Assembly: GCF_026684035.1 (NCBI RefSeq)
Contig: NZ_CP113361.1
Location: forward strand, 1,178,001 to 1,242,000
Source of the DNA: Methanogenium organophilum
GTDB taxonomy: Archaea > Halobacteriota > Methanomicrobia > Methanomicrobiales > Methanomicrobiaceae
DNA length: 64,000 bases
Direction: 5' to 3'
In this document: positions 1 to 64,000 of the stretch, piece after piece
Layout of the letters: the number at the start of each line of letters is the position of its first letter
How positions within the stretch are numbered: position 1 is the first letter of the stretch
The notes under the pieces: generated by a model
The model's input: only the letters and a program-made list of their open reading frames with translations
Databases searched by the model: none
What the model was told of the DNA's origin: nothing
Made by a program: the position numbers and the translations under genes

Positions 1-1454
1 GAAACAAAGAGGAATGACGAGAGTCCTTCAGCAGAACCTGCCTCGAGGATCATCTTTCCGTCAGCGGTAGTACCCACGGAGCGCAGGGTCAACACCTCTG
101 CGGTTCCGTCATCCAGGATATGCACGAGCCGCAGGGCAGAGAGGCCGCCTGCCTGTGTTATGCATGTCGGGTCTGCCGTGATGCGGATGGTCACATCGCC
201 AACATCCACCCCATTTTCAAGGCCGCGTTTATCAACGTCCATCATCCAGCCAGCGGTGTCGACTGCCATGCCTTCAGTATCAAGTGCTGCGTTTGAAGCA
301 CTCAGCATTGCTGCCGGAACATCCGAAAGACCGGAGAGAGGGGTCACAACCACATCAATATCTGCGTCCATCGGAACCGTCATGAGGGAGACAACGAGGC
401 CAATTTCGGGAGTTGCCCCGTTTGCACAGGTCACCGTAACCGGTGTGGTCTCGACGGTGACATCAGCGATCTCCCCTGAGATTACCCCGCTCTTGTCGGT
501 GAAATCAGTAAAGCGGAGCTTTAAAACAACATCATCACGGGTGATGAGCATCGTGTTTCCGTCAAATGTGATCTCATCGCCGGCGGACGTTGCCATGGGG
601 ACATTGACCGTCAGGTACATCCGACCCTCACTTAAACTGAGGTCAGATCCCGGCGGGAGAGAGAGCGGATAGGAGACAGCATCTGCCGTTACACCAGAGC
701 CCGTTTCGGTTTCTCCGGTTTCAGCGGATGAACCACCGGAAGCAGGGGCACTGCTTGTCTCCACCTTGTAATAAAATGACTTCGGTGACTGTTCGGGTGT
801 CTGGCTCATCGACTCGCTGTAGTACCAGATCACCTCGTCACCGGTTGAAACCGGTTCGTTATCAGCAGTCACTCCTGGCGAAATGCCATTCACCTGGTAC
901 ATCCAGCCGGCCAAGTCTTTGTTGGGTGTCCCGTCCACTTCAATAACAAAGAGACCGCCGTCCCACTTGTCGCTTACCTTGAAACTGATGCCTGCTTTCT
1001 TCAGGACCCCAAGGGCGCTTTGCCATGAAACAGGATAGGTTTCATCGGAGTTGTCAGCGATAACATTGAATGTTCCCGTTGGCAGGATGACGGACTTCCA
1101 GACGATTGACGGGGTGTCCCCGCCGCCGCCTCCACCGCCAGGTGAGGGTGTGGGGGTAGGCGCAGTGATCGTAATACTCTGTGGGGCGGAAATCTCTCCG
1201 GTGACTGGATCAGTCGCGGAGAAGGTGACCACTCCATCTGCCGGCGGAATAAACTTCACCGTCGTTCCATGGGCAAAGATTGGTGTGCCACCGTTATATT
1301 GAAAGGCGACAGTCCCTTCCATATCGAGCGTAACTGTCACCGGTTGACCCCCCCCATCCTGAGTGACACTCAGGACGCTGATCGCGGCAGCAGGCGCCGC
1401 CGTACAGACGAGGAGGGCGAGGATGACTATACAGATTTCTACAGCACGGTGCAT
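1..1454 (-). CDS. Secreted DUF4430 (transcobalamin-like) surface protein, 3' end outside window
   Basis: The frame is open from an ATG at 1454 to the window edge, so only the first 484 residues or so are seen. It starts with a signal peptide (hydrophobic residues about 6-24), then a short beta-rich segment, a Thr/Pro/Gly linker and a DUF4430 domain at about residues 118-210 with the typical ending GWMYQVNG...GDEVIWYYS. DUF4430 is related to the C-terminal domain of transcobalamin and intrinsic factor. The remainder is a beta-rich region resembling those in PGF-type methanogen surface proteins. The start overlaps the upstream gene by 16 nt, which suggests translational coupling. Because btuC and btuD lie just upstream, a role in capturing corrinoids at the surface is inferred, not shown. 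DUF4430 proteins may also bind other ligands. Confidence 0.8.
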   Translation of the reverse strand, partial: MHRAVEICIVILALLVCTAAPAAAISVLSVTQDGGGQPVTVTLDMEGTVAFQYNGGTPIFAHGTTVKFIPPADGVVTFSATDPVTGEISAPQSITITAPTPTPSPGGGGGGGDTPSIVWKSVILPTGTFNVIADNSDETYPVSWQSALGVLKKAGISFKVSDKWDGGLFVIEVDGTPNKDLAGWMYQVNGISPGVTADNEPVSTGDEVIWYYSESMSQTPEQSPKSFYYKVETSSAPASGGSSAETGETETGSGVTADAVSYPLSLPPGSDLSLSEGRMYLTVNVPMATSAGDEITFDGNTMLITRDDVVLKLRFTDFTDKSGVISGEIADVTVETTPVTVTCANGATPEIGLVVSLMTVPMDADIDVVVTPLSGLSDVPAAMLSASNAALDTEGMAVDTAGWMMDVDKRGLENGVDVGDVTIRITADPTCITQAGGLSALRLVHILDDGTAEVLTLRSVGTTADGKMILEAGSAEGLSSFLFV

Positions 1455-3325
1455 ACGATTCCCTCAGAGGTGACCGGCTTAGTATATGGGAATGTGTCGA
1501 AGGTGTACACCGCCGCAAAGAGTTCATATTCACCGGCAGGGGTGTTCAGGGGTACCTGTACATACACTGGAATACCGGTCTTTTCTGTTGCTGCTTCTAA
1601 TTCTACAGTGGCAAGTCCTGACAGACTGTTTCCTTCGTCATCAACACCGGAGACATCGATCACATACCATCCCGGAGATGTCTTCGTCACGTTCAGGCGT
1701 GCAAGGAATGAACTGCCCGGAGAAACTTCAGTATCTGCAATGGTGAAGACACCAATATCATCTTCAGGCACAGTCACGTGTACGGTCACGAGGTTGGGGA
1801 CACCGGTTGTTTCAGCTGGAAGAACGTCGCCCCACCCGGAGTACCAGAATGAGAAGGTGTCACCGTCACGGGCGACTGCATCAAGCCCAATGCCGGAGGC
1901 AACACCGTTGTCGAACTGCTGCCAATAATAACCGGTAACAGGGTCATACCCCATATCTCCGAGGAGATTTAACGAAGAGCCCCATGTCCCGGCAGAGGTA
2001 TCAATAGTAAACCCACAGGCCTCTGATGCAGCATGAATGGCACCTGCCCCAGTTGTTTCGTTTACGAGGGTGCCGTCAGTCAGCGCTATCTGCACTCCTT
2101 CGTGGAGGATGACGGTGGTTTCACAGGCAGCACCCGGACCAAATGCAAAGAGCGTGTTCGTGTACTCGGCGCCAATATAGAGAGTCCCGTCAGCAACTGC
2201 AGGCGAGGAACCCCAGAACGAGGCCCAGTTGTCTCCTTCCGGTGTAGGAAGCGTATAGGACCAGACTTCTGTGCCGTCTGCAGCATCGAAGGCATAGAGC
2301 GAGGACTGTTCTTCATTCGTTCCTGCATACACATAATCCCCTGCTACCACAGGTGAAACAGCAATTTTTGCTATGCCCGCATCCCATACCGGGGGTGCAG
2401 CAATATCATCTATATCAAGACAGATCAGACCAGCGTCATCCGTTCCAAGATAGAGCAAACCAGAGGTGATGTCCAGTGCCGGTGTACTGGTTGTTCCTGT
2501 TATGTCACGGGTTGCAAGGGTGCTGCCATCTGCAAGGGACAGTTCATAGAGCGTTGTTGCAGTTGTGACAAAGAGTGAATTTGTGCTGATAACCGGTACT
2601 GATTCAATGGTTGAATCAAGGGACGCATTCCATATTTCAGACCGGGTTGTTGTGTCATGCGCATACAATTCTGAAAGATTGGACGGGAAATAGACCACAC
2701 CATCTTTCGCTGCAGGAGCGGTGAAGTAGGTCGCGTTGGTCCACCCAAGGTCCCAGGCACCAAATGCCACAGACCATTCCTCACTGCCGTCTGCCGGGTC
2801 ATAGACATGCAGACCGCCGTCAGATGGAGTCAGTTGATAGAGAAGACCATCATAATAAAGCGGAGATGAGGAGAGACCAAACCATCCGGGGTTTTCATCC
2901 GCCTGAACTGACCACTCCACAGTGCCATCCGCGGTGTTGAGAGCATAGATATACCCGTCTGAACCGCCAACGATGAGCATATCATCTGCAATCGTAAGGC
3001 CAGCCTCAGATCCAACTTCATACGTCCATACCTTTTCTCCTGTTGCAGTATCATAACAGAAGACTGCAGGAACAGCTTCGGGGTGGTTCCAGTCGGCAAT
3101 GGTGGCGATATAGACATACCCATCCTTCACCACCGGAGAGGAATCAATCCAGCCCGGAGAAACCGACCATCGGATATTCTCTGAGAGGGGGCCTGCATCC
3201 GCGACGTAGCCCGTCCGCTGGGCATCGCCGTGGAATGTCAGGTAATCTGCTGCGCTGCATCCCTGCACCATGATGAGAAGCACCATGATGAAAAGGGAGA
3301 AACTGATACCTTTCTTGACAGTCAT
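1439..3325 (-). CDS. Secreted PQQ-type beta-propeller protein with DUF4430-like domain
   Basis: About 628 residues from the ATG at 3325; a TTG two codons earlier is less likely. The N-terminus is a signal sequence with a lipobox-like VQGC. Residues about 30-400 are repeated WD/PQQ-like blades (motifs such as DGYVYIA, GGSDGYIYALN, DGTVEWSV), as in outer-surface beta-propellers. After the propeller comes a domain starting near CETTVILHEG and ending GDTFSFWYSGWG, which matches the DUF4430 pattern. The last 120 residues look like an Ig or cohesin-type beta sandwich. It has its own AT-rich upstream region (3326-3464) and overlaps the next DUF4430 gene. The blades probably serve as a scaffold; no PQQ enzyme activity is implied. 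The ligand is unknown. Confidence 0.8.
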   Translation of the reverse strand: MTVKKGISFSLFIMVLLIMVQGCSAADYLTFHGDAQRTGYVADAGPLSENIRWSVSPGWIDSSPVVKDGYVYIATIADWNHPEAVPAVFCYDTATGEKVWTYEVGSEAGLTIADDMLIVGGSDGYIYALNTADGTVEWSVQADENPGWFGLSSSPLYYDGLLYQLTPSDGGLHVYDPADGSEEWSVAFGAWDLGWTNATYFTAPAAKDGVVYFPSNLSELYAHDTTTRSEIWNASLDSTIESVPVISTNSLFVTTATTLYELSLADGSTLATRDITGTTSTPALDITSGLLYLGTDDAGLICLDIDDIAAPPVWDAGIAKIAVSPVVAGDYVYAGTNEEQSSLYAFDAADGTEVWSYTLPTPEGDNWASFWGSSPAVADGTLYIGAEYTNTLFAFGPGAACETTVILHEGVQIALTDGTLVNETTGAGAIHAASEACGFTIDTSAGTWGSSLNLLGDMGYDPVTGYYWQQFDNGVASGIGLDAVARDGDTFSFWYSGWGDVLPAETTGVPNLVTVHVTVPEDDIGVFTIADTEVSPGSSFLARLNVTKTSPGWYVIDVSGVDDEGNSLSGLATVELEAATEKTGIPVYVQVPLNTPAGEYELFAAVYTFDTFPYTKPVTSEGIVCTVL

Positions 3326-3464
3326 ACACAATCATCTCGATAATAAATCAAACATATCTGATCAAATAATATTTATTTATGTCTAAATTCTCTTATTTCA
3401 ATAAATATCAGTCCAAATTTGAAAATAGGAAAACAATGATTTTTTTGCTTTTTTACGCCGCGTA
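3326..3464 (-). promoter_or_regulatory. AT-rich promoter region of the DUF4430/PQQ pair
   Basis: This spacer between btuD and the PQQ-type gene is very AT-rich. On the minus strand it has a TATA-like run (ATAAATAAATATT, about 3367-3380) some 45 nt before the ATG, and a TGATCA palindrome beside it. It suggests the two surface genes can be transcribed apart from btuCD. Confidence 0.45.
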
Positions 3465-4706
3465 TCAGGATTTAACAAGCGCTTTAATTGCTTTATAGAG
3501 GGCGTGACGTGAAGAAACAACCGGACAACCGGCATCCCGGATCGCTGAAAGGAAAGACAGGTCTCCTTCCTGCGTGCAGTCGGCAAATGCTTCTCCCGGA
3601 GGCTCATAGATCACCAGACGGGAACGCCGGGACCCAGAGACTGCATGGATATTCGGCAGGTTGCCAACCCCGACCGGCATCGCGGTAAGGAGGATGACAT
3701 CTGCCTCATCAAGGTAGGATCCAAGGGCATCTGAGACAGCAGTCGTGATAGGGGCAAAGGCCGGCACCGTGATACAGGGAATCCCGAGACGTACTGCTGC
3801 CGCATAATCTGAGTCCATGGGTGAGAGAACACCTGCTGAGAGGTGACAACCTGCCGCTACAAGCGTGTGCATCAGACCCGCACCAGTCCCTCCACCGGAG
3901 ATGATGTGGATGCGGACACCCTGCAGTTCAGAAGGCACACCCTCACTCAGGGGCATGATGAGCGGCCGCCCGGTGACAGGGTTGGTCTGCACCATCGCTG
4001 TGATGCCGTACTCATCGCGCAAACGCTCCATCGTGAGTACTTCAGCGGGGGTGCCTATCGCCCGTACACGGCCGCCTGCCATGAGGATGATCCGGTCACA
4101 GAACTCGGCGGCAAGGTTCAGGTCATGGAATACCCCAATCTTTGTGACACTCTCACCCAGATCACGAATGATGGAGAGGATCTCCACCTGATGGTTGATA
4201 TCGAGGTGGGCCGTTGCTTCATCGAGGAGGATCACCTTCGGCTGCTGAGCAAGTGCACGGGCGATGATCACCCGCTGCCGTTCCCCCCCGGAGATATCGG
4301 TCACCGCACGGTCTGCGAGGTGGGCGACATTGGTCACCTCCATAGCCTCGCGCACGATACGGTAATCATTCGCATCCTCCTTCGTGAACCGTTCCTTATA
4401 GGGGAACCGCCCCATCATAACGATATCTACTACGGTATAGGAGAAGTTCATCGCCGTCTCTTGGGGAACGACACTCATAATGCGGGCAAGTTCCTTCTGT
4501 CCAAAGTCGCTGATGGCCCGCCCCTCAAGGGTCACAACACCGCCGGAAGTGTTCAGTACCCGGCTTATTGTCTTCAGAAGTGTCGTCTTCCCCGAGCCGT
4601 TCGGACCGATTATCCCAATGAATTCCCCTTTTTCTGCCCCAAACGAGATCTCACGGATGATATCCTCACCGCCATACCCGGCACGGAGATCGTTCACATC
4701 GATCAT
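3465..4706 (-). CDS. btuD: Corrinoid/iron-siderophore type ABC transporter ATPase with extra C-terminal domain
   Basis: 413 residues. The first 250 are a FecE/BtuD ATPase: Walker A GPNGSGKT at 34-41, Q82, signature SGGERQ at 139-144, Walker B VILLDEAT at 158-165, switch His194. This subunit would power import of corrinoids (or siderophores) through the BtuC permease encoded upstream; the two genes overlap by 4 nt (ATGA). Residues about 260-413 are additional: a Rossmann-like segment with GGGTGAG at 271-277, then alternating strands and helices ending in VVSSRHALYKA. BtuD proteins are usually about 250 residues. I recognise this tail as an archaeal extension but cannot assign a function. No periplasmic binding protein gene (BtuF) is seen beside it. 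Confidence 0.85.
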   Translation of the reverse strand: MIDVNDLRAGYGGEDIIREISFGAEKGEFIGIIGPNGSGKTTLLKTISRVLNTSGGVVTLEGRAISDFGQKELARIMSVVPQETAMNFSYTVVDIVMMGRFPYKERFTKEDANDYRIVREAMEVTNVAHLADRAVTDISGGERQRVIIARALAQQPKVILLDEATAHLDINHQVEILSIIRDLGESVTKIGVFHDLNLAAEFCDRIILMAGGRVRAIGTPAEVLTMERLRDEYGITAMVQTNPVTGRPLIMPLSEGVPSELQGVRIHIISGGGTGAGLMHTLVAAGCHLSAGVLSPMDSDYAAAVRLGIPCITVPAFAPITTAVSDALGSYLDEADVILLTAMPVGVGNLPNIHAVSGSRRSRLVIYEPPGEAFADCTQEGDLSFLSAIRDAGCPVVSSRHALYKAIKALVKS

Positions 4707-5728
4707 GCCCGCATCCTCCTCCTGAGGAGCATAATGAAGAATGGTGCCCCGACAAAGGAGGTGATCACACCGACCGGCATCTCCCCCAGAAACGACCGGG
4801 TGAGGGTGTCTGCGATCAGAAGGAAGAGTCCGCCTGCAAGCATTGACGCCGGAAAGAGTATCCGATGGTCAGGGCCGACGATGAGTCGCATCACATGAGG
4901 CGTAATGAGACCAATGAACCCGATGGACCCTGCGATGGAGACTGCAACGGCGGTGATCGCCGAAGAGAGAAAGAGCAGGACCCGCTTGAACTGTTCCACA
5001 TTAACTCCAAGGTGCAGCGCGTCCTCTTCTCCCAGGGAGAGAATATTCAGGTCACGGGCAAGGGCAATCAGCAGAATCCCGCCGATGGGGATCAGAAGAC
5101 CAAGCCAGACATCGTTCCATGAAACATTCCACAGACCGCCCATCAGCCAGAAAACGATCTGGTGCAGACTCTTCCCCGCAGAATACATCAAAAACGACAG
5201 AATGGATGAGAAGAACATCGATATCGCAATACCGGTCAGAAGCAGCGTCTCCACCGAGGCACGCCCATGGCGGGTTGCAATGACATAGACAAGGAAGGTG
5301 GACCCGATAGCGCCAATGAACGCAAAGACTGGTAGGAAGAGACCACCCATAAAGACAATGGTGAAGGCGGCACCAAAGGCACCTCCTGATGATGTTCCGA
5401 TGATATAGGGGTCTGCCATTGAATTCCTGAACAGCCCCTGCATCGCGGCACCGGCGGCTGCAAGACCTGCACCGACGAGAATCGCCGCAATCACCCGTGG
5501 CAGGCGGATAGAGTAGACGATGAGGTACGACGTCTGGTCAGAGAAGAAGCCCGCGATGTCACCGCCTGAGAAGAGCGTTCCAAGCATTCCCAGTGGATCG
5601 TCCGGGATGAACTCTGAAAACGGCACCGTCGTCGGGCCAAGACTCAGTGCCAAAAAAAATGCACCGGCAAGCATGGCTGTGAGGAAAGTGATGATACTGA
5701 CAGTGCGGACACGTGAGATCTCTGGCAT
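4703..5728 (-). CDS. btuC: FecCD-family ABC permease, BtuC-like
   Basis: The protein has 341 residues from the ATG at 5728 (MPEISRVR). An upstream TTG at 5782 would overlap comDE but lacks support. It is a ten-helix permease of the FecCD family, with the usual motifs RLPRVIAAILVGAGLAAAG near residue 75, GxIGFIGLITPHxMR near 270 and GEMPVGVITSFVGAPFF near the end. The family imports vitamin B12, heme or siderophores with a BtuD-type ATPase, here encoded directly downstream. Corrinoid is the likeliest substrate because both downstream genes encode transcobalamin-like domains, but the permease alone does not prove it. Confidence 0.88.
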   Translation of the reverse strand: MPEISRVRTVSIITFLTAMLAGAFFLALSLGPTTVPFSEFIPDDPLGMLGTLFSGGDIAGFFSDQTSYLIVYSIRLPRVIAAILVGAGLAAAGAAMQGLFRNSMADPYIIGTSSGGAFGAAFTIVFMGGLFLPVFAFIGAIGSTFLVYVIATRHGRASVETLLLTGIAISMFFSSILSFLMYSAGKSLHQIVFWLMGGLWNVSWNDVWLGLLIPIGGILLIALARDLNILSLGEEDALHLGVNVEQFKRVLLFLSSAITAVAVSIAGSIGFIGLITPHVMRLIVGPDHRILFPASMLAGGLFLLIADTLTRSFLGEMPVGVITSFVGAPFFIMLLRRRMRA

Positions 5729-5774
5729 GGTTGTTCTCACTACCGTTGGGGCGATAAAATAAAATGTGTTTGCT

Positions 5775-6941
5775 TTAACCAAACAGAGTTTGTTTCATCG
5801 CAGGAGACCAGACCGCTCCCATGAAGCGGTCCCTGATGTCGCGTGCCCGCAGCGGGATGGATGGTACATGTGCATTGCCTGGAGCGATTACCGCATGGAT
5901 AAAGAACGGCCCGGGCTTTCGGGACCGATATGCCACGCGGATGCTCTCCTCGTCCTGCGCCTTGCAGGTCCGTACAAGGCCTGCCCCACGGGCAAGCAGT
6001 TCAAGATCAGCCACCGCATACGAATGGGTCAGCTGGTCACCTGTGCTGCCAAACGAACCGTTGTCGAGAGCAATTATGGTGAGATTTTTCGGTGCCTCTG
6101 CGCCCACCACCGGCAGAATTGCGGTCCCAAGGAGGCTGCCATCCCCGTCAAATACGACCACATCCCTGTCCTGTCCGAGGGCCAGTCCCAGCCCGATGGG
6201 TGTCGCCTGCGTATAACTTCCCATCATGTAGAAGTTCTCGGGCCGGTCTCGGGCCGCATAGAGTTCTGTTGACGGTATTCCAAGGTTCACAACCGCCAGT
6301 TCATCGGTGAGAAGGGGGGTTACCGCACCAATGGCATCTACCCGTCTCCAGACGGGCTCTGTTATTGTACGTTCGTATGTCAGGCTAATGTCACGACTCC
6401 GGGGAGGGAGGAACGGAGGGGGCGGATGTCCGGCAGTCCCTCCAATTCCCTCCCAGACCTTCGGGGAGACAAGAATGATATGCGGGCGGTGATGTTCAAA
6501 GGCATCGGCCACCGCCCCTTCGATGCGGTCAAGGTCTCCCGCCTCATGGATCACCGTATAGACGATGTCCATCGCGTCCAACAGATCGGGGAGATGAATA
6601 TTAAATGGCATCTGCACCTCAACTCTCTCGCGATGAATGCCCCGCCACGAGGCAAGGACCGGGAGCGGAAGTTCGTAGGGCACGGAAAGGGTCATGATCG
6701 CATTGAGCATCGTGCCTAAGCCGGAACTCTGGATATGCATCATCGGACGGTTGCCAGCGAGAAAGAGACCGGCACAGAGACCGACACCATCCTCTTCCCG
6801 GAGCACCGTGATGTTGCGAAAACTCGCCTCAATCAGGGAAAAGAGCACCTGTGTCCGGTCGCAGGGCAGACTAACCACAGTATCCACACCAGCCGCGGCA
6901 GCATACCGCAGGGCACTCTCCTCATGCACCGTAAACCACAC
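5775..6941 (-). CDS. comDE: Sulfopyruvate decarboxylase, fused ComD-ComE
   Basis: 388 residues. It decarboxylates sulfopyruvate to sulfoacetaldehyde in coenzyme M synthesis, using thiamine diphosphate. Residues 1-165 match ComD (SLPCDRT, REEDGVG with the catalytic Glu near 50). A proline-rich linker (about 170-182) joins this to the ComE half, which has the TPP/Mg motif GDGS at 266-269 and the downstream DNGSFGSTG. ComD and ComE are separate in Methanocaldococcus; the single-chain form is known in other methanogens. The ORF opens with GTG at 6941, with AGGAG abutting it; a second GTG at 6929 has a better-spaced ribosome site and may be the true start. It lies between a COG1900 gene and btuC on the same strand. 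Confidence 0.92.
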   Translation of the reverse strand: MWFTVHEESALRYAAAAGVDTVVSLPCDRTQVLFSLIEASFRNITVLREEDGVGLCAGLFLAGNRPMMHIQSSGLGTMLNAIMTLSVPYELPLPVLASWRGIHRERVEVQMPFNIHLPDLLDAMDIVYTVIHEAGDLDRIEGAVADAFEHHRPHIILVSPKVWEGIGGTAGHPPPPFLPPRSRDISLTYERTITEPVWRRVDAIGAVTPLLTDELAVVNLGIPSTELYAARDRPENFYMMGSYTQATPIGLGLALGQDRDVVVFDGDGSLLGTAILPVVGAEAPKNLTIIALDNGSFGSTGDQLTHSYAVADLELLARGAGLVRTCKAQDEESIRVAYRSRKPGPFFIHAVIAPGNAHVPSIPLRARDIRDRFMGAVWSPAMKQTLFG

Positions 6942-7058
6942 TCCTGATGAACATCTGCCAGACTCCTGTAGGTATCGTTTCCATATTAAAGATAATGGCT
7001 ACAGAAGCTATCGATGAAAGGAAGAGATACTGACGATGAATACGACAGAATAGGGCAT

Positions 7059-8291
7059 TCATATCTGGAACTCCCCCCTGATAAGCTGGTCCTTCAGATA
7101 GTCACAGAGCGCCTCCGCCCGTGAGCGATCCGACTGCCGGAGCACAACGGGCGCAGTTGCGCCGCTGTCATCTTTTAGATGCAAAGCACCTGTCGCCATT
7201 GTATAGACCCCGTTCACGCAGCTCTGTACACACGTCCCGCAGGAGACACAGCGGGAATGCATGATGCCGCCGCCCATCATGATCGCCCGCGTCGGGCAGG
7301 CTTCAGCGGCAGAGCATGTCCCGCAGAATAGACAACGGAGCGGGTCCACCTGCACCATGCGGTCGGTTCCCTGCCAGACATCCGCATACGTAGCGGCCGA
7401 GAAGGGGAGACGATCGGAAATATCAGCTACCGGGAGGGGGATCTGATCATCTGTTACTGAAAGACAGGCGATGTCCCCTGCGGTGAGAACGGGTAGGGCG
7501 ACAGCAATCGAGGTGAGGCATTCAGGGCCGTGAGCTGTCACAAATCCGCCCAGATATTCAGGATCCATCGCACTAAGCTCGGCGGAGGCGGCGATGCAGC
7601 GGTGTTCTGGTGTGCTTCGGGTGCCTTCCCCAATCACGATCCCTGAAGCACCGTTTAAAAGGAGCGGTGTGCCCGGCCGCATATGGGTAAGGGAGGGATC
7701 GTTTTCGACCGGGTTAACCTCTCCACATCCGGAGACAGTTGCTGCACTCATGTTGCCTTCGAAAGGAAAAACCGAGAAGATGGTGCGGACGGGATCAGGC
7801 CCGCGGTTCACAAATGCAGTATAATTGCGGAAACAACTGCGAGTAGTGACAATGCGGGCACCGGATAGATCCTCGATATATATTTCGGTTTCAAAGGTCA
7901 TTTCTCCGGCCTGGGCCATCACTTCGACCTCTCTGCCGTCCACAATGTCCCGGAAGAGGTGGCCGCCTCCATAGGTCTCGGATGCAGCAGCGGTGCCATA
8001 GACGATGAGGTCAACGGTGCCCAGCCGTTCATTCGGGCAGGGTCCAGGGAAGGTCGGGACACCATTTAGGGTGACTGCATCCGCCCGGAGAAATGCACCG
8101 GGCTCTGCAACAGGGACCGTAAGAACAGCAGTGGTTCCGGACATGATCCCAAAAGTGCCGGTGGTTACGACATCCACCTCATCTTCGGTAGGAATATCTC
8201 CCTTTCGCACCCGTTCCTTCATCTCCATCGCCGTCCAGACAGTGGCCTCCCCCTCGATCAGCCGCTTCCGGACATCCTGCATCGTCTTCAT
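7059..8291 (-). CDS. COG1900 (DUF39) sulfur-transfer protein with two [4Fe-4S] ferredoxin motifs
   Basis: 410 residues. The N-terminal three quarters belong to COG1900/DUF39, whose Methanosarcina member MA1821 is needed to make homocysteine from aspartate semialdehyde. Candidate sulfur-carrying cysteines are Cys85 (PGPCPNE), Cys153 (RSCFRNY) and Cys189. The C-terminal part has two iron-sulfur motifs, with cysteines at 320, 323, 326, 332 and at 348, 351, 354, 358. The gene is 117 nt upstream of comDE on the same strand. This supports a sulfur-insertion role in coenzyme M synthesis (sulfoacetaldehyde to coenzyme M) as an alternative to homocysteine synthesis. That choice is inference from position. 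Confidence 0.8.
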   Translation of the reverse strand: MKTMQDVRKRLIEGEATVWTAMEMKERVRKGDIPTEDEVDVVTTGTFGIMSGTTAVLTVPVAEPGAFLRADAVTLNGVPTFPGPCPNERLGTVDLIVYGTAAASETYGGGHLFRDIVDGREVEVMAQAGEMTFETEIYIEDLSGARIVTTRSCFRNYTAFVNRGPDPVRTIFSVFPFEGNMSAATVSGCGEVNPVENDPSLTHMRPGTPLLLNGASGIVIGEGTRSTPEHRCIAASAELSAMDPEYLGGFVTAHGPECLTSIAVALPVLTAGDIACLSVTDDQIPLPVADISDRLPFSAATYADVWQGTDRMVQVDPLRCLFCGTCSAAEACPTRAIMMGGGIMHSRCVSCGTCVQSCVNGVYTMATGALHLKDDSGATAPVVLRQSDRSRAEALCDYLKDQLIRGEFQI

Positions 8292-8584
8292 TGTGCGCTT
8301 TTCTCCGTATGGATACTTATATTATTCTCTTTTTGAACTCTCCATGGTTTTTTTGCCGTATGGGATTCATCAAAGGAATGGTATCGGCCTTCTCTTCAGG
8401 AGAACAGAGCATCCCCCCGGTTTCGCCCGTTTCGTGGTCAAAAAATCTTTCTGCACTTCATTCCGCCTGAAAAATAGGGGATTGATGATACATCTTTTTT
8501 ACCTGCCAGACTGAACATCTCTATCAGGAAGATTCATGATGATACACAAGGTAATACCGCATACACTATCCAGGAGGATCTGAC

Positions 8585-9058
8585 ATGCTCTTTGAAACCG
8601 TCTGCCTCGCAACCGACTTCTCCCCTGTCTCAGCGCGGGCAGCGGACTATGTTCTCCGCCTCACGGAAGCCGGATGCAGGAAGGTTGTGCTCCTGCATGT
8701 AGTCAATATTGCAAAAGAGCAGATCGTTATCAGTGAACCGCCCGGCCTGGACGCTGATTCCGCAACAGCCTATGAAGACACCATCCGTGAGCGACTCCAT
8801 CAGACAAACCAGCAGGAGATGACAGATACCGTCGCTCGTTTCCGCGATGCGGGACTCGCAGTCGAGACGGTGATCTTAAGTGGTAACCCTGCAGACGAGA
8901 TCGTGCGGGTTGCAGACAGCCGTGAAGCCTCGCTTATTGTGGTGGGTGCCCACGGCAGAACAGGGCTTAAACAGGCATTCCTGGGATCGGTATCCGCTGA
9001 AGTGATCCGGCGGGCCCGTCAGCCGGTGCTCGTTGTGCGAGGATCTGAGTCGCAGTGA
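8585..9058 (+). CDS. Universal stress protein, UspA family
   Basis: 157 residues. It is a single-domain cytoplasmic Usp with the ATP-binding signature GAHGRTGLKQAFLGSVS near residues 120-136 and the usual ending PVLVVRG. A strong ribosome site (AGGAGGATCT) lies 5 nt before the ATG. The gene stands alone between a minus-strand operon and the pyrophosphatase gene. UspA proteins bind ATP and respond to stress; the specific trigger cannot be read from the sequence. Confidence 0.92.
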   Translation: MLFETVCLATDFSPVSARAADYVLRLTEAGCRKVVLLHVVNIAKEQIVISEPPGLDADSATAYEDTIRERLHQTNQQEMTDTVARFRDAGLAVETVILSGNPADEIVRVADSREASLIVVGAHGRTGLKQAFLGSVSAEVIRRARQPVLVVRGSESQ

Positions 9059-9382
9059 CAAAAAAAATTTAATTAATAATCTTTTCCCCAACAAAGCAGC
9101 CCACATTTCCGATTTCACTTCTTCAGAGTATGGAAAAAGCATCGGTAAACCCCTCACAATTCTATGCCCCGTGAACAAACGCTCGTGTACCACAGATCAT
9201 CCTCATGACAATACGGTTGACAGAGGAAAAATCAACCAATTCCATCCCATCGAAATACATCTCACACCTCCAAAGACAAAAACCGCCCTATTCTTTTTTT
9301 ATATAGAGAACCCTAATCTCTATGGAATCGGAAACCCGTTTGGTTTTGTGCCTGAAACCACAAAGGGGGATTTGAATAAACC
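9059..9382 (+). promoter_or_regulatory. Intergenic region with hppA promoter
   Basis: 324 nt without a credible gene. A TATA-like element (TTTATATA, 9298-9305) follows a T-run. The expected transcription start is near 9327, giving a leader of about 55 nt with a G5 ribosome site at 9365-9369, about 13 nt before the ATG at 9383. Confidence 0.55.
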
Positions 9383-11458
9383 ATGGATTCACTCGTCTAT
9401 CTGGCACCACTGTGTGCCCTGATTGCACTTCTCTTTGCAGGACTGTCCTTTAAAAAGGTCCAGTCCGAAGGAGAAGGCAGTGAGCTCATCAAGAAGCTCA
9501 CAACCGTGATACACAAAAGTGCGATGGTGTACTTAAACACCCAGTACAAGTATATCGCGGTCTTTGTAGTTGTACTTGCGATCATCCTGACCGTACTTAT
9601 CAGCCCGTTAACCGCGATCTGTTTCATCATCGGAGCGGTTCTCTCCGCAACCGCCGGTTACATCGGTATGTTCACGGCAACCTCCGCAAACGGCCGCACA
9701 GCACACGCTGCGACCCGTGGTATTGCTGATGCATTCCGTGTCTCCTTTGCATCCGGTACCGTCATGGGAATGTCAGTTGTCGGTCTTGGCCTCTTTGGTC
9801 TCTCCGCAGCATTTATCGGCGTATCCTCCCTGATGGACGGTGCTAACATTTATGACATCGTCAATGTGGTTGCAGGATTCTCCCTTGGTGCAAGTTCCAT
9901 TGCACTCTTCGCCCGTGTCGGTGGCGGTATCTTCACGAAAGCCGCAGACGTCGGTGCTGACCTCGTCGGTAAGGTCGAGGCAGGTATTCCCGAAGATGAC
10001 CCCAGAAACCCTGCAGTTATTGCAGACAATGTCGGTGACAACGTCGGTGACATCGCCGGTATGGGTGCTGACCTCTATGAGTCCTATGTCGGCTCAATCA
10101 TCTCCACCATGCTTCTCGCTGCTGCAGCAATTCTTGCCATCAGCAAGGGTGGCGACATCAGCCTGATTCTCGGCATCGACTCCACCGCAGCCCTCAGCGG
10201 CATGCCGGAGTATAACCTCGTCGTTCTCCCGATGGTAATCGCTGCAGTCGGTATCATCTGTGCCATCATCGGTTCGTTCTTTGTGCGGACCAACAAGACC
10301 GAGTCCTCCGCGATTCACATGGCATTCAACATGGGTCTTGTGGCAGCACTTGTTCTCGTTGTCGCAGCAACCTACTTCATCGCAACCATGCTTCTCGGAA
10401 GCTATGGATTCGGTGTCTTCGTTGCCTGTGTTGCAGGTCTTGTTGCAGGGTTCCTGATTGGACAGGTCACTGAGTACTACACCTCCTACGAACGCAAACC
10501 CACCCAGACCATCGCAAACTCCTGTGAAACAGGTGCTGCGACAAACATCATTACCGGGTTTGCAAAGGGTATGGAGTCCACACTCATCCCGACACTACTG
10601 ATTGGAATTGCCATCTACCTCGCATTCACCTTCGCAGGTCTCTACGGTATTGCAATCGCTGCAGTCGGTATGCTCGCAACGCTTGGTATCTCCCTTGCAG
10701 TCGATGCATACGGCCCTGTCGCTGACAATGCAGGCGGTATTGCAGAGATGAGCCACCAGCCGGAGTCTGTCCGTGAGATCACCGACACCCTTGATGCTGT
10801 CGGAAACACCACCGCAGCCATCGGTAAGGGATTTGCAATCGGATCCGCCGCACTGACCGCACTCGCACTCTTCGCTTCCTACGGTATCGCCGTGAACCTC
10901 GAAGCAATCGATGTCATGGAGCCTCCTGTCTTCATTGGTCTTCTTATTGGTGCAATGCTTCCGTTCCTCTTCTCGTCCATGACGATGATGGCGGTCGGAC
11001 GTGCAGCATATGCAATCGTCATTGAAGTGCGCCGTCAGTTCAAGGAGATGAAGGGCCTCATGGAAGGTACCACAGAACCGGACTACACAAAATGTATCTC
11101 CATCTCCACCTCATCCGCACTGCGTGAGATGATCCTGCCAGGTGTCATCGCTATCGCTGCACCGGTCCTCGTCGGTATTGTTCTCGGCAAGGACGCTCTT
11201 GGCGGTCTTCTCGTCGGTTCACTCGGAGCCGGTTTCATGCTCGCAATCACCATGGCAAACGCCGGTGGTGCATGGGACAATGCAAAGAAGTACATTGAGA
11301 TGGGCCACCTCGGCGGCAAGGGATCTGACTCCCACAAGGCTGCTGTCACCGGTGACACCGTCGGTGATCCGTTCAAGGACACCTCCGGCCCTGCCATCAA
11401 CATTCTCCTGAAGCTGATGAGCATCGTCGCAGTGGTCTTTGCACCACTTTTCCTCTAA
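9383..11458 (+). CDS. hppA: Membrane-bound ion-translocating pyrophosphatase
   Basis: 691 residues, about 16 membrane helices. It hydrolyses pyrophosphate and pumps H+ or Na+ across the cell membrane. The catalytic loop is [11 protein letters not shown] at 189-199, followed by [19 protein letters not shown], and later [11 protein letters not shown]. At residues 474-479 the motif reads GNTTAA: Ala occupies the place where potassium-independent enzymes have Lys, so this should be a K+-dependent type. Na+-pumping members are also K+-dependent, so the pumped ion stays open. Codon use is that of a highly expressed gene (strong preference for a few codons). A T-rich terminator follows. Confidence 0.97.
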
Positions 11459-11471
11459 TTTTATTTTTTTA
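11459..11471 (+). terminator. T-rich terminator after hppA
   Basis: The stop codon is followed at once by TTTTATTTTTTT, a typical archaeal oligo-T termination signal without a hairpin. Confidence 0.6.
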
Positions 11472-12508
11472 ACGGGTGCGCACTGAGTGAGAGGGCAATA
11501 TCCAACCTGGCGCGTGCTGTCTCTTTCACTGTGATCGTTCTCTCTTTCTGTCACTCCTTTTTCTACAGTGATTATTTCCGAAAAATCTCCATTCTCTTTC
11601 GTGTCTTTACCGTTTTTCACCCACCCCTTGTCACTTTCCCTCCTCACATGAGAAATATACAGAGGGCGGCATGATGCACCCCTGATGGTCACTTCATTCT
11701 CGATTCATGCCGGAAAAAGACCAGAGAGAAAAAGGCGACAATTAGGAAGAAAACAGAAAAAGATTGTTGAGATCCTGTCAGACCGGTTCACCACTCGTCC
11801 TGAAATCCCACATTGTACGGGCACTGTACTTTGCGTCGCCAATATCGGTTCTACCGTTCCAGCGGATGTCTGTTTCAAATACATCGGTTTCACTGTAGGT
11901 GTGGACCGGATTCTGATCTGGTCAATTAGTGCCGTCCCCAAAAGTTCACAGCCCTGCATTCTCATCTCAGCGGAAGAGAGCAATGAAGAAGACAAGTAGC
12001 AGAGGTACACCTACCTGCGGCGTTACAGTGAATTCCAGAACAGGAGTGTCCCATATAGCTGCTGAACTGTCTGTAAGGATGCCAAGCAGTTTGCTCTGCA
12101 GGAAGCATGGTAGCGGGAACTTCGACTTTGTCGATTTCGTTGACTACTGCAGCATCATGGCTCATCCCTTCCAGACACGGACGAGTGGTTTGTTTATCAG
12201 TTCAGATCCGTTGAGCTGAATATGATACTAAAGGTGAAGCAGAACTCACCATGGGTGACGAACCTTCCCCTTTTAGGTTATATTCCTCATATCTTCTGCC
12301 GCGGCAGTTGTCGGAATGACTAAGCGCAAGAGAGGAAGAACTGAAAGTTTCACTGTTTGGCGATTATCGTTTACACTCTGAACTACACAAACTATATTAT
12401 TATATACTCTTTTTTTTTGATTTTTTACAATAATTGGCCCTTGAATGTGATATTTAAGATAATTTTGTTTTTTACAAAAAAGAGCGTTTCAGCATAGCAA
12501 AGACTCCG
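11472..12508. other. About 1 kb without a convincing gene
   Basis: Short open frames exist on both strands (for example 11685-11999 plus and 11705-12010 minus). They overlap each other, lack ribosome sites, and encode nothing I recognise. The end (12401-12480) is very AT-rich with T-runs that could end transcription. It may be a decayed gene, but I see no family signature to support that. Confidence 0.5.
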
Positions 12509-13210
12509 TCACAGTAAGTCATTTAACCTGCACCAAACGGGGGGGTGATATGAGACAAGCAGGAAGGCAACCCCTCCCAGCAGAAACGAGATCGCACAGA
12601 TGGCAATACTCTGAAACTCTGAGTATATCAGAAATCCAGCAAAGATGTTAGCTACAAGCATCGCGATCACTGCCATTCCTGCAAAAGTGAGAAAAATTCC
12701 GGCCACTGCTGCTGCTCCCCGGAAGAGACGGGTGTTTCCGTTCCTCCAAGCCTGAAAAAGGCAAATAAACAGCAGAACCGCCATAGAAATCACCAGCAGT
12801 TCAGAGGGCGAGGAAAACTCAAGGCTAAACATGTTCTGAAAATATAACGGGTGGTATTGTGGCGAAAACCAACCCAGAAACGGCCAGAACCAGCTCCGTG
12901 GTTCAGCCCACATCGCATCAGCGAGCTGATGGGAGAGAATGCCTGCTGCAATAAAAAGAAGGCCGGGATGACGCCATTTTGCAAAAATAACGAGCCCTAA
13001 AAGAACCACAAGGGCACATATGGTCAGGCTATGGAAAAAGATCCGCCCGTTATCAAGGCTTGTGAGGACCAAGTGCCCGATTGGTTTATCTATGATGTCG
13101 GGGAGAAGGCTGCCTACGGCACAGTATATAAGAGCCCGGCAGTCCCTTGTGAGATACAACAGGAAGATACCGAGCGAAATACCGATTAGGAGGTGGACTG
13201 CCGGAAGCAT
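12509..13210 (-). CDS. YdjM-like membrane-bound metal-dependent hydrolase
   Basis: 233 residues. The protein fits the COG1988/YdjM family: N-terminal LPAVHLLIGISLG with His6, then GSLLPDIIDKP, FHSL and ILSHQLADAMW, which supply the conserved His and Asp residues of a possible metal site. About six hydrophobic helices follow. The family is annotated as hydrolase by similarity, but no reaction is established. Base composition is less GC-rich than the surrounding core genes. It stands alone. Confidence 0.75.
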   Translation of the reverse strand: MLPAVHLLIGISLGIFLLYLTRDCRALIYCAVGSLLPDIIDKPIGHLVLTSLDNGRIFFHSLTICALVVLLGLVIFAKWRHPGLLFIAAGILSHQLADAMWAEPRSWFWPFLGWFSPQYHPLYFQNMFSLEFSSPSELLVISMAVLLFICLFQAWRNGNTRLFRGAAAVAGIFLTFAGMAVIAMLVANIFAGFLIYSEFQSIAICAISFLLGGVAFLLVSYHPPVWCRLNDLL

Positions 13211-13473
13211 AAATTGGTTTCCCCGTGTACTGATGCCATATTGCTCTGTTACCTCACCTTTATTCTTACTCTTTGATTTTTTTTCGTGCTGTTAATTTAT
13301 CATTTAATGTACAAATTCTGCCCCGCCGGAGGATGAGGGGATGGGGCTCCGTTAACAGCAAAATTTCCGCTATCTTCTACATTCCTGAAAAGTAAGAATT
13401 ATGAGAATTCAAATTCCTGTCCTTCAAATTTCATTTTCTACACAGGGACTCTCTTTCACTCTCCGAACGGTTG

Positions 13474-13962
13474 TTACTTGTTTGCATGAGTAACGATATG
13501 GCGCATCTCAGGGAGAATTAACTTCACCATCGCAAGACGGACAGCGGATGTAGAGCCGGGGATACAGAATACTGCACGCTGTTCAATGATGCCTGCCGCT
13601 GCACGCGAGAGAAGGACCCGCGTACCAACGTCCTCATAACTGAGCATACGGAATATTTCGCCAAATCCGTCCAGTGTCTTCTCAAAGAGGGGGGCTACAG
13701 CCTCAATCGTGCAGTCATCATGGGTAATGCCCGTACCACCGTTGATAATAATGCAGCTTGCTAATGGCAGGGCCTTGCGCAGGGCGTCACGAATGGCGAC
13801 AATGTCGTCCGGCACGACCTGATAGAACGCAACCGGGATATCAGCGGTCTCACTGAGCTCCTTAATAACTGCTCCCGAGACATCCTCTTCGGCGGTTCGG
13901 GATGTCGAAACGGTGATCACTGCGGTCTGAAGACTTACATCACTGAGATGAGAGGTGTCCAT
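13474..13962 (-). CDS. moaB: Molybdenum/tungsten cofactor protein, MoaB/Mog family
   Basis: 162 residues. The fold signature NGGTGITHDDCTIEAV at about 91-106 is the molybdopterin-binding MoaB/Mog motif; VITVSTSR near the N-terminus and the SRAAAG...FCIPGS region complete it. In archaea MoaB adenylylates molybdopterin before metal insertion, feeding formylmethanofuran dehydrogenase and formate dehydrogenase, which need Mo or W. The gene is isolated; a tandem GTGATTCAT lies about 60 nt upstream of its start. Confidence 0.9.
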   Translation of the reverse strand: MDTSHLSDVSLQTAVITVSTSRTAEEDVSGAVIKELSETADIPVAFYQVVPDDIVAIRDALRKALPLASCIIINGGTGITHDDCTIEAVAPLFEKTLDGFGEIFRMLSYEDVGTRVLLSRAAAGIIEQRAVFCIPGSTSAVRLAMVKLILPEMRHIVTHANK

Positions 13963-14285
13963 ACCAATGATGATTGCACTATACCCTCTTCAGAATACCG
14001 GTTGATTTACTCACCCGCATTGTGATTCATAGTGATTCATTCTTTATTTAGAGGATAGGTAAGGGCATGCGCTTCGCTACGTTGTTAAACAGACGCTAGC
14101 AACTACTCTCAGTCAGTTCTTCCCGATGTTTCCAACAATCCGCCGGTAATTATTCATCTCCACGTAATTGGAGCGAATCGTTAAGAGCGCATGAAAATAT
14201 CTACTTCCATATAGAAACAGAGGAAATCCTTTCCTATCCATATGGCATTATTAGGCCACATACAATGAGAAGTGCAGGGAAAAGA
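13963..14285. other. Intergenic region between moaB and the IS element
   Basis: No gene is seen. Two GTGATTCAT copies lie exactly 10 nt apart (about 14022-14040), in the likely upstream control region of moaB. The rest is unremarkable up to the IS end. Confidence 0.4.
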
Positions 14286-14310
14286 AAAAATTTTGGCTCT
14301 GTAGAAAACC
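14286..14310 (+). repeat. IS left terminal inverted repeat
   Basis: Sequence begins AAAAATTTTGGC and matches the complement of 15261-15285 with three mismatches. Confidence 0.75.
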
Positions 14311-14322
14311 TTCATCTAATTT

Positions 14323-15174
14323 TTAAAGAGTCATATTATGGAGAACCATTCTGATCTTGATTTCTTTAATTTGGTTGTAATATTTTCTCGATCGAACCGT
14401 GTCCCCATATCTTCTCTTAAGAATGGAAAAGACTGTTTCAACCATATTCCTTTGACCATATTTTTCCTGATCAAAATTCTCAAACATCTCCATCCGATAT
14501 TTTCCAGAGTAAACCTGTCCACCCCATTCACGAACCGGGATTACAGATTCAGCTCCAATAATCTCCCTAATGTATTTGTGGATTTCTTCAGAATCGTATC
14601 ATTTATCCATTGTAAAGCATGCAGATGATGTTATCCTCTGGACCTGATTTATCAGTGATTTTGCATGTTGTGAGTCATGTATTGGCAACTTCGAAAACTT
14701 CCAGGCCAAGATTGTCATTCTGTCTGAATCCACAGCAATTGATGCCTTGATGAAACTTTTTCGTGTTTTATTGATCCTTTTCGAATAGTAGTGGCTTGCA
14801 TAGGAGCTGGTAAACCCAGTTGCATCAATTGATGTAATTTTGATCTTCTCACCCTTTTGATGCAATATTCGAATCACACATTTCAGAATGATTTTTAGTG
14901 AGATGGATGGAATTCGCGTCAAAAATTTTTGGAGAGTAGTAAAATGGGGCACGTCATTCAGTTCAAGCACTTCTTGTATTGGGGTCAAAACCTGCATTAA
15001 TTCAGTAAAATCTCGATAATCCATCCCCATTTCTTCCTTCAAAATTATCATGGCCAAAAGTTGGTGTTGGGTATATTTCTTCTTTGAAAATTTGGAAGAA
15101 TGAAGAGGGATATGAGAATTTTTGATAACGCTGAGAGAGGTTTTCACAAGATTGATGTTCCTGTTCTCAGACAT
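14323..15174 (-). pseudogene. DDE transposase (IS5-like) with an in-frame TGA
   Basis: The frame runs from the ATG at 15174 to TAA at 14323 (283 codons) with one internal TGA at 14599-14601. Before it lies the first catalytic Asp (SIDATGF); the stop falls in FTMDK-stop-YDSEE, exactly where transposases of this group have DKGYDS, so a Gly codon GGA has become TGA. After it the frame continues with the catalytic Glu region NMVETVFSILKRRYG. No other damage is seen, so inactivation looks recent. Reading TGA as selenocysteine is very unlikely, since the residue expected is Gly. Confidence 0.85.
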
Positions 15175-15260
15175 TACTTAAGGAACTTCGCTCTTTATTT
15201 GTGGTTAAATATAGGCTGGAGTTCCTGTACGATTGATCTTTCGGTCGCTATTTTTCTATA

Positions 15261-15285
15261 GGATTTCTACAAGGCCAAAATTTTT
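15261..15285 (-). repeat. IS right terminal inverted repeat
   Basis: Inverted partner of 14286-14310; read on the minus strand it begins AAAAATTTTGGC. Confidence 0.75.
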
Positions 15286-15296
15286 AAGATTATCTG

Positions 15297-15441
15297 CAGG
15301 AACGAAAAATTTTGAATAGAAAAAAAATGAATCGAAGATCATTTTTCAGGAACAAAAAATTTAGGGACAAAATAACTTTTTACGAAACGAAAGGACGGGA
15401 ACCAAATCGAAGATCAATTGTTAGGAACGAAAATTTTTGAA
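15297..15441 (+). repeat. 75-nt direct repeats beside the IS element
   Basis: GGAACGAAAA-type segments start at 15299, 15349 and 15424, and ATCGAAGATCA occurs at 15331 and 15406. The last two copies of each element are 75 nt apart; the first copy appears shortened by about 25 nt. They begin 12 nt outside the IS end. Confidence 0.7.
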
Positions 15442-15901
15442 AGTCACAAGCGGAACTGGAAGAGTATGCAAAGGTGACCTTTTTTTCCGGAAGATCTCTG
15501 AAAGAACCTCTTGGATAAAGGAGGAATAATTTTAGAAATAACAGCGATATAATAGCAAAACATAATATATTTGCTTAAAATTATTAATTATAATACTATT
15601 CTCAGAATGAAAATCAGAAAAAGATATTTTGGAGAGAATTTGGAATCAACATTACAGGGAGTGGTTCTATTTTCTCCCCTAAAAGAAAACTTATTTAAAA
15701 ATTTTGTCATTTGTCTAATAAATATAGATCAAAGAACTAGAGGAAGATCTGGAAAGGAAAAGAAGTGGAATGAGATCAGCAGGACAAATCTACAAAGTCC
15801 TATATTTTACCATGGAAAAATAATCTTTGATTGGAAATTAGGATCATATTTTGATTAAATCTCTCAATTGCATTTTGGCTTTTTAATTTTTTGAACGGAT
15901 G

Positions 15902-15920
15902 CCCTTTTCTTCCAGTGGAA
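15902..15920 (-). other. Degenerate origin recognition box
   Basis: CCCTTTTCTTCCAGTGGAA resembles the reverse ORB form seen elsewhere in the window, but the spacer and one flank differ. It has the same orientation as the box at 16098. Confidence 0.45.
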
Positions 15921-16097
15921 TGATCATTTTAGGGTGTAATCTGAGAGAAAATATTAGTGGATTTATCTCCAATACAGTGGTAAAAAAGAAAAATAGCATA
16001 TTTTTGGCAAGAAAATTGATACTATACTATCAATTATAACCAAAAGGAAAAAAAGGATTGTTCAATATTCTTTTTTATAGTATCAAAATGGGGGAGA

Positions 16098-16119
16098 CAC
16101 CCCTTTGTTTCCATTGGAG
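16098..16119 (-). other. Origin recognition box
   Basis: The minus strand reads CTCCAATGGAAACAAAGGGG followed by TG. This is the archaeal ORB layout: a TTCCAnTGGAAA core, then a G-run. It points away from the boxes at 16361 and 16501. Confidence 0.75.
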
Positions 16120-16360
16120 AGTAGATTTTTTCTACACCTCATTGGGAAAATGTCAGACGAATTTCCGTTGCTTTTTTTCATTTTCACTTCTTTTTGTCAG
16201 TTAGATTCATCGGTGTTTAATTTTGTACTCTGACTACCGATTTCAAACATTGATGTACAATAATGAAGTACTTTATATAGAAAGAAAAAGAGATCATTCA
16301 TTGACTTTTCTCCTAGTACGATTAAAACCATGTTTGGTTTTCTCGGACACAGAATTTTGT
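16120..16360. other. Candidate DNA unwinding element
   Basis: About 240 nt of T-rich and A-rich sequence between oppositely oriented ORBs, with their G-runs facing outward. This is where Orc1 bound at both sides would be expected to melt DNA. The stretch at 16524-16680, with even longer A-runs, is a second candidate. Confidence 0.5.
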
Positions 16361-16384
16361 GTTCCAGTAGAAATAAAGGGGTGT
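16361..16384 (+). other. Origin recognition box
   Basis: GTTCCAGTAGAAATAAAGGG followed by GTGT: one mismatch in the TTCCAGTGGAAA core and an intact G-run. Confidence 0.8.
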
Positions 16385-16500
16385 GGGGGAAAAGGCTCCA
16401 AAAAAATTGTACTTTCTCAGATAAAAAAAGAAATTTTTTGATTGAATCTAAAATTAAGCTGAGATAAGACTATTTTTTTGAATATTTATGTATAACCCAT

Positions 16501-16523
16501 GTTCCAGTGGAAATGAAGGGGTG
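16501..16523 (+). other. Origin recognition box, best match
   Basis: GTTCCAGTGGAAATGAAGGG followed by GTG: full core and G-run. Same orientation as the box at 16361, starting 140 nt further on. Confidence 0.88.
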
Positions 16524-17171
16524 TTAATGACATTTTTAAGCCTGAAAAAAAAGAAATTATTCTGAAGGACGCAATATAGCTGTTTTTATCAGAAAAAAAC
16601 GTATTTTCTGAATGAGATGTAAAAAAATAAAAAATTTAGAGAACTGAATCAAAAAAAGAAAAAAAATATAATTTTTCGTGCGGCAGCTCTGACAAATGAA
16701 GAATAAAGATTGCCATCTTTCCATCACTCTTGTTCGGTTGATCCCTTGAACATACTTTCCCAACAGGCAGTTCAGATGTAATTTTACTGTCCTCAGATTG
16801 TCCAGATGATTAGTAGATATCTGCTATCTATCCGGTTCAGATAATTAGATAGACCTGTTCAAAATGGTGATCAACATGGAGTGACACTGATCAAACAGAA
16901 TAATTTCCAATATCTTATTTGGTTGTTCCCGACATTCTTCAGATTGTTCTTCATTTTTTCACACGTTGTTTAATTTGCTCTCTTCTTGCCTTTCTTCACA
17001 ATTTCTCCAATATATTTCTCCTGCGTTTTTTCCTGCCCTTTGTTATCATTTCTTTTTATCCCTCCTCATGGGAAACATCCTCTGACAAATCAATTCAGAT
17101 ACTTTTAGTATGGCTGGCATCTACATACATACATCCAATGGAAATACCACATATGGAGGTGACGGATTCGA

Positions 17172-18518
17172 ATGGGGGAAAATCATGAGACATCTCATCA
17201 TATATATGAAGACCGAGCAGGGGAACGGGATTCAGCCGAAGAGGATAATAGCTCTTCAATAGGCCTTTTTCAGAAATATCTCACAGATAAATCGATTTTT
17301 AAAAACCGGGAAGTGCTCCGGCATTCATACCGGCCCCATATACTTCCACACCGGAAAGAGCAGATGGATACCATCGCATCCATCCTCGCGCCGTCCATCC
17401 GGAATGAAACACCGTCCAACATTCTGATTTACGGGAAGACCGGAACCGGGAAGACAGCTTCTGTCCGGTATGTTGGGGCGGAACTTGAGAAGGCGTGCGT
17501 ATCGGTGGGGGTGGAATGCAATGTTGTACACCTCAACTGTGAGATCATCGATACCCAGTACCGGGTGTTTGCTCAAATAGCGACGCTTCTGGAAGACGAT
17601 GAGGGTCGTTCGTCTGACCGACCCCGTTCGACAATCCCGATGACCGGGTGGCCAACTGATCAGGTTTACGTCGAGCTGAAAAATCTCATAGAAGCAATCG
17701 GTGGTGTCCATATTGTTGTGCTTGACGAGATCGACAAACTGGTTAAAAAATCCGGTGATGAGACTCTCTACAATCTCTCACGCATAAACTCTGAACTGAA
17801 AAACGCGAAGGTCTGTATCGTGGGCATTTCCAATGATCTGCTCTTCACGAGTTTTCTGGACCATCGGGTTCTATCATCCCTTTCTGAAGAGGAAATCGTT
17901 TTCCCGCCGTATAATGCCCCTCAGCTGGTGGATATTCTTCAACAGCGTGCTGATTTTGCGTTTAATGAAGGGGTTCTCGATGAGAGTGTGATCCCCCTCT
18001 GTGCGGCACTTGCCGCTCAGGAACACGGAGATGCCCGTCGGGCGCTTGATCTTCTGCGGGTTTCGGGTGAGCTTACTGAACGTGAGAATTCAGAGGTTGT
18101 TACCGAAAAGCAGGTTCGTGCTGCCCGAAACAAGATTGAGGCTGACAGTCTGATTGAGTGTGTCAAGACACTTCCTACTCAGTCAAAGGCTGTACTCTAT
18201 GCGATGCTCCTCTTTCCCGAGATGAATAAACAGGTCTTTACTTCGGGAGAAGTAGTGCAGGTCTATCGCGATGTTGCCCAGGCACTTGACCTTGATATCC
18301 TTACCCATCGGCGTATCACTGATCTTATCTCAGAACTAGATATGCTCGGTGTTATCAAGGCACGTCTCGTTTCGCGCGGACGTTACGGGCGGACAAAAGA
18401 GATGTGGTTTGGTGCCGGAACGAAACGAATCCTTGAGACCCTTCAGCAGGAGGGGCGTTTTTCAGACGAACGGCTGAATCAGATTGATATATCCCGCTAT
18501 ATAACATTATTCCGGTGA
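17172..18518 (+). CDS. orc1: Orc1/Cdc6 replication initiator
   Basis: 448 residues. It is an AAA+ ATPase with Walker A YGKTGTGKT near residue 88, Walker B VVLDEIDKL near 180, the sensor region GISNDLLF, and a C-terminal winged helix (about 350-448) for DNA binding. It would bind the ORBs just upstream and load the MCM helicase. The start ATG has GGAGGTGA 12 nt upstream (17153-17160). The first 30 residues are charged and likely disordered. Its stop overlaps a GTG of the next gene, so orc1, the Lrp regulator and the aminotransferase probably form one operon. Confidence 0.96.
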   Translation: MGENHETSHHIYEDRAGERDSAEEDNSSSIGLFQKYLTDKSIFKNREVLRHSYRPHILPHRKEQMDTIASILAPSIRNETPSNILIYGKTGTGKTASVRYVGAELEKACVSVGVECNVVHLNCEIIDTQYRVFAQIATLLEDDEGRSSDRPRSTIPMTGWPTDQVYVELKNLIEAIGGVHIVVLDEIDKLVKKSGDETLYNLSRINSELKNAKVCIVGISNDLLFTSFLDHRVLSSLSEEEIVFPPYNAPQLVDILQQRADFAFNEGVLDESVIPLCAALAAQEHGDARRALDLLRVSGELTERENSEVVTEKQVRAARNKIEADSLIECVKTLPTQSKAVLYAMLLFPEMNKQVFTSGEVVQVYRDVAQALDLDILTHRRITDLISELDMLGVIKARLVSRGRYGRTKEMWFGAGTKRILETLQQEGRFSDERLNQIDISRYITLFR

Positions 18519-18526
18519 ACAAAATC

Positions 18527-19018
18527 ATGGACGCCAAAGACTGGCTGCTCCTTCGTATTCTCGAAGAAGACAGCGCACAGGAGCTGCGTGAGGTGGCGGA
18601 CCTTGCAGGGCTAAGTGAGGCTGAGGTTGAAGATCGTGTCCGTACCATGGAAGATGAGGGCATCATCCGTGGATATTGCGCGAGCATAGACTGGGAGAAA
18701 GCAGGTGAAGGAGTAGCAGCGGCGACCGTGAATCTGAAAGTAAACCCTGAACGCGACGTCGGATATGACCGTATTGCCGCTCGCATCGCCCGGTTCCCGC
18801 AGGTCAGTTCTCTGCGCCTTATCAGTGGAGAATATGATTTTGAACTTCGCGTGACCGGTCGCAATATTCAGGAAATAACCCGGTTTGTTTCAGAGCAGAT
18901 TGCTCCGATGGAACAGATCAGGGAGACCGCCACAATTCTTGTCATGAAGACTTACAAAGAGAGCGGCAGAATATTATACGACAGGAAAGAGGGAGAGAGG
19001 CTCCCGTTCTCATTTTAG
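18527..19018 (+). CDS. Lrp/AsnC-family transcriptional regulator
   Basis: 163 residues from the ATG at 18527, which has GGTGA 9 nt upstream; a GTG at 18515 overlapping the orc1 stop is an alternative. The N-terminal helix-turn-helix (about 3-55, LLLRILEEDSAQELREVADLAG) precedes a RAM-type ligand domain (SSLRLISGEYDFELRVTG). Such proteins bind amino acids and control amino-acid metabolism. It lies between orc1 and an aminotransferase whose product or substrate may be the effector. Confidence 0.9.
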   Translation: MDAKDWLLLRILEEDSAQELREVADLAGLSEAEVEDRVRTMEDEGIIRGYCASIDWEKAGEGVAAATVNLKVNPERDVGYDRIAARIARFPQVSSLRLISGEYDFELRVTGRNIQEITRFVSEQIAPMEQIRETATILVMKTYKESGRILYDRKEGERLPFSF

Positions 19019-19027
19019 GGTGTAATA

Positions 19028-20185
19028 ATGAGAGATTTTATTTCACAGCGAACTCACAGGATTCCGCCGTCCGGTATCCGCCGGTTCTTTGATATTGTAC
19101 AGGAGATGGATGATGTCATCTCCCTCGGCGTGGGCGAACCCGACTATGCGACCCCGTGGGTTGCCTGTGAGGCGGGCATCGCCTCTGTTGAACAGGGCCA
19201 GACGTCGTACACATCAAACAGCGGTCTCCCCGAGTTGCGCACCGAGGTGTCACGATACCTTTCAAAACGCTTTGGCATCCAGTACCATCCTGAGGATGAG
19301 ATGATCGTCACAACCGGCGCATCAGAAGCACTCGACATCGCAATACGGGCTGTTACCGATCCGGGTGACGAGATCCTCATCGCCGATCCCTCCTACGTAT
19401 CTTACTCTCCGGGAGTTATTCTCTCTGACGGCGTCCCGGTCCTGGTTCCCTGCCGGATGGAGGACGAATTCCGGCTGACCCCGGATGCCCTGATGGAGAA
19501 GATCACGCCGAAGTCAAAGGCGGTCATCTGCAACTTCCCGAACAACCCGTCCGGGGGAGTGATGTCACGGGAGGATTACCGTGGTATCGCGGATGTAATC
19601 TGTGACCACGACCTCCTCCTGATATCAGACGAGATCTATACAGAGATGACTTACGATGGTGAGATGACAAGTGCAGTCCAGGCGGATGGTCTCCGGGAAC
19701 GTACAATTCTCATCAATGGCTTTTCAAAGGCATATGCGATGACCGGTTGGCGGGTCGCCTATCTCTGCGCCCCAAAAAATCTCTGCGAAGCCGCTCTGAA
19801 GATTCATCAGTATGTGATGCTCTCGGCACCGACCATGAGTCAGTATGCGGCAGTTGGCGCCCTGAGGAATGCGGACCATGACCGCGAGGAGATGGTGACT
19901 GAGTACCAGATGCGCCGCAACCTCTTCGTGCGGGGCTTAAACCGTATCGGTCTCACCTGCCACCTCCCCCGCGGGGCGTTCTATGCATTTCCCTCCATTA
20001 AGGATTTTGGAATTTCTGACGTTGAATTTGCAGAAAGGCTTCTAAAGGAGCAGCATGTGGCAGTGGTTCCTGGCAGTGTCTTTGGCCCGTCCGGGGAGGG
20101 GCACCTACGCTGCGCCTACGCTGTCTCCCGCGATGACCTGCGTGAAGCCGTCAACCGGATTGAGAAATTTATCACTTCCCTGTGA
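19028..20185 (+). CDS. PLP-dependent aminotransferase, class I/II
   Basis: 385 residues. It has the fold-type I hallmarks: GVGEPDYATP near 38, YTSNSGLPELR, NFPNNPSGG near 168, SDEIYTEM, the PLP lysine in NGFSKAYAMTGWR near 235, and a C-terminal Arg region (LRCAYAVS) that binds the substrate carboxylate. It probably transaminates aspartate, aromatic or branched amino acids; the exact substrate cannot be told. It follows the Lrp gene by 9 nt, so the pair is likely co-regulated. Confidence 0.92.
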   Translation: MRDFISQRTHRIPPSGIRRFFDIVQEMDDVISLGVGEPDYATPWVACEAGIASVEQGQTSYTSNSGLPELRTEVSRYLSKRFGIQYHPEDEMIVTTGASEALDIAIRAVTDPGDEILIADPSYVSYSPGVILSDGVPVLVPCRMEDEFRLTPDALMEKITPKSKAVICNFPNNPSGGVMSREDYRGIADVICDHDLLLISDEIYTEMTYDGEMTSAVQADGLRERTILINGFSKAYAMTGWRVAYLCAPKNLCEAALKIHQYVMLSAPTMSQYAAVGALRNADHDREEMVTEYQMRRNLFVRGLNRIGLTCHLPRGAFYAFPSIKDFGISDVEFAERLLKEQHVAVVPGSVFGPSGEGHLRCAYAVSRDDLREAVNRIEKFITSL

Positions 20186-20272
20186 GGGGAAATCATCCAT
20201 TTGCTTTCCCCCCTTTTCCTTAGGAATTTTATATCCCGTTACATATTGAAATGAGGGTTTCGGGTGCTTGTT

Positions 20273-20295
20273 ACCCCTTCATTTCCAGTGGAAAT
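20273..20295 (-). other. Origin recognition box
   Basis: Plus strand ACCCCTTCATTTCCAGTGGA then AAT: intact core and G-run on the minus strand. Confidence 0.85.
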
Positions 20296-20473
20296 CCGAT
20301 GTTGCATGCGAACGTTCAAAATAGATAATCTTACCCGGATCGGTATTCTGGTTTCTGACACCCGTGAAGGGTATTGCGTGTCGATGCGGTGATCCCTTCG
20401 GGCACATTAGAAGAGCGGAGATGGTGTTGCAATTTCTTCCGATGCATATCATAAAGAATTTCGATCCGTTTCT

Positions 20474-20496
20474 ACCCCTTCATTTCCAGTGGAAAC
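20474..20496 (-). other. Origin recognition box
   Basis: Plus strand ACCCCTTCATTTCCAGTGGA then AAC, almost identical to 20273-20295. Confidence 0.87.
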
Positions 20497-20581
20497 CACT
20501 TTTGATTCAGTTCAACTGTTTTTTACATACCCTATTGTAAGATTTATGTCCTCACTGTACCAATGACTATCTGATTGAATA

Positions 20582-21583
20582 ATGAGCTGCACAATCATCG
20601 TCGGTGGGTTTTTTGGAGATGAAGGGAAGGGCAAAATTGTTGCCCATGTCGCCCATAAGGACAAACCGTCCATCATCTCCCGGGGAGGAGTCGGTCCGAA
20701 TGCCGGCCACACAGTGAAAGTAGGAGAGCAAGAATATGGCGTCAGGATGATCCCATCGGGGTTTGTTTATCCAGACGCCCGTCTTTTTATCGGTACAGGC
20801 GTGCTCGTTGATCCACGGGTTCTGAAACAGGAGATCGAGTATGTCGGAGTAGAGGGTCGGGTATTCATCGACGGGCGCTGTTCGATTATTGAAGAGCAAC
20901 ATATCGAGCGCGATCGTGCTGACGATCACCTCTCTAAGACCATCGGCTCCACCGGAACCGGGTGTGGTCCTGCAAATGTCGATCGGGTCCAGCGGGTTGC
21001 AACACAGGCAAAGGACGTGCCTGAACTTGCACAATATGTTATCGATGCCGCCCAAGAGGTTAATGATGCCTTAGATCGCGGCGAAACGGTAATTCTGGAA
21101 GGGACACAGGGATTTGGCATCTCCCTCTACTTCGGAACGTATCCCTTTGTTACCTCCAAGGACACCTCGGCATCCCAGATTGCTGCGGACAATGGTGTCG
21201 GGCCAACCCGTATCGATGATGTCATCGTTGTCTTCAAGGCTTACCCGACACGGGTCGGTGAAGGTCCTTTCGGAACTGAGATGACCAAAGAAGAGTCCCA
21301 CGCCCTTGGTATTGAGGAGTTTGGCACTGTCACCCATCGCGAACGGCGTATCGGTGGTTGGGACGGCAAGATGGCCCGGTACTCTGCGATGATCAACGGC
21401 TGCACCATTGCGGCCATCACCGGCATCGACAACGTCGATGAGGCATGCTACGGAGCGACCGAGTACAGCCAACTGACCGAGAAGGCACTTGCTTTCATTC
21501 GGCAGGCAGAAGAGGATATCGGTGTACCCGTTAAACTCATCTCAACCGGACCCGAGATGACCCAGATAATCGATATCCGGTGA
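20582..21583 (+). CDS. purA: Adenylosuccinate synthetase
   Basis: 333 residues, the short archaeal form (bacterial enzymes have about 430). It joins IMP and aspartate using GTP on the way to AMP. The N-terminal P-loop is GGFFGDEGKGK, followed by SRGGVGPNAGHTV; GSTGTGCGPANVDR, EGTQGFGISLYFGTYP and GVGPTRIDDV are the IMP and magnesium-site regions. No ribosome site precedes the ATG, which fits a near-leaderless message from the TATA at 20542. Confidence 0.96.
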   Translation: MSCTIIVGGFFGDEGKGKIVAHVAHKDKPSIISRGGVGPNAGHTVKVGEQEYGVRMIPSGFVYPDARLFIGTGVLVDPRVLKQEIEYVGVEGRVFIDGRCSIIEEQHIERDRADDHLSKTIGSTGTGCGPANVDRVQRVATQAKDVPELAQYVIDAAQEVNDALDRGETVILEGTQGFGISLYFGTYPFVTSKDTSASQIAADNGVGPTRIDDVIVVFKAYPTRVGEGPFGTEMTKEESHALGIEEFGTVTHRERRIGGWDGKMARYSAMINGCTIAAITGIDNVDEACYGATEYSQLTEKALAFIRQAEEDIGVPVKLISTGPEMTQIIDIR

Positions 21584-21589
21584 ACGGAT

Positions 21590-21793
21590 ATGAAGACAGA
21601 AACAATTGAGATCCTCTGCTGCCCGGTCTGCAGGGGGGATCTTGAGTTGATTGCGACTGAAACGGCGGAAACAGAAGAGGCGATCACTGACGTCGTTACC
21701 GGCATCCTACGGTGTGGAGCATGCGGCATCGATTATCCGATTGTTGAAGGGATTCCTAACCTTCTTGTCCCCGGGAAGAAACCGGAGCAGTAA
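21590..21793 (+). CDS. Trm112-like zinc protein (methyltransferase activator)
   Basis: 67 residues. CCPVC at 10-14 and CGAC at 43-46 form a zinc ribbon of the Trm112/YcaR type, and GIDYPIVEGIPNLL is the typical C-terminal segment. Archaeal Trm112 binds and activates several RNA and protein methyltransferases. It starts 6 nt after the purA stop. Confidence 0.85.
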   Translation: MKTETIEILCCPVCRGDLELIATETAETEEAITDVVTGILRCGACGIDYPIVEGIPNLLVPGKKPEQ

Positions 21794-21819
21794 TATTCAT
21801 AAAAGAGGAGTGAAGTATA

Positions 21820-22362
21820 GTGGCAGGCATCTGTGAAATTCATCTGAACAGGCGGCAGATAAACGCGGTTGATGTACCCCAGAAGACCACGGTTGTCCCG
21901 GGGAATGACCTCGTGGTTCGGTTCGTCAACCATGGTTCACCAATCCACCTGACGCTGAAGGCCATCAATGCCTCCTCGTTCACTGACTTTTTTCATGCAA
22001 ATATCTATGTCCCGGATAGTGAGGATTTCCCTATCCCCATCAGGGAATATGCACCTTCCGGTGAATTCTCCCTCCAGGTGATCGTCGGCTATGGGACAAA
22101 GAATGAGGAGACGGAAATTGAAGTTCTGCGCCCGGAGGTTGAGGAAAGATTCACAGAAAGCCCTGATCTTCCTGATCTTGAGGATGATAGGAGGAGTAGC
22201 GGCTCGCTTTCACCGGGCGGCATCCTCCCGGTTCTCCTCACCATTGGTCTCTCGCTGCTTCTCTATATTTTGTGGTTTATGGAAGGAGAGATCATCTATA
22301 ACTACATCGCCTATGTCCTCCTTTTCCTCGGTGTCATTGCTGCATGGTTCTCGAACCGGTAA
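21820..22362 (+). CDS. Membrane-anchored protein of unknown function
   Basis: 180 residues from a GTG with GAGGAGTGA just upstream. Residues 1-110 are a beta-rich domain without a signal peptide, followed by an acidic linker and two membrane helices at about 132-152 and 158-177. It overlaps cbiB by 19 nt, so the two are probably co-translated. Proteins of this layout occur beside cbiB in other Euryarchaeota, to my knowledge as uncharacterised families. I cannot name a function. Confidence 0.75.
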   Translation: MAGICEIHLNRRQINAVDVPQKTTVVPGNDLVVRFVNHGSPIHLTLKAINASSFTDFFHANIYVPDSEDFPIPIREYAPSGEFSLQVIVGYGTKNEETEIEVLRPEVEERFTESPDLPDLEDDRRSSGSLSPGGILPVLLTIGLSLLLYILWFMEGEIIYNYIAYVLLFLGVIAAWFSNR

Positions 22363-23267
22363 TTATCCTCTGGGCGGCCCTCGCGGCTGACCGTGCCGCA
22401 GGAGATCCGCCAAACCAGTGGCATCCGACCGCCTGGCTGGGGAGGCTTATCGGATGGTGGGGAGTCCCCGGGCGGTTTTCCGCGACAGCAGAACGCCTGT
22501 ATGGCGCTATATGTTGTATCGGAACGATTATTCTCTTTTCTCTGCCGTTCTATCTTGTATCACGACTGTTACCACCGCTTTTTTATTTTGTGGCAGGGTT
22601 TTTCCTCCTCTCCCTAACCATCGGCTGGCGGTCTCTCGAGGAGCATGTTGAGGCTGTTGAGAACGGACTTTCTGCAGGCGGCGGCAGGGAGGAGGTGCAG
22701 ATGCTTGTCTCGCGCAGAACCGCTGAACTGTCCGATGAAGAGGTGCGCTCTGCAGCCTATGAGTCGATGGCAGAGAATCTTACAGACGCAATTATTGGTC
22801 CGCTCTTCTGGTTTACCCTCATTGGCCTTGTGGGGGCCGCCGCATTCAGGGCGACAAATACGATGGACGCGATGCTTGGCTATTGTGACCACCGGCGGTT
22901 TATCGGCTGGTTTCCGGCCCGCCTGGATGATCTACTCTGCTACCTTCCTGCACGGTTCGCGGGTATCTGTCTTCTCTTATGGTTTTTGCCTTTCGGGCGG
23001 GCCGGTGCCGCATGGCGGTGTATGCACCGCGATGGACACCTGCGTCCGGGCTATAACGGCGGCATCACAATGGCACTTATTGCCGGCGGAACGGGAACCG
23101 CCTTTGTAAAACCGGGTGTCTATACCATTGGAGATGGAGAAAGGAGCCTCTTGGACGGTGGGCCTGCGATCGTATCTGCAGTCCGCGGGGCGACTGTCAT
23201 CGCTGCCATTATCTGCACTTTCGCGCTCTGTGTGGCTGGTGTCATCATTCCCCAAATTTTCCCCTGA
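22344..23267 (+). CDS. cbiB: Adenosylcobinamide-phosphate synthase
   Basis: 307 residues. CbiB attaches the aminopropanol (phosphate) arm to the corrin ring late in cobamide synthesis; it is an integral membrane enzyme. Seen here: [21 protein letters not shown] at the N-terminus, then [18 protein letters not shown] near 135, MLGYC...[17 protein letters not shown] and the ending region of several helices. The start ATG is inside the preceding gene. The cell therefore makes or remodels its own corrinoid, consistent with BtuCD and CbiMNQO elsewhere in the window. Confidence 0.93.
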
Positions 23268-23309
23268 AAGGAGGCCCCGCACCACCAAGGCGGTATGTCC
23301 CCGACCATG

Positions 23310-23317
23310 TATTTATT
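23310..23317 (+). promoter_or_regulatory. TATA box of pdxS
   Basis: TATTTATT ends 27 nt before the pdxS ATG, so transcription should start within a few bases of the start codon (leaderless or nearly so). Confidence 0.6.
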
Positions 23318-23343
23318 CGGTTACACGACAAGACGTACAGACA

Positions 23344-24240
23344 ATGAAACTTGAAGAGCTCAGGTTCGGGACTGAACTCGTGAAGCGCGGCTTTGCTGCA
23401 ATGCAGAAAGGCGGCGTCATCATGGATGTTGTGAATGCAGAACAGGCAGCCATCGCAGAAGAGGCGGGCGCTGTTGCCGTGATGGCACTCGAGCGTGTCC
23501 CCGCTGACATTCGTAAGGCAGGCGGGGTTGCCAGGATGGCGGATCCGGCCAAGGTCGCAGAAATAATCGAGGCTGTTTCCATCCCGGTGATGGGAAAGGC
23601 GCGTATCGGGCACTTTGTCGAAGCGCAGGTTCTGGAATCACTGGGTGTTGACATGATTGACGAGTCAGAGGTACTGACACCGGCAGACGAGGACTACCAC
23701 ATCGAAAAGACCGCATTCACCGTACCCTTCGTATGTGGTGCGCGTAATCTTGGTGAGGCATGCCGCCGTATCAACGAGGGTGCTGCGATGATTCGGACCA
23801 AAGGTGAGGCTGGCACCGGCAATGTAGTTGAGGCTGTCAGGCACATGCGGGCCATAACCTCTGAAATTCACGAGCTGCAGGGCATGAACGATATTGAGAT
23901 CGCCGCCCGGGCACGGGCCATTGAGGCTCCGTATGAGGTTATGAAGGATTGCGCCGAACGCGGCCGTCTTCCGGTTGTCAATTTCTCCGCAGGTGGTATT
24001 GCAACACCATGTGATGCGGCGATGATGATGCAGCTTGGCTGTGACGGTGTCTTTGTGGGTTCCGGCATCTTCAAGTCAGAGACACCCGCAGAGATGGCAG
24101 TGGCCATCGTTGAAGCGGTCAACAACTATGACGATGCATCCGTCATTGCTGAGGTCTCCCGTGGCCTTGGTGACCCGATGCGGGGTCTTGATATCCATAC
24201 CCTGCCGGAAAATGAGGTGCTCCGGTTCCGTGGGAATTAA
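23344..24240 (+). CDS. pdxS: Pyridoxal 5'-phosphate synthase, PdxS subunit
   Basis: 298 residues from the ATG at 23344; the open frame continues upstream into cbiB but without family similarity. PdxS is a TIM barrel that makes PLP from ribose 5-phosphate, glyceraldehyde 3-phosphate and ammonia supplied by PdxT. Visible landmarks are [31 protein letters not shown] (active-site Lys), [12 protein letters not shown] and the phosphate loop FSAGGIATP. pdxT overlaps its 3' end. Confidence 0.97.
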
Positions 24241-24823
24241 AATTGGGGTTTGTGCCCTGCAGGGTGATGTTTCCGAGCATATAAGGGCGTTTGAAGCTGC
24301 CCTCTCTCTTCTGGGGGAGGGGGGTGATGTTTTCCCTTTCCGGAAAGCAGCGGATATCCCGCTCTGTGATGCGATTGTGCTCCCGGGCGGGGAGTCCACA
24401 ACAATATCCCATCTGCTAAAAAAAAATAATATGTACGGCCCGCTCCGTACATTCAAAGGAGGCATCTTTGCAACCTGTGCCGGTCTGGTGCTTATTGGCC
24501 GTGAAGTTGATGATCCGCGGGTCGAACCACTGGGCATCATGGACATCGCGGTCGGGAGAAATGCGTTTGGCCGCCAGCGCGATTCGTGCGAAATGGCGGT
24601 AACAATAGCTGGTGATGATCAGCCATTCTGTGGGTACTTCATACGGGCGCCGGTCATTGTCTCGGTCGGACCGGAAGCGACACCACTCTGCTACGCCGAC
24701 CATATTGTCGGGGCTGTTCAGGGCCCGCATATGGGCCTCTCCTTCCATCCCGAACTGGGTGGAGACCTCCGTCTTCACCTACTCTTTCTGGAACGGCTGC
24801 GTGCATACGCAACTGCACCATAG
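24230..24823 (+). CDS. pdxT: Pyridoxal 5'-phosphate synthase, PdxT glutaminase subunit
   Basis: 197 residues from a GTG at 24230, chosen because GAGGTG lies 10 nt upstream and the product then begins [17 protein letters not shown], as in the family. An ATG at 24212 in frame is the alternative. The class I amidotransferase triad is present: Cys in ATCAGLVL, and His and Glu in [17 protein letters not shown] is the oxyanion region. It overlaps pdxS by 11 nt and supplies it with ammonia. Confidence 0.95.
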
Positions 24824-24857
24824 TCCAATATAAGCAGGTGCTGGCGATGGACCTTCC

Positions 24858-24872
24858 CCTTCCTTTTTTTGG
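24858..24872 (+). terminator. Oligo-T terminator after pdxT
   Basis: A run of eight T within CCTTTTTTTTGG follows pdxT by about 40 nt, between convergent genes. Confidence 0.4.
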
Positions 24873-24891
24873 TCCACGCTAAACAGGGATG

Positions 24892-27030
24892 TCAATGATG
24901 GTTTATTGCCGTCCGTGGGATATGGAAGGTAAACGCACCACCTGGTCTGCTGGTCTCGATTTCTATCGTGCCGCGCATCTGACGGGTGAGGACATTAATG
25001 AGTTTGATGCCCAGCGAGTCGAGCCTGGCAATGTCAAAATCAGCGGGCAGGCCACATCCGTCATCCCTGACCGATAGGATGTACTCTTCGTCCGTCTCAG
25101 TCAGTTCAATTGTGATTTTTCCCTCTTTCTTCCCTTTAAATGCGTGTTTAAGCGAGTTTGAGATGAGTTCGTTAACGATAAGTCCGCATGGGAGTGCGGT
25201 GTCGATGTCCATTACGTGGACGGTGATTCCCAACTCCACCGCGATATTTGTATCGAGGGAGTAAGAGGCAATTACCTCGGATGAGAGGTTTCTGAGGTAC
25301 CCGGCCGGGTCAATGGATGCGAGATTCTCCGACTGATAGAGGGATTCATGCACCAATGCCATGGATTTAATCCGGTTCTGGCTTTCACGGAGTCGTTCCA
25401 GGCTCTCGGGGTCTGAGATCTTGTCTGACTGCAGGGAGATCAGAGACGATATGACCTGCATATTATTCTTGACGCGGTGGTGCACCTCCTTCAGGAGTAC
25501 CTCCTTCTCCTGCAGCGAACGCCGCAGTTCATCCTCTGCCCTCTTCCGCGAGGAAATATCAAGGATTGAAGCCACATAGTGGTCTGTTTCGGGAATCGCC
25601 GACGTCCATATGATCACGTCCCTGTATGTCTTGTCCCGGAGCTGAAACTGTACTTCATACTCCCGTGGCTGCATTGCATTCATTCCGCCCGCATCGATCT
25701 CCGGAGGCCACCGGATAGCCGGGTGCGCCGATTCTTCACCCTTTTTTCCGGGTATCTGCTCTCTTTCAGGAATGAAATCATACCACCTCATCCGATTCTC
25801 CACTTCGGCCTTGGTGTATCCGCTGAGGCGTTCAAATCTGGTATTGATGAGGGTCAGGATCCCCTCCCTCGTTAAAATTGCGGTTGCTGCACCGCCAACC
25901 TCAAAGAGGGTTCGGTAATTTGCTTCAGAGAGGCGGATCTCCTCCTGCATCCTCCGCGCTTCCGTGACGTCGTCAGCGGAATAGAGCACCGACGTGACAA
26001 GGCCGTTTTCATCCCGGAGCGCGGTGAAATGTCCGGCAATAAGCCTCTCGCCCTTTGTGGTCAGGATCGGGTATTCAAAAGAATCGTTTTCCACCCGTTT
26101 TCCGGTGAGTATTCTGTTAAATTTGTTACGTTCCTCTTCCCGAATTATTTCCGGGAGGAAGGACGAGAACCAGTCTTTGCCGATAATCAACTCTTCAGTC
26201 GTTCCCAGCACTTCGTCTGCCCGTCGGTTTGCGAGCGCAATGGTGTGGTTTGCCTTTACCACAAAGAGCATCACACCTGCGGTGTTGAGATATGTTTGTG
26301 AGCGCAGGCGTTCCTGTTCACGTTCCTTCTCGGCAATTTTTCTGGCAGTGATATCAGTCACCGTAAGGACAACCGATTTGCCGTATCCACTACCCACTGA
26401 GAGCAGTACTACGACCTCTTCCCCATTTCTGCGGAGAAGCCGCGTCTCCACGTCTGAAGCAGACCGGACATCTGAAATGGCAGAGAAAAACGCCTCCATT
26501 TCGTTTCCATCCTTCCAGATTTGGCTGAGATGTGCTCCCTGCAATTCTCCCGGTGAATAAACAAGCATTCGTTCAAGGCGGCTGTTCACTTCACGGATGA
26601 CAAGCCCCGGGTACTCGATGAGAAGGATTCCCGCCTGTGAGGTGGAAAAAATCGCTTCATATCGGGCTTTTTCTTTGTTTAATTCTCCTGAAAGGAGGGA
26701 TATTGCAACACCTGCACCTACAAGCACAATTGAATTGACAAAGACGAGATATGGTTCTGCGAGCAGCCTGATGAAAGGGTAGTGCAGGACCATATTAAGG
26801 ATCCCGACAATGAGTGAGAATGAAATTCCTCGTTCAGGATAGCGGTAGGCTACAAATATGATGGGGATGAGAAAGAGGTATGGCGTCAGATTGGTGATCC
26901 CGATGGAAATTCCATAGAGAATGATCGCAACCGATATGATACTGAATGTGAGGATGACGGCAACCCAGAAATTCAGGTGCCACCAACTATCTTCCGCGGT
27001 ATATATCCTGGGCTTTTCGGTATCCTCCAT
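24892..27030 (-). CDS. Membrane PAS sensor histidine kinase, HisKA_2 type
   Basis: 712 residues. Residues about 15-115 hold four or five membrane helices with little outside the membrane, followed by three PAS domains (about 125-235, 245-360, 370-500). The dimerisation domain contains EVHHRVKNN at 515-523 (intact His pair), then the ATP-binding domain with NELISNSLKHAF near 620 and DDGCGLP near 656. It likely phosphorylates a free response regulator such as the one at 28456. It is divergent from the second kinase at 27225. Confidence 0.9.
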   Translation of the reverse strand: MEDTEKPRIYTAEDSWWHLNFWVAVILTFSIISVAIILYGISIGITNLTPYLFLIPIIFVAYRYPERGISFSLIVGILNMVLHYPFIRLLAEPYLVFVNSIVLVGAGVAISLLSGELNKEKARYEAIFSTSQAGILLIEYPGLVIREVNSRLERMLVYSPGELQGAHLSQIWKDGNEMEAFFSAISDVRSASDVETRLLRRNGEEVVVLLSVGSGYGKSVVLTVTDITARKIAEKEREQERLRSQTYLNTAGVMLFVVKANHTIALANRRADEVLGTTEELIIGKDWFSSFLPEIIREEERNKFNRILTGKRVENDSFEYPILTTKGERLIAGHFTALRDENGLVTSVLYSADDVTEARRMQEEIRLSEANYRTLFEVGGAATAILTREGILTLINTRFERLSGYTKAEVENRMRWYDFIPEREQIPGKKGEESAHPAIRWPPEIDAGGMNAMQPREYEVQFQLRDKTYRDVIIWTSAIPETDHYVASILDISSRKRAEDELRRSLQEKEVLLKEVHHRVKNNMQVISSLISLQSDKISDPESLERLRESQNRIKSMALVHESLYQSENLASIDPAGYLRNLSSEVIASYSLDTNIAVELGITVHVMDIDTALPCGLIVNELISNSLKHAFKGKKEGKITIELTETDEEYILSVRDDGCGLPADFDIARLDSLGIKLINVLTRQMRGTIEIETSRPGGAFTFHIPRTAINHH

Positions 27031-27179
27031 ATATACCCATTGATTTTCTCATATTAAATGCACGTGATATTTTCATATGTCCGGGACGGCACTATGCTAG
27101 GATAATCATCGACAGTATGGTCCGTTTCCGATAAAAATGCAATAAAAAATACAATAGTGCCTATCAAAAGAGAACACCA

Positions 27180-27187
27180 TTATATAG
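27180..27187 (+). promoter_or_regulatory. TATA box of the HTH-PAS kinase gene
   Basis: TTATATAG lies 37 nt before the ATG at 27225; GGAG at about 27212 is a ribosome site within the short leader. Confidence 0.55.
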
Positions 27188-27224
27188 CAGGAGCAAATAT
27201 ACTAACGCGTACGGAGCAAACAGC

Positions 27225-28454
27225 ATGGCGCTTGAAATTGATGAGAGTAAACGGGAGCTTTCAAGGGTAAAAGAGCTTCTGAAGAATGAACCCCGGGGGC
27301 TTTCTATAACTGATATTTCACGGATTCTCAATATGAACCGGAATTCGGTATCAAAGTACCTTAATATGCTTCTCGTCTCCGGGCATGTTGATATGCGGTC
27401 TGTTGGGGTAGCAAAGGTCTATTTCCTATCGCAGCGGGTACCCATCTCTGCAATGCTTGACTTCTCTTCTGACTGCATTATTGTTCTGGATGCAGACCTG
27501 AGGATTGTGCAGCTCAATGACAACTATGTTGATTTCTCCGGTTACACGCGGGAGGAACTTATTGGCACCTCGATTCTGGATCGTGACCTTCCGGTGTTAA
27601 CCGATGCAATTGACCCGCATATCTTCGAGGAGGTGCTCCGCGGGCAGGACCTGTCTCGTGAACTCTGGTGGGAAGCGGAAGGTGAGGAATTCTCATTTTT
27701 AATCAAGATGATCCCAACGGTCTTTGATGATGGGCAGCCGGGCGCCACGGTTATTCTCGAGAATATTACAGATCTGAAACGCACAGAACAGGATCTGAAG
27801 TTAGCACTAGCAGAGAAAGATCAGCTCCTAACGGAGATTCACCAGCGTATAAGGAATAATCTCCAGGTTATTTCCAGTCTCATCAATCTCCAGACCACGG
27901 AGGTCAAGGACCCGGATGCACAGCGGATTGTCCAGCAGACACAGAGTAGGATTGAGGCTCTTGCCTTAGTCCACGATAATCTCCATGACTCGCCGGATCA
28001 CATGCATATTGGGGTGGAAGAGTATGTTAATGAGTTGGTTGAGTCCCTCTTTGTTACATACCGGGTGCCTGGGGAGCAGATTCAGTATTCTGTCAACGCC
28101 CCGGGTGTCGTGATTGGCCTCGATACAGCCGTCTCGTTTGGCATCATCATCTCCGAGTTGGTTACCAATGCGATTAAACATGCCTTCCCGGATGGACGTG
28201 AAGGCCATATCGCCCTCACGATTGTGAAGGATGATAGCAACCGTGTTGTTGTATCGGTAAAAGACAATGGAATCGGTATCCATGACAGGTATCGTTCAGG
28301 TGAGGAGCGCTCCATTGGCCTGATGCTTGTATCTACACTGGTTGACCGCCAACTGAACGGGACGATGGAGATCTCCAATACGAACGGCACCAGTTATATG
28401 ATCCAGTTTATTGAACGGGAAGAGGCGCCAGGTTCATTGTCGAAGGAGTATTGA
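27225..28454 (+). CDS. HTH-PAS-HisKA_2 sensor kinase fusion
   Basis: 409 residues, no membrane helix. Residues about 10-70 are a winged-helix/HTH domain (LSITDISRILNMNRNSVSKYLNML), then one PAS domain (about 75-185), then a HisKA_2 region and ATPase domain (NELVTNAIKHAF-like near 315, DNGIGI near 345). The H-box reads EIHQRIRNN at 204-212: the second His of the usual EIHHRVKNN is Gln207, while His206 remains. Whether the kinase is active depends on which His is used. A response regulator gene follows at once. The fusion of DNA-binding and kinase parts is unusual and suggests direct transcription control. Confidence 0.88.
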   Translation: MALEIDESKRELSRVKELLKNEPRGLSITDISRILNMNRNSVSKYLNMLLVSGHVDMRSVGVAKVYFLSQRVPISAMLDFSSDCIIVLDADLRIVQLNDNYVDFSGYTREELIGTSILDRDLPVLTDAIDPHIFEEVLRGQDLSRELWWEAEGEEFSFLIKMIPTVFDDGQPGATVILENITDLKRTEQDLKLALAEKDQLLTEIHQRIRNNLQVISSLINLQTTEVKDPDAQRIVQQTQSRIEALALVHDNLHDSPDHMHIGVEEYVNELVESLFVTYRVPGEQIQYSVNAPGVVIGLDTAVSFGIIISELVTNAIKHAFPDGREGHIALTIVKDDSNRVVVSVKDNGIGIHDRYRSGEERSIGLMLVSTLVDRQLNGTMEISNTNGTSYMIQFIEREEAPGSLSKEY

Positions 28455-28455
28455 T

Positions 28456-28839
28456 ATGGAAAAAAACCTGCGGGTACTGGTTGTTGAAGACGATGCGATC
28501 ATCGGGATGGATATTGAGCACCGGGTAAAGAAACTTGGGTATGAGGTGTGTGGTGTGGCGGACACTGCAGCAGAAGCGCTCGAAATTGCCTCCAGTAAAA
28601 AACCGGACATCGCACTTATGGACATCCGTTTGAGAGGAGAGGTGGATGGTATAGAGGCGGCCCGGATGCTGAGGGATCAGCTCTCGGTTCCGGTGATCTT
28701 TATCACTGCCTACTCGGATATGAAGATGCGGTCACGTGCGCTGGATATTGATCCGCTGGGCTATATTGTAAAACCGCTTCGGGAAGTGGAACTGAGAAAG
28801 ACTCTGGAAGCGGCAGAAGAGAAGGTCCGGGCCGGGTAG
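28456..28839 (+). CDS. Stand-alone response regulator receiver protein
   Basis: 127 residues from the ATG at 28456, with GGAG 8 nt upstream. The acidic pocket is EDD at 11-13, the phosphorylated Asp is 56 (ALMDIRL), and the conserved Thr (FITAYSD) and Lys (IVKPL) follow. There is no output domain. It starts 1 nt after the kinase stop codon, so it is probably the partner of that kinase and perhaps of the 24892-27030 kinase. Confidence 0.93.
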   Translation: MEKNLRVLVVEDDAIIGMDIEHRVKKLGYEVCGVADTAAEALEIASSKKPDIALMDIRLRGEVDGIEAARMLRDQLSVPVIFITAYSDMKMRSRALDIDPLGYIVKPLREVELRKTLEAAEEKVRAG

Positions 28840-29161
28840 TGAGGGAAGGCAAAGCGGGATGAAAGACGGGTGGCATGATCCTCCGGATGTGTGAGTCCCC
28901 AGCCTGATTATTTTTGATTCGTTTGCTAGCTGAGCTCGGGCTTTGTGTCTGTCCTAGGCGCTAACTGCGGTACGAAATGGCTTTGTTGCTGAACGAAGAT
29001 ACCAGAACCTTAATTGCACCGCCTTATGGTATACAAAACCTGTGTTGTATAGTGTGCTCGCAGCTAACAGGTTAAGATATACCATTCTCAGTGCATCCCA
29101 TAGGGCTGATCCAAAGATTTCTGGTTTCCGAATTCTTTGGGGGGGTGAAAGTGAGGGAAGT
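28840..29161. other. Intergenic region between convergent genes, with an inverted repeat
   Basis: 322 nt. The only structure seen is an interrupted inverted repeat at 29026-29085 (see separate entry). An 84-residue open frame on the minus strand crosses it but resembles no family I know. Confidence 0.5.
29026..29085. repeat. Interrupted inverted repeat (possible hairpin)
   Basis: Left arm ATGGTATA...AAACCTGT (29026-29043) pairs with right arm ACAGGTT...TATACCAT (29067-29085), loop about 23 nt. There is no T-run after it on either strand. Confidence 0.6.
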
Positions 29162-30247
29162 TCAATGTTTATGCCGGTGATGCAGGTCCGGCCGGTGGGG
29201 ATGTTCATGCTCCGTCGGTTTATGCCAGTGGGGATGTGAATGATACCCCTCTTTATTCACCGGCGGCGCCTCCGGGCCGTGGATGTGGTCGTCGTGGTGC
29301 AGGTCGTCATGGGTATGACGATGGGAATGGCGCAGTGCGTCATGGGTGTGGCGGTGCGAATGCTTCTCTGACACAAGAAGCCACGTGCCTGTTGCCATAA
29401 AGATGAATGCGATGATAAATCCCGCCTCGGGAAGTTCACGGAATATAAGGAGTGAGACAATGACACCGAATACCGGGTTTGTCGAGAAGATGGCACCGGC
29501 CCTTGCCGCCCCGAGCACACGGAGAGACCGGAGGAAACAGATCGTCATAATCCCGCCGAAACCAAGAATGCCCACGGCCATACCGGCGAAAATAAGGGGC
29601 AGGTCTGGATAGGGTTGTCCAAGAACGAGGGTGATTGCCGTAAGTGTGACACCACCGGAGAGTCCTTTAATTGCGACCAGCTGGATCGGGTCCTTTCCGG
29701 ATACATTGCGGGAGATATTGGTGTCAGTGCCCCAGAGAAAACAGGTGAGAATGACACCCAGGGCGCCAACGGAAAAGCCAAGCGGACTTGTCGGGTCCCA
29801 GGCAAGAATCAGACAGGAGGCGGTGATACAGGTGAGAGCCAGCCATACACGGCGACCTACGGGTTCATGGAAGACGAGAGCGGCCACCATCGTCGTTGCG
29901 ACCGCCTCAAATCCCAGGAGAACGGCTGCAGTCGCAGCAGAGGTGTACTGCAGGGAGACCATCAGCACCAATGTCGCAAGGACGGATCCGGAGAGGACAG
30001 ACCCGGCAATCCACGGCAGGTCCCGTCGTTCGACCGGGGCCTCGCGGGTATGGTTTTCCGTGAAGAATGTTTTGCGCACGAGCCAGAAAGCGGCAAAGAA
30101 TATCCCGCTTCCCATATAGAGCAAAGAGGCGAGCGTGACGGGTGCAATATTCATGAGGAGCAGCTTGGTGAGCGGTGCGGCAGACCCAAAAAAGAACGCT
30201 GCTGCAAGAATATAAAGCACACCGCGGGTGCCCTCACTGATTGTCAT
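29162..30247 (-). CDS. EamA/DMT-family transporter with histidine-rich C-terminal tail
   Basis: 361 residues. Ten membrane helices in two EamA repeats (first half FFFGSAAPLTKLLL, second half CFLWGTDTNISR). After the last helix (about residue 295) comes a cytoplasmic tail of about 65 residues with more than twenty His, in HSHRHTH, HDDHIHG and HHRHKH patterns. DMT proteins export or import small metabolites; a His-rich tail suggests binding of Ni, Co or Zn. The substrate is not known. The tail is not a frameshift product, since it continues the transporter frame to the stop. Confidence 0.85.
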   Translation of the reverse strand: MTISEGTRGVLYILAAAFFFGSAAPLTKLLLMNIAPVTLASLLYMGSGIFFAAFWLVRKTFFTENHTREAPVERRDLPWIAGSVLSGSVLATLVLMVSLQYTSAATAAVLLGFEAVATTMVAALVFHEPVGRRVWLALTCITASCLILAWDPTSPLGFSVGALGVILTCFLWGTDTNISRNVSGKDPIQLVAIKGLSGGVTLTAITLVLGQPYPDLPLIFAGMAVGILGFGGIMTICFLRSLRVLGAARAGAIFSTNPVFGVIVSLLIFRELPEAGFIIAFIFMATGTWLLVSEKHSHRHTHDALRHSHRHTHDDLHHDDHIHGPEAPPVNKEGYHSHPHWHKPTEHEHPHRPDLHHRHKH

Positions 30248-30493
30248 TACCGAATGATTGCACCTGCCGGACGAAAATACCGGTGCAACAGGATTAACAA
30301 GCAGGGACCTTGGTAACAGGATGAATTTATATCAGTGGTTCTCCTGTTCTATCCGCGCACAATTTAGATTGCATTACGCTTCGCCATTCTGAATGGTATT
30401 TATAATTAATTCATGGGTTCGAGCAATCATATATATGAATATCTGAATGCTAATGGATTAGTTTTAAGGTTTATATTGCAGACTTTCCACAAT

Positions 30494-33160
30494 ATGAAAT
30501 CCATGCAGGAAACAGATGGCCCTATCTTAGTTCTTTATGTGGACGATGAGCCTGCCCTGCTGGAGATCGGAAAAATATATTTGGAAAGGGCGGACGGTAT
30601 CCATGTAACGACGGTGGACAATCCAGAGGATGCTATTCGGTTGCTTGTGCGAGATAAGTTTGATGCTATCGTGTCTGACTATCAGATGCCGGGCATGGAT
30701 GGTATTGCATTTCTCAAGTACATCCGTAGAACATACGGTGACCTGCCCTTCCTGCTTTTTACCGGAAAAGGTCGTGAGGAGATCGTTATCGAGGCGCTCA
30801 ATAATGGTGCTGATTACTATGTGGAGAAGGCGGGATTGCCGGAGCCCCAGTTTGCCGATCTCGTGCATAAGATCCGCCGTGCCGTCTCGCGCTGTCGCAC
30901 AGATCAGATCCTTCGCAACACATATAACGAACTCCGTTGTTCCTCTGAACAGTTGGCGATCTATTCTGAGGAACTAAATATCCGTGAAGAGAAAATAGTC
31001 GAGATGGAGCAGGCCCTCCGGGAGTCTGAACAAATATATAAAGCAATTTTTGCTAATACAGGCTCTGCGACGGCAATACTCGAGGAGGATATGACCATAT
31101 CTCTTGTGAATGCTGCTTTTGCAAAGCTTGCAGGATTTTCCCGGGAGGAGATTGAGGGGTGTATCAAATGGTCGCGATTTGTGCATCCGGATGACCGTGC
31201 CCGCCTGGAGGAGTACCACCGCGCCCGGAGACGTGTGTCGGAGCATGTCCCGGAACATTATGAATTCCGGTTTTTGGACCGTTTTGGCAGTGAACGTTTG
31301 ATTTATATGACAATTGGTCTTATTCCGGGAACTCTTCGTTCAGTTGCCTCCCACACGGACATTACGGAGCTTAAGGAAATCCGTAGCCGCCTTTCGCTCT
31401 TTGGAAATATTCTGGATGATTCCCTCAACGAGATCTATATCTTTGACACCACTACCCTCCGGTTTGTACATGTGAACCGCGGCGGGCGGGAGAATCTGGG
31501 ATATTCGATGGATGAACTCAGATCTCTCACACCAGTTGACCTGAAACCGGAGTGTACGGACGTGTCCTTCCGGGAGCTTGTTGCTCCCCTGCTTTCCGGG
31601 GAAAAGGACATCGTCTGTTTCACTACGATGCACCGACGCAAGGACGGAACCGAGTATCCCATTGAAGCGCATGTACACCTCTCCCATGTTGTTTCGCCTC
31701 CGGTTTTTGTAGCCGTAATAATTGATATTACCAGTCGCCGGGAGGCAGAGGAGGAAAACCAAATTCTGCGGCGTATGGTGGATTCAGCTCCATCTGCAAT
31801 TACTGTCCACGACTATGAGGGGCGGTTTATCTATGTAAACGCACGCACGCTCGCGATGCATGGATACATGCGGGATGAGTTTATGGCGCTCACCCTGGAT
31901 GACCTTGATGTCCCGGCATCACGGGCGTGGATTGATACACATTTTCAGGAAGTGAGAACAGCAGGCGAAACAGTATTTGAGACAGAACACTACCGCAAGG
32001 ACGGGAGTATTCTGCCCCTTTTTGTGCACCTTTCCGTGACACAGTGGGGAGAACGGACTGTCCTTCTCAGCATCGCAGAAGACATAACGGAGTGGAGAGT
32101 CATTGAACATGCCCTTCGGGAGAGCAGAAAACAATTATCGTTAGCTCTTGATGCCGCAAATGACGGGCTGTGGGACTGGAATGTTTCTGATGGTACGGCC
32201 TATTTCAGCCCGCAGTATCTGCGGATGCTGGGCTATGAACCTGAGGAGTTTGCAACAACCTATGACGTTTGGTGGGAGTTTGTGCACCCGGATGACCGTG
32301 ATGGTGCCGAATCTGCCATTCGGGAAGCTCTTGCCACGCAGACAGATTATTATAAAGAATTCCGTATGCGCAAAAAGGATGGATCGTACCTCTGGATCCT
32401 CGCCCGCGGTAGGGTGATGGAGATGGATGATATGGGGCAGCCACTCCGAATGGTGGGCACACATGTGGATATCAGCGAACGAAAACAGGTCGAAGAAGCC
32501 CTGCGCCTCGCGAACCGGAAACTGCAGCTCCTCTCTGGGATCACCCGCCACGACATCCTCAACCAGGCAATGGCTCTTGACGGGTATCTTACCCTCGCAG
32601 AAGAGATGGACCCTGCACCACCACTTGGGGAGTGCCTGCAGAAGATGCACCGGGCAGCCCACTCTATTGAGCGGACAATCGCCTTTACCCGTGAGTATGA
32701 GCAGCTCGGACGAAATGAACCAAACTGGATCTCGCTCCGGGATGCTGCTGCTGATCTATTGAATTGCAGAGAATTATCTGTTTCATTCTCCTGTGACGGT
32801 GTTGCGGTCTTTGCAGATCCCCTGCTCAATAAAGTCTTTTTTAACCTGATGGACAATATCCTCCGTCATGGGAAACATGCTTCTGCAGTAACGGTAATCT
32901 GTTCTCTCACAGAAACAGGAGGGCTCGCGGTCATCTTGGAAGACAACGGTGCAGGTGTGCCGGCTGATCTGAAAGAGAAAATATTTGAACATAAATTTGG
33001 AAGCAATACCGGGATGGGCCTCTTTTTGGTAAGGGAGATTCTTGCAATAACCGGTATCACGATATATGAGTGCGGAACCGAAGGAGAGGGGGCCCGTTTT
33101 GAGTTGGTGGTGCCTCCCAGTGGGTGGCGGGTGGTGAAGAATGCCGCACATCCACGGTAA
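30494..33160 (+). CDS. Response regulator-PAS-histidine kinase hybrid
   Basis: 888 residues from the ATG at 30494; the frame is open back to an ATG at 30413, but a TATA-like TTTATAAT just before 30413 would place the transcript start inside that extension. A receiver domain (YVDDEP, Asp in VSDYQMPG) comes first, then a coiled coil, four PAS domains over about residues 195-685, and a kinase core with the methanogen-type H-box TRHDILNQ and an ATPase domain (NLMDNILRHG, DNGAGVP, GMGLFLVREIL). The soluble N-terminal receiver implies it accepts phosphate from another kinase and then signals on, a relay layout common in Methanomicrobiales. Confidence 0.88.
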   Translation: MKSMQETDGPILVLYVDDEPALLEIGKIYLERADGIHVTTVDNPEDAIRLLVRDKFDAIVSDYQMPGMDGIAFLKYIRRTYGDLPFLLFTGKGREEIVIEALNNGADYYVEKAGLPEPQFADLVHKIRRAVSRCRTDQILRNTYNELRCSSEQLAIYSEELNIREEKIVEMEQALRESEQIYKAIFANTGSATAILEEDMTISLVNAAFAKLAGFSREEIEGCIKWSRFVHPDDRARLEEYHRARRRVSEHVPEHYEFRFLDRFGSERLIYMTIGLIPGTLRSVASHTDITELKEIRSRLSLFGNILDDSLNEIYIFDTTTLRFVHVNRGGRENLGYSMDELRSLTPVDLKPECTDVSFRELVAPLLSGEKDIVCFTTMHRRKDGTEYPIEAHVHLSHVVSPPVFVAVIIDITSRREAEEENQILRRMVDSAPSAITVHDYEGRFIYVNARTLAMHGYMRDEFMALTLDDLDVPASRAWIDTHFQEVRTAGETVFETEHYRKDGSILPLFVHLSVTQWGERTVLLSIAEDITEWRVIEHALRESRKQLSLALDAANDGLWDWNVSDGTAYFSPQYLRMLGYEPEEFATTYDVWWEFVHPDDRDGAESAIREALATQTDYYKEFRMRKKDGSYLWILARGRVMEMDDMGQPLRMVGTHVDISERKQVEEALRLANRKLQLLSGITRHDILNQAMALDGYLTLAEEMDPAPPLGECLQKMHRAAHSIERTIAFTREYEQLGRNEPNWISLRDAAADLLNCRELSVSFSCDGVAVFADPLLNKVFFNLMDNILRHGKHASAVTVICSLTETGGLAVILEDNGAGVPADLKEKIFEHKFGSNTGMGLFLVREILAITGITIYECGTEGEGARFELVVPPSGWRVVKNAAHPR

Positions 33161-33339
33161 CAATAGATCACTTTTGAATACCTCTCCCTCTATTCTGGTT
33201 CTGTGCGAAGCGGAACGGGGCACGGATCGATGTGACCCATTCCAAAGCCACGTAATTAAAACCACTACCGGTCAGTCCCGTTTCTGCTGGTCCCTTCACT
33301 ATGTCTCAGAGGCTAAACTGCCCCCTTCTCTATCTACCG

Positions 33340-33981
33340 TCAACCGGTAACCGGAAACCGTACCGTCCATGTGACTCCCTCATCCTCCCGCCGCGTAACC
33401 GTCCCCTTGAGCCGATACCGTACGATATGTTCAGCAACCGGCATACTGATGGCCTCCTCTTCCGCGTTTTCACGGGAAAGGGCATACTCAGGAAACCCAT
33501 CATCTGCAACGATAAGGGTATACCATCTGTCTTTGTCAGGTCCGTCAAGGGATATGTCAATTCTTCCCTCAGCAACACCATCAAATGAGCAGAGGACACA
33601 ATTCCGTATGATTTCAGCCAGAACGAATCCACAGGGGACGGCACAGGCTGCAGGAAGCACCGTATTTTTGCAGTCCACAGTGCACTCAATCCATGTTCCG
33701 GTACAGTATGTGAGGCGGACAGATTTCACAATTTTCTCAAAAAGTAGCTGGGCGCCCACACCTTCAGAAGTGCCTGTCATATACATCGTGCCGTGGACGA
33801 TGGCCATAACTTTGGTGAGTGTCTGCAGTTCACGAAGAATGCACAGTGCCTCTTCATCTTTCACCTGCGCCATGCGGATTTCAAAGAGACTACTGATGAT
33901 TCGAAGATCATCTGCCACCCCGCGGTGCACCCCTGCCCTATCGGGATGGAGGTCTTCTTCTCTTCCCGCCTGCCTGTCCAT
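33340..33981 (-). CDS. Small HisKA_2-like protein with degenerate kinase motifs
   Basis: 213 residues, no sensor domain. The pattern VHRGVADDLRIISSL near residue 18 aligns with the HisKA_2 H-box HHRVKNNLQVISSL, but the His before Arg and both Asn are changed. The ATPase part keeps an N-box (LAEIIRNCVLCSF) but the G1 region is DDGFP rather than DxGxG. It is likely a weak or inactive kinase, or a docking partner. It starts 44 nt after the stop of the upstream kinase gene (34026-35960), so they probably share a transcript. Confidence 0.75.
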   Translation of the reverse strand: MDRQAGREEDLHPDRAGVHRGVADDLRIISSLFEIRMAQVKDEEALCILRELQTLTKVMAIVHGTMYMTGTSEGVGAQLLFEKIVKSVRLTYCTGTWIECTVDCKNTVLPAACAVPCGFVLAEIIRNCVLCSFDGVAEGRIDISLDGPDKDRWYTLIVADDGFPEYALSRENAEEEAISMPVAEHIVRYRLKGTVTRREDEGVTWTVRFPVTG

Positions 33982-34025
33982 GTGAGTAGATCTTCATTGA
34001 CAGGGGAAAAATATGTGGATGTTTT

Positions 34026-35960
34026 TCATTCGGTGCCGCTGCTTAGGCGCCATGAAGCCGGTGGAACGTCCAGCTCAAAACGGGCCCCCTTGCCTTCTGT
34101 TCCACATTCGCGGATGCTGATGTTGGTTATCGCGAGGATCTCCCGCACCAGAAATAGTCCGTATCCGGTATTTGATCCGTATCCCTGCTGGAATATCCTC
34201 TCCTTCTTTGGCGTGGCAATTCCATTTCCATTGTCTGTCACCGTGATATGTCCGGTTTCCCCCGGTATGCCGGTAAATGTCACAACAATATCCGAGAGTT
34301 CCTCTCCCCCGTGTCTGATGGCGTTCTCGAAGAGATTGTAAAATACCTTCTCAAGCATTTTGTCGGCACAGATCTCTACTCCGTCCGTTTCCACCGAAAA
34401 CCGTAGATAAGGAGCGCGGAGGGATGCAATGGCATCTTCAACCACATCAGAAAGGAACTGGAACTTTGGATCTTCGAGACCCATCGATTCATAATCGCGG
34501 GCAAAGGTGAGCTGACGTTCAATTTTTTTCAGGGAATGCTCCATCCGTGAAATGTAGTCAGAGAGGCCGGGGCAGCGATCAGTGATGTCTCCCATGAGGT
34601 CACAGTACATCCCGAGAACACCAAGCTGGTTGAGGACGTCATGGCGTGTGACGGTGGAGAGGAGGGAGAGTTTCCGGTTGGCATCCCTGAGGCGTCTCTC
34701 CACCTCTTTCTTCTCTATGAGTTCTGTGTCAAGGTCCTGTTTCTGTCTATGTATCTCGGTCAGATCATCTCCCAGTCGTATGACAAGAATCCGAATCGAG
34801 TCTTCCAGCTGTCTGAGTTCAAATCCGTTTGTACGTCTGATTTCATGAGCAAGGTTCCCTTTGGCAATCTCATCGACATCCTCTGCGATCATTCTTACCG
34901 GTCGACCGAGTGTGTAGGCAACGATATAGGCCATCCCTGCAGCAAAAATAAGGCCTACCACGAGAATGAGCAAATATCGTATAAGCGTCTCTGAGAGTGA
35001 GTTACTGAGTTCTTCGGTAGAGTAGACCACCAGTGCGGAATAGGGCTTGTCTGACGGCATGTGCGTGCCATGTCCCGGATCGATGTAGAAGATGTGTACC
35101 AGTCGTTTTTGGTCGGGAAAGGTCTTTTCGATCCCTTCTCCGGTCCGGAGTACCTGTGCGGTAGCAGTGGAGATCTCTTCCTGATTGATATACGGGTGGC
35201 TTGCATACCATTTTTCCATTTCTTCCGGGCTCTTTTCTACAAAGACACCGTTGGTGCCGACAATCAGGACGGATTCAATGCTATTATCAGCCGTCTCAAG
35301 ACTGTCTGTGACATCACCAAACGAGAAGTATAGTGTATCCGGATCAGCCAGTTGTTCATTATAGAGGCCGATCTCAAGAATATATTGGTGATCGGGTGTG
35401 GGGAGATATGCATACTTTCGAATGGTTTCAGGGTCAAGGACACTCCGCTCCCATGGGTCACCAACATACGTTGTCCCTTTCCGAATGGCAGTAAGGCGTT
35501 CGGCGATGGTGGGATACTCAGAGAAATCTCTGCCCAGATGTACGATATCGGTTGTATCGATGATCGCATTCTCTTTATCAATGATATAGAGATGCACCTC
35601 ATCGGTGAAATTCTCCTGAATCTGGTCTCGTAGGATCCAGAGGTCCATCCCTGCCGGATCATTGCCTGCCGCCGCATAAGCTGCCTTCATGTGGTTTAGC
35701 CCGTCAGCCATTGGTGTGTCATATATGGAACTGAGCACCATCGTCCCACGGGATACCAGTGTAACGGCTGTTGTAATGGCGATCTCGCTCTGTTCAATAT
35801 GCTCTGAGTATGAGTCGAGGATACGTTCTTTTTCGGTAGCAAGCCCTTGGTAGGAACAAGTGCAGATGAGGATGGTGAATATAAAAAAAACGACGATCAT
35901 GATCTTTGTCCCGATGGAGAGGTTAAGATCAAATCGTGCTGTTTTTTTGGTCATCCGCAT
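34026..35960 (-). CDS. Cache-HAMP sensor histidine kinase
   Basis: 644 residues. Membrane helix about 18-36, extracytoplasmic Cache-like sensor domain about 45-320 containing YAYLPTPDHQY near 183-193, second helix about 330-352, HAMP (353-405), H-box TRHDVLNQLG near 437, ATPase domain with NLFENAIRHGG, DNGNGIA and GYGLFLVREIL. It should sense an external small molecule. The sensor domain is clearly similar to that of the protein at 38690-40828. It heads a likely two-gene unit with the degenerate kinase at 33340. Confidence 0.92.
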   Translation of the reverse strand: MRMTKKTARFDLNLSIGTKIMIVVFFIFTILICTCSYQGLATEKERILDSYSEHIEQSEIAITTAVTLVSRGTMVLSSIYDTPMADGLNHMKAAYAAAGNDPAGMDLWILRDQIQENFTDEVHLYIIDKENAIIDTTDIVHLGRDFSEYPTIAERLTAIRKGTTYVGDPWERSVLDPETIRKYAYLPTPDHQYILEIGLYNEQLADPDTLYFSFGDVTDSLETADNSIESVLIVGTNGVFVEKSPEEMEKWYASHPYINQEEISTATAQVLRTGEGIEKTFPDQKRLVHIFYIDPGHGTHMPSDKPYSALVVYSTEELSNSLSETLIRYLLILVVGLIFAAGMAYIVAYTLGRPVRMIAEDVDEIAKGNLAHEIRRTNGFELRQLEDSIRILVIRLGDDLTEIHRQKQDLDTELIEKKEVERRLRDANRKLSLLSTVTRHDVLNQLGVLGMYCDLMGDITDRCPGLSDYISRMEHSLKKIERQLTFARDYESMGLEDPKFQFLSDVVEDAIASLRAPYLRFSVETDGVEICADKMLEKVFYNLFENAIRHGGEELSDIVVTFTGIPGETGHITVTDNGNGIATPKKERIFQQGYGSNTGYGLFLVREILAITNISIRECGTEGKGARFELDVPPASWRLSSGTE

Positions 35961-36078
35961 TCCTGCCTGAACTATTAAAATGTTTATCTTTTTACCAAAA
36001 GATTAATCTGCTGAAATGTTTCGTTTTGTTATGGCTATAAATATCTATATTTTTTGTATTTGTGATATCTGAAGGCAC

Positions 36079-36756
36079 TTATGGGTAATATCCGCGCTGA
36101 ACGGCATCTAATGGGATGGCATGCCGGTGAACAGCCGTTGCGACCAGTGCCCCATTATACCCGGCTTCAGCCACTCGTCCAAGATCTTCCTCAGAGGCCA
36201 GACCTCCGCCATAAAAGAGGGTGCCTTCATAGGCGGAACGCATCTCAGAAAGATAGGTGGGCAGTCCGCTTTCTGTTCCCACAGAGCCGAGGTTGATTAC
36301 GATGCAGACATCATAATCCCAGTCACTGGCGGTCTTCAGGAATGCTGCCGGTAATTCCCCTGTTGGATAGACACGGTCACACTTTAGGTCAACGGTGAGT
36401 GCCCCCCCATGATATTTGGGGAGGTTCTTTCCGCCTGTTTCAGTGGAGATTACCGGAAAAATACCTGCATTGCGGTCTTCTTCACTTACAGTGTATGCAC
36501 GGCGGCCACGGTTGACATAACTCTTTTTGAGAAGGTGACAGCAGGCCCGGACAGACGCTTCATTGTCCGTCCCTGTACCCTCCACGCCATCGAGGTCAGC
36601 CACATACCCATAGACCGGTTTCATCGCCGCAGTATATGCGGCAGGTTCTGCATCCGGCACGAGTCCCCAGTCAAGGGGGCGGTAGCCTGAGCGGTTACCG
36701 GACTGTCCCTGGACTACAAAGCCGTCCATAATGTCGATTGCAAGCAGAATATCCAT
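36079..36756 (-). CDS. HisA-related TIM-barrel protein (COG1411 type)
   Basis: 225 residues. LLAIDIMDGFVVQG at the N-terminus places Asp8 where HisA has its catalytic Asp; ADLDGVEGTG and the phosphate-binding YGGGLASEEDL follow. It is shorter and more divergent than true HisA, and no other his gene is near. Such HisA-like proteins are known in methanogens without an assigned reaction, to my knowledge. A role in a sugar-phosphate or cofactor pathway is possible. Confidence 0.78.
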   Translation of the reverse strand: MDILLAIDIMDGFVVQGQSGNRSGYRPLDWGLVPDAEPAAYTAAMKPVYGYVADLDGVEGTGTDNEASVRACCHLLKKSYVNRGRRAYTVSEEDRNAGIFPVISTETGGKNLPKYHGGALTVDLKCDRVYPTGELPAAFLKTASDWDYDVCIVINLGSVGTESGLPTYLSEMRSAYEGTLFYGGGLASEEDLGRVAEAGYNGALVATAVHRHAIPLDAVQRGYYP

Positions 36757-36768
36757 ACAAATTCTGAT

Positions 36769-36775
36769 AAAAAAA
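36769..36775 (-). terminator. Oligo-T terminator after the NSS transporter
   Basis: Seven A on the plus strand give a T7 run on the minus strand, about 40 nt past the stop of 36816-38312. Confidence 0.4.
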
Positions 36776-36815
36776 GGATGCCCGTGGGCAAAAACATGTG
36801 CCTGATCCCAAGGGA

Positions 36816-38312
36816 TCAGTCTGGTTGAGCCTCGCCGCGCCTCAACTGGATCACCCAGGCGATGACGTAGGATGCGAGTGTGCCCATTACCACAACAAGG
36901 GTGAATCCCATGGCGAGTGCCAGGGGATCGTATCCGCCGTAGGGCTCGGTGATCTCGGAAATTACGTTGAGCCCGAGGAGCACGATAAGAATCACGGGCA
37001 CGATTACCTTCAGACAGATATCATACCAGGAACCCATATTCCATGTCGAGAGGCCGTTCAGGTATTCCCTCAGGCGTTCGGCACCGAATATCCAGCCGAT
37101 GACCACGGCCTCCAAGATGCCAATGATCAGCAGCATGAAGGTGTTGATGTAGTGATCGATGATATCGAGCCAGTAGAGCCCGCTTCCGGTAGTGAAGAAG
37201 AGGCCGATGATAAAGAGGATTACACAGAGTGCCCCAATGACCAGGGACCTGTTCAGGTGTGGCTTCTCATCGAAGATCGGCGTGGAGACCGCTTCTGTAA
37301 GGGAGAATGCCGAGTCGACACCGAGGGTGACAAGCATCACGAAGAAGAGAATGCCAAGCACCTGCGGGAAGACCGGGAACTGAGCGATGGCCGCCGGATA
37401 GACGACGAAGGCAAGCCCAATACCGCTTGTGACCACTTCAGAGACCGCCACACCGGACTGGTGTGCGAGGAACCCGAGGGTGGTGAAGACCGCAAGACCT
37501 GCAAAGATGGAGGTGAAACAGTTCGCAAGCGAGATTGTGATGGCCGATTTGGTGATGTCCACTTTCTCCGGGAGATAGGAGGCATAGGCGATCATAATAG
37601 CCATCGCCAGTGAGAGTGTATAGAATATCTGGCCGAATGCCGCAATCCAGACATTGGGGTCAAGCAGTTTCCCGAAGTCGGGCATGAGATAGTAGACGAG
37701 CCCGTCCATCGCACCGGGGAGGGTAAACCCGTTCAGGACGAAAAGGATGATGAGGAACCACGGGACGGTGACCGTCACGAGTACCATCTTTTCGACGGAA
37801 TGCACGCCCTTGAAGATGGAGAAATAAATCCAGAGCCAGACGATCGCGAGTCCTCCCACGATGATCATGTTGATGGCCCCCAGTTCGAAGGGTCCGCTCG
37901 TAATCGCAAGGAAGTCATTGAAGAAGAATGATTCCGGGCCCGCGCCGTAGGCGAGGTCGAGGGAGAAAAAGGCATAATCAACCGCCCAGCCGATGATGAC
38001 CGCATAATACGCGACGATCATGAAGGCGACGATGACGGCCAGCCAGCCGATCCATTCTTTCTTTCTGCCGACGAGGTCGTGGAATGCCTGTGCGGCACCC
38101 GCCTTTGTTTTATTACCGATACCCAGTTCGAGGAGCATCAGGGGGATGCCTGCCACGAAGAGTGCGATGAAGTAGGGAATTAGAAATGCCCCACCACCGT
38201 TATCATACGCGACGTACGGGAAACGCCAGATATTGCCGAACCCGATTGCTGACCCGATGGCTGCAAGAATAAAGAGCCTTTGTGAGCTCCAATGCATTGT
38301 TCGTTCTGCCAT
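36816..38312 (-). CDS. Sodium:neurotransmitter symporter family transporter
   Basis: 498 residues, 11-12 membrane helices. The NSS signature GSAIGFGNIWRFPYVAYDNGG at 17-37 (helix 1, sodium and substrate site) and helix 3 VAYYAVIIGWAVDYAFF are present. Archaeal and bacterial relatives (LeuT, TnaT, MhsT) import amino acids with sodium. The substrate here is probably an amino acid but is not identified. The upstream region is shared with a divergent sensor gene. Confidence 0.9.
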   Translation of the reverse strand: MAERTMHWSSQRLFILAAIGSAIGFGNIWRFPYVAYDNGGGAFLIPYFIALFVAGIPLMLLELGIGNKTKAGAAQAFHDLVGRKKEWIGWLAVIVAFMIVAYYAVIIGWAVDYAFFSLDLAYGAGPESFFFNDFLAITSGPFELGAINMIIVGGLAIVWLWIYFSIFKGVHSVEKMVLVTVTVPWFLIILFVLNGFTLPGAMDGLVYYLMPDFGKLLDPNVWIAAFGQIFYTLSLAMAIMIAYASYLPEKVDITKSAITISLANCFTSIFAGLAVFTTLGFLAHQSGVAVSEVVTSGIGLAFVVYPAAIAQFPVFPQVLGILFFVMLVTLGVDSAFSLTEAVSTPIFDEKPHLNRSLVIGALCVILFIIGLFFTTGSGLYWLDIIDHYINTFMLLIIGILEAVVIGWIFGAERLREYLNGLSTWNMGSWYDICLKVIVPVILIVLLGLNVISEITEPYGGYDPLALAMGFTLVVVMGTLASYVIAWVIQLRRGEAQPD

Positions 38313-38689
38313 AGTACACCAATCCTTTTGTAAATTCGCAAATGGATATAAAATTGTAGATGTTTCGAAATTTAAATATTATCAAACGTATGCATGTGGT
38401 TCATTTGGAATGAACGCTTGGATACCTGCATGAATGGCCTCCTGTCGTGATGCGGCACTTGCCTGGTATTCTGCCTGATGATCAGCGTATAGGGGAGATA
38501 ATTCGTATTTTGATTCTCATATTAAATTAATCTGATTTGTCCGATATGAGCGAATATTCACCATTTAACTCTCAAATACTGCTGAAATGGATATTAATAA
38601 AACAAAAGAGTTATCTATCATCTCTTAACATTTGTTCATAGGATGGGAATATTCTGAAGGGCCCCTATTCATTCTCCAGGATCCTCTCT
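38313..38689. promoter_or_regulatory. Divergent promoter region
   Basis: 377 nt of AT-rich sequence. On the minus strand ATTTTATAT (38346-38354) lies 34 nt before the NSS start, with AGGATTGGTG as ribosome site in the short leader. On the plus side ATATTAATAAAAC near 38591 may serve the sensor gene at 38690. No gene is seen. Confidence 0.5.
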
Positions 38690-40828
38690 TTGACCATTAT
38701 CGCAGCGCTTGCTATCGGGATTGTTGTCTTTTGTGTTTTCTCATATTTCTCTGCCATTGAGAACATTGAGTATGCCTTTCAGGAAAAACAGCAGGCAGCA
38801 GAGAAACAGATCGCTGTCTCTTCAAATCTGATTGACCGGGGTAATCGTATCTATGAGGCCACATTCGACGGCCAGCTGAAAAACGGTCTGGAAAAGTTTC
38901 GGGATGTGTATATGGCATCCGGTAGCAATCCTGCGGCAATCGACCTATTTTCCCTGAAAGATGAGATGGAACAGTATGCTACAGCGGAGGTGGACCTTTA
39001 TATTGTCAATTCGGCCGGTGTGATAGAGTATACTACCTATGCACCGGACATGGGGGTTGATTTCAGCAAAATCCCGTTATTCTTCCAGGAATTCACTCGA
39101 ATACGGCAGGGAGATATCTTTGTGCCGGACCGCAGCGGCAGCGGGGTGGACCATACAAGAGTGCTGCGCAAGTTTGCCTATTTGCCGACACCAGACCACG
39201 ACTATGTTCTTGAGATGAGCCTGAATATGGAGGAAATGCCACATGAGCAGCGTATCTTCACGTACGATGAAATTATTGCCGACCTTGCCGATGCTCATCC
39301 CGTGGTAACCAATATCCGGTTTTATGCTTCATCATTCGGGCCGTTTAACATAAACACCGGTATCGGAGAGACCGGTGCGGATGATGCGACCATTGCCATC
39401 CTGCGCCAGGTACGGGATACGGGCGAACCTGTGGTTGTTTCTGACAGGGACAACCAGACAGAGACACGCTATATCAGCGTTGACATTGAGGATACCACCT
39501 CACCGGTCCGTTCCCTCATGGACTTCTATGCGGAGGTGAAGTATACGACGGAGTCACGGGATATGGCAGCCGCCCAGGCTCTTGTCACGTACGGTATCAT
39601 AATGCTGCTCGGACTTGCAATTGCCGCTTTGACTGGCATTCTTGTGTCCCGTCGTATCTCCCAGCCGGTCACCAGGATGGTGGATGACATTGATATCATC
39701 GCCGGCGGGGATCTGGATCATGAAATTCGCTCGGCACGAATTCCGGAACTCTCGAAAATTGCCGACAGCACCACGATTCTTGTTACCGAATTAAAGGAGA
39801 GGATCGATGAAATTGACCGGAAAAACCGGGAACTTGCTCTGTCTGAAGGAGAAAAAACCCTGATATTAAATGCTGTCGCAGAGTCTGTCTTCTATCTTGA
39901 TACCGACTATCATATCATCTGGGCGAATGCCGCCGGCCGGCGGATCACGGATGGAATAGACGGGATACCGGAAGGGTGTCTGTGTTATACCGTTGTCCAC
40001 GGTGAAGAGCAGCCCTGTGACGGCTGTCCGATACCTGAGGCACTCGTGAGGAGGCGCCCCGTGCAGGGTACGGTTATTGCCGCTGATGGTACCATCACCG
40101 AAGTGACGGCAAGCCCGGTACTCAATGACGGTGGGGTACCCATTGGAATTGTTACGACCGCTCTGGACGTTACGGATCGTGAGGCCGCTGCTGAGGCTCT
40201 GCGTACCAGTGAAAAGCAGTACAGGGACCTCTTTACCAGTATGAACACCGGTTTTGCTCTCATCAGGAGATATGAGGGTGGTGATATCCGGTTCCTCACA
40301 GTAAATCCGGCGTTTGCAGAGATCACAGAGATCTGTTCTGAAGATGTGTCCAACAGTCTGGTCGAAGACATTCTGCCCGGGGGAGGAAAGATGGGGGAGG
40401 AGATTCTGCAGCGTATCAATGAAGACCGTGCTGAAGAACCCGTAGAATTCCACTCCGATATCCTGGGAAAAGACCTGAGGATTGCCGCCTTTGCTACCGG
40501 AAAAGAGAATGAGGCAGGTGTTCTTTTGGAGGATATCACCGGTATTGTTGAACTCAGACGGCAGCAGTGTGAGACACTGGAGCAGATAGAACAAAACCTG
40601 GAGCATCTGGCCATACTTAATGATGAAATCCGTAATCCGCTGATGGTGATCCTTGGGTATACGGAACTTGACGAGGGAATCTACGCCGATAGGATCTACG
40701 AACAGATTGCCACTATCAATGAACTGGTCCGGCGACTGGATCAGCGCTGGCTGGAGTCGGAGAAGGTCCGGGAATTCCTGCGCAAACACCATGACTGGAA
40801 ACCGGATCGCTCCGATGATGAATCCTGA
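38690..40828 (+). CDS. Cache-HAMP-PAS sensor with incomplete, probably inactive kinase
   Basis: 712 residues from a TTG with AGGA 8 nt upstream. No ATG is in frame before it (an ATG at 38643 is out of frame), so the exact N-terminus is unsure. Membrane helix 1-20, Cache-like sensor 25-290 with YLPTPDHDY at 164-172, second helix 300-320, HAMP to 375, PAS about 390-500 with four clustered Cys (430, 432, 443, 446), and a second PAS about 505-622. The end is only an H-box helix pair: LNDEIRNPL at 643-651, where the phospho-acceptor His of the usual LNHEIRNPL is Asp645. There is no ATPase domain. It probably senses without phosphorylating. Confidence 0.85.
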   Translation: MTIIAALAIGIVVFCVFSYFSAIENIEYAFQEKQQAAEKQIAVSSNLIDRGNRIYEATFDGQLKNGLEKFRDVYMASGSNPAAIDLFSLKDEMEQYATAEVDLYIVNSAGVIEYTTYAPDMGVDFSKIPLFFQEFTRIRQGDIFVPDRSGSGVDHTRVLRKFAYLPTPDHDYVLEMSLNMEEMPHEQRIFTYDEIIADLADAHPVVTNIRFYASSFGPFNINTGIGETGADDATIAILRQVRDTGEPVVVSDRDNQTETRYISVDIEDTTSPVRSLMDFYAEVKYTTESRDMAAAQALVTYGIIMLLGLAIAALTGILVSRRISQPVTRMVDDIDIIAGGDLDHEIRSARIPELSKIADSTTILVTELKERIDEIDRKNRELALSEGEKTLILNAVAESVFYLDTDYHIIWANAAGRRITDGIDGIPEGCLCYTVVHGEEQPCDGCPIPEALVRRRPVQGTVIAADGTITEVTASPVLNDGGVPIGIVTTALDVTDREAAAEALRTSEKQYRDLFTSMNTGFALIRRYEGGDIRFLTVNPAFAEITEICSEDVSNSLVEDILPGGGKMGEEILQRINEDRAEEPVEFHSDILGKDLRIAAFATGKENEAGVLLEDITGIVELRRQQCETLEQIEQNLEHLAILNDEIRNPLMVILGYTELDEGIYADRIYEQIATINELVRRLDQRWLESEKVREFLRKHHDWKPDRSDDES

Positions 40829-40946
40829 TTTTTTCATTATGTCCGGTGATATTGTCCGGTCGTTGAGGTACTGAACGTTCCTCCCGGCTGACCGGCCGGA
40901 GACCGGGACGAAGGTGGCAGAAAATATATGATGAGGTCCTGCTCAG

Positions 40947-41417
40947 TTAAAAAAAGACATCAGAGTAGGTGCCGACCACGGTTATCTCTGGAGGGGTGCC
41001 GTTTTCGAGCAGAGCATAGGTTTCTTCTCCCACTGTGAGGGTGGTGCTGTTTGTGAAGGTCCTCTCCTCTTTTGAGCCGATACGGCCGACCGGAAAGATG
41101 AGTTCTGTCTGCTGCCATTCAGGGGCATTGGAAGGTGTCTTCACGTAGACTGCGACAATCGTGTTGTCTGCTGTAGCTGTTCCGATATTTCTCACCATCA
41201 GAACAACGGTATAGGTTGCGGTGAGGTTTGCAGAGTCTGCAGAGGTGAGTGTCACCTCTGTTCCGTAGGTGAGAGAGGGGGCACCGGGTTCGCCGAAGAT
41301 GGCCAGCAGTATCAGAAAACTGGCGATGATGATCAGGGGGATATACCATTTCATCTGCTTCCATGTTGGGAAGAGGATCGTTATGGGTGTTGCGGTGGGC
41401 TTGTTCCCGCCACCCAT
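40947..41417 (-). CDS. Membrane-anchored protein with CARDB-like domain, unknown function
   Basis: 156 residues. One membrane helix at about 24-42 follows a short N-terminal segment; the rest is an Ig-like beta domain (VVLMVRNIGTATADNTIVAVYV), oriented outside the cell. It is divergent from the cyclophilin gene. I do not recognise a specific family. Confidence 0.7.
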   Translation of the reverse strand: MGGGNKPTATPITILFPTWKQMKWYIPLIIIASFLILLAIFGEPGAPSLTYGTEVTLTSADSANLTATYTVVLMVRNIGTATADNTIVAVYVKTPSNAPEWQQTELIFPVGRIGSKEERTFTNSTTLTVGEETYALLENGTPPEITVVGTYSDVFF

Positions 41418-41501
41418 GATTATTTATCTGTCCGGTACAAAATGACTGAGAATACAGGTGCATTATACACCGTGCCTGCATAGCAAAAGGAGATATGCCT
41501 G

Positions 41502-41981
41502 ATGCCAACAAGAGTGAAATTAGAAACCACCAAGGGAGACATCATCATTGAACTCTATGATGATATGCCAATCACTGCAGGAAACTTTAAAAAACTCGTC
41601 GAGGAGGGATTCTACGATGGGATCATCTTCCACCGGGTGATCCGGAACTTTATGATCCAGGGTGGCTGTCCAAAGGGAACCGGCACAGGCGGGCCCGGCT
41701 ACACGATCAAAGATGAGTTTGTCAGGGGGCACTCAAACGCCCGGGGCACCATCTCAATGGCCAACACCGGCCAGCCGAACAGCGGTGGTTCCCAGTTCTT
41801 CATAAATCTCGTGAACAACAAGTTCCTCGACTTTGATGACCGCCAGACTCCGTCCAAACATCCCGTCTTTGGTGAAGTGGTGGAGGGCATGGATGTTGTC
41901 GACGCCATTGCACTCTCCCGCATCGACAGGAATGACCGGCCGGTAGAGGACGTTGTCATCACCAAGGCAACAATTCTCTAA
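41502..41981 (+). CDS. Peptidyl-prolyl cis-trans isomerase, cyclophilin type
   Basis: 159 residues, no signal peptide, so cytoplasmic. Typical core: FHRVIRNFMIQGG near 46-58 (catalytic Arg), GTISMANTGQPNSGGSQFFI near 87-106 and HPVFGEVVEGMDVV. It speeds proline isomerisation in folding proteins. AGGAGAT lies about 10 nt before the ATG. Confidence 0.95.
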   Translation: MPTRVKLETTKGDIIIELYDDMPITAGNFKKLVEEGFYDGIIFHRVIRNFMIQGGCPKGTGTGGPGYTIKDEFVRGHSNARGTISMANTGQPNSGGSQFFINLVNNKFLDFDDRQTPSKHPVFGEVVEGMDVVDAIALSRIDRNDRPVEDVVITKATIL

Positions 41982-41992
41982 ATATTTCTTTT

Positions 41993-42556
41993 TTACTCGT
42001 TTTGTCTTCTGAGTGCATATACACATCCGAGGGCACTGATGCCAGCTGCAGCGATCGCTGTCATGGCACCTGCAGGTGATGTGGTCGGTGTGGGAGAATC
42101 TGTAGGGGTGACCGTCGTAACCGGGGTGGCGACAGGTGATGGCAGGGAGGTGGTGTCGGGAGTGGCAGATACCACCGTCTCCGGTGGAGCGGTGACCGTA
42201 AAGGTCTGCATCAGCACCGCTGAGGAGCCGTACGGGTACTCCGCCGATTTGGAAAGCTGAATTTTATACATCGCAGGCTGAAATCCGGTGGTGTCAATGG
42301 TAAATCCCCAAGTCCCGTCTTCGGCAGTGGTGAAAGAGTAGCGGCCTGCCTCTTTTGGAAGATAGTTCGGGACTTCGCGGTAGAGGATTGCTTCGTCCGT
42401 GTATCCGGAGGGGATATTACTGGTTCCGCTGATGGTCACGACGCCTCCCGGCATCGTCTCGGCGGGCTCTGCGGTAAATGCGATCGCATATCCGGCAGCA
42501 GTTCCCGTGAGAAGTGCGCAGCAGGTAGCAAGCATGCAGTACTGCAGGAGTTTCAT
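41993..42556 (-). CDS. Surface protein with C-terminal membrane anchor, paralogue of next gene
   Basis: 187 residues: signal peptide (to about 22), one beta-sandwich domain (about 25-120; GTSNIPSGYTDEAILYREVPNYLP), a Thr/Pro/Ser stalk, and a final helix followed by RRQNE. The domain matches the first domain of the 42553-43356 protein (both have GTS.xPxG and YPxGSS). The start overlaps that gene by 4 nt. Function unknown; likely exposed on the S-layer side. Confidence 0.8.
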   Translation of the reverse strand: MKLLQYCMLATCCALLTGTAAGYAIAFTAEPAETMPGGVVTISGTSNIPSGYTDEAILYREVPNYLPKEAGRYSFTTAEDGTWGFTIDTTGFQPAMYKIQLSKSAEYPYGSSAVLMQTFTVTAPPETVVSATPDTTSLPSPVATPVTTVTPTDSPTPTTSPAGAMTAIAAAGISALGCVYALRRQNE

Positions 42557-43356
42557 GACTGCATGTCCCTCCTTTGACGGAGGCCGTATCCTGCACAGAA
42601 CACACCGGCAAGGAGCCCTGCGAGTGGTGCCGGTGTTGACGGTGTGGGTGTTGTGCCGGTTTCCCCTGCAGGAGGTACGGGTGTCACGGGGGGTACCGGC
42701 GTAATCGCCGGGGCGGGGAGCACGGTCACCTCTCCTGAGGTCAGAAAACCCTTGTCATCGGAATAGCGTATGGTATAGGTTCCCGGGCCGGGTACTGCAT
42801 ACCTGAGGGAAAAGGAGCCGTCTGCTGCAACCGAAACAGGAACTATTCCGCTGATGTCCTGTCCGGAGGCGTCAGAGATATCGATGAGAATGTGGCCGCC
42901 ATCGGGTGAATGGGCAACGCCTGAGATGGTGATGTCCCCTTCCCAGTACTGGGTCGCAGGGGTTGTCACCACACAGTCCTGCGACCGGTCTATCACCTCG
43001 ACAAAACGGTAGGTGACCGAGGATGAACCGAGGGGATAATTGTCGTTTTGTGCGATTTCCAGTTTATATGTAGTCGCCATCCATCCGTCTGTGTCGAAGG
43101 TGACTGTCCAGGCACCGTCCGGGCCGGCGGTAAATACCTGGTAGTCAACGGATACTGGCATATTTCCGGGCATCGCCCGGTAAGCGATGACGGAACCCTG
43201 AGCACCCGGCGGATAGGTACTGGTTCCTGTCACCAGAATGGGTTCTCCAGCAGCGACCCAGGAAGGGGCATCAAACGATATCAGATACGCTGCGGCCGTT
43301 CCGGAGAGGGCAGCAACTGCCGCCAGGCAGGCCAGAAATACAAAGGATAGTCTCAT
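42553..43356 (-). CDS. Surface protein with two beta domains and C-terminal anchor
   Basis: 267 residues: signal peptide, a first beta domain (about 25-125) shared with the downstream paralogue, a second Ig-like domain (about 128-215), a Pro/Thr stalk and a terminal helix ending LRQRRDMQS. It is the first gene of an overlapping pair produced by duplication. It lies next to the cobalt transporter operon, but no link in function is evident. Confidence 0.8.
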   Translation of the reverse strand: MRLSFVFLACLAAVAALSGTAAAYLISFDAPSWVAAGEPILVTGTSTYPPGAQGSVIAYRAMPGNMPVSVDYQVFTAGPDGAWTVTFDTDGWMATTYKLEIAQNDNYPLGSSSVTYRFVEVIDRSQDCVVTTPATQYWEGDITISGVAHSPDGGHILIDISDASGQDISGIVPVSVAADGSFSLRYAVPGPGTYTIRYSDDKGFLTSGEVTVLPAPAITPVPPVTPVPPAGETGTTPTPSTPAPLAGLLAGVFCAGYGLRQRRDMQS

Positions 43357-43426
43357 GTCTCAGTCACCGTTTATGATATATCTGAAATGAGGGATGATGG
43401 GAGATAACCCTTTCTTCCGGAAGGAT

Positions 43427-44245
43427 TCAGGCCCAAAAGAGGAATATACCAAGGGATGCCGCACAAAAAATGATGATCATTGATGCAGTAAGGGCATATT
43501 CCCTGGGAGCAAGGCTCTTTTTTTCCAGATGCTCATAGGCATCCTTTCCATACCCCCTGCAGAGCATCGCCGTGTAGGTCCGTTCGCCCTGTTCGTAACT
43601 GCGCAGAAACATGGTTCCGATGGTGTACGCGAGAATCCTCATCCGGTACCGGTAGGGAAGGTTCCGTGAGAAGGCGTTGAAGTGCCGGACAGCGAGGGCG
43701 TTGTTGATCTCTGCGTACATCTCAGCAAAGACGAAGAGATACCGGATCATCATCCCCAGTGAGAGGGCCATGACAGACGGAAGTCCCAGGCGCCGTGCTC
43801 CTTTTAGCAGTTCCTCCATGGGAGTGGTGGATGACAGGAGAATTACCCAGATGATACAGGCGGTGAACTTCAGGGCAAGAATGGTCGCAAATTCTACGGA
43901 CTGAGCGTAGATTGAGATGCCAAACGGGAGTGTGACAATTGGGGTGAAGACGTCATAATATGGATTCTCAAAGAAGATCTGGAAGATAATGATGAACATC
44001 CCGAAGGGGAGCGTCATCAGGTACCGCCAGAAAAAGACCCTTGGCGAGAGGCCCGAAAGGCTCCACCAGATGGTAAAGAGGATGAACCAGCAGAGAGCGA
44101 GCGGGTATACCGCAGGAGTATAGGGCATCGCGACCATCGTGATGATGGCGGCAAAGGTGATGAGTATCTTCACCCGTGCATCCAGCAGGTGGACACGACT
44201 GGTGCCCTGCGCGTCACGCTCGATGGTGGCGAGATGTTCGATCAT
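43427..44245 (-). CDS. cbiQ: Cobalt/nickel ECF transporter, transmembrane subunit CbiQ
   Basis: 272 residues, five or six membrane helices. The ECF-T motifs that couple to the ATPase are visible: ALAVRHFNAFSR and YTAMLCRGYGKDAYEH (Ala-Arg-Gly type). It forms the scaffold between CbiM and CbiO. The start overlaps cbiO by 4 nt (ATGA). Confidence 0.94.
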   Translation of the reverse strand: MIEHLATIERDAQGTSRVHLLDARVKILITFAAIITMVAMPYTPAVYPLALCWFILFTIWWSLSGLSPRVFFWRYLMTLPFGMFIIIFQIFFENPYYDVFTPIVTLPFGISIYAQSVEFATILALKFTACIIWVILLSSTTPMEELLKGARRLGLPSVMALSLGMMIRYLFVFAEMYAEINNALAVRHFNAFSRNLPYRYRMRILAYTIGTMFLRSYEQGERTYTAMLCRGYGKDAYEHLEKKSLAPREYALTASMIIIFCAASLGIFLFWA

Positions 44246-45075
44246 GTCTTATCCGCCAGCAACCGGAGGAGTTCAGCCTCCACATCACTATAGGAGGAGC
44301 CGGCATCAATCCGGATGCCGCTCTCCCGGAGTGAACGCAGAAGGCGTGCGAGGATGGGAACATCCAGACGTGCCCCACGGAGGAGATCGTCACGCAGGAA
44401 TATTTCATCAGGTGTTCCTTCACCGGCAATCATGCCGTCCTGCATCACATAGACATAGTCTGCGATCTCGGGCACCAGGTCCACTTGATGGGTTGAGAAG
44501 ATGACAGTCATGCCATAGGTGTCAGGGAGAGTGCGTAGAAACCCGGTGAGTTCGCGTACACCCTGCGGGTCAAGACCGGAAGACGGCTCGTCAAGCACAA
44601 TCACCTGCGGCTCCATTGCGAGGACCCCGGCGATGGCCACCCGTTTCTTCTCTCCACCGGAGAGCTTGTGGGGGGTGCGTTTCCTCAGGTGGTCCGCCTC
44701 CATCAGGCGGAGGGCTTCATCAACCCGGTGTGACACCGTGGCATCATCAAGGCCGAGGTTTACCGGCCCGAATGCGACGTCCTGTTCCACGGTGGGGGAA
44801 AATATCTGGTCGTCAGGGTTCTGGAAGACCATTCCGACAGTTTTTCGCACCTCCCTGAGATTCTTCTTTGTCACTGGTTCTCCATGTACGAGCACCTGTC
44901 CGGAGGTTGGTGTAAGGATGCCGCAGAAATGGCTGAAAAGAGTACTTTTTCCGGCCCCGTTTGAACCGAGGACAGCGATACGTGCGTGCCGGTGGATGTG
45001 CATGTTGACCGAACGCAGCGCATCGATCCCTCCGGGATAGGAATAGGTGAGGTCACGTGTTTCAATGATGTGCAT
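44242..45075 (-). CDS. cbiO: Cobalt/nickel ECF transporter ATPase CbiO
   Basis: 277 residues. Walker A LGSNGAGKST near 35-44, Q-loop VFQNPDDQIF, signature LSGGEKKR near 138, Walker B VIVLDEPSSGLD, switch FSTHQVD. It powers metal uptake with CbiQ and CbiMN. A gap of 187 nt separates it from cbiN upstream. Confidence 0.96.
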   Translation of the reverse strand: MHIIETRDLTYSYPGGIDALRSVNMHIHRHARIAVLGSNGAGKSTLFSHFCGILTPTSGQVLVHGEPVTKKNLREVRKTVGMVFQNPDDQIFSPTVEQDVAFGPVNLGLDDATVSHRVDEALRLMEADHLRKRTPHKLSGGEKKRVAIAGVLAMEPQVIVLDEPSSGLDPQGVRELTGFLRTLPDTYGMTVIFSTHQVDLVPEIADYVYVMQDGMIAGEGTPDEIFLRDDLLRGARLDVPILARLLRSLRESGIRIDAGSSYSDVEAELLRLLADKT

Positions 45076-45262
45076 GGATAGATACCGTAGGAAAATCTCT
45101 GCAGGGATTGGGTATTAAGATTGTCATCATTGTTGTATGGAAAATTGTTGTCCCGTCTCCTCCGGTCCGTGAGGGAAGGGGAGAGAGGAAATATTCTCAT
45201 GTTCCCTGTACGGAGGTGTGGTACATGGTTAGGTGTACGTGTGTCTGATAAAGCGAGAATGT

Positions 45263-45604
45263 TCAGCTCTTTTTTGCGGCGACAATACGGGTTGCAACAA
45301 ATGCCAGCCCGAAGACGATGATAATGCCGGCAAGGACTGCAAAGATTTCTCCGCCCTTTCCGCCATCTTCACCCATGGAGTAGTCAGGGAGGGGTGCCTC
45401 ATATTCGACTGCATCACTCACGCCGACTGCTTCGGGGTCGCCGTCTTCGGGGGAGTCGCCGGTGAGGGTCTTTTCGCCCTGTACATAGAGTGCGGTTGAT
45501 TCCAGACCGTCCGGGTCTCCGGATGCGAGGAAGACGGCAAGACAGCCGATGAGAATCGCAATTACAAGACCACCAATCAAAAATTGTGTATTGGTGATGT
45601 TCAT
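45263..45604 (-). CDS. cbiN: Cobalt/nickel transporter accessory subunit, CbiN/PDGLE type
   Basis: 113 residues with two membrane helices (about 10-28 and 85-105) and the PDGLE motif at about 31-35 (DPDGLES). The loop between is acidic. This small subunit works with CbiM in metal capture. It overlaps cbiM by 4 nt. Confidence 0.9.
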   Translation of the reverse strand: MNITNTQFLIGGLVIAILIGCLAVFLASGDPDGLESTALYVQGEKTLTGDSPEDGDPEAVGVSDAVEYEAPLPDYSMGEDGGKGGEIFAVLAGIIIVFGLAFVATRIVAAKKS

Positions 45605-46245
45605 GCTGCAGCCTCCTGGGGGGTAGATTCCACCAGCATATCGGGGCGTGCCGTTGCGATGAAGTAGATGGCAGCAGCCGTGATGATCCCTTCAATGATG
45701 CCGATTGCGGCATGATAGGTGCCCATTGCAATGAGACCCGGCACGAGTGGGAATGTCCCTGCGATGGCCATCTCAACGGATGCGGCGAGGGCTGCAATGA
45801 AACAGGCCAGCCATGCGGCAACGCCTGCGGATGCATAGCGGTTTAGGCCAACACCATTTAGGGTCTGGTAGCCGTAGAACCCGACAAATCCACCGATGAC
45901 GCCCATATTGAGAATGTTGACGCCCATCGTGGTGAGGCCGCCGTCCCCGAAGATGATCCCCTGGATGATGAGGACCAGTGTCAGGATGAAGACTGCTGCA
46001 TAGGGGGAGCCGAGCACAATTGCTGCAAGTGCACCCCCAACAAGATGGCCGGATGTGCCCATAGCGACCGGCAGGTTAAATGCCTGGATGGCAAATATGC
46101 CGGCTGCGAGAACGGCCACGAGGGGGATTTTATCTTCAGACAATTCATTCTTTGCCCAGCGCAGTGCAAGGACAATAAAGACAAGGGCCACTATCCAGTA
46201 GATGGCACTCTGCCAGAGTGGGAGGAACGCATCAGGTATATGCAT
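45601..46245 (-). CDS. cbiM: Cobalt/nickel transporter substrate-binding membrane subunit CbiM
   Basis: 214 residues, about seven helices. The N-terminus MHIPDAFL is the CbiM/NikM metal-site signature, with His2 as ligand, and GHLVGGALAAIVLGSP is the conserved helix with a further His. CbiM and NikM cannot be told apart with certainty; nickel is also needed in methanogens. It is first in the order cbiM-cbiN-cbiO-cbiQ. Confidence 0.93.
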   Translation of the reverse strand: MHIPDAFLPLWQSAIYWIVALVFIVLALRWAKNELSEDKIPLVAVLAAGIFAIQAFNLPVAMGTSGHLVGGALAAIVLGSPYAAVFILTLVLIIQGIIFGDGGLTTMGVNILNMGVIGGFVGFYGYQTLNGVGLNRYASAGVAAWLACFIAALAASVEMAIAGTFPLVPGLIAMGTYHAAIGIIEGIITAAAIYFIATARPDMLVESTPQEAAA

Positions 46246-46261
46246 GGTAATCCATCCAAGG

Positions 46262-46290
46262 GTATTACTTATTTGTTTATATGTATTACT
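46262..46290 (-). promoter_or_regulatory. cbiM promoter with flanking direct repeats
   Basis: Two identical GTATTACT sequences (46262-46269 and 46283-46290 on the plus strand) are 21 nt apart and flank a TATA-like TTTATAT (46276-46282). The cbiM start is about 17 nt away from the nearer copy, so the message would be leaderless. Two half-sites spaced by two helical turns around the TATA box look like a repressor operator, perhaps for a metal-responsive regulator. Confidence 0.5.
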
Positions 46291-46407
46291 AAATCATCCG
46301 AATGGTAAATTCGTATCACATATTCTGATTTATGCGCATATGGGGAATAAATTGGGGGAGATGAAGAAGAGATTATCTCTTTCTCTTCCAAAACAGTCTG
46401 AGTATTC

Positions 46408-46854
46408 ATGAATCCGCTGTATGATGAACTGGAGGATGCGCTTGGCTACTCCTTTCGGGACCGTACTCTTTTGGCCCGTGCCATGACCCGTCTTGCTGCT
46501 GCAAAAGAAGAGAGTCATGATGACGGTTGGTCAATGGACGCCCTTGCGACACTTGGTGATGCCACAATTGATGTCGTGGTGCTGGAGCACCTCATTGGGG
46601 GAGGAATGGAGAGCAAGGGTGAGCTCTCGCTGACCAAGATGAATATGGTAAATATGACTGTCCTCCGCCAGCTCGCGGAGTCCTTTGATCTGCACCGGTA
46701 TGTGACATGGGGAAAGGGAGAATCCAAGCAGGGGATCTGGCAGTCCGGGCGGGTGCTTGCGGAGTGCATGGAGGCGGTATGCGGAGCTGCATACCTTGAT
46801 GGCGGGATAGCCGCAGTACGCACCATTCTCATGCATCTCGGCTTTTTTGGGTAA
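46408..46854 (+). CDS. RNase III-family endonuclease domain protein
   Basis: 148 residues, one RNase III domain, no double-stranded RNA binding domain. LGYSFRDRTLLARAMT, ALATLGDATID and AECMEAVCGAAYLDGG match the family. Against E. coli RNase III (Glu38, Glu41, Asp45, Asp114, Glu117) it has Asp, Ala, Asp, Glu and Glu. Metal binding is therefore possible but altered at the Glu41 site. A short in-frame peptide ORF (start 46340 or 46361) ends at 46411, overlapping its ATG. Archaea lack a universal RNase III, so the substrate is unknown. Confidence 0.85.
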   Translation: MNPLYDELEDALGYSFRDRTLLARAMTRLAAAKEESHDDGWSMDALATLGDATIDVVVLEHLIGGGMESKGELSLTKMNMVNMTVLRQLAESFDLHRYVTWGKGESKQGIWQSGRVLAECMEAVCGAAYLDGGIAAVRTILMHLGFFG

Positions 46855-46889
46855 CTACAAGCTACAGACGGTGGGAGGAAACACTGCTC

Positions 46890-48230
46890 TTAATGATCCT
46901 CATCCCGCTGGTATAGCCAGATACAGAGAAGGAGCATAAGCCCCATTACCGGGATGATGAGGGGCGCCGGACTTTTGGTGGGCACCGGCGTTCCCGCCGT
47001 TCCCGGTGCAAGCGGCAAGGAGAGTGTAGCGGTCTCTCCTGCGGTGACGGTGACGGTTGCCTCTGCAGCTGCATATCCGGCAAGCTGCAGGCAGATGGTA
47101 TGGGTGCCAGTGGGGATGCTGGTGATGGTGGCGGGGGTCATCCGGCCAGCGGGACTGCCGTCGATGGAGATCTCCGCGCCCGGTGGGCTGGTGGTGATCA
47201 TGAGTTTCCCGGTTGCAGCTGACAGGGAGGGCGTGGCAGTTGAGGTGGTGCTGCCCCCTCCCTCCTCGAGGTCTGCACTGATAGTGACCGTCTCGCCTTC
47301 GGAGAGGCTGACGGTTTCCTCATAATCATCGTATCCCTTGAGCTTGAGAAGAATAATATGCTGTCCGATTCTGAGGTCGGTAACCGGGAAATATCCGTTT
47401 TCCATTGTCTCTCCCTGATAAATGCCGTTGAGGTATATAGCAGCGCCTGCAGGAACAGAGCGGATGCGGATGGCATTCTCCAGAGCAACCGGACTGAGGG
47501 TGGCAGAGAGATACCGGGTGCCGCCCCCCGTCATATCGATCGTCTCACGCCAGTTATAATACCCGTTTTTTGTGATGACGATCTGGTGTTCGCCCGGGGT
47601 AATGTCGGTTGCAGTATGCGGGGTCGTGCCGATAATGGTGCCGTCAAGCTCAATGTAGGCCGCAGAGGGCACAGAGGTGAAGGTGATGGCACCGGTACCA
47701 CCCAGATAGAGGGTGACGGTCCGGTATTCGCTTCCGGTTATAGTGACTGTTTCTGTTACGCTTTCTGCACCCGGCATCTCGGCGATGATGGTGTAGGTGC
47801 CGGGACGGATCCCGGTGGCGGTCACCGGTGCGATACCCTGATAGATGCCGTTGATATAGACTGATGCTCCGGAAGGGGAGGTCTGCACCGCAACCGTACC
47901 GGTGGTCCCGCCGCTATCTGCTGAGAGAGTGAAATACATATCCGTTGACGAGCCGTCCGGGACATAGGGCAGGCTCTGTGAGACTGTGTAATATCCGGTC
48001 TTCCGGACTTCAACCAAATTATATTGTGTGCCGGACGCAGAGACGCTCACGGTTAACATTCCGCCAGCGGTCTGCCCCTGATAGACAGAATCAAAATACA
48101 CCTGGGCGGCGTCGACGTTGGTATGGATGCGGTACTGTGCCAGTCCTGCTGCTGCGGGGCAGAGAAGGAGGGCAGCAAAAACTAGGATCAGGATGCTGGC
48201 ACAGAGACGCCGGTGTGCACAATTTGTCAT
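46890..48230 (-). CDS. PEGA-repeat surface protein
   Basis: 446 residues from the ATG at 48230 (MTNCAHRR); an upstream frame start lacks a signal-peptide context. Signal peptide about 8-30, then five PEGA-type repeats of about 70 residues (motifs such as SPSGASVYINGIYQG, SPPGAEISIDGSPAG), a Thr/Pro stalk, and a terminal helix (PLIIPVMGLMLLLCIWLY) as anchor. PEGA domains are thought to sit in the cell envelope; no binding partner can be named. Confidence 0.88.
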   Translation of the reverse strand: MTNCAHRRLCASILILVFAALLLCPAAAGLAQYRIHTNVDAAQVYFDSVYQGQTAGGMLTVSVSASGTQYNLVEVRKTGYYTVSQSLPYVPDGSSTDMYFTLSADSGGTTGTVAVQTSPSGASVYINGIYQGIAPVTATGIRPGTYTIIAEMPGAESVTETVTITGSEYRTVTLYLGGTGAITFTSVPSAAYIELDGTIIGTTPHTATDITPGEHQIVITKNGYYNWRETIDMTGGGTRYLSATLSPVALENAIRIRSVPAGAAIYLNGIYQGETMENGYFPVTDLRIGQHIILLKLKGYDDYEETVSLSEGETVTISADLEEGGGSTTSTATPSLSAATGKLMITTSPPGAEISIDGSPAGRMTPATITSIPTGTHTICLQLAGYAAAEATVTVTAGETATLSLPLAPGTAGTPVPTKSPAPLIIPVMGLMLLLCIWLYQRDEDH

Positions 48231-48400
48231 ATAAACAAATATTACTGTGGATGTCATGATATAGCTGACTGCTGTGGTGTGATAATGGAAAATATCAGTC
48301 CTGCAGGTCATGAAATATGCGATACTATATTTAAATATCAGAGAAAAACTCTACAGGTGATTATACGATATATCCTGACCTCGCAGACGATGAAAAACTG

Positions 48401-50050
48401 GTGACAACATCACCTTCTGTCAGGGTCAAATCGCATTTTTTTGATCTTTTCATCACACAAAAGCGGCTCATTCTCACTCAGCCTGATTTTCCGGATGCAT
48501 CTCCGGTGGAGATTGTATTCAGTTCGGTTTCAGCCTTCTCCCGCACGAAAACGCCGGAAGGAGATCCATCTCTCTCGGTGACCATCATTTCCGGAGAACG
48601 TGAACGAACAATGGTCCTTGTCTTTGACGGGGCTGGCGGGCTTCAGGGAGCGGATGAACGCGACCGGGTGGCAGAACTGGTACAGGGAATGGTGACCGAA
48701 ACAGCCAATCTGCCGTCCACTGCCCCTGTTTCATCCGCGGCTCCTGCAACAGACGCTGCCACACCAGATACTGCCGCACTACCATCTGATGGCGCTGAAG
48801 AGAATGCGAAACCCACACCGGTGGCTGAAGTGTTGACTACCCCATCATCGGAGAAACCTGCGGTTTCCGGACTGAAGGCGGAACATATCATAGTGAAGGG
48901 CCATGAGTTCACTGCATCCCTGACGAAGGAGGCTGTCACCCTCGTCCGGCATGAGGATCCAAAAGCCTCCCCACTTACGGTACGACGGACGGATATTATT
49001 GGGGTGATTTCGAAGACATCGGCGGGGGGCGATCCATCACTGCATCTCCGGGTAAGGGCCGCAGGCGGCACTGAGCGGACTATGGTGCTCGTCTTTTCGG
49101 AGTGGTACTCCGGTGGCAGGGCACCCGAACGCGATGAGTGGGCGAGAGCGCTCATAGAAACTGCCGCTGTATCAGAGATGCCACCTGCCCGCCGTATGTC
49201 CGCCGCCCCGGTTGCCGGGAGAGCGAAGTTCTGCACCGAGTGCGGCGCTCCGCTTACAGGCAGCCCGCGTTTCTGCCCAAATTGCGGTGCACCCCTGGCC
49301 GCCGGATCAGCAGCGAAAGGGGGTTCGGGAGGTATCCGGGACATACCCTTTGATGCGGCAACAGTGGATGAGAGTCCGGTCAAAAAACGCAAAACAAAGC
49401 AGAAACGGGAGAAGCCCGAACGGCGTCAGAAAGAGCCTCGGACACGTAGAAAATCATCATTCCGGTTCCCCAGTCAGGAACGGGGCCTCTCCGAGGTACC
49501 GTTTATCGAGAAATACTTCGGTTTCCTCGCCGCCCCGGAGGACGCCTTTCGCTATACAAAAAACGATAGTTTCGGGCAGGCGATGGTCTATCTCGCAGCA
49601 GTCCTTGCTATCTTCGGAACCGTCACCTCGATTCTGCTCCATCTCTTTGCCGGTTCCCTTGATGCAGCAGAGTATCCGCAGATGGCGGCGCTGGGTGCAG
49701 ATATTGTGGGGGCATTGCTCCTCATCCCGAGAATTGTTATTATTGGTATTGTCGCAGTTCTCATCTGGTCCGTTGTCATGCATATCCTGCTGCGGATTTT
49801 CGGCCAGAGTGACGATGTAACAGAGACCTTCCGCACCTGTGCATATGCGGCGACACCCTTTGGCACGGTGGGGCTCATCCCCTTCTTTGGCCCGCTGGCA
49901 GCAGCAATCTGGATGCTCTTTTTACAGTATAAGGGGCTTGTCGCGGCAGATGACGTTGAGGAACGCTTTGCCCTGATTGCGGTCGCCGTCCCGGTCATCC
50001 TCTTTATTGCGATATTCTCTCTTTTCTTCTCAGCAGGAGGTTCACAGTGA
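48401..50050 (+). CDS. Zinc-ribbon and Yip1-domain membrane protein
   Basis: 549 residues from a GTG start. Two similar beta-rich domains at about 5-95 and 160-240 (both end RTMVLVF) look like PH or GRAM-type modules. A double zinc ribbon follows at about 277-300 (CTECG and CPNCG), then a basic linker and a Yip1-like region of five membrane helices (about 380-545). The layout suggests a cytoplasmic, membrane-tethered adaptor. Its stop overlaps the start of the PKD gene downstream. Confidence 0.82.
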   Translation: MTTSPSVRVKSHFFDLFITQKRLILTQPDFPDASPVEIVFSSVSAFSRTKTPEGDPSLSVTIISGERERTMVLVFDGAGGLQGADERDRVAELVQGMVTETANLPSTAPVSSAAPATDAATPDTAALPSDGAEENAKPTPVAEVLTTPSSEKPAVSGLKAEHIIVKGHEFTASLTKEAVTLVRHEDPKASPLTVRRTDIIGVISKTSAGGDPSLHLRVRAAGGTERTMVLVFSEWYSGGRAPERDEWARALIETAAVSEMPPARRMSAAPVAGRAKFCTECGAPLTGSPRFCPNCGAPLAAGSAAKGGSGGIRDIPFDAATVDESPVKKRKTKQKREKPERRQKEPRTRRKSSFRFPSQERGLSEVPFIEKYFGFLAAPEDAFRYTKNDSFGQAMVYLAAVLAIFGTVTSILLHLFAGSLDAAEYPQMAALGADIVGALLLIPRIVIIGIVAVLIWSVVMHILLRIFGQSDDVTETFRTCAYAATPFGTVGLIPFFGPLAAAIWMLFLQYKGLVAADDVEERFALIAVAVPVILFIAIFSLFFSAGGSQ

Positions 50051-51918
50051 TGAAAAAATCAATATTTTCTTGTTTTGAACGGAGTCTGAGATCTCCGAAA
50101 GGCGTGTTGCAGGGGCTTTTGGGAGGACTTTTCATTGCAGTCCTCATCTGTGCCGTTGCGGTGCCGCCGGTGAGTGCGGATGAAACACTGGGGGCATCGT
50201 TCACCTTCTCCCCCGCGAGCCCGGAGGTGGGAGAATCCGTTACCTTTTCCGGGTCAGCCACCGGGGCCAATATCACGGGTTGGGCATGGACCTTTGGCGA
50301 TGGGAGTTCGGCATCTGTCCAGAGCCCCACGCATATCTATACAAGTGCAGGGACCTTTTCCGTTATCCTGACGGTTACCGATGCTGCGGGGACAACTGAC
50401 ACAGGCACTCAGTCGGTTACTGTCACAGCAGCAGCCGTCCCTCCGGACGCCTCCTTTACGTTCTCTCCGGCGAATCCCTCTGCAGGTGATTCTGTCACAT
50501 TCACGGACACCTCAACAGGTGATGTCGCCACGTGGAGCTGGGCCTTTGGTAATGGCGGAGTAAGTCAGGCGCAGAACCCATCCAACACCTACGCTGTTGC
50601 CGGCACCTACACAGTCACTCTTGCCGTATCAGATGGCGGCAGCGAAACAGATACCGCCACCCAGACCATTACGGTTGCTGCTGCCGCTGCTGCCGTCCCA
50701 ACCGCCTCGTTCCTATACAGTCCATCAAACCCTTCACCGGGGACTCCGGTCACATTTACTGACACGTCAACCGGTAATCCGGATGGGTGGTACTGGTATT
50801 TTGGTAACGGAGCGATCAGCAATTTGCAGTATCCCCCGGCCCAGACCTACGAATCAGCAGGCACCTATTCAGTAAGCCTGACAGTCTCGAATAGTGCGGG
50901 CACATCCAGTGCCTATGTCCAGACAATTACCGTTGGAGAGGAGAGTCTGGAAGCGGACTTCAGTTACTCCCCCTCAAGCCCTGATGCTGATGAATATGTC
51001 TACTTTACCGACACATCAGATGGGTATCCGACAGGATGGGAATGGGATTTTGGTGATAATACCGGTTCTGAGTCTCAGAATCCGTCCCACAAGTACTCCA
51101 GTGACGGTACGTACACCGTGGAACTCACTGTGAAAAAGACCGGATTATCCTCTGACTCGGTCACCAGAACAATCACCGTCGGGGACGCAACACCGACACC
51201 AACTGCCGGGCCGAAACCGGACGCCTCCTTCACCTGGTCACCCACCAGCCCTGTGGTAGGACAGGCGGTCTCCTTCACCGACACCTCAACAGGGACGGGA
51301 ATCAACGAGTGGAAGTGGGACTTTGACGACGCAATGGATTTCTCCGGAAACCGGGAGAGCACCCTCAAAAATCCTCAACATACCTACCAAAATGCAGGCA
51401 GTTACGATGTGACACTGTTTGTCAAGAACAGTGGCGGCAGTGACATCATTTTGAAGACGATCACCGTTCGCACCGTCCAGACCTCTGCACGGTTCAACGC
51501 CTATCCGTCAAGCGGTACCGCACCGCTCTCGGTGCGGTTTGTGGACGCATCCACCGGTGCTGACATTGAGTCTTACCACTGGGACTTTGGCAATGGCCGG
51601 ACCTATGATGGCAAATCGCCGTCCAATGTCGTTTATTCCTCTCCCGGAACCTACACGGCATCCCTTGAGATAGAAGACGAGAGCGGGGACACGGATGAAT
51701 ACACGATGACAATCAGAGTCAGCCCGCCCGCAACTGCGACGGCCATGACACAGACCGCTGTTCCCACCGCCACCCCGGCGTCTGCAGCAGAGGATGCCGG
51801 ATTAATCGACGGGGAATACCGGAAGATGACCGGGCTCTATAATGAGTACATCAAAATTCTCTTCGGATTCCTGGGTATCGATGACGAGCCGGATTTCCTG
51901 ATCATTGCCGTGAAGTAG
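50050..51918 (+). CDS. PKD-repeat surface protein
   Basis: 622 residues from the ATG at 50050, with AGGAGG 9 nt upstream; TGATG overlap with the preceding stop implies coupled translation. A signal peptide (about 20-45) precedes six PKD domains of about 85 residues each (WTFGDGSS, WAFGNGG, WYFGNGA, WDFGDNT, WDFDDAM, WDFGNGR). The last 60 residues, after a Thr/Ala/Pro linker, form an amphipathic segment without a clear anchor. PKD domains mediate protein or sugar contacts on methanogen surfaces. Confidence 0.9.
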   Translation: MKKSIFSCFERSLRSPKGVLQGLLGGLFIAVLICAVAVPPVSADETLGASFTFSPASPEVGESVTFSGSATGANITGWAWTFGDGSSASVQSPTHIYTSAGTFSVILTVTDAAGTTDTGTQSVTVTAAAVPPDASFTFSPANPSAGDSVTFTDTSTGDVATWSWAFGNGGVSQAQNPSNTYAVAGTYTVTLAVSDGGSETDTATQTITVAAAAAAVPTASFLYSPSNPSPGTPVTFTDTSTGNPDGWYWYFGNGAISNLQYPPAQTYESAGTYSVSLTVSNSAGTSSAYVQTITVGEESLEADFSYSPSSPDADEYVYFTDTSDGYPTGWEWDFGDNTGSESQNPSHKYSSDGTYTVELTVKKTGLSSDSVTRTITVGDATPTPTAGPKPDASFTWSPTSPVVGQAVSFTDTSTGTGINEWKWDFDDAMDFSGNRESTLKNPQHTYQNAGSYDVTLFVKNSGGSDIILKTITVRTVQTSARFNAYPSSGTAPLSVRFVDASTGADIESYHWDFGNGRTYDGKSPSNVVYSSPGTYTASLEIEDESGDTDEYTMTIRVSPPATATAMTQTAVPTATPASAAEDAGLIDGEYRKMTGLYNEYIKILFGFLGIDDEPDFLIIAVK

Positions 51919-52113
51919 TCAGATATCTAAAACATTTTTTTGGGCATTTCTGCAGAAACTTGAATTTGTATGTATAATTCTTTGACGTATTGGTCTACAA
52001 AATCCGGGTTCAGACGGCATCCTTCATATCCGTTTGTCTCATATACCTCAACGGATCCGAAATACTTTTTGTTACACGATTATGGTTTTGCCGGGGTTCA
52101 TTCCGGTGTGGAT

Positions 52114-52119
52114 AAAAAA
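52114..52119 (-). terminator. Oligo-T terminator after gpmA
   Basis: Six A on the plus strand directly past the stop codon give a T6 run on the minus strand. Confidence 0.35.
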
Positions 52120-52120
52120 G

Positions 52121-52870
52121 TTATTTTTTGGCTTTACCCTGGTTTGCAACGCTCTGCATCGCCGCTTTAACTGCCTCTTCGTCACCGAGGTAGTATGACC
52201 GGATCGGTTTCAGGTCTTCATCAAGTTCATAGACGAGCGGCATGCCGGTCGGGATATTGAGCTGAGAGATGTCATCGTCTGAGATGCCTTCCAGATTTTT
52301 GATGAGTGCACGCAGACTGTTGCCATGTGCGGCGATGAGAACATTCTTCCCCGCTCTGATATCCGGAACGATCTCCTCGTTCCAGATCGGCAGGAAACGA
52401 GCGACCGTATCCTTCAGGCACTCAGTGAGAGGAAGCTCCTCCGGTGCCAGATCGGCATACCGTGGGTCCTTTGCCGGGGACCGTTCATCGTCCGCAGAGA
52501 GGGGTTCGGGCGGAATGGTATAGCTTCTCCGCCAGATAAATACCTGTTCGTCACCGTATTCTGCTGCGGTTTCTGCCTTGTTTAAGCCCTGCAGAGCACC
52601 GTAGTGGCGTTCGTTCAGGCGCCATGACCGATGCACGGGAATCCACATCAGGTCCAGTTCATCGAGGGTGATCCAAAGGGTCCGGATAGCCCGTTTCAGA
52701 ACCGAGGTGTAGGCGACATCAAAGGTGAATCCCTCCTTTCGCAGCAGTGCTCCTGCCGCATGCGCCTCTTCAAGCCCTTTTTCTGAAAGGTCAACATCAG
52801 TCCATCCGGTGAACCGGTTCTCGCGGTTCCATTCGCTCTCTCCGTGGCGCAGTAGCACAAGTCTGTACAT
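52121..52870 (-). CDS. gpmA: 2,3-bisphosphoglycerate-dependent phosphoglycerate mutase
   Basis: 249 residues from the ATG at 52870, with GGAG 11 nt upstream. It interconverts 3- and 2-phosphoglycerate. [10 protein letters not shown] holds the catalytic His near residue 9, [11 protein letters not shown] the substrate site, and [17 protein letters not shown] the second His. Length matches bacterial dPGM. Most archaea use the unrelated cofactor-independent enzyme, so transfer from bacteria is plausible. It stands alone. Confidence 0.95.
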
Positions 52871-52985
52871 CGTACGAAAATCTCCTGCATACCTCTCAGC
52901 GGGACAAAAAAAATACCTTGCCATCCTGCCCCCTCCTCTGGCCGGCAGTCGTTACCGGGAGTGTGGCACCCGGTTATCACGTACC

Positions 52986-53903
52986 TCAGGTGATGAGGAG
53001 GGTGATGACGGGGAGTGTGGCAAGCGAGAGAATGGTTGTGAGAAAGACTCCTTTTGACGCGATGGTGGCATCTACATGATACTCTTCTGCGAGCATCACG
53101 GCGTTCGCTGCAACCGGCATTGCCGCAAGAAGGACCGGTACACCCAGAAGGAAGGGCCCTGAGACAAAGGGCCGAAGGATGAGGAAGACTGCAATGGGAA
53201 TGACAGCGAGCCGGAGTACGGTGATGACCCATATCTTTTTGTCCGTGAAAATGCCCTCAAGGGGCAGGGTGGCAAGCAGCGCACCCACGACAACCATTGC
53301 AAGTGGCGTGGTGGTGCTCCCGAGCAGGGTGAAGACATCTGCAAACGGGGAGGGGATGTGAATCTGGAGGGCGAAGAGGCAGAGCCCTGCTACGGATGCA
53401 ATGAGGCCGGTGTTCAGGAAGAGTTTTGGGTCCAGATACCGGCCCATATCGGGTCTGAGCATCAGAACGCCCACCGAGAAGAGCAGGATGCTGAAGGTGA
53501 GATTGAATATTGAGACATAGAAAATAGATTCAGGTCCAAAGACGGCATTTGCTACGGGAATGCCCATAAACCCAAGATTTGAGAAAACGAGCATGAATCG
53601 CATCACACCTGCTTCCAGATCAGAGTCTGCGATGAACCGGGGGACCGTGAAGGCGAGACCAAAGGAGACAGCATAAAATACCCCCACACCGAAGAGTATG
53701 CCGCCGGCATTTTCAATCAGTTCGGGGGTAAGGGGCACCTGCATCGCCATCAGGATCAGTGCAGGCAGGCTTACGTTTACCACAAATGAGGAGAGTCCGC
53801 GGGCCCCGTCCGGTCCGATGACGCCGGTGCGTCTGCAGAGAAAACCGACACCCATCAAAAGAAAGAGTATGATAATGCTCTCTGCAATAACCGCGATACT
53901 CAT
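52986..53903 (-). CDS. Auxin efflux carrier (AEC) family transporter
   Basis: 305 residues from the ATG at 53903 (MSIAVIAESI). Ten membrane helices in two five-helix halves, with FVVNVSLPALILMAM in the first and the conserved LAAMPVAANAVMLAEEY in the second. Relatives carry malate, malonate or other organic anions. The substrate is not identified. Confidence 0.9.
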   Translation of the reverse strand: MSIAVIAESIIILFLLMGVGFLCRRTGVIGPDGARGLSSFVVNVSLPALILMAMQVPLTPELIENAGGILFGVGVFYAVSFGLAFTVPRFIADSDLEAGVMRFMLVFSNLGFMGIPVANAVFGPESIFYVSIFNLTFSILLFSVGVLMLRPDMGRYLDPKLFLNTGLIASVAGLCLFALQIHIPSPFADVFTLLGSTTTPLAMVVVGALLATLPLEGIFTDKKIWVITVLRLAVIPIAVFLILRPFVSGPFLLGVPVLLAAMPVAANAVMLAEEYHVDATIASKGVFLTTILSLATLPVITLLIT

Positions 53904-53975
53904 ATGTTCAGTATATTGGCGAACAGGATACAATACCCTTTTCGACAGGGCCCGAAAAATAGGAAAAATGTGGGA

Positions 53976-54872
53976 TTACCGGCGGATGATCGCCAGAGCT
54001 GCGACTCCACCGAGAATGGCTGCCATCACACCAAAACCGGGCACCGGGGTGGCCGTTGGTGCGGACGTGGTTGATGCTGTTTCAGGAAGGGTTGCAGGCA
54101 CCGCAGTCGTCTCTTCCACGACTGGCGGTGTCGTTGCTACTGCAGACTCTGGTGTCTCGGTCGGAATGCCGGACGCAACACTCATGGATTTAATGAAGAA
54201 GTCGGAGACCGACTGGGGGCCCACCATCATCTCTACATCCGGACAGGCCGATGCCGGCGCCTCTCCCTTCATAAAGAGGATATTCAGGTACTGCTGGTTG
54301 TCTTTTGCAACTGCATTCCAGGTCTCTGCCGGCAGGAGGGTCTGTGTCCCGACCTCAGAGATCGTGTACTCTTTCCCGTTTGCGTCATATCCGACGGTCG
54401 TCACGCTCACCTCTGCGGACTGGGCGTAGCAGACTGTTCCAATGCAGGAGTCACACTTTGGGTTTGCGGTATAGGTTACCTTGTAGTTGCCGACAAACGG
54501 GGAGACCATGACATTCGGGTCACCAATCATCCAGCTTACCTGTTTCTGGGTGGACTGTTTGACCCCGACAAGACCGATTGCGATCCATTCTTCTCCTCCC
54601 ATCAGGGTGCCGACCACTTCATCGCCCTGTTTGATGTTCTCGAAGAGCGCATCAAAGGTCGATGTGCCGGATATCGTCACCGGGTCAACCGGTGCATACT
54701 GCTTTCCGTTCCATTTCGCGGAGATCTTCACGTCCAGTGTACCTGTCGCCTGATCTGCCTTTGTCACCGTTCCCAGATACACCTCTTCGAGTTCAACTGC
54801 TGCTGTGGGCAGCATGATGAACATCGCTATAAGAAGAATGGCCAGGAATCCGAGTATAAATCGTCTTTTCAA
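53976..54872 (-). CDS. Secreted cysteine-motif protein with PGF-type C-terminal anchor
   Basis: 298 residues from a TTG start, chosen because GGAGGTG lies upstream and a signal peptide begins at once (KRRFILGFLAILLIAMF). The body is one beta-rich domain (about 28-230) with CDSCIGTVC near 140 and a further Cys late in the domain. A Thr/Pro stalk leads to PVPGFGVMAAILGG...IRR, the PGF-CTERM layout cut by archaeosortase. It is a close paralogue of 57157-58104. The family is uncharacterised; the ligand may be a metal or sulfur compound, but that is a guess. Confidence 0.85.
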   Translation of the reverse strand: MKRRFILGFLAILLIAMFIMLPTAAVELEEVYLGTVTKADQATGTLDVKISAKWNGKQYAPVDPVTISGTSTFDALFENIKQGDEVVGTLMGGEEWIAIGLVGVKQSTQKQVSWMIGDPNVMVSPFVGNYKVTYTANPKCDSCIGTVCYAQSAEVSVTTVGYDANGKEYTISEVGTQTLLPAETWNAVAKDNQQYLNILFMKGEAPASACPDVEMMVGPQSVSDFFIKSMSVASGIPTETPESAVATTPPVVEETTAVPATLPETASTTSAPTATPVPGFGVMAAILGGVAALAIIRR

Positions 54873-55584
54873 TATTCACACCTCCATCGGATCAGATAAT
54901 GGTCTCTGGTCCTGTGGTACTCTTTCAATACTCCTCTCTCTATAATAACGTTAAGTACTGGTTGGCACCGGATTGGTGTGGTGCAGTGCAGATGTTCTGC
55001 AGGGCAGCAATGAAAAGAGCCATTTAGGAGTTCCGCGGCATTGCCCCTTTTCCTTTGAAAAGACAATGTGACTGAACTCTGAAAATGAAGAATTTCGGAT
55101 ATAACTTACCTGTTTTTCTAAAGGCTGTTGTTTGTCCAGGTGAATTCCGTTGATATTTGTGAATGAACAATCATAAGATGGATTTTTGGATGCTGACAGG
55201 ATCAGGGTCCGTTTTATGAACTATTTGTGTATTGAACATAAAAGCCCGTTCTGGAAAAAAGGGATGATCCATCTCTCCATGACGAATACTACCGACAAAT
55301 AAACCTAGCCACAGAGTAGCAGATTCTGCATTTGGCTACAAGGTCATATATGATTATTGTGCAGTTTTCACCATTTAATAGGACAATAATATGTCCGCTT
55401 ATTTAGCCCTCCCCTCCGGAGTAATTCCAAGGTTCTCCGGGGGATAATGGAAAATTTAATCCGAATATCCCGTGACTGCTCACCGAATGGTGAATGTCTG
55501 CCTGTTCCCATTCGGGAAACAACAGACAGACAGCCTTTCCAGCGGGTGGATTTTCAAAAGATTCGAGTTAAAAATTGTGTTATT
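54873..55584. other. Intergenic region of 0.7 kb
   Basis: The start of the region carries the promoter of the preceding minus-strand gene (TATTATAG near 54937-54945 on the minus strand). A stem-loop (CCCCTCCGGAG with CTCCGGGGG) sits at 55411-55443. No gene is recognised in the rest. Confidence 0.5.
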
Positions 55585-55872
55585 TTACTGTTTCATTTTT
55601 TTCCGTGCATCCTCGATGGCCTCGTTAATGGCCTTCTCGAATTTATCTCCAGCCTTTTTTGCCTCCTTTTCAAGATGGTCACGCCCTTTTTTTGTGCCAA
55701 AAAGGGTCTTTCCGAGGTCTGTTACATCTTTCACGGCGCGTGATACAGAATTACGGGCATCAGTGATGATCTCTTCCACATTTACCTCGGGTTCACTCTT
55801 CTCTGCTTCTTCACTGGTGATCGGTTCTTCAATCCATACGCCTTTCTCAAAATGTCCACGTGTTCCTGCCAT
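55585..55872 (-). CDS. Small charged coiled-coil protein, unknown function
   Basis: 95 residues, rich in Lys and Glu, with heptad-like helices from about 32 to the end (VKDVTDLGKTLFGTKKGRDHLEKEAKKAG). No signal peptide or membrane helix. Codon use and composition support a real gene, and it has an upstream TATA-rich spacer. I do not recognise the family. Confidence 0.7.
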   Translation of the reverse strand: MAGTRGHFEKGVWIEEPITSEEAEKSEPEVNVEEIITDARNSVSRAVKDVTDLGKTLFGTKKGRDHLEKEAKKAGDKFEKAINEAIEDARKKMKQ

Positions 55873-56068
55873 AGTATATCAGATTGATATACTCGTTTTT
55901 GGGTAATAATGGCACGGGTAGTTTCAATGAAGTTTCGAGGTGGAATTATCCTTCTGCCGTGGTTTCCGATCTCCTTGCTATGGGCAGGGCAGTATAAAAT
56001 AGCGGGTGTAATCATATCCAAAGAATAGTGGGGTAAGCACGAATGAACACAGGCCGGTAATTAAAACA

Positions 56069-56583
56069 TCAGGAACAAAGACGGCTATTTGCGGCCCGGA
56101 TTGTGGAGAGTCCTTGGAGTTCCCATACGCCTATTGCGGTAACAGCAAAGGTCCAGAGATTGGTGATGATGCCAAAGAGAGGAGTCCATCCAATAAGGAG
56201 GGCTGGTACCGCACCATAGAGGATGGCACGAAATGTCTCCTGCATGCTGCAGTGCCAAGGACCACTGCTGTGAGATGGATTCCGGCACCTGAAATCGCGA
56301 TGAAAAAGATCCCAAAGAGAAAACTACCGGCGATTGCGGCAATAATGGTATGTTCTCCGGCAGATGTGGTGTCGATAAAGGGCACACTGCAGAAGAGGCT
56401 CCCCCCGATCCCCCGGATCAGGACGCCTGCAAGGATGCTGTGCAGGCAGAGGAGGGTGAAAAAGAAGAACCCCGCCTGCATGAGGTAGCTATCACGCACA
56501 TGGCGAAAAAATACTGGTGGTATTACGAGAATCTCTGCTGCGCAAAGGATAAATCCCTCTGCCATATCTGGCTGGCTATCCAT
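56069..56583 (-). pseudogene. Yip1-family membrane protein with a frameshift
   Basis: The first part (ATG at 56583) encodes about 110 residues with three membrane helices, up to HLTAVVLG near 56247. Then the frame must shift by one base to continue with QETFRAILYGAVPALLIGWTPLFGII, WELQGLSTIRAAN and the stop at 56069. That sequence is the conserved Yip1 ending and is also close in form to the end of the 48401 protein. Unshifted, the frame ends at 56131 in unrelated sequence. A sequencing error is possible. Confidence 0.7.
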
Positions 56584-56625
56584 TTTCTGAGACAATAAAG
56601 CGACGTATGGGATAATTGGTGATAT

Positions 56626-57030
56626 TCATCGGGAAAGAAGAGAGGGTACGGTGACCACGTCGTCAAACGGAATTGTAATCTTCGATAGATATGCGTCGAT
56701 TTTGGCCGTTCCGTGGACACGGGCGTCTATGTCGCGTGTTAAGGCACCGGTGAGAAAACGTACAGCCTCCGGAGATGTGACAGTGATGGACACCGGAACT
56801 TCGGTAGTCGAGTAGGCACCCAGACTAACATTCTCAGCCCACCCGTGGATAATAACCCGTTCCGGGGTGTCATCCGCTGTGAGAATATCAAACCTGATCT
56901 CTGAGAGGGTTAACCGGGCTGGTGCCCGGGATGTGACAGCGACTGTTACCCTCCCCCCGATATATGCGGGTGAAACGGTTTCGATGGAGACTCCCCGGAC
57001 CATCACTGAACAGAGACGGGATAGATCCAT
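56626..57030 (-). CDS. LEA14-like (LEA_2) protein
   Basis: 134 residues. VSIETVSPAYIGGRVTVAVTSRAPARLTLSEIRFDI fits the LEA_2/WHy beta-sandwich, known from desiccation-related proteins and small archaeal proteins. No signal peptide is seen. Function in archaea is not established. Confidence 0.65.
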   Translation of the reverse strand: MDLSRLCSVMVRGVSIETVSPAYIGGRVTVAVTSRAPARLTLSEIRFDILTADDTPERVIIHGWAENVSLGAYSTTEVPVSITVTSPEAVRFLTGALTRDIDARVHGTAKIDAYLSKITIPFDDVVTVPSLLSR

Positions 57031-57156
57031 AAACAGTTCGAATATGGGGTGGCGGGTAAAAAAAATATCGGTCGAGCTATCGTACCTGATACAGGAAAAA
57101 TGAGTGGCCGTTTAAATTCAGACTTGCGGAAAAAAAGGAGTGGGAAAATAGAGAGT

Positions 57157-58104
57157 TTACCGGCGGATAACCACCAGTGCTATGGTACAGCCGAAAATGG
57201 CTGCCATCATTCCAAATCCGGGAACTGGTGCCGCTGCTGCCATGTCTGCGGGACTGGGCCCTTCAGGTTCAGGCATACTGGTCATCTCTTCAGTGATCAG
57301 TGTTGCGGTTGGAGTGGCAGTTGCCCTGCCCATGGATCTGATAAAGAAGTACGATGTTGGCTCTGTTCCTTCCGTCAACTTGCTCCCCGGACACTCTGAT
57401 GCCGGAGCATTACCATTGATAAAGAGGATCTCCAGATGGTTTCTGTTTCCCTCCTCTAGTGTATTCCATGTATCATCCGGCAGCATGGTCTGTGTTCCAC
57501 AATCAGATATCGGAAACTCCTTGCTGTTTGAATAATAGCTGACAGTCTTCACGGTGACGTTTACTGACTGCGCACTGCATACCTGTCCGGTGCAGGAATC
57601 ACAGTTTGGCGTTGCAGTATATGATACCTTGTAGTTGCCGATAAACGGTGACGGCATTGCATTTGGATCACCTACCATCCAGCTCAAATGTTTCTGGGTA
57701 GACTGGCTGTCTCCCACCAGACCGATAGCAATCATTCCTTGTGAATCGCTCAGGGCACAGACTACCTCATCACCCGGTTTGATGTAGTTAAAGAATATGT
57801 CAAATTTCAGGGGGGTGTAGAGTGTCATTGGAGTGAATGGTGCAAACTGCTCCCCATTCCACTTTGCGGCGATATCCACTTCAAATTCACCGGTCTCTTG
57901 GTCTGCCTTGCTAACCCTTCCCAAATATGCCCGTAATGGCGGGTTTTCAATAATTCTTTCCTCTTTATCCCCACTATCCGAATACTCGGCAATCCATATC
58001 TCTTTATCATCATCATCTACCGGGTGGCATGCCACTGCGGGCAGTATGATGAACATGATAATGAGAAGGACGGCCGGAACTGACCTTAAATACCTCTGCG
58101 TCAA
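57157..58104 (-). CDS. Secreted cysteine-motif protein with PGF-type anchor, paralogue
   Basis: 315 residues from a TTG at 58104, inferred from its paralogue: both have GAGGTG followed 6 nt later by TTG. The signal peptide ends near PAVAC. The body repeats the paralogue's landmarks: KADQETG, AKWNGEQFAP, GDEVV, IAIGLVG, SWMVGDPNAM, CDSCTGQVC. It ends PVPGFGMMAAIFG...IRR. An extra acidic insert (about 25-50) separates signal peptide and domain. Together with 53976-54872 it flanks four unrelated small genes, so the duplication is not strictly tandem. Confidence 0.85.
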   Translation of the reverse strand: MTQRYLRSVPAVLLIIMFIILPAVACHPVDDDDKEIWIAEYSDSGDKEERIIENPPLRAYLGRVSKADQETGEFEVDIAAKWNGEQFAPFTPMTLYTPLKFDIFFNYIKPGDEVVCALSDSQGMIAIGLVGDSQSTQKHLSWMVGDPNAMPSPFIGNYKVSYTATPNCDSCTGQVCSAQSVNVTVKTVSYYSNSKEFPISDCGTQTMLPDDTWNTLEEGNRNHLEILFINGNAPASECPGSKLTEGTEPTSYFFIRSMGRATATPTATLITEEMTSMPEPEGPSPADMAAAAPVPGFGMMAAIFGCTIALVVIRR

Positions 58105-58427
58105 TACACACACCTCAAAATGACCGTACAATACCATACGGTTCTGTGCTATCCTTACTATTGCCCATATATAAAGTTGTCGTGGATGTTGACTCGGAGA
58201 GGGATAATTATTATATTCGTTGTGTGTGATTCGACGATTCGGGGTCTAAGAATCTGCCTGATTTCTGGTAGTATTCCGGGAACACCGGGGTTCTCGGGGG
58301 TTGTTGACTGGCTGTCCGGCCATTTCTTCCCGGCAGGCATTGAGGTCCTGGAGTTTTTGGAAAAATGGTGGGAGAGGGAAACCGTTTCTGCCAATGAGGA
58401 ATGGGCATGATAATAATGCTACTGCAA
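58105..58427. other. Intergenic region
   Basis: 323 nt. A 96-residue plus-strand frame (58120-58410) ends in plausible helix-forming sequence, but it lacks a ribosome site and homology I can see. I leave it unannotated. Confidence 0.4.
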
Positions 58428-58979
58428 TTATCGGTACACGGCAGAGAGGGCGACTCGTTCTGCGATAAGTTCGGGGAGCCGTTGTGTGCCGATGGTGGCA
58501 AGTTCCGTTTCAGTGATGGAGAAGTCCTGCATCAGGCGTGAACGTTTCTCTGCACAAATGGGTTCTGTCCCTGCGGGTGGGGCAGGAGGGAGGGTAATAC
58601 CGGGTATTCTGGCGATTTCGTCTGCTGCATTCTCGACTGCTGGCACTATAACCACCCAGAGAGGCATCTTCCCCTTCTGTGCGCCGAATTTGGCAGCAAC
58701 ACTTGTCTGTCGGCTAGCTGCCACCCAGAGGAGCAGTTCCATCTCAAAGGACCGTGCGACAGGGTTTTTGTCCGTAAACCATGTCCGACAGGCATGGGCG
58801 AGTGCGGCATCCAGGTGTAGGCGACCTGCAACCCGGTCAGCATTAATACAGATGATATGGGCATCGATGCGGTCTGCGGTGGCATGTACGGCCGAAAGAA
58901 ACTCCTGAATGTCAGATATTTCCGCATTGGCAAAGAGGATCGCATGAGTGGGCATAAGGGGGCCTGCTACATTATTCAT
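58428..58979 (-). CDS. cgi121: KEOPS complex subunit Cgi121
   Basis: 183 residues from the ATG at 58979, which overlaps the Hel308 stop by 8 nt and has GGGGGAGAGG just upstream. HIICINADRVAGRLHLDAALAHA and LLLWVAASRQTSVAAKFGAQKG are the family regions. Cgi121 is the tRNA-binding KEOPS subunit for the t6A modification at position 37. Co-transcription with hel308 is likely from the overlap. Confidence 0.88.
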   Translation of the reverse strand: MNNVAGPLMPTHAILFANAEISDIQEFLSAVHATADRIDAHIICINADRVAGRLHLDAALAHACRTWFTDKNPVARSFEMELLLWVAASRQTSVAAKFGAQKGKMPLWVVIVPAVENAADEIARIPGITLPPAPPAGTEPICAEKRSRLMQDFSITETELATIGTQRLPELIAERVALSAVYR

Positions 58980-61251
58980 CTGCCTCTCCCCCAAATGAGA
59001 AGAGCGACCTTTGTGCGCCTGGTCCTTCTTCTGTCCCTACAGTGGCAATATCTTCTGCCGCCCCGGTGTTCTGTCCACTCTGTCCTTTCTCTGTTGGCTC
59101 GTTCTCCCCATTCCGTGCGGCCATACGTTCTGCAAGAGGATCCCTGCGGCCCCTGCCACGTTTCATGGTCTTTGCGGCCCGAATAATACTCTCTGCTGTT
59201 TTTCCGCCTACGATGCTGCCGACAAAGGCGGGGTCTGCAGTGAGAAGTGCTTCAGGGCTGGTGATGTTGTTTGTGAAGAGGCGGCGTGCCCGAACCCGCC
59301 CGATGCCTTTTATGCGGACCAGAGGAATTAACTCATGACGGATGCCGTGACGGATCCGCAGGGTGGTTTCCTCCACTCCGTTGCGGTGTTCAGGCGAGAA
59401 AAGGCGTGCCAGCCTTCCGGAGGCATGAAGCAGCCACCCTATTCCCTCTACTGCATTATGGATGTCACCCGGGCCGACGCCGTAGCGGGTGCAGATGGTA
59501 TCGTCACCTGTCTCGTCCATCCAGTCGGAGAGGAGCATTGCGGTCTTAAGGCTGCGGAAGAATTCCTCCATCTCATCGTAGGAGAACTCGGTTCTGAACT
59601 CCTCTTCGTGGTCATAGAAGAACTTCTCCAGCATGGCCAGGTCATTTTTCTTTACATACAGAGTGAACATATCCGGTGTCATGCAGAGCAGCTGGAGAAG
59701 GGCTAAATCAGTGAGTTCTCCATCTTCCCGGAGTGCTGCGGTGATCATCTCGGCTGAGCGGGGGTCAATGTAGAGCCTGCTCGTCAGCTCACCGTATTCG
59801 GTTGCATGCAGCATACCGGAGAGGTCCGTCACCATCTCGGCGCCCGTGAGAAATGAAAGGGCATCGTTCAGTGTCCGGGAAAGGGCCCGTTTTCCGGTGT
59901 GCTGGTGGGCATAGAAGGTCTTCTCCAGAAATTCCATCAGTTCGTCACGGGAACGGGCAAAGCCGGTTGCGACAAGGGAGAGGATGTGTGCTGTGAGGAT
60001 ACCCTGTTCTCCACATCCGGAGCGGACCTCCTCGTCAGGTGCCTCTACATACTCCTCGTAGAGATCATTTACCGCATATTCTGATTTTGCAATAAGAATG
60101 GCCTCACCATAGGGATCAAGGTGCGGCCGTCCGGCCCTCCCTGCCATCTGCCGGTATTCCCGTACCGGTATTGGCCGCATTCCTTCTCCACCGACGTAGC
60201 GGAGATAATCACGGATGATTACCCGGCGTGCGGGAAGGTTTAGGCCTGCCGCGAGTGTGGGAGTAGATGAGATCGACTTGATAAATCCACTCCGGAAACC
60301 CTCTTCAACGAGTGTCCGCTGCATGCGGTTCATTCCGGCATGATGGAAGGCCGCACCGTTTCTCACACAGGCAGCAAGAGTACGGCCCATATCAGTCTCG
60401 GCAGCGGCTTCGAGTTTCTCTGCAATACTGTCCAGCACTGCATGCTCTGATTTCAGGGCCGAAGCCGCCCGTTTTGCGTATCCTTCTGCATTGCGCCGGG
60501 ATGAGACAAAGACGAGGCACTGCCCCCCGTCTGCCACACAGTCCAGAAGCAGATTGATGTCTTCGGTCTTTGCAGGAGAAGGAATCTCACGCTCCTCATC
60601 GTTAAAGTAGATCATATTGCGATAGCAAATACCCTCCCTGAGGTCCACCGGACGCCAGTCTGAGGTGATAAGGTCTGCCCCCAGCCAGCCCGCCAGTTCC
60701 TTAGGGTTGCCGATAGTTGCGGAGAGAGCGATTACCTGCATGTTCGGAGTGGCATGGCGCAGTTTGGTAATCACCATTTCAAGGGTGGGTCCGCGTGACT
60801 CATCGTCGATAAGGTGTACCTCGTCAACGACGAGGCAGGAGACACGGGATAGCCAGGGGGCGCCGTTTCTGAGGAGAGAGTCCACTTTCTCTGAAGTGGC
60901 GATCACGATGTCATTTGCGCCAAGGCGTGCCTCCTTTTGATCATAATCCCCGGTGGCGACACCGATAGCACAGCCCTTGTTTGCAAATTCATGGGCCTTT
61001 TCTGTTGCAAGTGCTTTTAATGGGACAATGTAGAGGCTCATCCCCCCCCGTGCAATGGCGGCATGCATCGCCATCTCTGCAATCAGGGTCTTTCCGGATG
61101 CAGTGGGAATGGCAACCAGCAGATCGGCACCTTCAAGCAGCCCTTTTTCAATGCACTCGTTCTGGGGCGGGTACAGGAATTCGATACCTTTATCTTTAAT
61201 ATTCTGTTTAAATGCCTCAGGCAGTGGCAAATCAGAAAAATGCAAAGGCAC
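58972..61251 (-). CDS. hel308: ATP-dependent DNA helicase Hel308
   Basis: 759 residues. Superfamily 2 motifs in order: AIPTASGKT near 48 (I), VPLKALATEK (Ia), DEVHLID near 143 (II), LSATIGNP near 175 (III), VFVSSRR near 240 (IV), GLNLPARRVIIRD (V) and YRQMAGRAGRP (VI). A winged helix, a ratchet and a helix-hairpin-helix (RIKGIGRVRARRLF) follow. It unwinds lagging strands at stalled forks. The last 50 residues are an acidic linker ending in QRSLFSF at 747-753, a PCNA-interacting-peptide match. Confidence 0.96.
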   Translation of the reverse strand: MPLHFSDLPLPEAFKQNIKDKGIEFLYPPQNECIEKGLLEGADLLVAIPTASGKTLIAEMAMHAAIARGGMSLYIVPLKALATEKAHEFANKGCAIGVATGDYDQKEARLGANDIVIATSEKVDSLLRNGAPWLSRVSCLVVDEVHLIDDESRGPTLEMVITKLRHATPNMQVIALSATIGNPKELAGWLGADLITSDWRPVDLREGICYRNMIYFNDEEREIPSPAKTEDINLLLDCVADGGQCLVFVSSRRNAEGYAKRAASALKSEHAVLDSIAEKLEAAAETDMGRTLAACVRNGAAFHHAGMNRMQRTLVEEGFRSGFIKSISSTPTLAAGLNLPARRVIIRDYLRYVGGEGMRPIPVREYRQMAGRAGRPHLDPYGEAILIAKSEYAVNDLYEEYVEAPDEEVRSGCGEQGILTAHILSLVATGFARSRDELMEFLEKTFYAHQHTGKRALSRTLNDALSFLTGAEMVTDLSGMLHATEYGELTSRLYIDPRSAEMITAALREDGELTDLALLQLLCMTPDMFTLYVKKNDLAMLEKFFYDHEEEFRTEFSYDEMEEFFRSLKTAMLLSDWMDETGDDTICTRYGVGPGDIHNAVEGIGWLLHASGRLARLFSPEHRNGVEETTLRIRHGIRHELIPLVRIKGIGRVRARRLFTNNITSPEALLTADPAFVGSIVGGKTAESIIRAAKTMKRGRGRRDPLAERMAARNGENEPTEKGQSGQNTGAAEDIATVGTEEGPGAQRSLFSFGGEADE

Positions 61252-61322
61252 CCCTTCTTTTCCTGTGTAAAAGAGATTTAATTGCTCTATATGTCATGAA
61301 CGGGCAGAATGTGGGTATGTAT

Positions 61323-61337
61323 GTTCCAGTGGAAATC
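61323..61337 (+). other. Isolated ORB-like core
   Basis: GTTCCAGTGGAAATC has the full ORB core seen near orc1 but lacks the G-run (CATCCG instead). It lies in the spacer upstream of hel308. Confidence 0.3.
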
Positions 61338-61429
61338 ATCCGTCCTTTCCTGTATTTTTGATATTCCCGTGGTTCGGTGGTCTTTTTAGTATGTAATATG
61401 CTCAAAATATTTATATGATGATATGGGGG

Positions 61430-61972
61430 TCAATAATAATATTCGAGCATGTCGACCTTTGCCTCTTTCTTCTTGCGATCCAAAAAGGAGAATACCGTCG
61501 CATGTGGCAGTCCTTCAATGAGCATTTCAACTGCGGTCCGGACATTCTTTACCTGGTCAATCATGCCGATAACCGCAACCGTCTTACCCTGGACAGAGAG
61601 GATGGCCCCGGTCATATCCTCGATCTGTTCACGTGCCCGTCCGTTCTTGCCGATGATCCTGCCCCGGAGGCGTTCCATCTGTTTTGGTGTCGTGCAGACA
61701 CCGGAGAGGTCCATGATGTCCAGAATCATATCTTCGTCTTCGAAGAGGGTAAAGGCCCGCTCGGGTGAGAATCCGCGGTTGATGGCACGCACCAGTTCTG
61801 TTGTGCGCATGACGGCAATGGCGTCCTCTCCTTCAATCTCAACGAGTCCGTCCTCAGAGTCAATCGCGAGGGTGGTCCCGGTTTTCTTTTCAATATCGCG
61901 TTTTGTTTTGCCGCCTTTCCCGATGAGGACCGGGATGCGGGCGGTGGTGATTTTTATCTCAGTGGTGGTCAT
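61430..61972 (-). CDS. KH-domain RNA-binding protein, Pno1/Krr1-like
   Basis: 180 residues from the ATG at 61972; the frame is open further up, but that part looks unlike the family. Two KH domains: GKGGKTKRDIEKKTG near 18-32 and GRIIGKNGRAREQIEDMTGA near 103-122, both with the GxxG loop. Archaeal relatives are linked to rRNA processing and small-subunit assembly. A TATA-like ACTATACAA lies about 25-30 nt upstream. Confidence 0.9.
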   Translation of the reverse strand: MTTTEIKITTARIPVLIGKGGKTKRDIEKKTGTTLAIDSEDGLVEIEGEDAIAVMRTTELVRAINRGFSPERAFTLFEDEDMILDIMDLSGVCTTPKQMERLRGRIIGKNGRAREQIEDMTGAILSVQGKTVAVIGMIDQVKNVRTAVEMLIEGLPHATVFSFLDRKKKEAKVDMLEYYY

Positions 61973-62232
61973 GGTGGGTATCATCCCTGTTGTATAGTAC
62001 AATTGAGTGGTGAAGGGATAATGGTTGGTGGCGGGGCAATTTCGCGCGGCCTGCAGATGCAGTACAGAAGGTGGTGTGGACGTCATCCCGTTCTGACCAC
62101 AATAAATATATAATTTTTACACAAAAGGTGGCCCAATATCCGGAACCCAACCATTCATGTAACTGTGGGACAAAAAGTTTTATGTATTCGGGCTCGATCT
62201 AAAAATCCCGTATATCCCGGAGTTGCCATCTC

Positions 62233-63453
62233 ATGGAAGAAACCCAGGAAGAAGAAAAATATCATACTATCAAAGTCAGTGTCAGAAATCTGACGAAAAT
62301 TTTTGGGAAACATCCTGAAGATGCCCTGAAACTTATCCAGCAGGGAAAGAAGAAGCAGGAAATTTTTGAGAAGACCGAGCAGAATGTTGCGCTTCGGTCC
62401 ATTTCTTTTGACGTCTATGAGGGCGAGTTGTTTGTTCTGATGGGGCTTTCCGGCTGTGGAAAGTCGACCCTTCTGCGGTGCATCAACCGGCTTATCGAAC
62501 CGACGAGCGGAAATATCGAAATCGACGGAACAGATATCGTTACGATGAGCGAGGACGAACTGCGGCAGATGCGGCGTACGAAGATCGGGATGATCTTCCA
62601 GAACTTTGCCCTCCTCCCCCACCGTACTATTCTGGAGAATGTTGCGTTCGGACTTGAGATACAGAACACTCCTGTTGAAGAGCGGGAACAAAAAGCACGG
62701 GAAGCAATTGATCTTGTCGGTCTTTCAGGCTATGAGGAGAGTTATCCCTCCGGCCTTTCCGGAGGTATGCAACAGCGGGTCGGCCTCGCACGTGCACTGG
62801 CAAGTGATGCGGACATCCTCCTGATGGATGAGGCATTCAGTGCCCTTGATCCTCTTATCCGTCGTGATATGCAGGATGAACTCATTGAACTGCAGGCCAG
62901 GCTGAACAAGACAATCATCTTTGTGAGCCATGATCTGGATGAGGCCCTCAAACTCGGGGACCGTATTGCCCTGATGAAGGACGGAGAGATTGCGCAGTTA
63001 GGGACCGCCGAAGACCTTCTTCAGAATCCCCGCTGTGATTATGTGGAGCGGTTTGTCGAAGATGTCAACCTCTCCCGTGTACTGGTTGCAAAGGACGTAA
63101 TGAAACGTCCCGAGCCGCTCCTACCCCCGGATTCGGGGCCGAGAAATGCCCTCCGCCTGATGGAGGAGTACGGTATTTCCAGTATATTTGTTGCAGGAAA
63201 GGACCGGAAATTCCGTGGTCTTGTAACGGTAGACGGGGCTGTCGAGGCTAAGAAACGTGATATCCCTCTGAGAGAACTGATGATCACTGACACCCCTACG
63301 GTTGAAATGGATACCCCTGCGCAGGAACTGATGCCGATTATGGCCGAAACCGCCTATCCGGTGGCAGTTCTTGACAGTGACGGGAAAATTAAAGGGCTTA
63401 TCGTGCGGGGTTCACTGCTTGCAGGTCTGGCCCGGCTGGAGGTTGAGGTATAA
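62233..63453 (+). CDS. proV: Glycine betaine/proline-type ABC transporter ATPase with CBS domains
   Basis: 406 residues. ATPase with a family-typical N-terminal extension (FGKHPEDALKLIQQGKKKQEI), Walker A GLSGCGKST near 74, signature LSGGMQQR, Walker B ILLMDEAFSALD, switch FVSHDLDEA, then two CBS domains (about 285-400), which in OpuA sense ionic strength. It would drive uptake of a compatible solute. The permease start overlaps the stop by 1 nt. Confidence 0.93.
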   Translation: MEETQEEEKYHTIKVSVRNLTKIFGKHPEDALKLIQQGKKKQEIFEKTEQNVALRSISFDVYEGELFVLMGLSGCGKSTLLRCINRLIEPTSGNIEIDGTDIVTMSEDELRQMRRTKIGMIFQNFALLPHRTILENVAFGLEIQNTPVEEREQKAREAIDLVGLSGYEESYPSGLSGGMQQRVGLARALASDADILLMDEAFSALDPLIRRDMQDELIELQARLNKTIIFVSHDLDEALKLGDRIALMKDGEIAQLGTAEDLLQNPRCDYVERFVEDVNLSRVLVAKDVMKRPEPLLPPDSGPRNALRLMEEYGISSIFVAGKDRKFRGLVTVDGAVEAKKRDIPLRELMITDTPTVEMDTPAQELMPIMAETAYPVAVLDSDGKIKGLIVRGSLLAGLARLEVEV

Positions 63454-64000
63454 TGTCGGACATTCTGCCGGTCGGTGAAGCAGTTGAGGTGGTTGTTGAT
63501 TGGATCGATGAGACCTTCGGGTGGCTGCTGGACGGGATCACCGCTATCATGGATATGCTGGTGAGCGGATTCCAAGATGGGATGGCGGCCGTCCCTCCGC
63601 TTCTTCTCATCGTAATATTTGCGCTTATTGCCTGGATTTTAACAAAAAAGAACCTCAAAATCGGTCTTTTGACACTCTTTGGGCTGCTCTTCATTTATCT
63701 CCTGGACCTCTGGTCTGAGACCATCCTGACGCTTGCCCTTGTCATTACGTCAGCAGTGGTGACGCTTGCGATCGCAATTCCTTTGGGAATTCTTGCTTCA
63801 CGCTCGCAAACGGTTGATACCGCACTGCGTCCCATCCTTGACCTGATGCAGACGATGCCGTCCTTTGTCTACCTGATTCCTGCGGTCATCTTCTTTGGTC
63901 TCGGGAATGTGCCGGGCATGATCGCAACGATCATCTTTGCGATGCCGCCTGCAATCCGGCTCACAAACCTCGGTATCCGGCAGGTGCCAGTCGAACTCAT
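63453..64000 (+). CDS. proW: Glycine betaine/proline-type ABC permease, 3' end outside window
   Basis: 182 residues seen. A short cytoplasmic lead, helices near 50-90, then the permease core (ETILTLALVITSAVVTLAIAIPLGILASRS, LDLMQTMPSFVYLIPAVIFFGLG). This is the ProW/OpuAB fold with the EAA loop still ahead. It is directly coupled to proV. The substrate-binding protein would be expected downstream. Confidence 0.92.
   Translation, partial: MSDILPVGEAVEVVVDWIDETFGWLLDGITAIMDMLVSGFQDGMAAVPPLLLIVIFALIAWILTKKNLKIGLLTLFGLLFIYLLDLWSETILTLALVITSAVVTLAIAIPLGILASRSQTVDTALRPILDLMQTMPSFVYLIPAVIFFGLGNVPGMIATIIFAMPPAIRLTNLGIRQVPVEL

Follow-up and report, generated by a model that had tools for sequence, protein, structure and literature searches.

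Beside the btuC and btuD genes of Methanogenium organophilum lie genes for putative surface proteins with DUF4430-type domains, and we asked which binding protein this importer uses and what the surface proteins may do next to it. We examined a window of 64,000 nucleotides (C1:1178001-1242000) from a genome of 2.65 Mb that is contained in one contig. On the minus strand, the order of genes in the window was comDE (sulfopyruvate decarboxylase), btuC, btuD, a PQQ propeller gene and a DUF4430 gene that crosses the window edge (Table 1). The initial annotation had called btuC and btuD, and had placed DUF4430-type domains in both genes that follow, one of them fused to a beta-propeller; the matches in Table 1 agree with all of these calls. 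Both neighbours of btuC overlap it, btuD by 4 bp and comDE, upstream, by 8 bp. In window 5775-8291 (minus strand), the comDE gene of coenzyme M biosynthesis has a methanogenesis marker 16 / homocysteine-biosynthesis gene just upstream, and the order marker 16 / homocysteine-biosynthesis gene, comDE, btuC was common to Methanogenium and one other genus (g4; L046, L049). A single transcript may cover the genes for coenzyme M synthesis and for corrinoid uptake; coenzyme M and corrinoid both serve the Mtr step. A search for RNA families, including cobalamin riboswitches, gave no match in the window.

Table 1. Features of the btuCD locus; positions refer to the window unless C1 or L007 coordinates are given.
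Feature	Position	Strand	Evidence
btuC, FecCD-type permease of BtuCDF importer, 359 aa	4703..5782	-	FecCD E=6e-90; PRK09535 349 bits
btuD, ATPase, 413 aa	3465..4706	-	ABC_tran E=5e-31; PRK09536 357 bits
Secreted PQQ/BamB-type beta-propeller with degenerate C-terminal DUF4430, 630 aa	1439..3331	-	PQQ_2 E=5e-39
C-terminal domain of the propeller protein, degenerate DUF4430-like (transcobalamin beta-type)	1817..2146	-	hhalign prob 96.5, E=9.2e-10
Putatively surface-anchored DUF4430 protein, 540 aa in full	1..1454, running ~168 bp past base 1	-	DUF4430 E=6e-10
DUF4430 domain of the surface protein	810..1091	-	AlphaFold2 + Foldseek: predicted transcobalamin beta-domain fold
Toroid-BtuF fusion gene, 667 aa	C1:1175828-1177831 (= L007:10828-12831), ~170-2170 bp before window base 1	-	Peripla_BP_2
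Anchored WD40-propeller protein gene, after the toroid-BtuF gene	C1:1174722-1175945, outside the window		

The initial annotation had also reported that no BtuF lies next to btuCD. This proved to be an artefact of the window edge, because the window ends before the gene in question, which lies 169 bp outside it. The whole-genome search recovered three Peripla_BP_2 proteins, and the best of them (C1:1176014-1176706, minus strand) is encoded directly after the DUF4430 gene that is cut by the window, on the same strand. The protein, hereafter toroid-BtuF, combines a signal peptide, an alpha/alpha toroid (residues ~33-323), a BtuF domain (residues 376-606, E=1.9e-39) and a C-terminal hydrophobic anchor. 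Permease, ATPase and Peripla_BP_2 binding protein are therefore encoded together, and the gene set of a BtuFCD importer is present. The remaining two Peripla_BP_2 proteins were considered as partners of this importer and rejected, since each is found beside its own FecCD permease and ATPase. We also rejected an assembly or frame artefact as the origin of toroid-BtuF, as the protein is full-length in 32 genomes and cut by a contig end in a 33rd. The suggestion that a DUF4430 protein takes the role of a missing BtuF has practically nothing left to it: only the truncated view from the window speaks for it, and BtuF adjoins the DUF4430 gene and is linked to the importer both here and in the relatives examined.

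Three FecCD-type systems were found in the genome, and the highest scores on the BtuC, BtuD and BtuF models were those of this locus. The permease scored 349 bits on the BtuC model (PRK09535) and the ATPase 357 bits on the corrinoid ABC ATPase model (PRK09536); on the same models, the other two FecCD permeases that lie beside binding proteins reached 245 and 188 bits, and the ATPases of those systems 260 and 202 bits. Toroid-BtuF scored 111 bits on the BtuF model, while the other two Peripla_BP_2 proteins gave 28 bits and no match, respectively. All three proteins stay below the NCBIfam equivalog cut-offs (BtuC 349/461, BtuD 357/537 and BtuF 111/234 bits), though these were their best or near-best models; such scores might be what is expected of a divergent archaeal lineage. 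BtuD carries a C-terminal extension of ~150 aa, a feature that it shares with the 402-aa corrinoid ATPase model. Among solved structures, the BtuF domain matched the vitamin-B12-binding BtuF proteins of V. cholerae (E=1e-31) and E. coli (~1e-22); its top PDB match is annotated as 'iron-binding protein', and heme-binding proteins matched as well. The genome encodes CbiZ, of the archaeal corrinoid-salvage amidohydrolase family, as well as CbiD, of de novo corrinoid synthesis; scavenging would therefore supplement synthesis.

The surface DUF4430 protein matched PF14478 above the Pfam cut-off and, as read from its sequence, has a signal-peptide-like N-terminus and a C-terminal hydrophobic segment with a basic tail. 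The C-terminal ~100 aa of the propeller protein gave no Pfam DUF4430 match and were assigned by profile-profile comparison with the DUF4430 family of the neighbouring gene; the propeller proteins of relatives carry one to four clear DUF4430 copies at the same place. The nearest solved structures to the PQQ propeller were those of BamB. The AlphaFold2 model of the DUF4430 domain had a pLDDT of 91.8, and in the Foldseek search against the PDB all 19 matches with a probability of at least 0.97 were to the animal cobalamin carriers transcobalamin, haptocorrin and intrinsic factor or to the putative metal-binding protein RUMGNA_00854, the next match having a probability of 0.02. The resemblance is at the level of topology (TM ~0.58, large reported rmsd, E 3e-3 to 2e-1), and the link to transcobalamin came from the fold search, the sequence-profile search of the PDB having returned nothing significant. 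DUF4430 is thus predicted to have the fold of the transcobalamin beta-domain, in line with the transcobalamin-like character that the initial annotation had given to these proteins. DUF4430 domains were also seen in tandem in surface-type proteins elsewhere, six in L069:7616-10987 and three in L068:7805-9955, with no btuCD detected in the stretches around them. A further open frame of 2349 aa in the M. organophilum genome (L010, C1:1572000-1590000) contained two sub-threshold DUF4430-like matches (E~0.005).

The toroid of toroid-BtuF matched SQHop_cyclase_C (7e-15) and Prenyltrans (9e-13). In the model of the whole chain (pLDDT 84.6), the N-terminal domain is all-helical and the C-terminal domain is of BtuF type; the best 50 matches listed in the fold search with this model were binding proteins only. 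The toroid profile search had squalene-hopene cyclases as the closest matches and found neither transcobalamin nor intrinsic factor at E<=10, and PF01122 was matched only below its cut-off, in toroids of Archaeoglobi relatives (E=0.05-0.1). A D-x-D-D-T motif was invariant in every toroid copy checked (here within L007:11863-12735); it aligns with the DVDDT segment, the acidic motif, of squalene-hopene cyclase, and a true cyclase has DTDDT. This motif could bind corrin side chains, could be structural or could mark an enzymatic function. Loci from Paenibacillus, Altiarchaeales and Myxococcota were tried as members of the system and rejected, as they hold unrelated toroid proteins or a true cyclase.

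We compared the gene order over Methanomicrobiales and found that the block is kept in several families: btuC-btuD, the propeller with DUF4430 copies, the DUF4430 protein with a conserved tail domain, toroid-BtuF and the WD40 protein. A single open frame of 1100-1700 aa covers propeller and DUF4430 in some genomes, and at three loci (L052, L058 and L059) btuCD is inverted relative to the rest and still adjacent. btuC/btuD was kept nearby at the Methanomicrobiales loci with enough flank. In a set of 46 genomes that were at least 90% complete and were searched for both proteins, toroid-BtuF was present in 20 out of 20 genomes with a strong DUF4430 match (one copy cut by a contig end) and in none of the 26 without (Fisher p=2e-13, before allowing for shared ancestry). 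Three genera (g12, g14 and g21) each hold genomes with both proteins and genomes with neither, and the association is therefore not the outcome of one single event. Most of the 26 genomes without a strong DUF4430 match had a stand-alone BtuF-type protein. In the tree of BtuF domains, several stand-alone copies are neighbours of the toroid-fused copy from their own lineage, which suggests repeated fusion, local duplication or gene conversion of the BtuF part. Six loci (L053, L055, L057, L083, L100 and L101) come from genomes with both a stand-alone BtuF and a toroid-BtuF, and several of these copies group by lineage and not by architecture.

The genome-wide scan with the toroid profile showed that the system is also present in Archaeoglobi (Geoglobus, Archaeoglobus and further MAGs). 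In these organisms DUF4430 and the toroid form one chain and BtuF is encoded by the next, separate gene; in one example (L109:8876-11173) the same chain matched DUF4430 (E=7e-18) and SQHop_cyclase_C (2e-19). The order propeller, DUF4430, toroid, BtuF is common to Methanomicrobiales and Archaeoglobi, with the gene boundary on the opposite side of the toroid. Fusions that differ in this way are commonly seen as an indication that the parts work together. btuC or btuD was found within ~4 kb at seven Archaeoglobi loci, and btuCD was not seen at three Archaeoglobi loci with ample flank. On a plasmid of Latilactobacillus curvatus (L118:5683-11325), consecutive genes encode an LPXTG anchored protein, a DUF4430 protein and all parts of an ECF importer. 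The anchored protein has no Pfam toroid and resembles the archaeal toroid by a weak tblastn match; the plasmid set is a possible mobile Gram-positive counterpart of the archaeal system.

Taken together, we consider that the locus probably encodes a surface system for corrinoid capture that feeds the BtuFCD importer and is built as a split transcobalamin. Corrinoid is the proposed ligand because the importer genes have the best model scores out of the three systems and because DUF4430 has a predicted transcobalamin fold. The DUF4430 proteins, anchored or secreted and in one case carried on a propeller scaffold, would take up corrinoid outside the cell by means of their beta-domains. The toroid would then close over the ligand together with DUF4430, as in the clamp of transcobalamin, but between two proteins, and the ligand would pass to the BtuF domain of the toroid-BtuF chain. 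BtuF would dock on BtuC, with uptake powered by BtuD, and both propellers may have a role in the process. More specifically, and more tentatively, we propose a two-protein archaeal transcobalamin whose toroid is built into the binding protein of the importer, so that corrinoid clamped with the surface DUF4430 would be handed to BtuF in the same chain; the cut between the proteins differs between Methanomicrobiales (toroid plus BtuF) and Archaeoglobi (DUF4430 plus toroid), and the arrangement would parallel the animal carriers. The initial annotation had offered two roles for the DUF4430 protein; that of replacing BtuF falls away, and that of delivering corrinoid to BtuF gains indirect support from the predicted fold, the gene order, the co-occurrence and the DUF4430-toroid chain of Archaeoglobi. 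Several observations count against a corrinoid clamp, namely the closeness of the toroid to squalene-hopene cyclases, the DXDDT motif, the iron- and heme-binding matches, CbiD, the three Archaeoglobi loci without btuCD and a fold match that is at topology level.

Some of these observations would fit the same architecture with another ligand, for which heme, an F430-like compound, a metallophore or some other tetrapyrrole or metal chelate would be candidates. The 'iron-binding protein' annotation of the best PDB match of the BtuF domain, the good matches to heme-binding proteins and the presence of CbiD point in this direction, as does the 'distinct metabolite' suggested for archaeal SLBB proteins, such archaea often making B12 (PMC1796856). 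We regard a non-corrinoid ligand as unlikely, since BtuC, BtuD and BtuF of this locus score best on the corrinoid-importer models among the three FecCD systems of the genome, DUF4430 matches cobalamin carriers and CbiZ salvage is present.

Two further readings concern single components. The DUF4430 and propeller proteins could be structural or adhesive surface proteins that are merely neighbours of btuCDF, as would be suggested by large surface-type proteins that carry tandem DUF4430 in stretches where btuCD was not detected (L065, L068 and L069). This is clearly improbable in view of the perfect co-occurrence of DUF4430 with the toroid-BtuF fusion, the single DUF4430-toroid chain of Archaeoglobi and the neighbourhood that is retained where btuCD is inverted. 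The toroid, for its part, could be an enzyme that is secreted and either resembles squalene-hopene cyclase or acts on the bound ligand, instead of half of a clamp, with DUF4430 having a separate role. The invariant motif and its alignment with the cyclase segment are in favour of an enzyme, which we nevertheless find very unlikely. Squalene-hopene cyclases have two barrels with a DXDD motif and are membrane-associated inside the cell, whereas here the motif occurs in a single toroid of ~290 aa that is fused to BtuF and preceded by a signal peptide. Moreover, the SDCDDT of the archaeal toroid corresponds, in an alignment by eye, to SDLDTT in the Latilactobacillus LPXTG protein, and this suggests that the motif may be a property of the toroid fold and not of catalysis.

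The SLBB superfamily was defined by Burroughs et al. in 2007, who described toroid fusions, propeller fusions and paired paralogous SLBB genes in operons; their account covers euryarchaea, and Methanospirillum hungatei appears in their Figure 2 (PMC1796856). For archaeal members, that paper suggested possible scavenging of 'a distinct metabolite' and left open whether corrinoid or another metabolite is bound, as many such archaea make B12 (PMC1796856). With its transcobalamin-like toroid fused to BtuF, beside DUF4430 and btuCD, the locus speaks for corrinoid scavenging, and the question becomes directly testable with a few soluble proteins. For cells that lack an outer membrane, it also suggests a way in which a device for capture at the surface may be linked to a substrate-binding protein. 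In the open-access literature searched, which leaves most subscription journals outside, we found no papers on archaeal transcobalamin-like/BtuF fusions apart from the SLBB paper of 2007. The surface family of SLBB/transcobalamin proteins has been recognised since that year, and the fusion to BtuF is the new part documented here.

The proteins of this locus resemble the SLBB surface proteins in being putatively secreted or anchored, in their toroid and propeller fusions and in the two paralogous SLBB genes per operon, whereas the text of the 2007 paper names CbiO/CbiQ-type neighbours and not BtuF, and its Figure 2 may draw part of the present neighbourhood (PMC1796856). BtuG of Bacteroides is a seven-bladed surface beta-propeller, linked to B12 transport genes and described as exclusive to Bacteroidetes (PMC6143338). 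The present locus likewise ties surface beta-propellers to B12-type transport genes, as an analogy only, but its propellers match BamB-type and WD40 structures, with no BtuG among the PDB matches listed. As in BtuFCD corrinoid importers, BtuC, BtuD and a BtuF-domain protein are encoded together for what is here a putative corrinoid transport; unlike in those importers, BtuF is extended by an N-terminal toroid and a C-terminal anchor, and genes for DUF4430 and propeller proteins join the set. In transcobalamin, two domains sandwich one B12 (PMC1796856). The locus shares with transcobalamin, intrinsic factor and haptocorrin the combination of an alpha/alpha-toroid with a DUF4430-type beta-grasp domain, whose structural match is specific to these carriers and RUMGNA_00854. 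It differs from them in that corrinoid binding is putative and the toroid is closer in sequence to squalene-hopene cyclases, and in that the two halves, which share one chain in the animal carriers, are encoded by two adjacent genes with the toroid fused to the binding protein of an ABC importer; in the Archaeoglobi relatives, the two halves are joined in one chain.

Follow-up and report, generated by a model that had tools for sequence, protein, structure and literature searches.

A predicted chromosomal replication origin of Methanogenium, and origin recognition boxes that recur outside it in Methanomicrobiales

The window analysed here is a 64,000-nucleotide stretch of the Methanogenium organophilum genome (positions 1178001-1242000 of a single contig of 2,648,164 bp). 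It carries a gene for an ORC1-type initiator, orc1, which adjoins a gene for an Lrp/AsnC-type regulator and is followed by an aminotransferase gene, aat (Table 1). The best solved relatives of the Orc1 protein are PDB 2qby_A (Cdc6 homolog 1, 1.4e-101) and 2v1u_A (1.6e-98), both aligned over nearly its whole length. Upstream of orc1, in an intergenic stretch, are four origin recognition boxes (ORBs) at genome position 1.194 Mb. Between moaB and these boxes there is an apparent remnant of an IS5-type element (14273-15298) with imperfect 39-nt inverted repeats at 14273-14311 and 15260-15298; its transposase ORF (14599-15174, minus strand) matches part of NF033579 only, below the cut-off. Three imperfect direct repeats of AGGAACGAAAAATTTTGAA, partly with AATCGAAGATCA, lie just left of the origin (15298-15441). 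No RNA family was found at E<=1 in 13900-21000.

Table 1 Features of the window at the predicted origin, downstream of aat and at hel308 (mm, mismatches to the ORB search pattern).
Feature	Position	Strand	Basis or remarks
Outer left ORB of oriC, degenerate (ends GGGC)	15901..15919	-	2 mm
Inner left ORB, outward G-run	16100..16118	-	0 mm
AT-rich gap between inner ORBs, presumed unwinding region	16119..16362	.	244 nt, 32% GC
Genus-conserved promoter-like block GTACAATAATGAAGTACTTTATATA (GTACAATAATGAAGTACTTTATATAG) inside right ORB	16255..16300	+	nearly invariant, 4-species alignment
Inner right ORB, then TGTGGGGG	16363..16381	+	1 mm
Outer right ORB	16503..16521	+	0 mm
orc1 (ORC1-type initiator)	17172..18518	+	NCBIfam NF001625 2.5e-174, above cut-off
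Lrp/AsnC-type regulator gene adjoining orc1	18515..19018	+	NCBIfam matches all below cut-offs; synteny
Aminotransferase gene (aat), third of run	19028..20185	+	NCBIfam aminotransferase models, best below its cut-off; order-wide synteny with orc1
Downstream ORB 1	20274..20292	-	0 mm
Downstream ORB 2, 201 nt from ORB 1	20475..20493	-	0 mm
hel308-type ATP-dependent DNA helicase gene (mechanical GTG start at 61251)	58972..61251	-	NCBIfam NF002654 1e-303, above cut-off
ORB-like site directly 5' of hel308, same strand	61251..61269	-	2 mm

We searched the window for the ORB pattern TCCANTGGAAANNAAGGGG, allowing up to three mismatches, with 100 shuffles as a control. The search returned seven matches, against a shuffle mean of 0.79 (sd 1.00, largest 4). 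Four of the seven are the boxes that a first-pass annotation had reported: two reverse and two forward ORBs, re-found at the claimed positions in the order '-', '-', '+', '+', the last one ending the claimed 650 nt before the orc1 start. The other three comprise two exact minus-strand ORBs downstream of aat and the site with two mismatches before hel308. Across the whole genome (2.65 Mb), all five ORBs with at most one mismatch fall within 4.4 kb at the origin (reversed control pattern, none). At up to two mismatches there are 12, of which six lie within 4.6 kb at the origin, one at hel308 and five are scattered (reversed control, 3). Given the seven window matches against the 0.79 expected and genome-wide counts above the control, chance does not explain the boxes. 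The motif published for Methanomicrobia with Ori-Finder 2 and DoriC, TCCA[GC]T[GT]GAAA[CT][AG]A[AT]GGGGT (PMC4164010), is matched exactly at 16503, 20274 and 20475. The first-pass annotation had read the core and G-run as the euryarchaeal ORB layout, and this reading holds: the G-runs point outwards as in Haloarcula hispanica oriC1, and the box agrees with the Methanomicrobia motif. Its AT-rich stretch of about 240 nt was also recovered, at 244 nt and 32.0% GC; the surrounding intergenic stretch (15180-17171) has the same 32.0% GC (window, 51.4%), and the gap is therefore no distinct AT peak.

Within Methanogenium, the box module is rigid, while the spacing from module to orc1 ranges between about 0.4 and 1.2 kb. 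The left boxes are 196-199 nt apart in the window, genome G005 and M. marinum; the starts of the inner '-' and '+' ORBs are separated by 260-264 nt in these three and in G006 (loci L063, L065 and L250), and the right boxes by 139-141 nt in six Methanogenium genomes. The exception is M. cariaci, with 632 nt between the left and inner right boxes. The inner left ORB was aligned in three other Methanogenium, as was a comparable degenerate box at the outer left position. A regular expression for the core of the conserved block at 16255-16300 matches the window, G004 (Methanogenium sp. MK-MG, L246), G005 (L063), G006 (Methanogenium sp. CSMAG_280, L248) and M. marinum (L250), and M. cariaci (L247) matches it without the first GTAC. 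The block core was found in no locus of the sample searched beyond these Methanogenium ones, and the block has one copy in its own genome. We infer a promoter role for it; it could serve an origin transcript, act as the orc1 promoter or form part of the unwinding element.

We then compared 77 loci aligned on orc1, drawn from 116 genomes of the order that carry orc1; counts in this sample follow genome relatedness. Families and genera are labelled as f4 (Methanoculleus), f5 (Methanoregulaceae), f6-g12 (Methanocalculus), f3 (probably Methanofollis) and f6-g19 (probably Methanocorpusculum). The inverted-pair count used 73 loci and the downstream count 76 (L067 lacked cover); L079 was left out. 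The order moaB(-), ORBs, orc1-lrp-aat(+) is common among the 77 loci. Of the 73 loci with enough upstream sequence, 72 have a '-' ORB followed by a '+' ORB ahead of the orthologous orc1; this count took matches of up to three mismatches and kept in some '-', '+' pairs 10 nt apart that are single palindromic sites. ORBs with at most one mismatch number 126 across 26 order genomes, with 109 within 11 kb of orc1 and 17 elsewhere; the reversed pattern gave one match in all 26 genomes together. The flanks of 219 upstream ORBs carry 0.09-0.12 bits per column, near background. The boxes themselves carry 1.61 bits upstream of orc1, 1.77 downstream and 1.48 at hel308, values that are high partly by construction, as the boxes were chosen through a pattern match. 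Several origin ORBs (L069, L070, L071, L074 and L075) end in an extended G-run such as GGGGTGGGGG, and the ORB nearest orc1 is without one in L069, L070, L071 and L074; papers on haloarchaea call the extended G-string halophile-specific.

A change of skew at this position had been set beforehand as a check on the origin, and sampled GC and AT skew both switch sign there. Mean GC skew goes from -0.039 on the left (22 samples) to +0.049 on the right (23 samples), and mean AT skew from +0.047 to -0.040. The best two-breakpoint fit places switches at 1.16-1.20 Mb and 2.46-2.50 Mb, about half a genome apart; it draws on 45 samples covering about 20% of the genome, of which single ones deviate, and its terminus position is a fitted one. 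The genome encodes three further Orc1/Cdc6 homologues (at 523384, 1626676 and 1869676; 25-31% identical), and the true origin could in principle lie by one of them, or elsewhere, or be one of several. We consider this highly improbable, as the whole-genome scan at up to two mismatches found no ORB near any of the three paralogues, and the 45 samples show no sustained further skew switch, though single samples deviate. The stretch 15901-16521 is thus very probably the chromosomal replication origin of this Methanogenium species. The skew switch and the conservation of the ORB pair support the strong origin prediction of the first-pass annotation, which was incomplete in that it overlooked the downstream doublet and the ORB before hel308.

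By analogy with studied archaeal origins, Orc1, encoded 650 nt downstream, would bind the two left and two right ORBs in a set orientation, with the cores facing the AT-rich gap and the G-runs facing away from it. The gap would be the site of unwinding. Bound Orc1 would then recruit MCM, and two forks would leave the gap in opposite directions.

The origin is almost certainly of the standard euryarchaeal kind, with outward-facing G-runs as the usual layout. In the oriC1-cdc6A region of H. hispanica, inverted ORBs likewise enclose an AT-rich region ahead of the initiator gene. The G-strings mutated there, CCCCCC (I, which we read as the left one) and GGGGGGGG (II), sit at ORB ends and are read as outward-facing (PMC3936714). 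Unlike in that origin, the inner right box of Methanogenium has an extra G-run on its outer side; the Methanogenium origin is also a prediction from sequence. Similarly, ORB2 and ORB3 of Sulfolobus islandicus oriC1 are inverted about an AT-rich region near orc1-1, and both are needed there (PMC12141716). The Sulfolobus origin differs in its 130-bp ORB3-DUE-ORB2 arrangement and central ucm motif (PMC12141716), whereas in Methanogenium the inner ORBs span 282 bp from outer end to outer end, with two boxes per side and a different, genus-specific conserved block. In itself the origin is unremarkable and gives one more well-supported map position, in a genus of methanogens.

Outside the origin, the two downstream ORBs, which share a perfect 23-nt repeat, follow the orc1-lrp-aat run: both are between aat and purA, about 3.1 kb past the start of orc1. 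A '-' ORB (up to two mismatches) within 700 nt after aat is present in 51 of the 76 covered order loci. It occurs in every locus of f1 (16/16), f2 (4/4), f3 (8/8), f4 (18/18) and f6-g19 (5/5), 51/51 together, and is missing only from family f5 (0/21) and genus f6-g12 (0/4), 0/25 together. Because all 21 f5 and all four f6-g12 loci lack them, the downstream ORBs are not indispensable. Where present, the box stays with aat whatever follows, be it purA, pdxS or a purA some 5 kb further on, and with 15 genera represented by one sequence each its flanks are near background, at 0.26 bits per column. In f4, 16 of the 18 loci have at least two downstream ORBs, mostly '-' then '+' and about 218 nt apart. 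In f6-g19 (L149), the gene after aat encodes the PolD small subunit (NF003118, 1.1e-184), and the ORB is in the short gap before that gene.

We also scanned 20 orc1 loci from other families of the phylum at up to two mismatches. At least one ORB was found in 16 of them, mostly near orc1; the four f9 loci had none at this threshold. ORBs downstream of the orc1 start occur in seven of the 20 (L178, L183, L185, L193, L195, L196 and L197), with two each in L193 (at 1.4 and 4.1 kb) and L195 (a '-', '+' pair at 4.0 kb). In view of these seven loci, we do not claim that downstream ORBs are confined to the Methanomicrobiales; they may extend beyond this order, as has been published for haloarchaea.

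The closest published counterpart is H. hispanica oriC2D, where extra ORBs also lie downstream of an initiator gene, away from the origin (PMC3936714). This element, downstream of cdc6E, represses oriC2, probably by Cdc6 titration, and resisted deletion on its own; in Halorubrum lacusprofundi, oriC2D has three ORBs (PMC3936714). The Methanogenium doublet shares with it an ORB cluster downstream of the initiator gene and outside the origin, with two ORBs beyond lrp and aat. It lacks the high ORB density directly after the initiator gene: oriC2D has 11 ORBs in 722 bp directly after cdc6E and serves oriC2 (PMC3936714), whereas Methanogenium has two ORBs in 396 nt, about 200 bp apart and two genes further on, with a single origin and recurrence in several families. 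Because it has two boxes rather than eleven and is separated from orc1 by two genes, the doublet is not filed as an oriC2D-type member. That it works like Haloarcula oriC2D, as a site that buffers Orc1 by titration, is the reading we favour, at a strength somewhat short of even.

Two other readings of the downstream boxes were weighed against buffering. The stretch 20274-20493 might be a second, possibly dormant origin, since the '-' then '+' pair of f4 has the outward layout of an origin. In the window and the other f1 loci with two ORBs, however, the second ORB is also '-', so that there is no inverted pair, and the doublet stretch has 37-48% GC against 32% at oriC. H. hispanica oriC2D, also downstream of its initiator gene, is without autonomous replication activity (PMC3936714), and we regard a second origin as quite improbable. 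A better case, although still a rather unlikely one, can be made that the boxes are left over from an ancestral orc1-...-dp1 arrangement and were kept when purA or other genes replaced dp1. The f6-g19 box precedes the PolD small-subunit gene, cdc6-DP1 linkage has been published, and ORB or mini-ORB repeats occur in the DP1 gene of Thermococcales (PMC2643942). A relic would be expected to decay, but the box (up to two mismatches) is kept in all 51 loci of f1-f4 and f6-g19 between flanks near background, and the kept boxes are followed by purA, pdxS or other genes. Moreover, two f6-g12 loci (L145 and L147) have a PolD-like ORF after aat but no ORB, so that gene and box are not strictly tied.

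The remaining window match lies at the start of hel308, 40 kb beyond orc1. The helicase scores 2.5e-162 against the Hel308 model NF040935, below the cut-off of that model, and the helicase of L068 is likewise above the cut-off for NF002654 and below it for the Hel308 model. An ORB-like site is at the same spot in all four Methanogenium hel308 genes examined, with hel308-orc1 distances of 28-43 kb, and two f3 genomes (G018 and G023) also keep the box with hel308 about 11 kb from orc1. A same-strand ORB within 120 nt upstream of hel308 was found in 52 of 73 Methanomicrobiales genomes with a located hel308 start at up to two mismatches and in 58 at up to three, which leaves 21 and 15 genomes without one; this sample consists mainly of genes within about 8 kb of orc1 plus loci from hel308 searches, with f3 and f5 under-sampled. 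By family, the counts at up to two mismatches are 11/16 in f1, 1/4 in f2, 5/5 in f3, 18/18 in f4, 8/21 in f5 and 9/9 in f6. None of 15 outgroup genomes (four other families of the phylum, none of them f9 or haloarchaea-like) has the box, even at up to three mismatches. The two flanks of the hel308 box are near background as well, at 0.24 and 0.35 bits per column in a set of 19 genera, each represented by one sequence selected at up to three mismatches. On the '-' strand, a second ORB core that lacks a G-run (ATTTCCACTGGAAC) occupies window 61325-61338, with the hel308 box about 60 nt downstream of it.

In many relatives a single '+' ORB is found 3.7-6.7 kb ahead of orc1; in the 20 loci inspected, this ORB is at the start of a 712-867-aa ORF. 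We considered this ORB as a symmetric partner of the doublet and rejected the idea, as the box travels with the gene and is the hel308 element. The ORF was also considered as mcm and rejected, as MCM is at 2.47 Mb and the gene is of hel308 type. Since the box goes with hel308 also where the gene lies further from orc1, the best reading of it is as a control element for this gene.

The same letters could instead be a ribosome-binding sequence or encode a conserved N-terminal peptide. When the ORB is at -24, its AAGGGG is at a Shine-Dalgarno-like distance, and 42 of 53 hel308 ORBs are in frame with hel308, mostly at -24, which would suit either a ribosome site or an N-terminal extension. The other 11 boxes are out of frame, however, and seven have an in-frame stop between box and start, which weakens both explanations. 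The left half of the box, which lies beyond any ribosome site, is also kept, and in f5 genome G062 the ORB is at -37 and a separate GGAGGTG is nearer the start. Across 20 sampled stretches of the genome that holds the window, none of 260 mechanically called ORF starts has an ORB even at up to three mismatches, and neither does any of the 15 outgroup hel308 genes. We consider a ribosome-binding or coding role in place of an Orc1 box unlikely.

An initiator box upstream of hel308 that recurs, and is kept with the gene 11-43 kb from orc1, is what an Orc1-controlled promoter would present. Control of hel308 by Orc1 through the ORB at the gene start is a reading we take seriously without holding it to be established, at a strength close to even. 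The position just before the start suggests an arrangement that would suit repression by Orc1. In the proposed mechanism, Orc1 would repress or time transcription of this fork-repair helicase through the predicted ORB; Hel308 has been proposed to act at blocked forks (PMC7776575). A precedent for an Orc1-type protein as a transcription regulator at promoters is Orc1-2 of Saccharolobus islandicus (PMC9738581). That protein is a non-initiator and binds ANTTTC (PMC9738581), whereas the regulator suggested in Methanogenium is the initiator-type Orc1, acting through an origin box. In the Ori-Finder 2 and DoriC work, the boxes serve origin finding, and the passages concerned are without mention of hel308 (PMC4164010). 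Among the matches listed in a literature search (titles and abstract openings), none dealt with ORBs before hel308 or with a downstream ORB doublet in Methanomicrobiales.

The origin, the doublet and the hel308 ORB are probably parts of one recognition system. Beyond the origin, boxes of the origin type are found repeatedly at two set positions, and one of these remains with its gene even where that gene is far off; such ORB stations, recurring across the order, are apparently new, and one is apparently regulatory. We tentatively propose, as a possibility rather than an expectation, that Orc1 of Methanomicrobiales is also a gene regulator, with the hel308 box tying the helicase level to Orc1 activity and the remote doublet providing self-buffering. 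If true, origin firing, initiator dosage and fork repair would all be coupled through one protein, much as bacterial DnaA works through datA and a regulon of its own. The datA site is mentioned in PMC3936714 and PMC4010727. Two questions become directly testable in archaea. One is whether an initiator of the Orc1 type controls transcription as well, by way of its own box; the other is whether initiation is limited by initiator titration in archaea that are not halophiles.

A general Orc1 regulon was considered and rejected. Among the 17 far ORBs (at most one mismatch, more than 11 kb from orc1, 26 genomes), one is the hel308 box of G005; the other 16 have no gene common to all, as judged by eye, and we claim no target beyond hel308. 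Ten of the 17 are in three f5 genomes (G062, G077 and G118). The family that houses these ten (L331-L340), Methanoregulaceae, is without the downstream doublet. G085 and G042 share one box sequence. G062 and G077 share TCCAGTGGAAGGAAAGGGGTATAAAAG, and a similar-looking ORF, again judged by eye, is downstream of both boxes. In Methanocalculus G021 (L342:2050), the first third of a 239-aa ORF contains an ORB; this ORF resembles the membrane protein at window 12509-13210.
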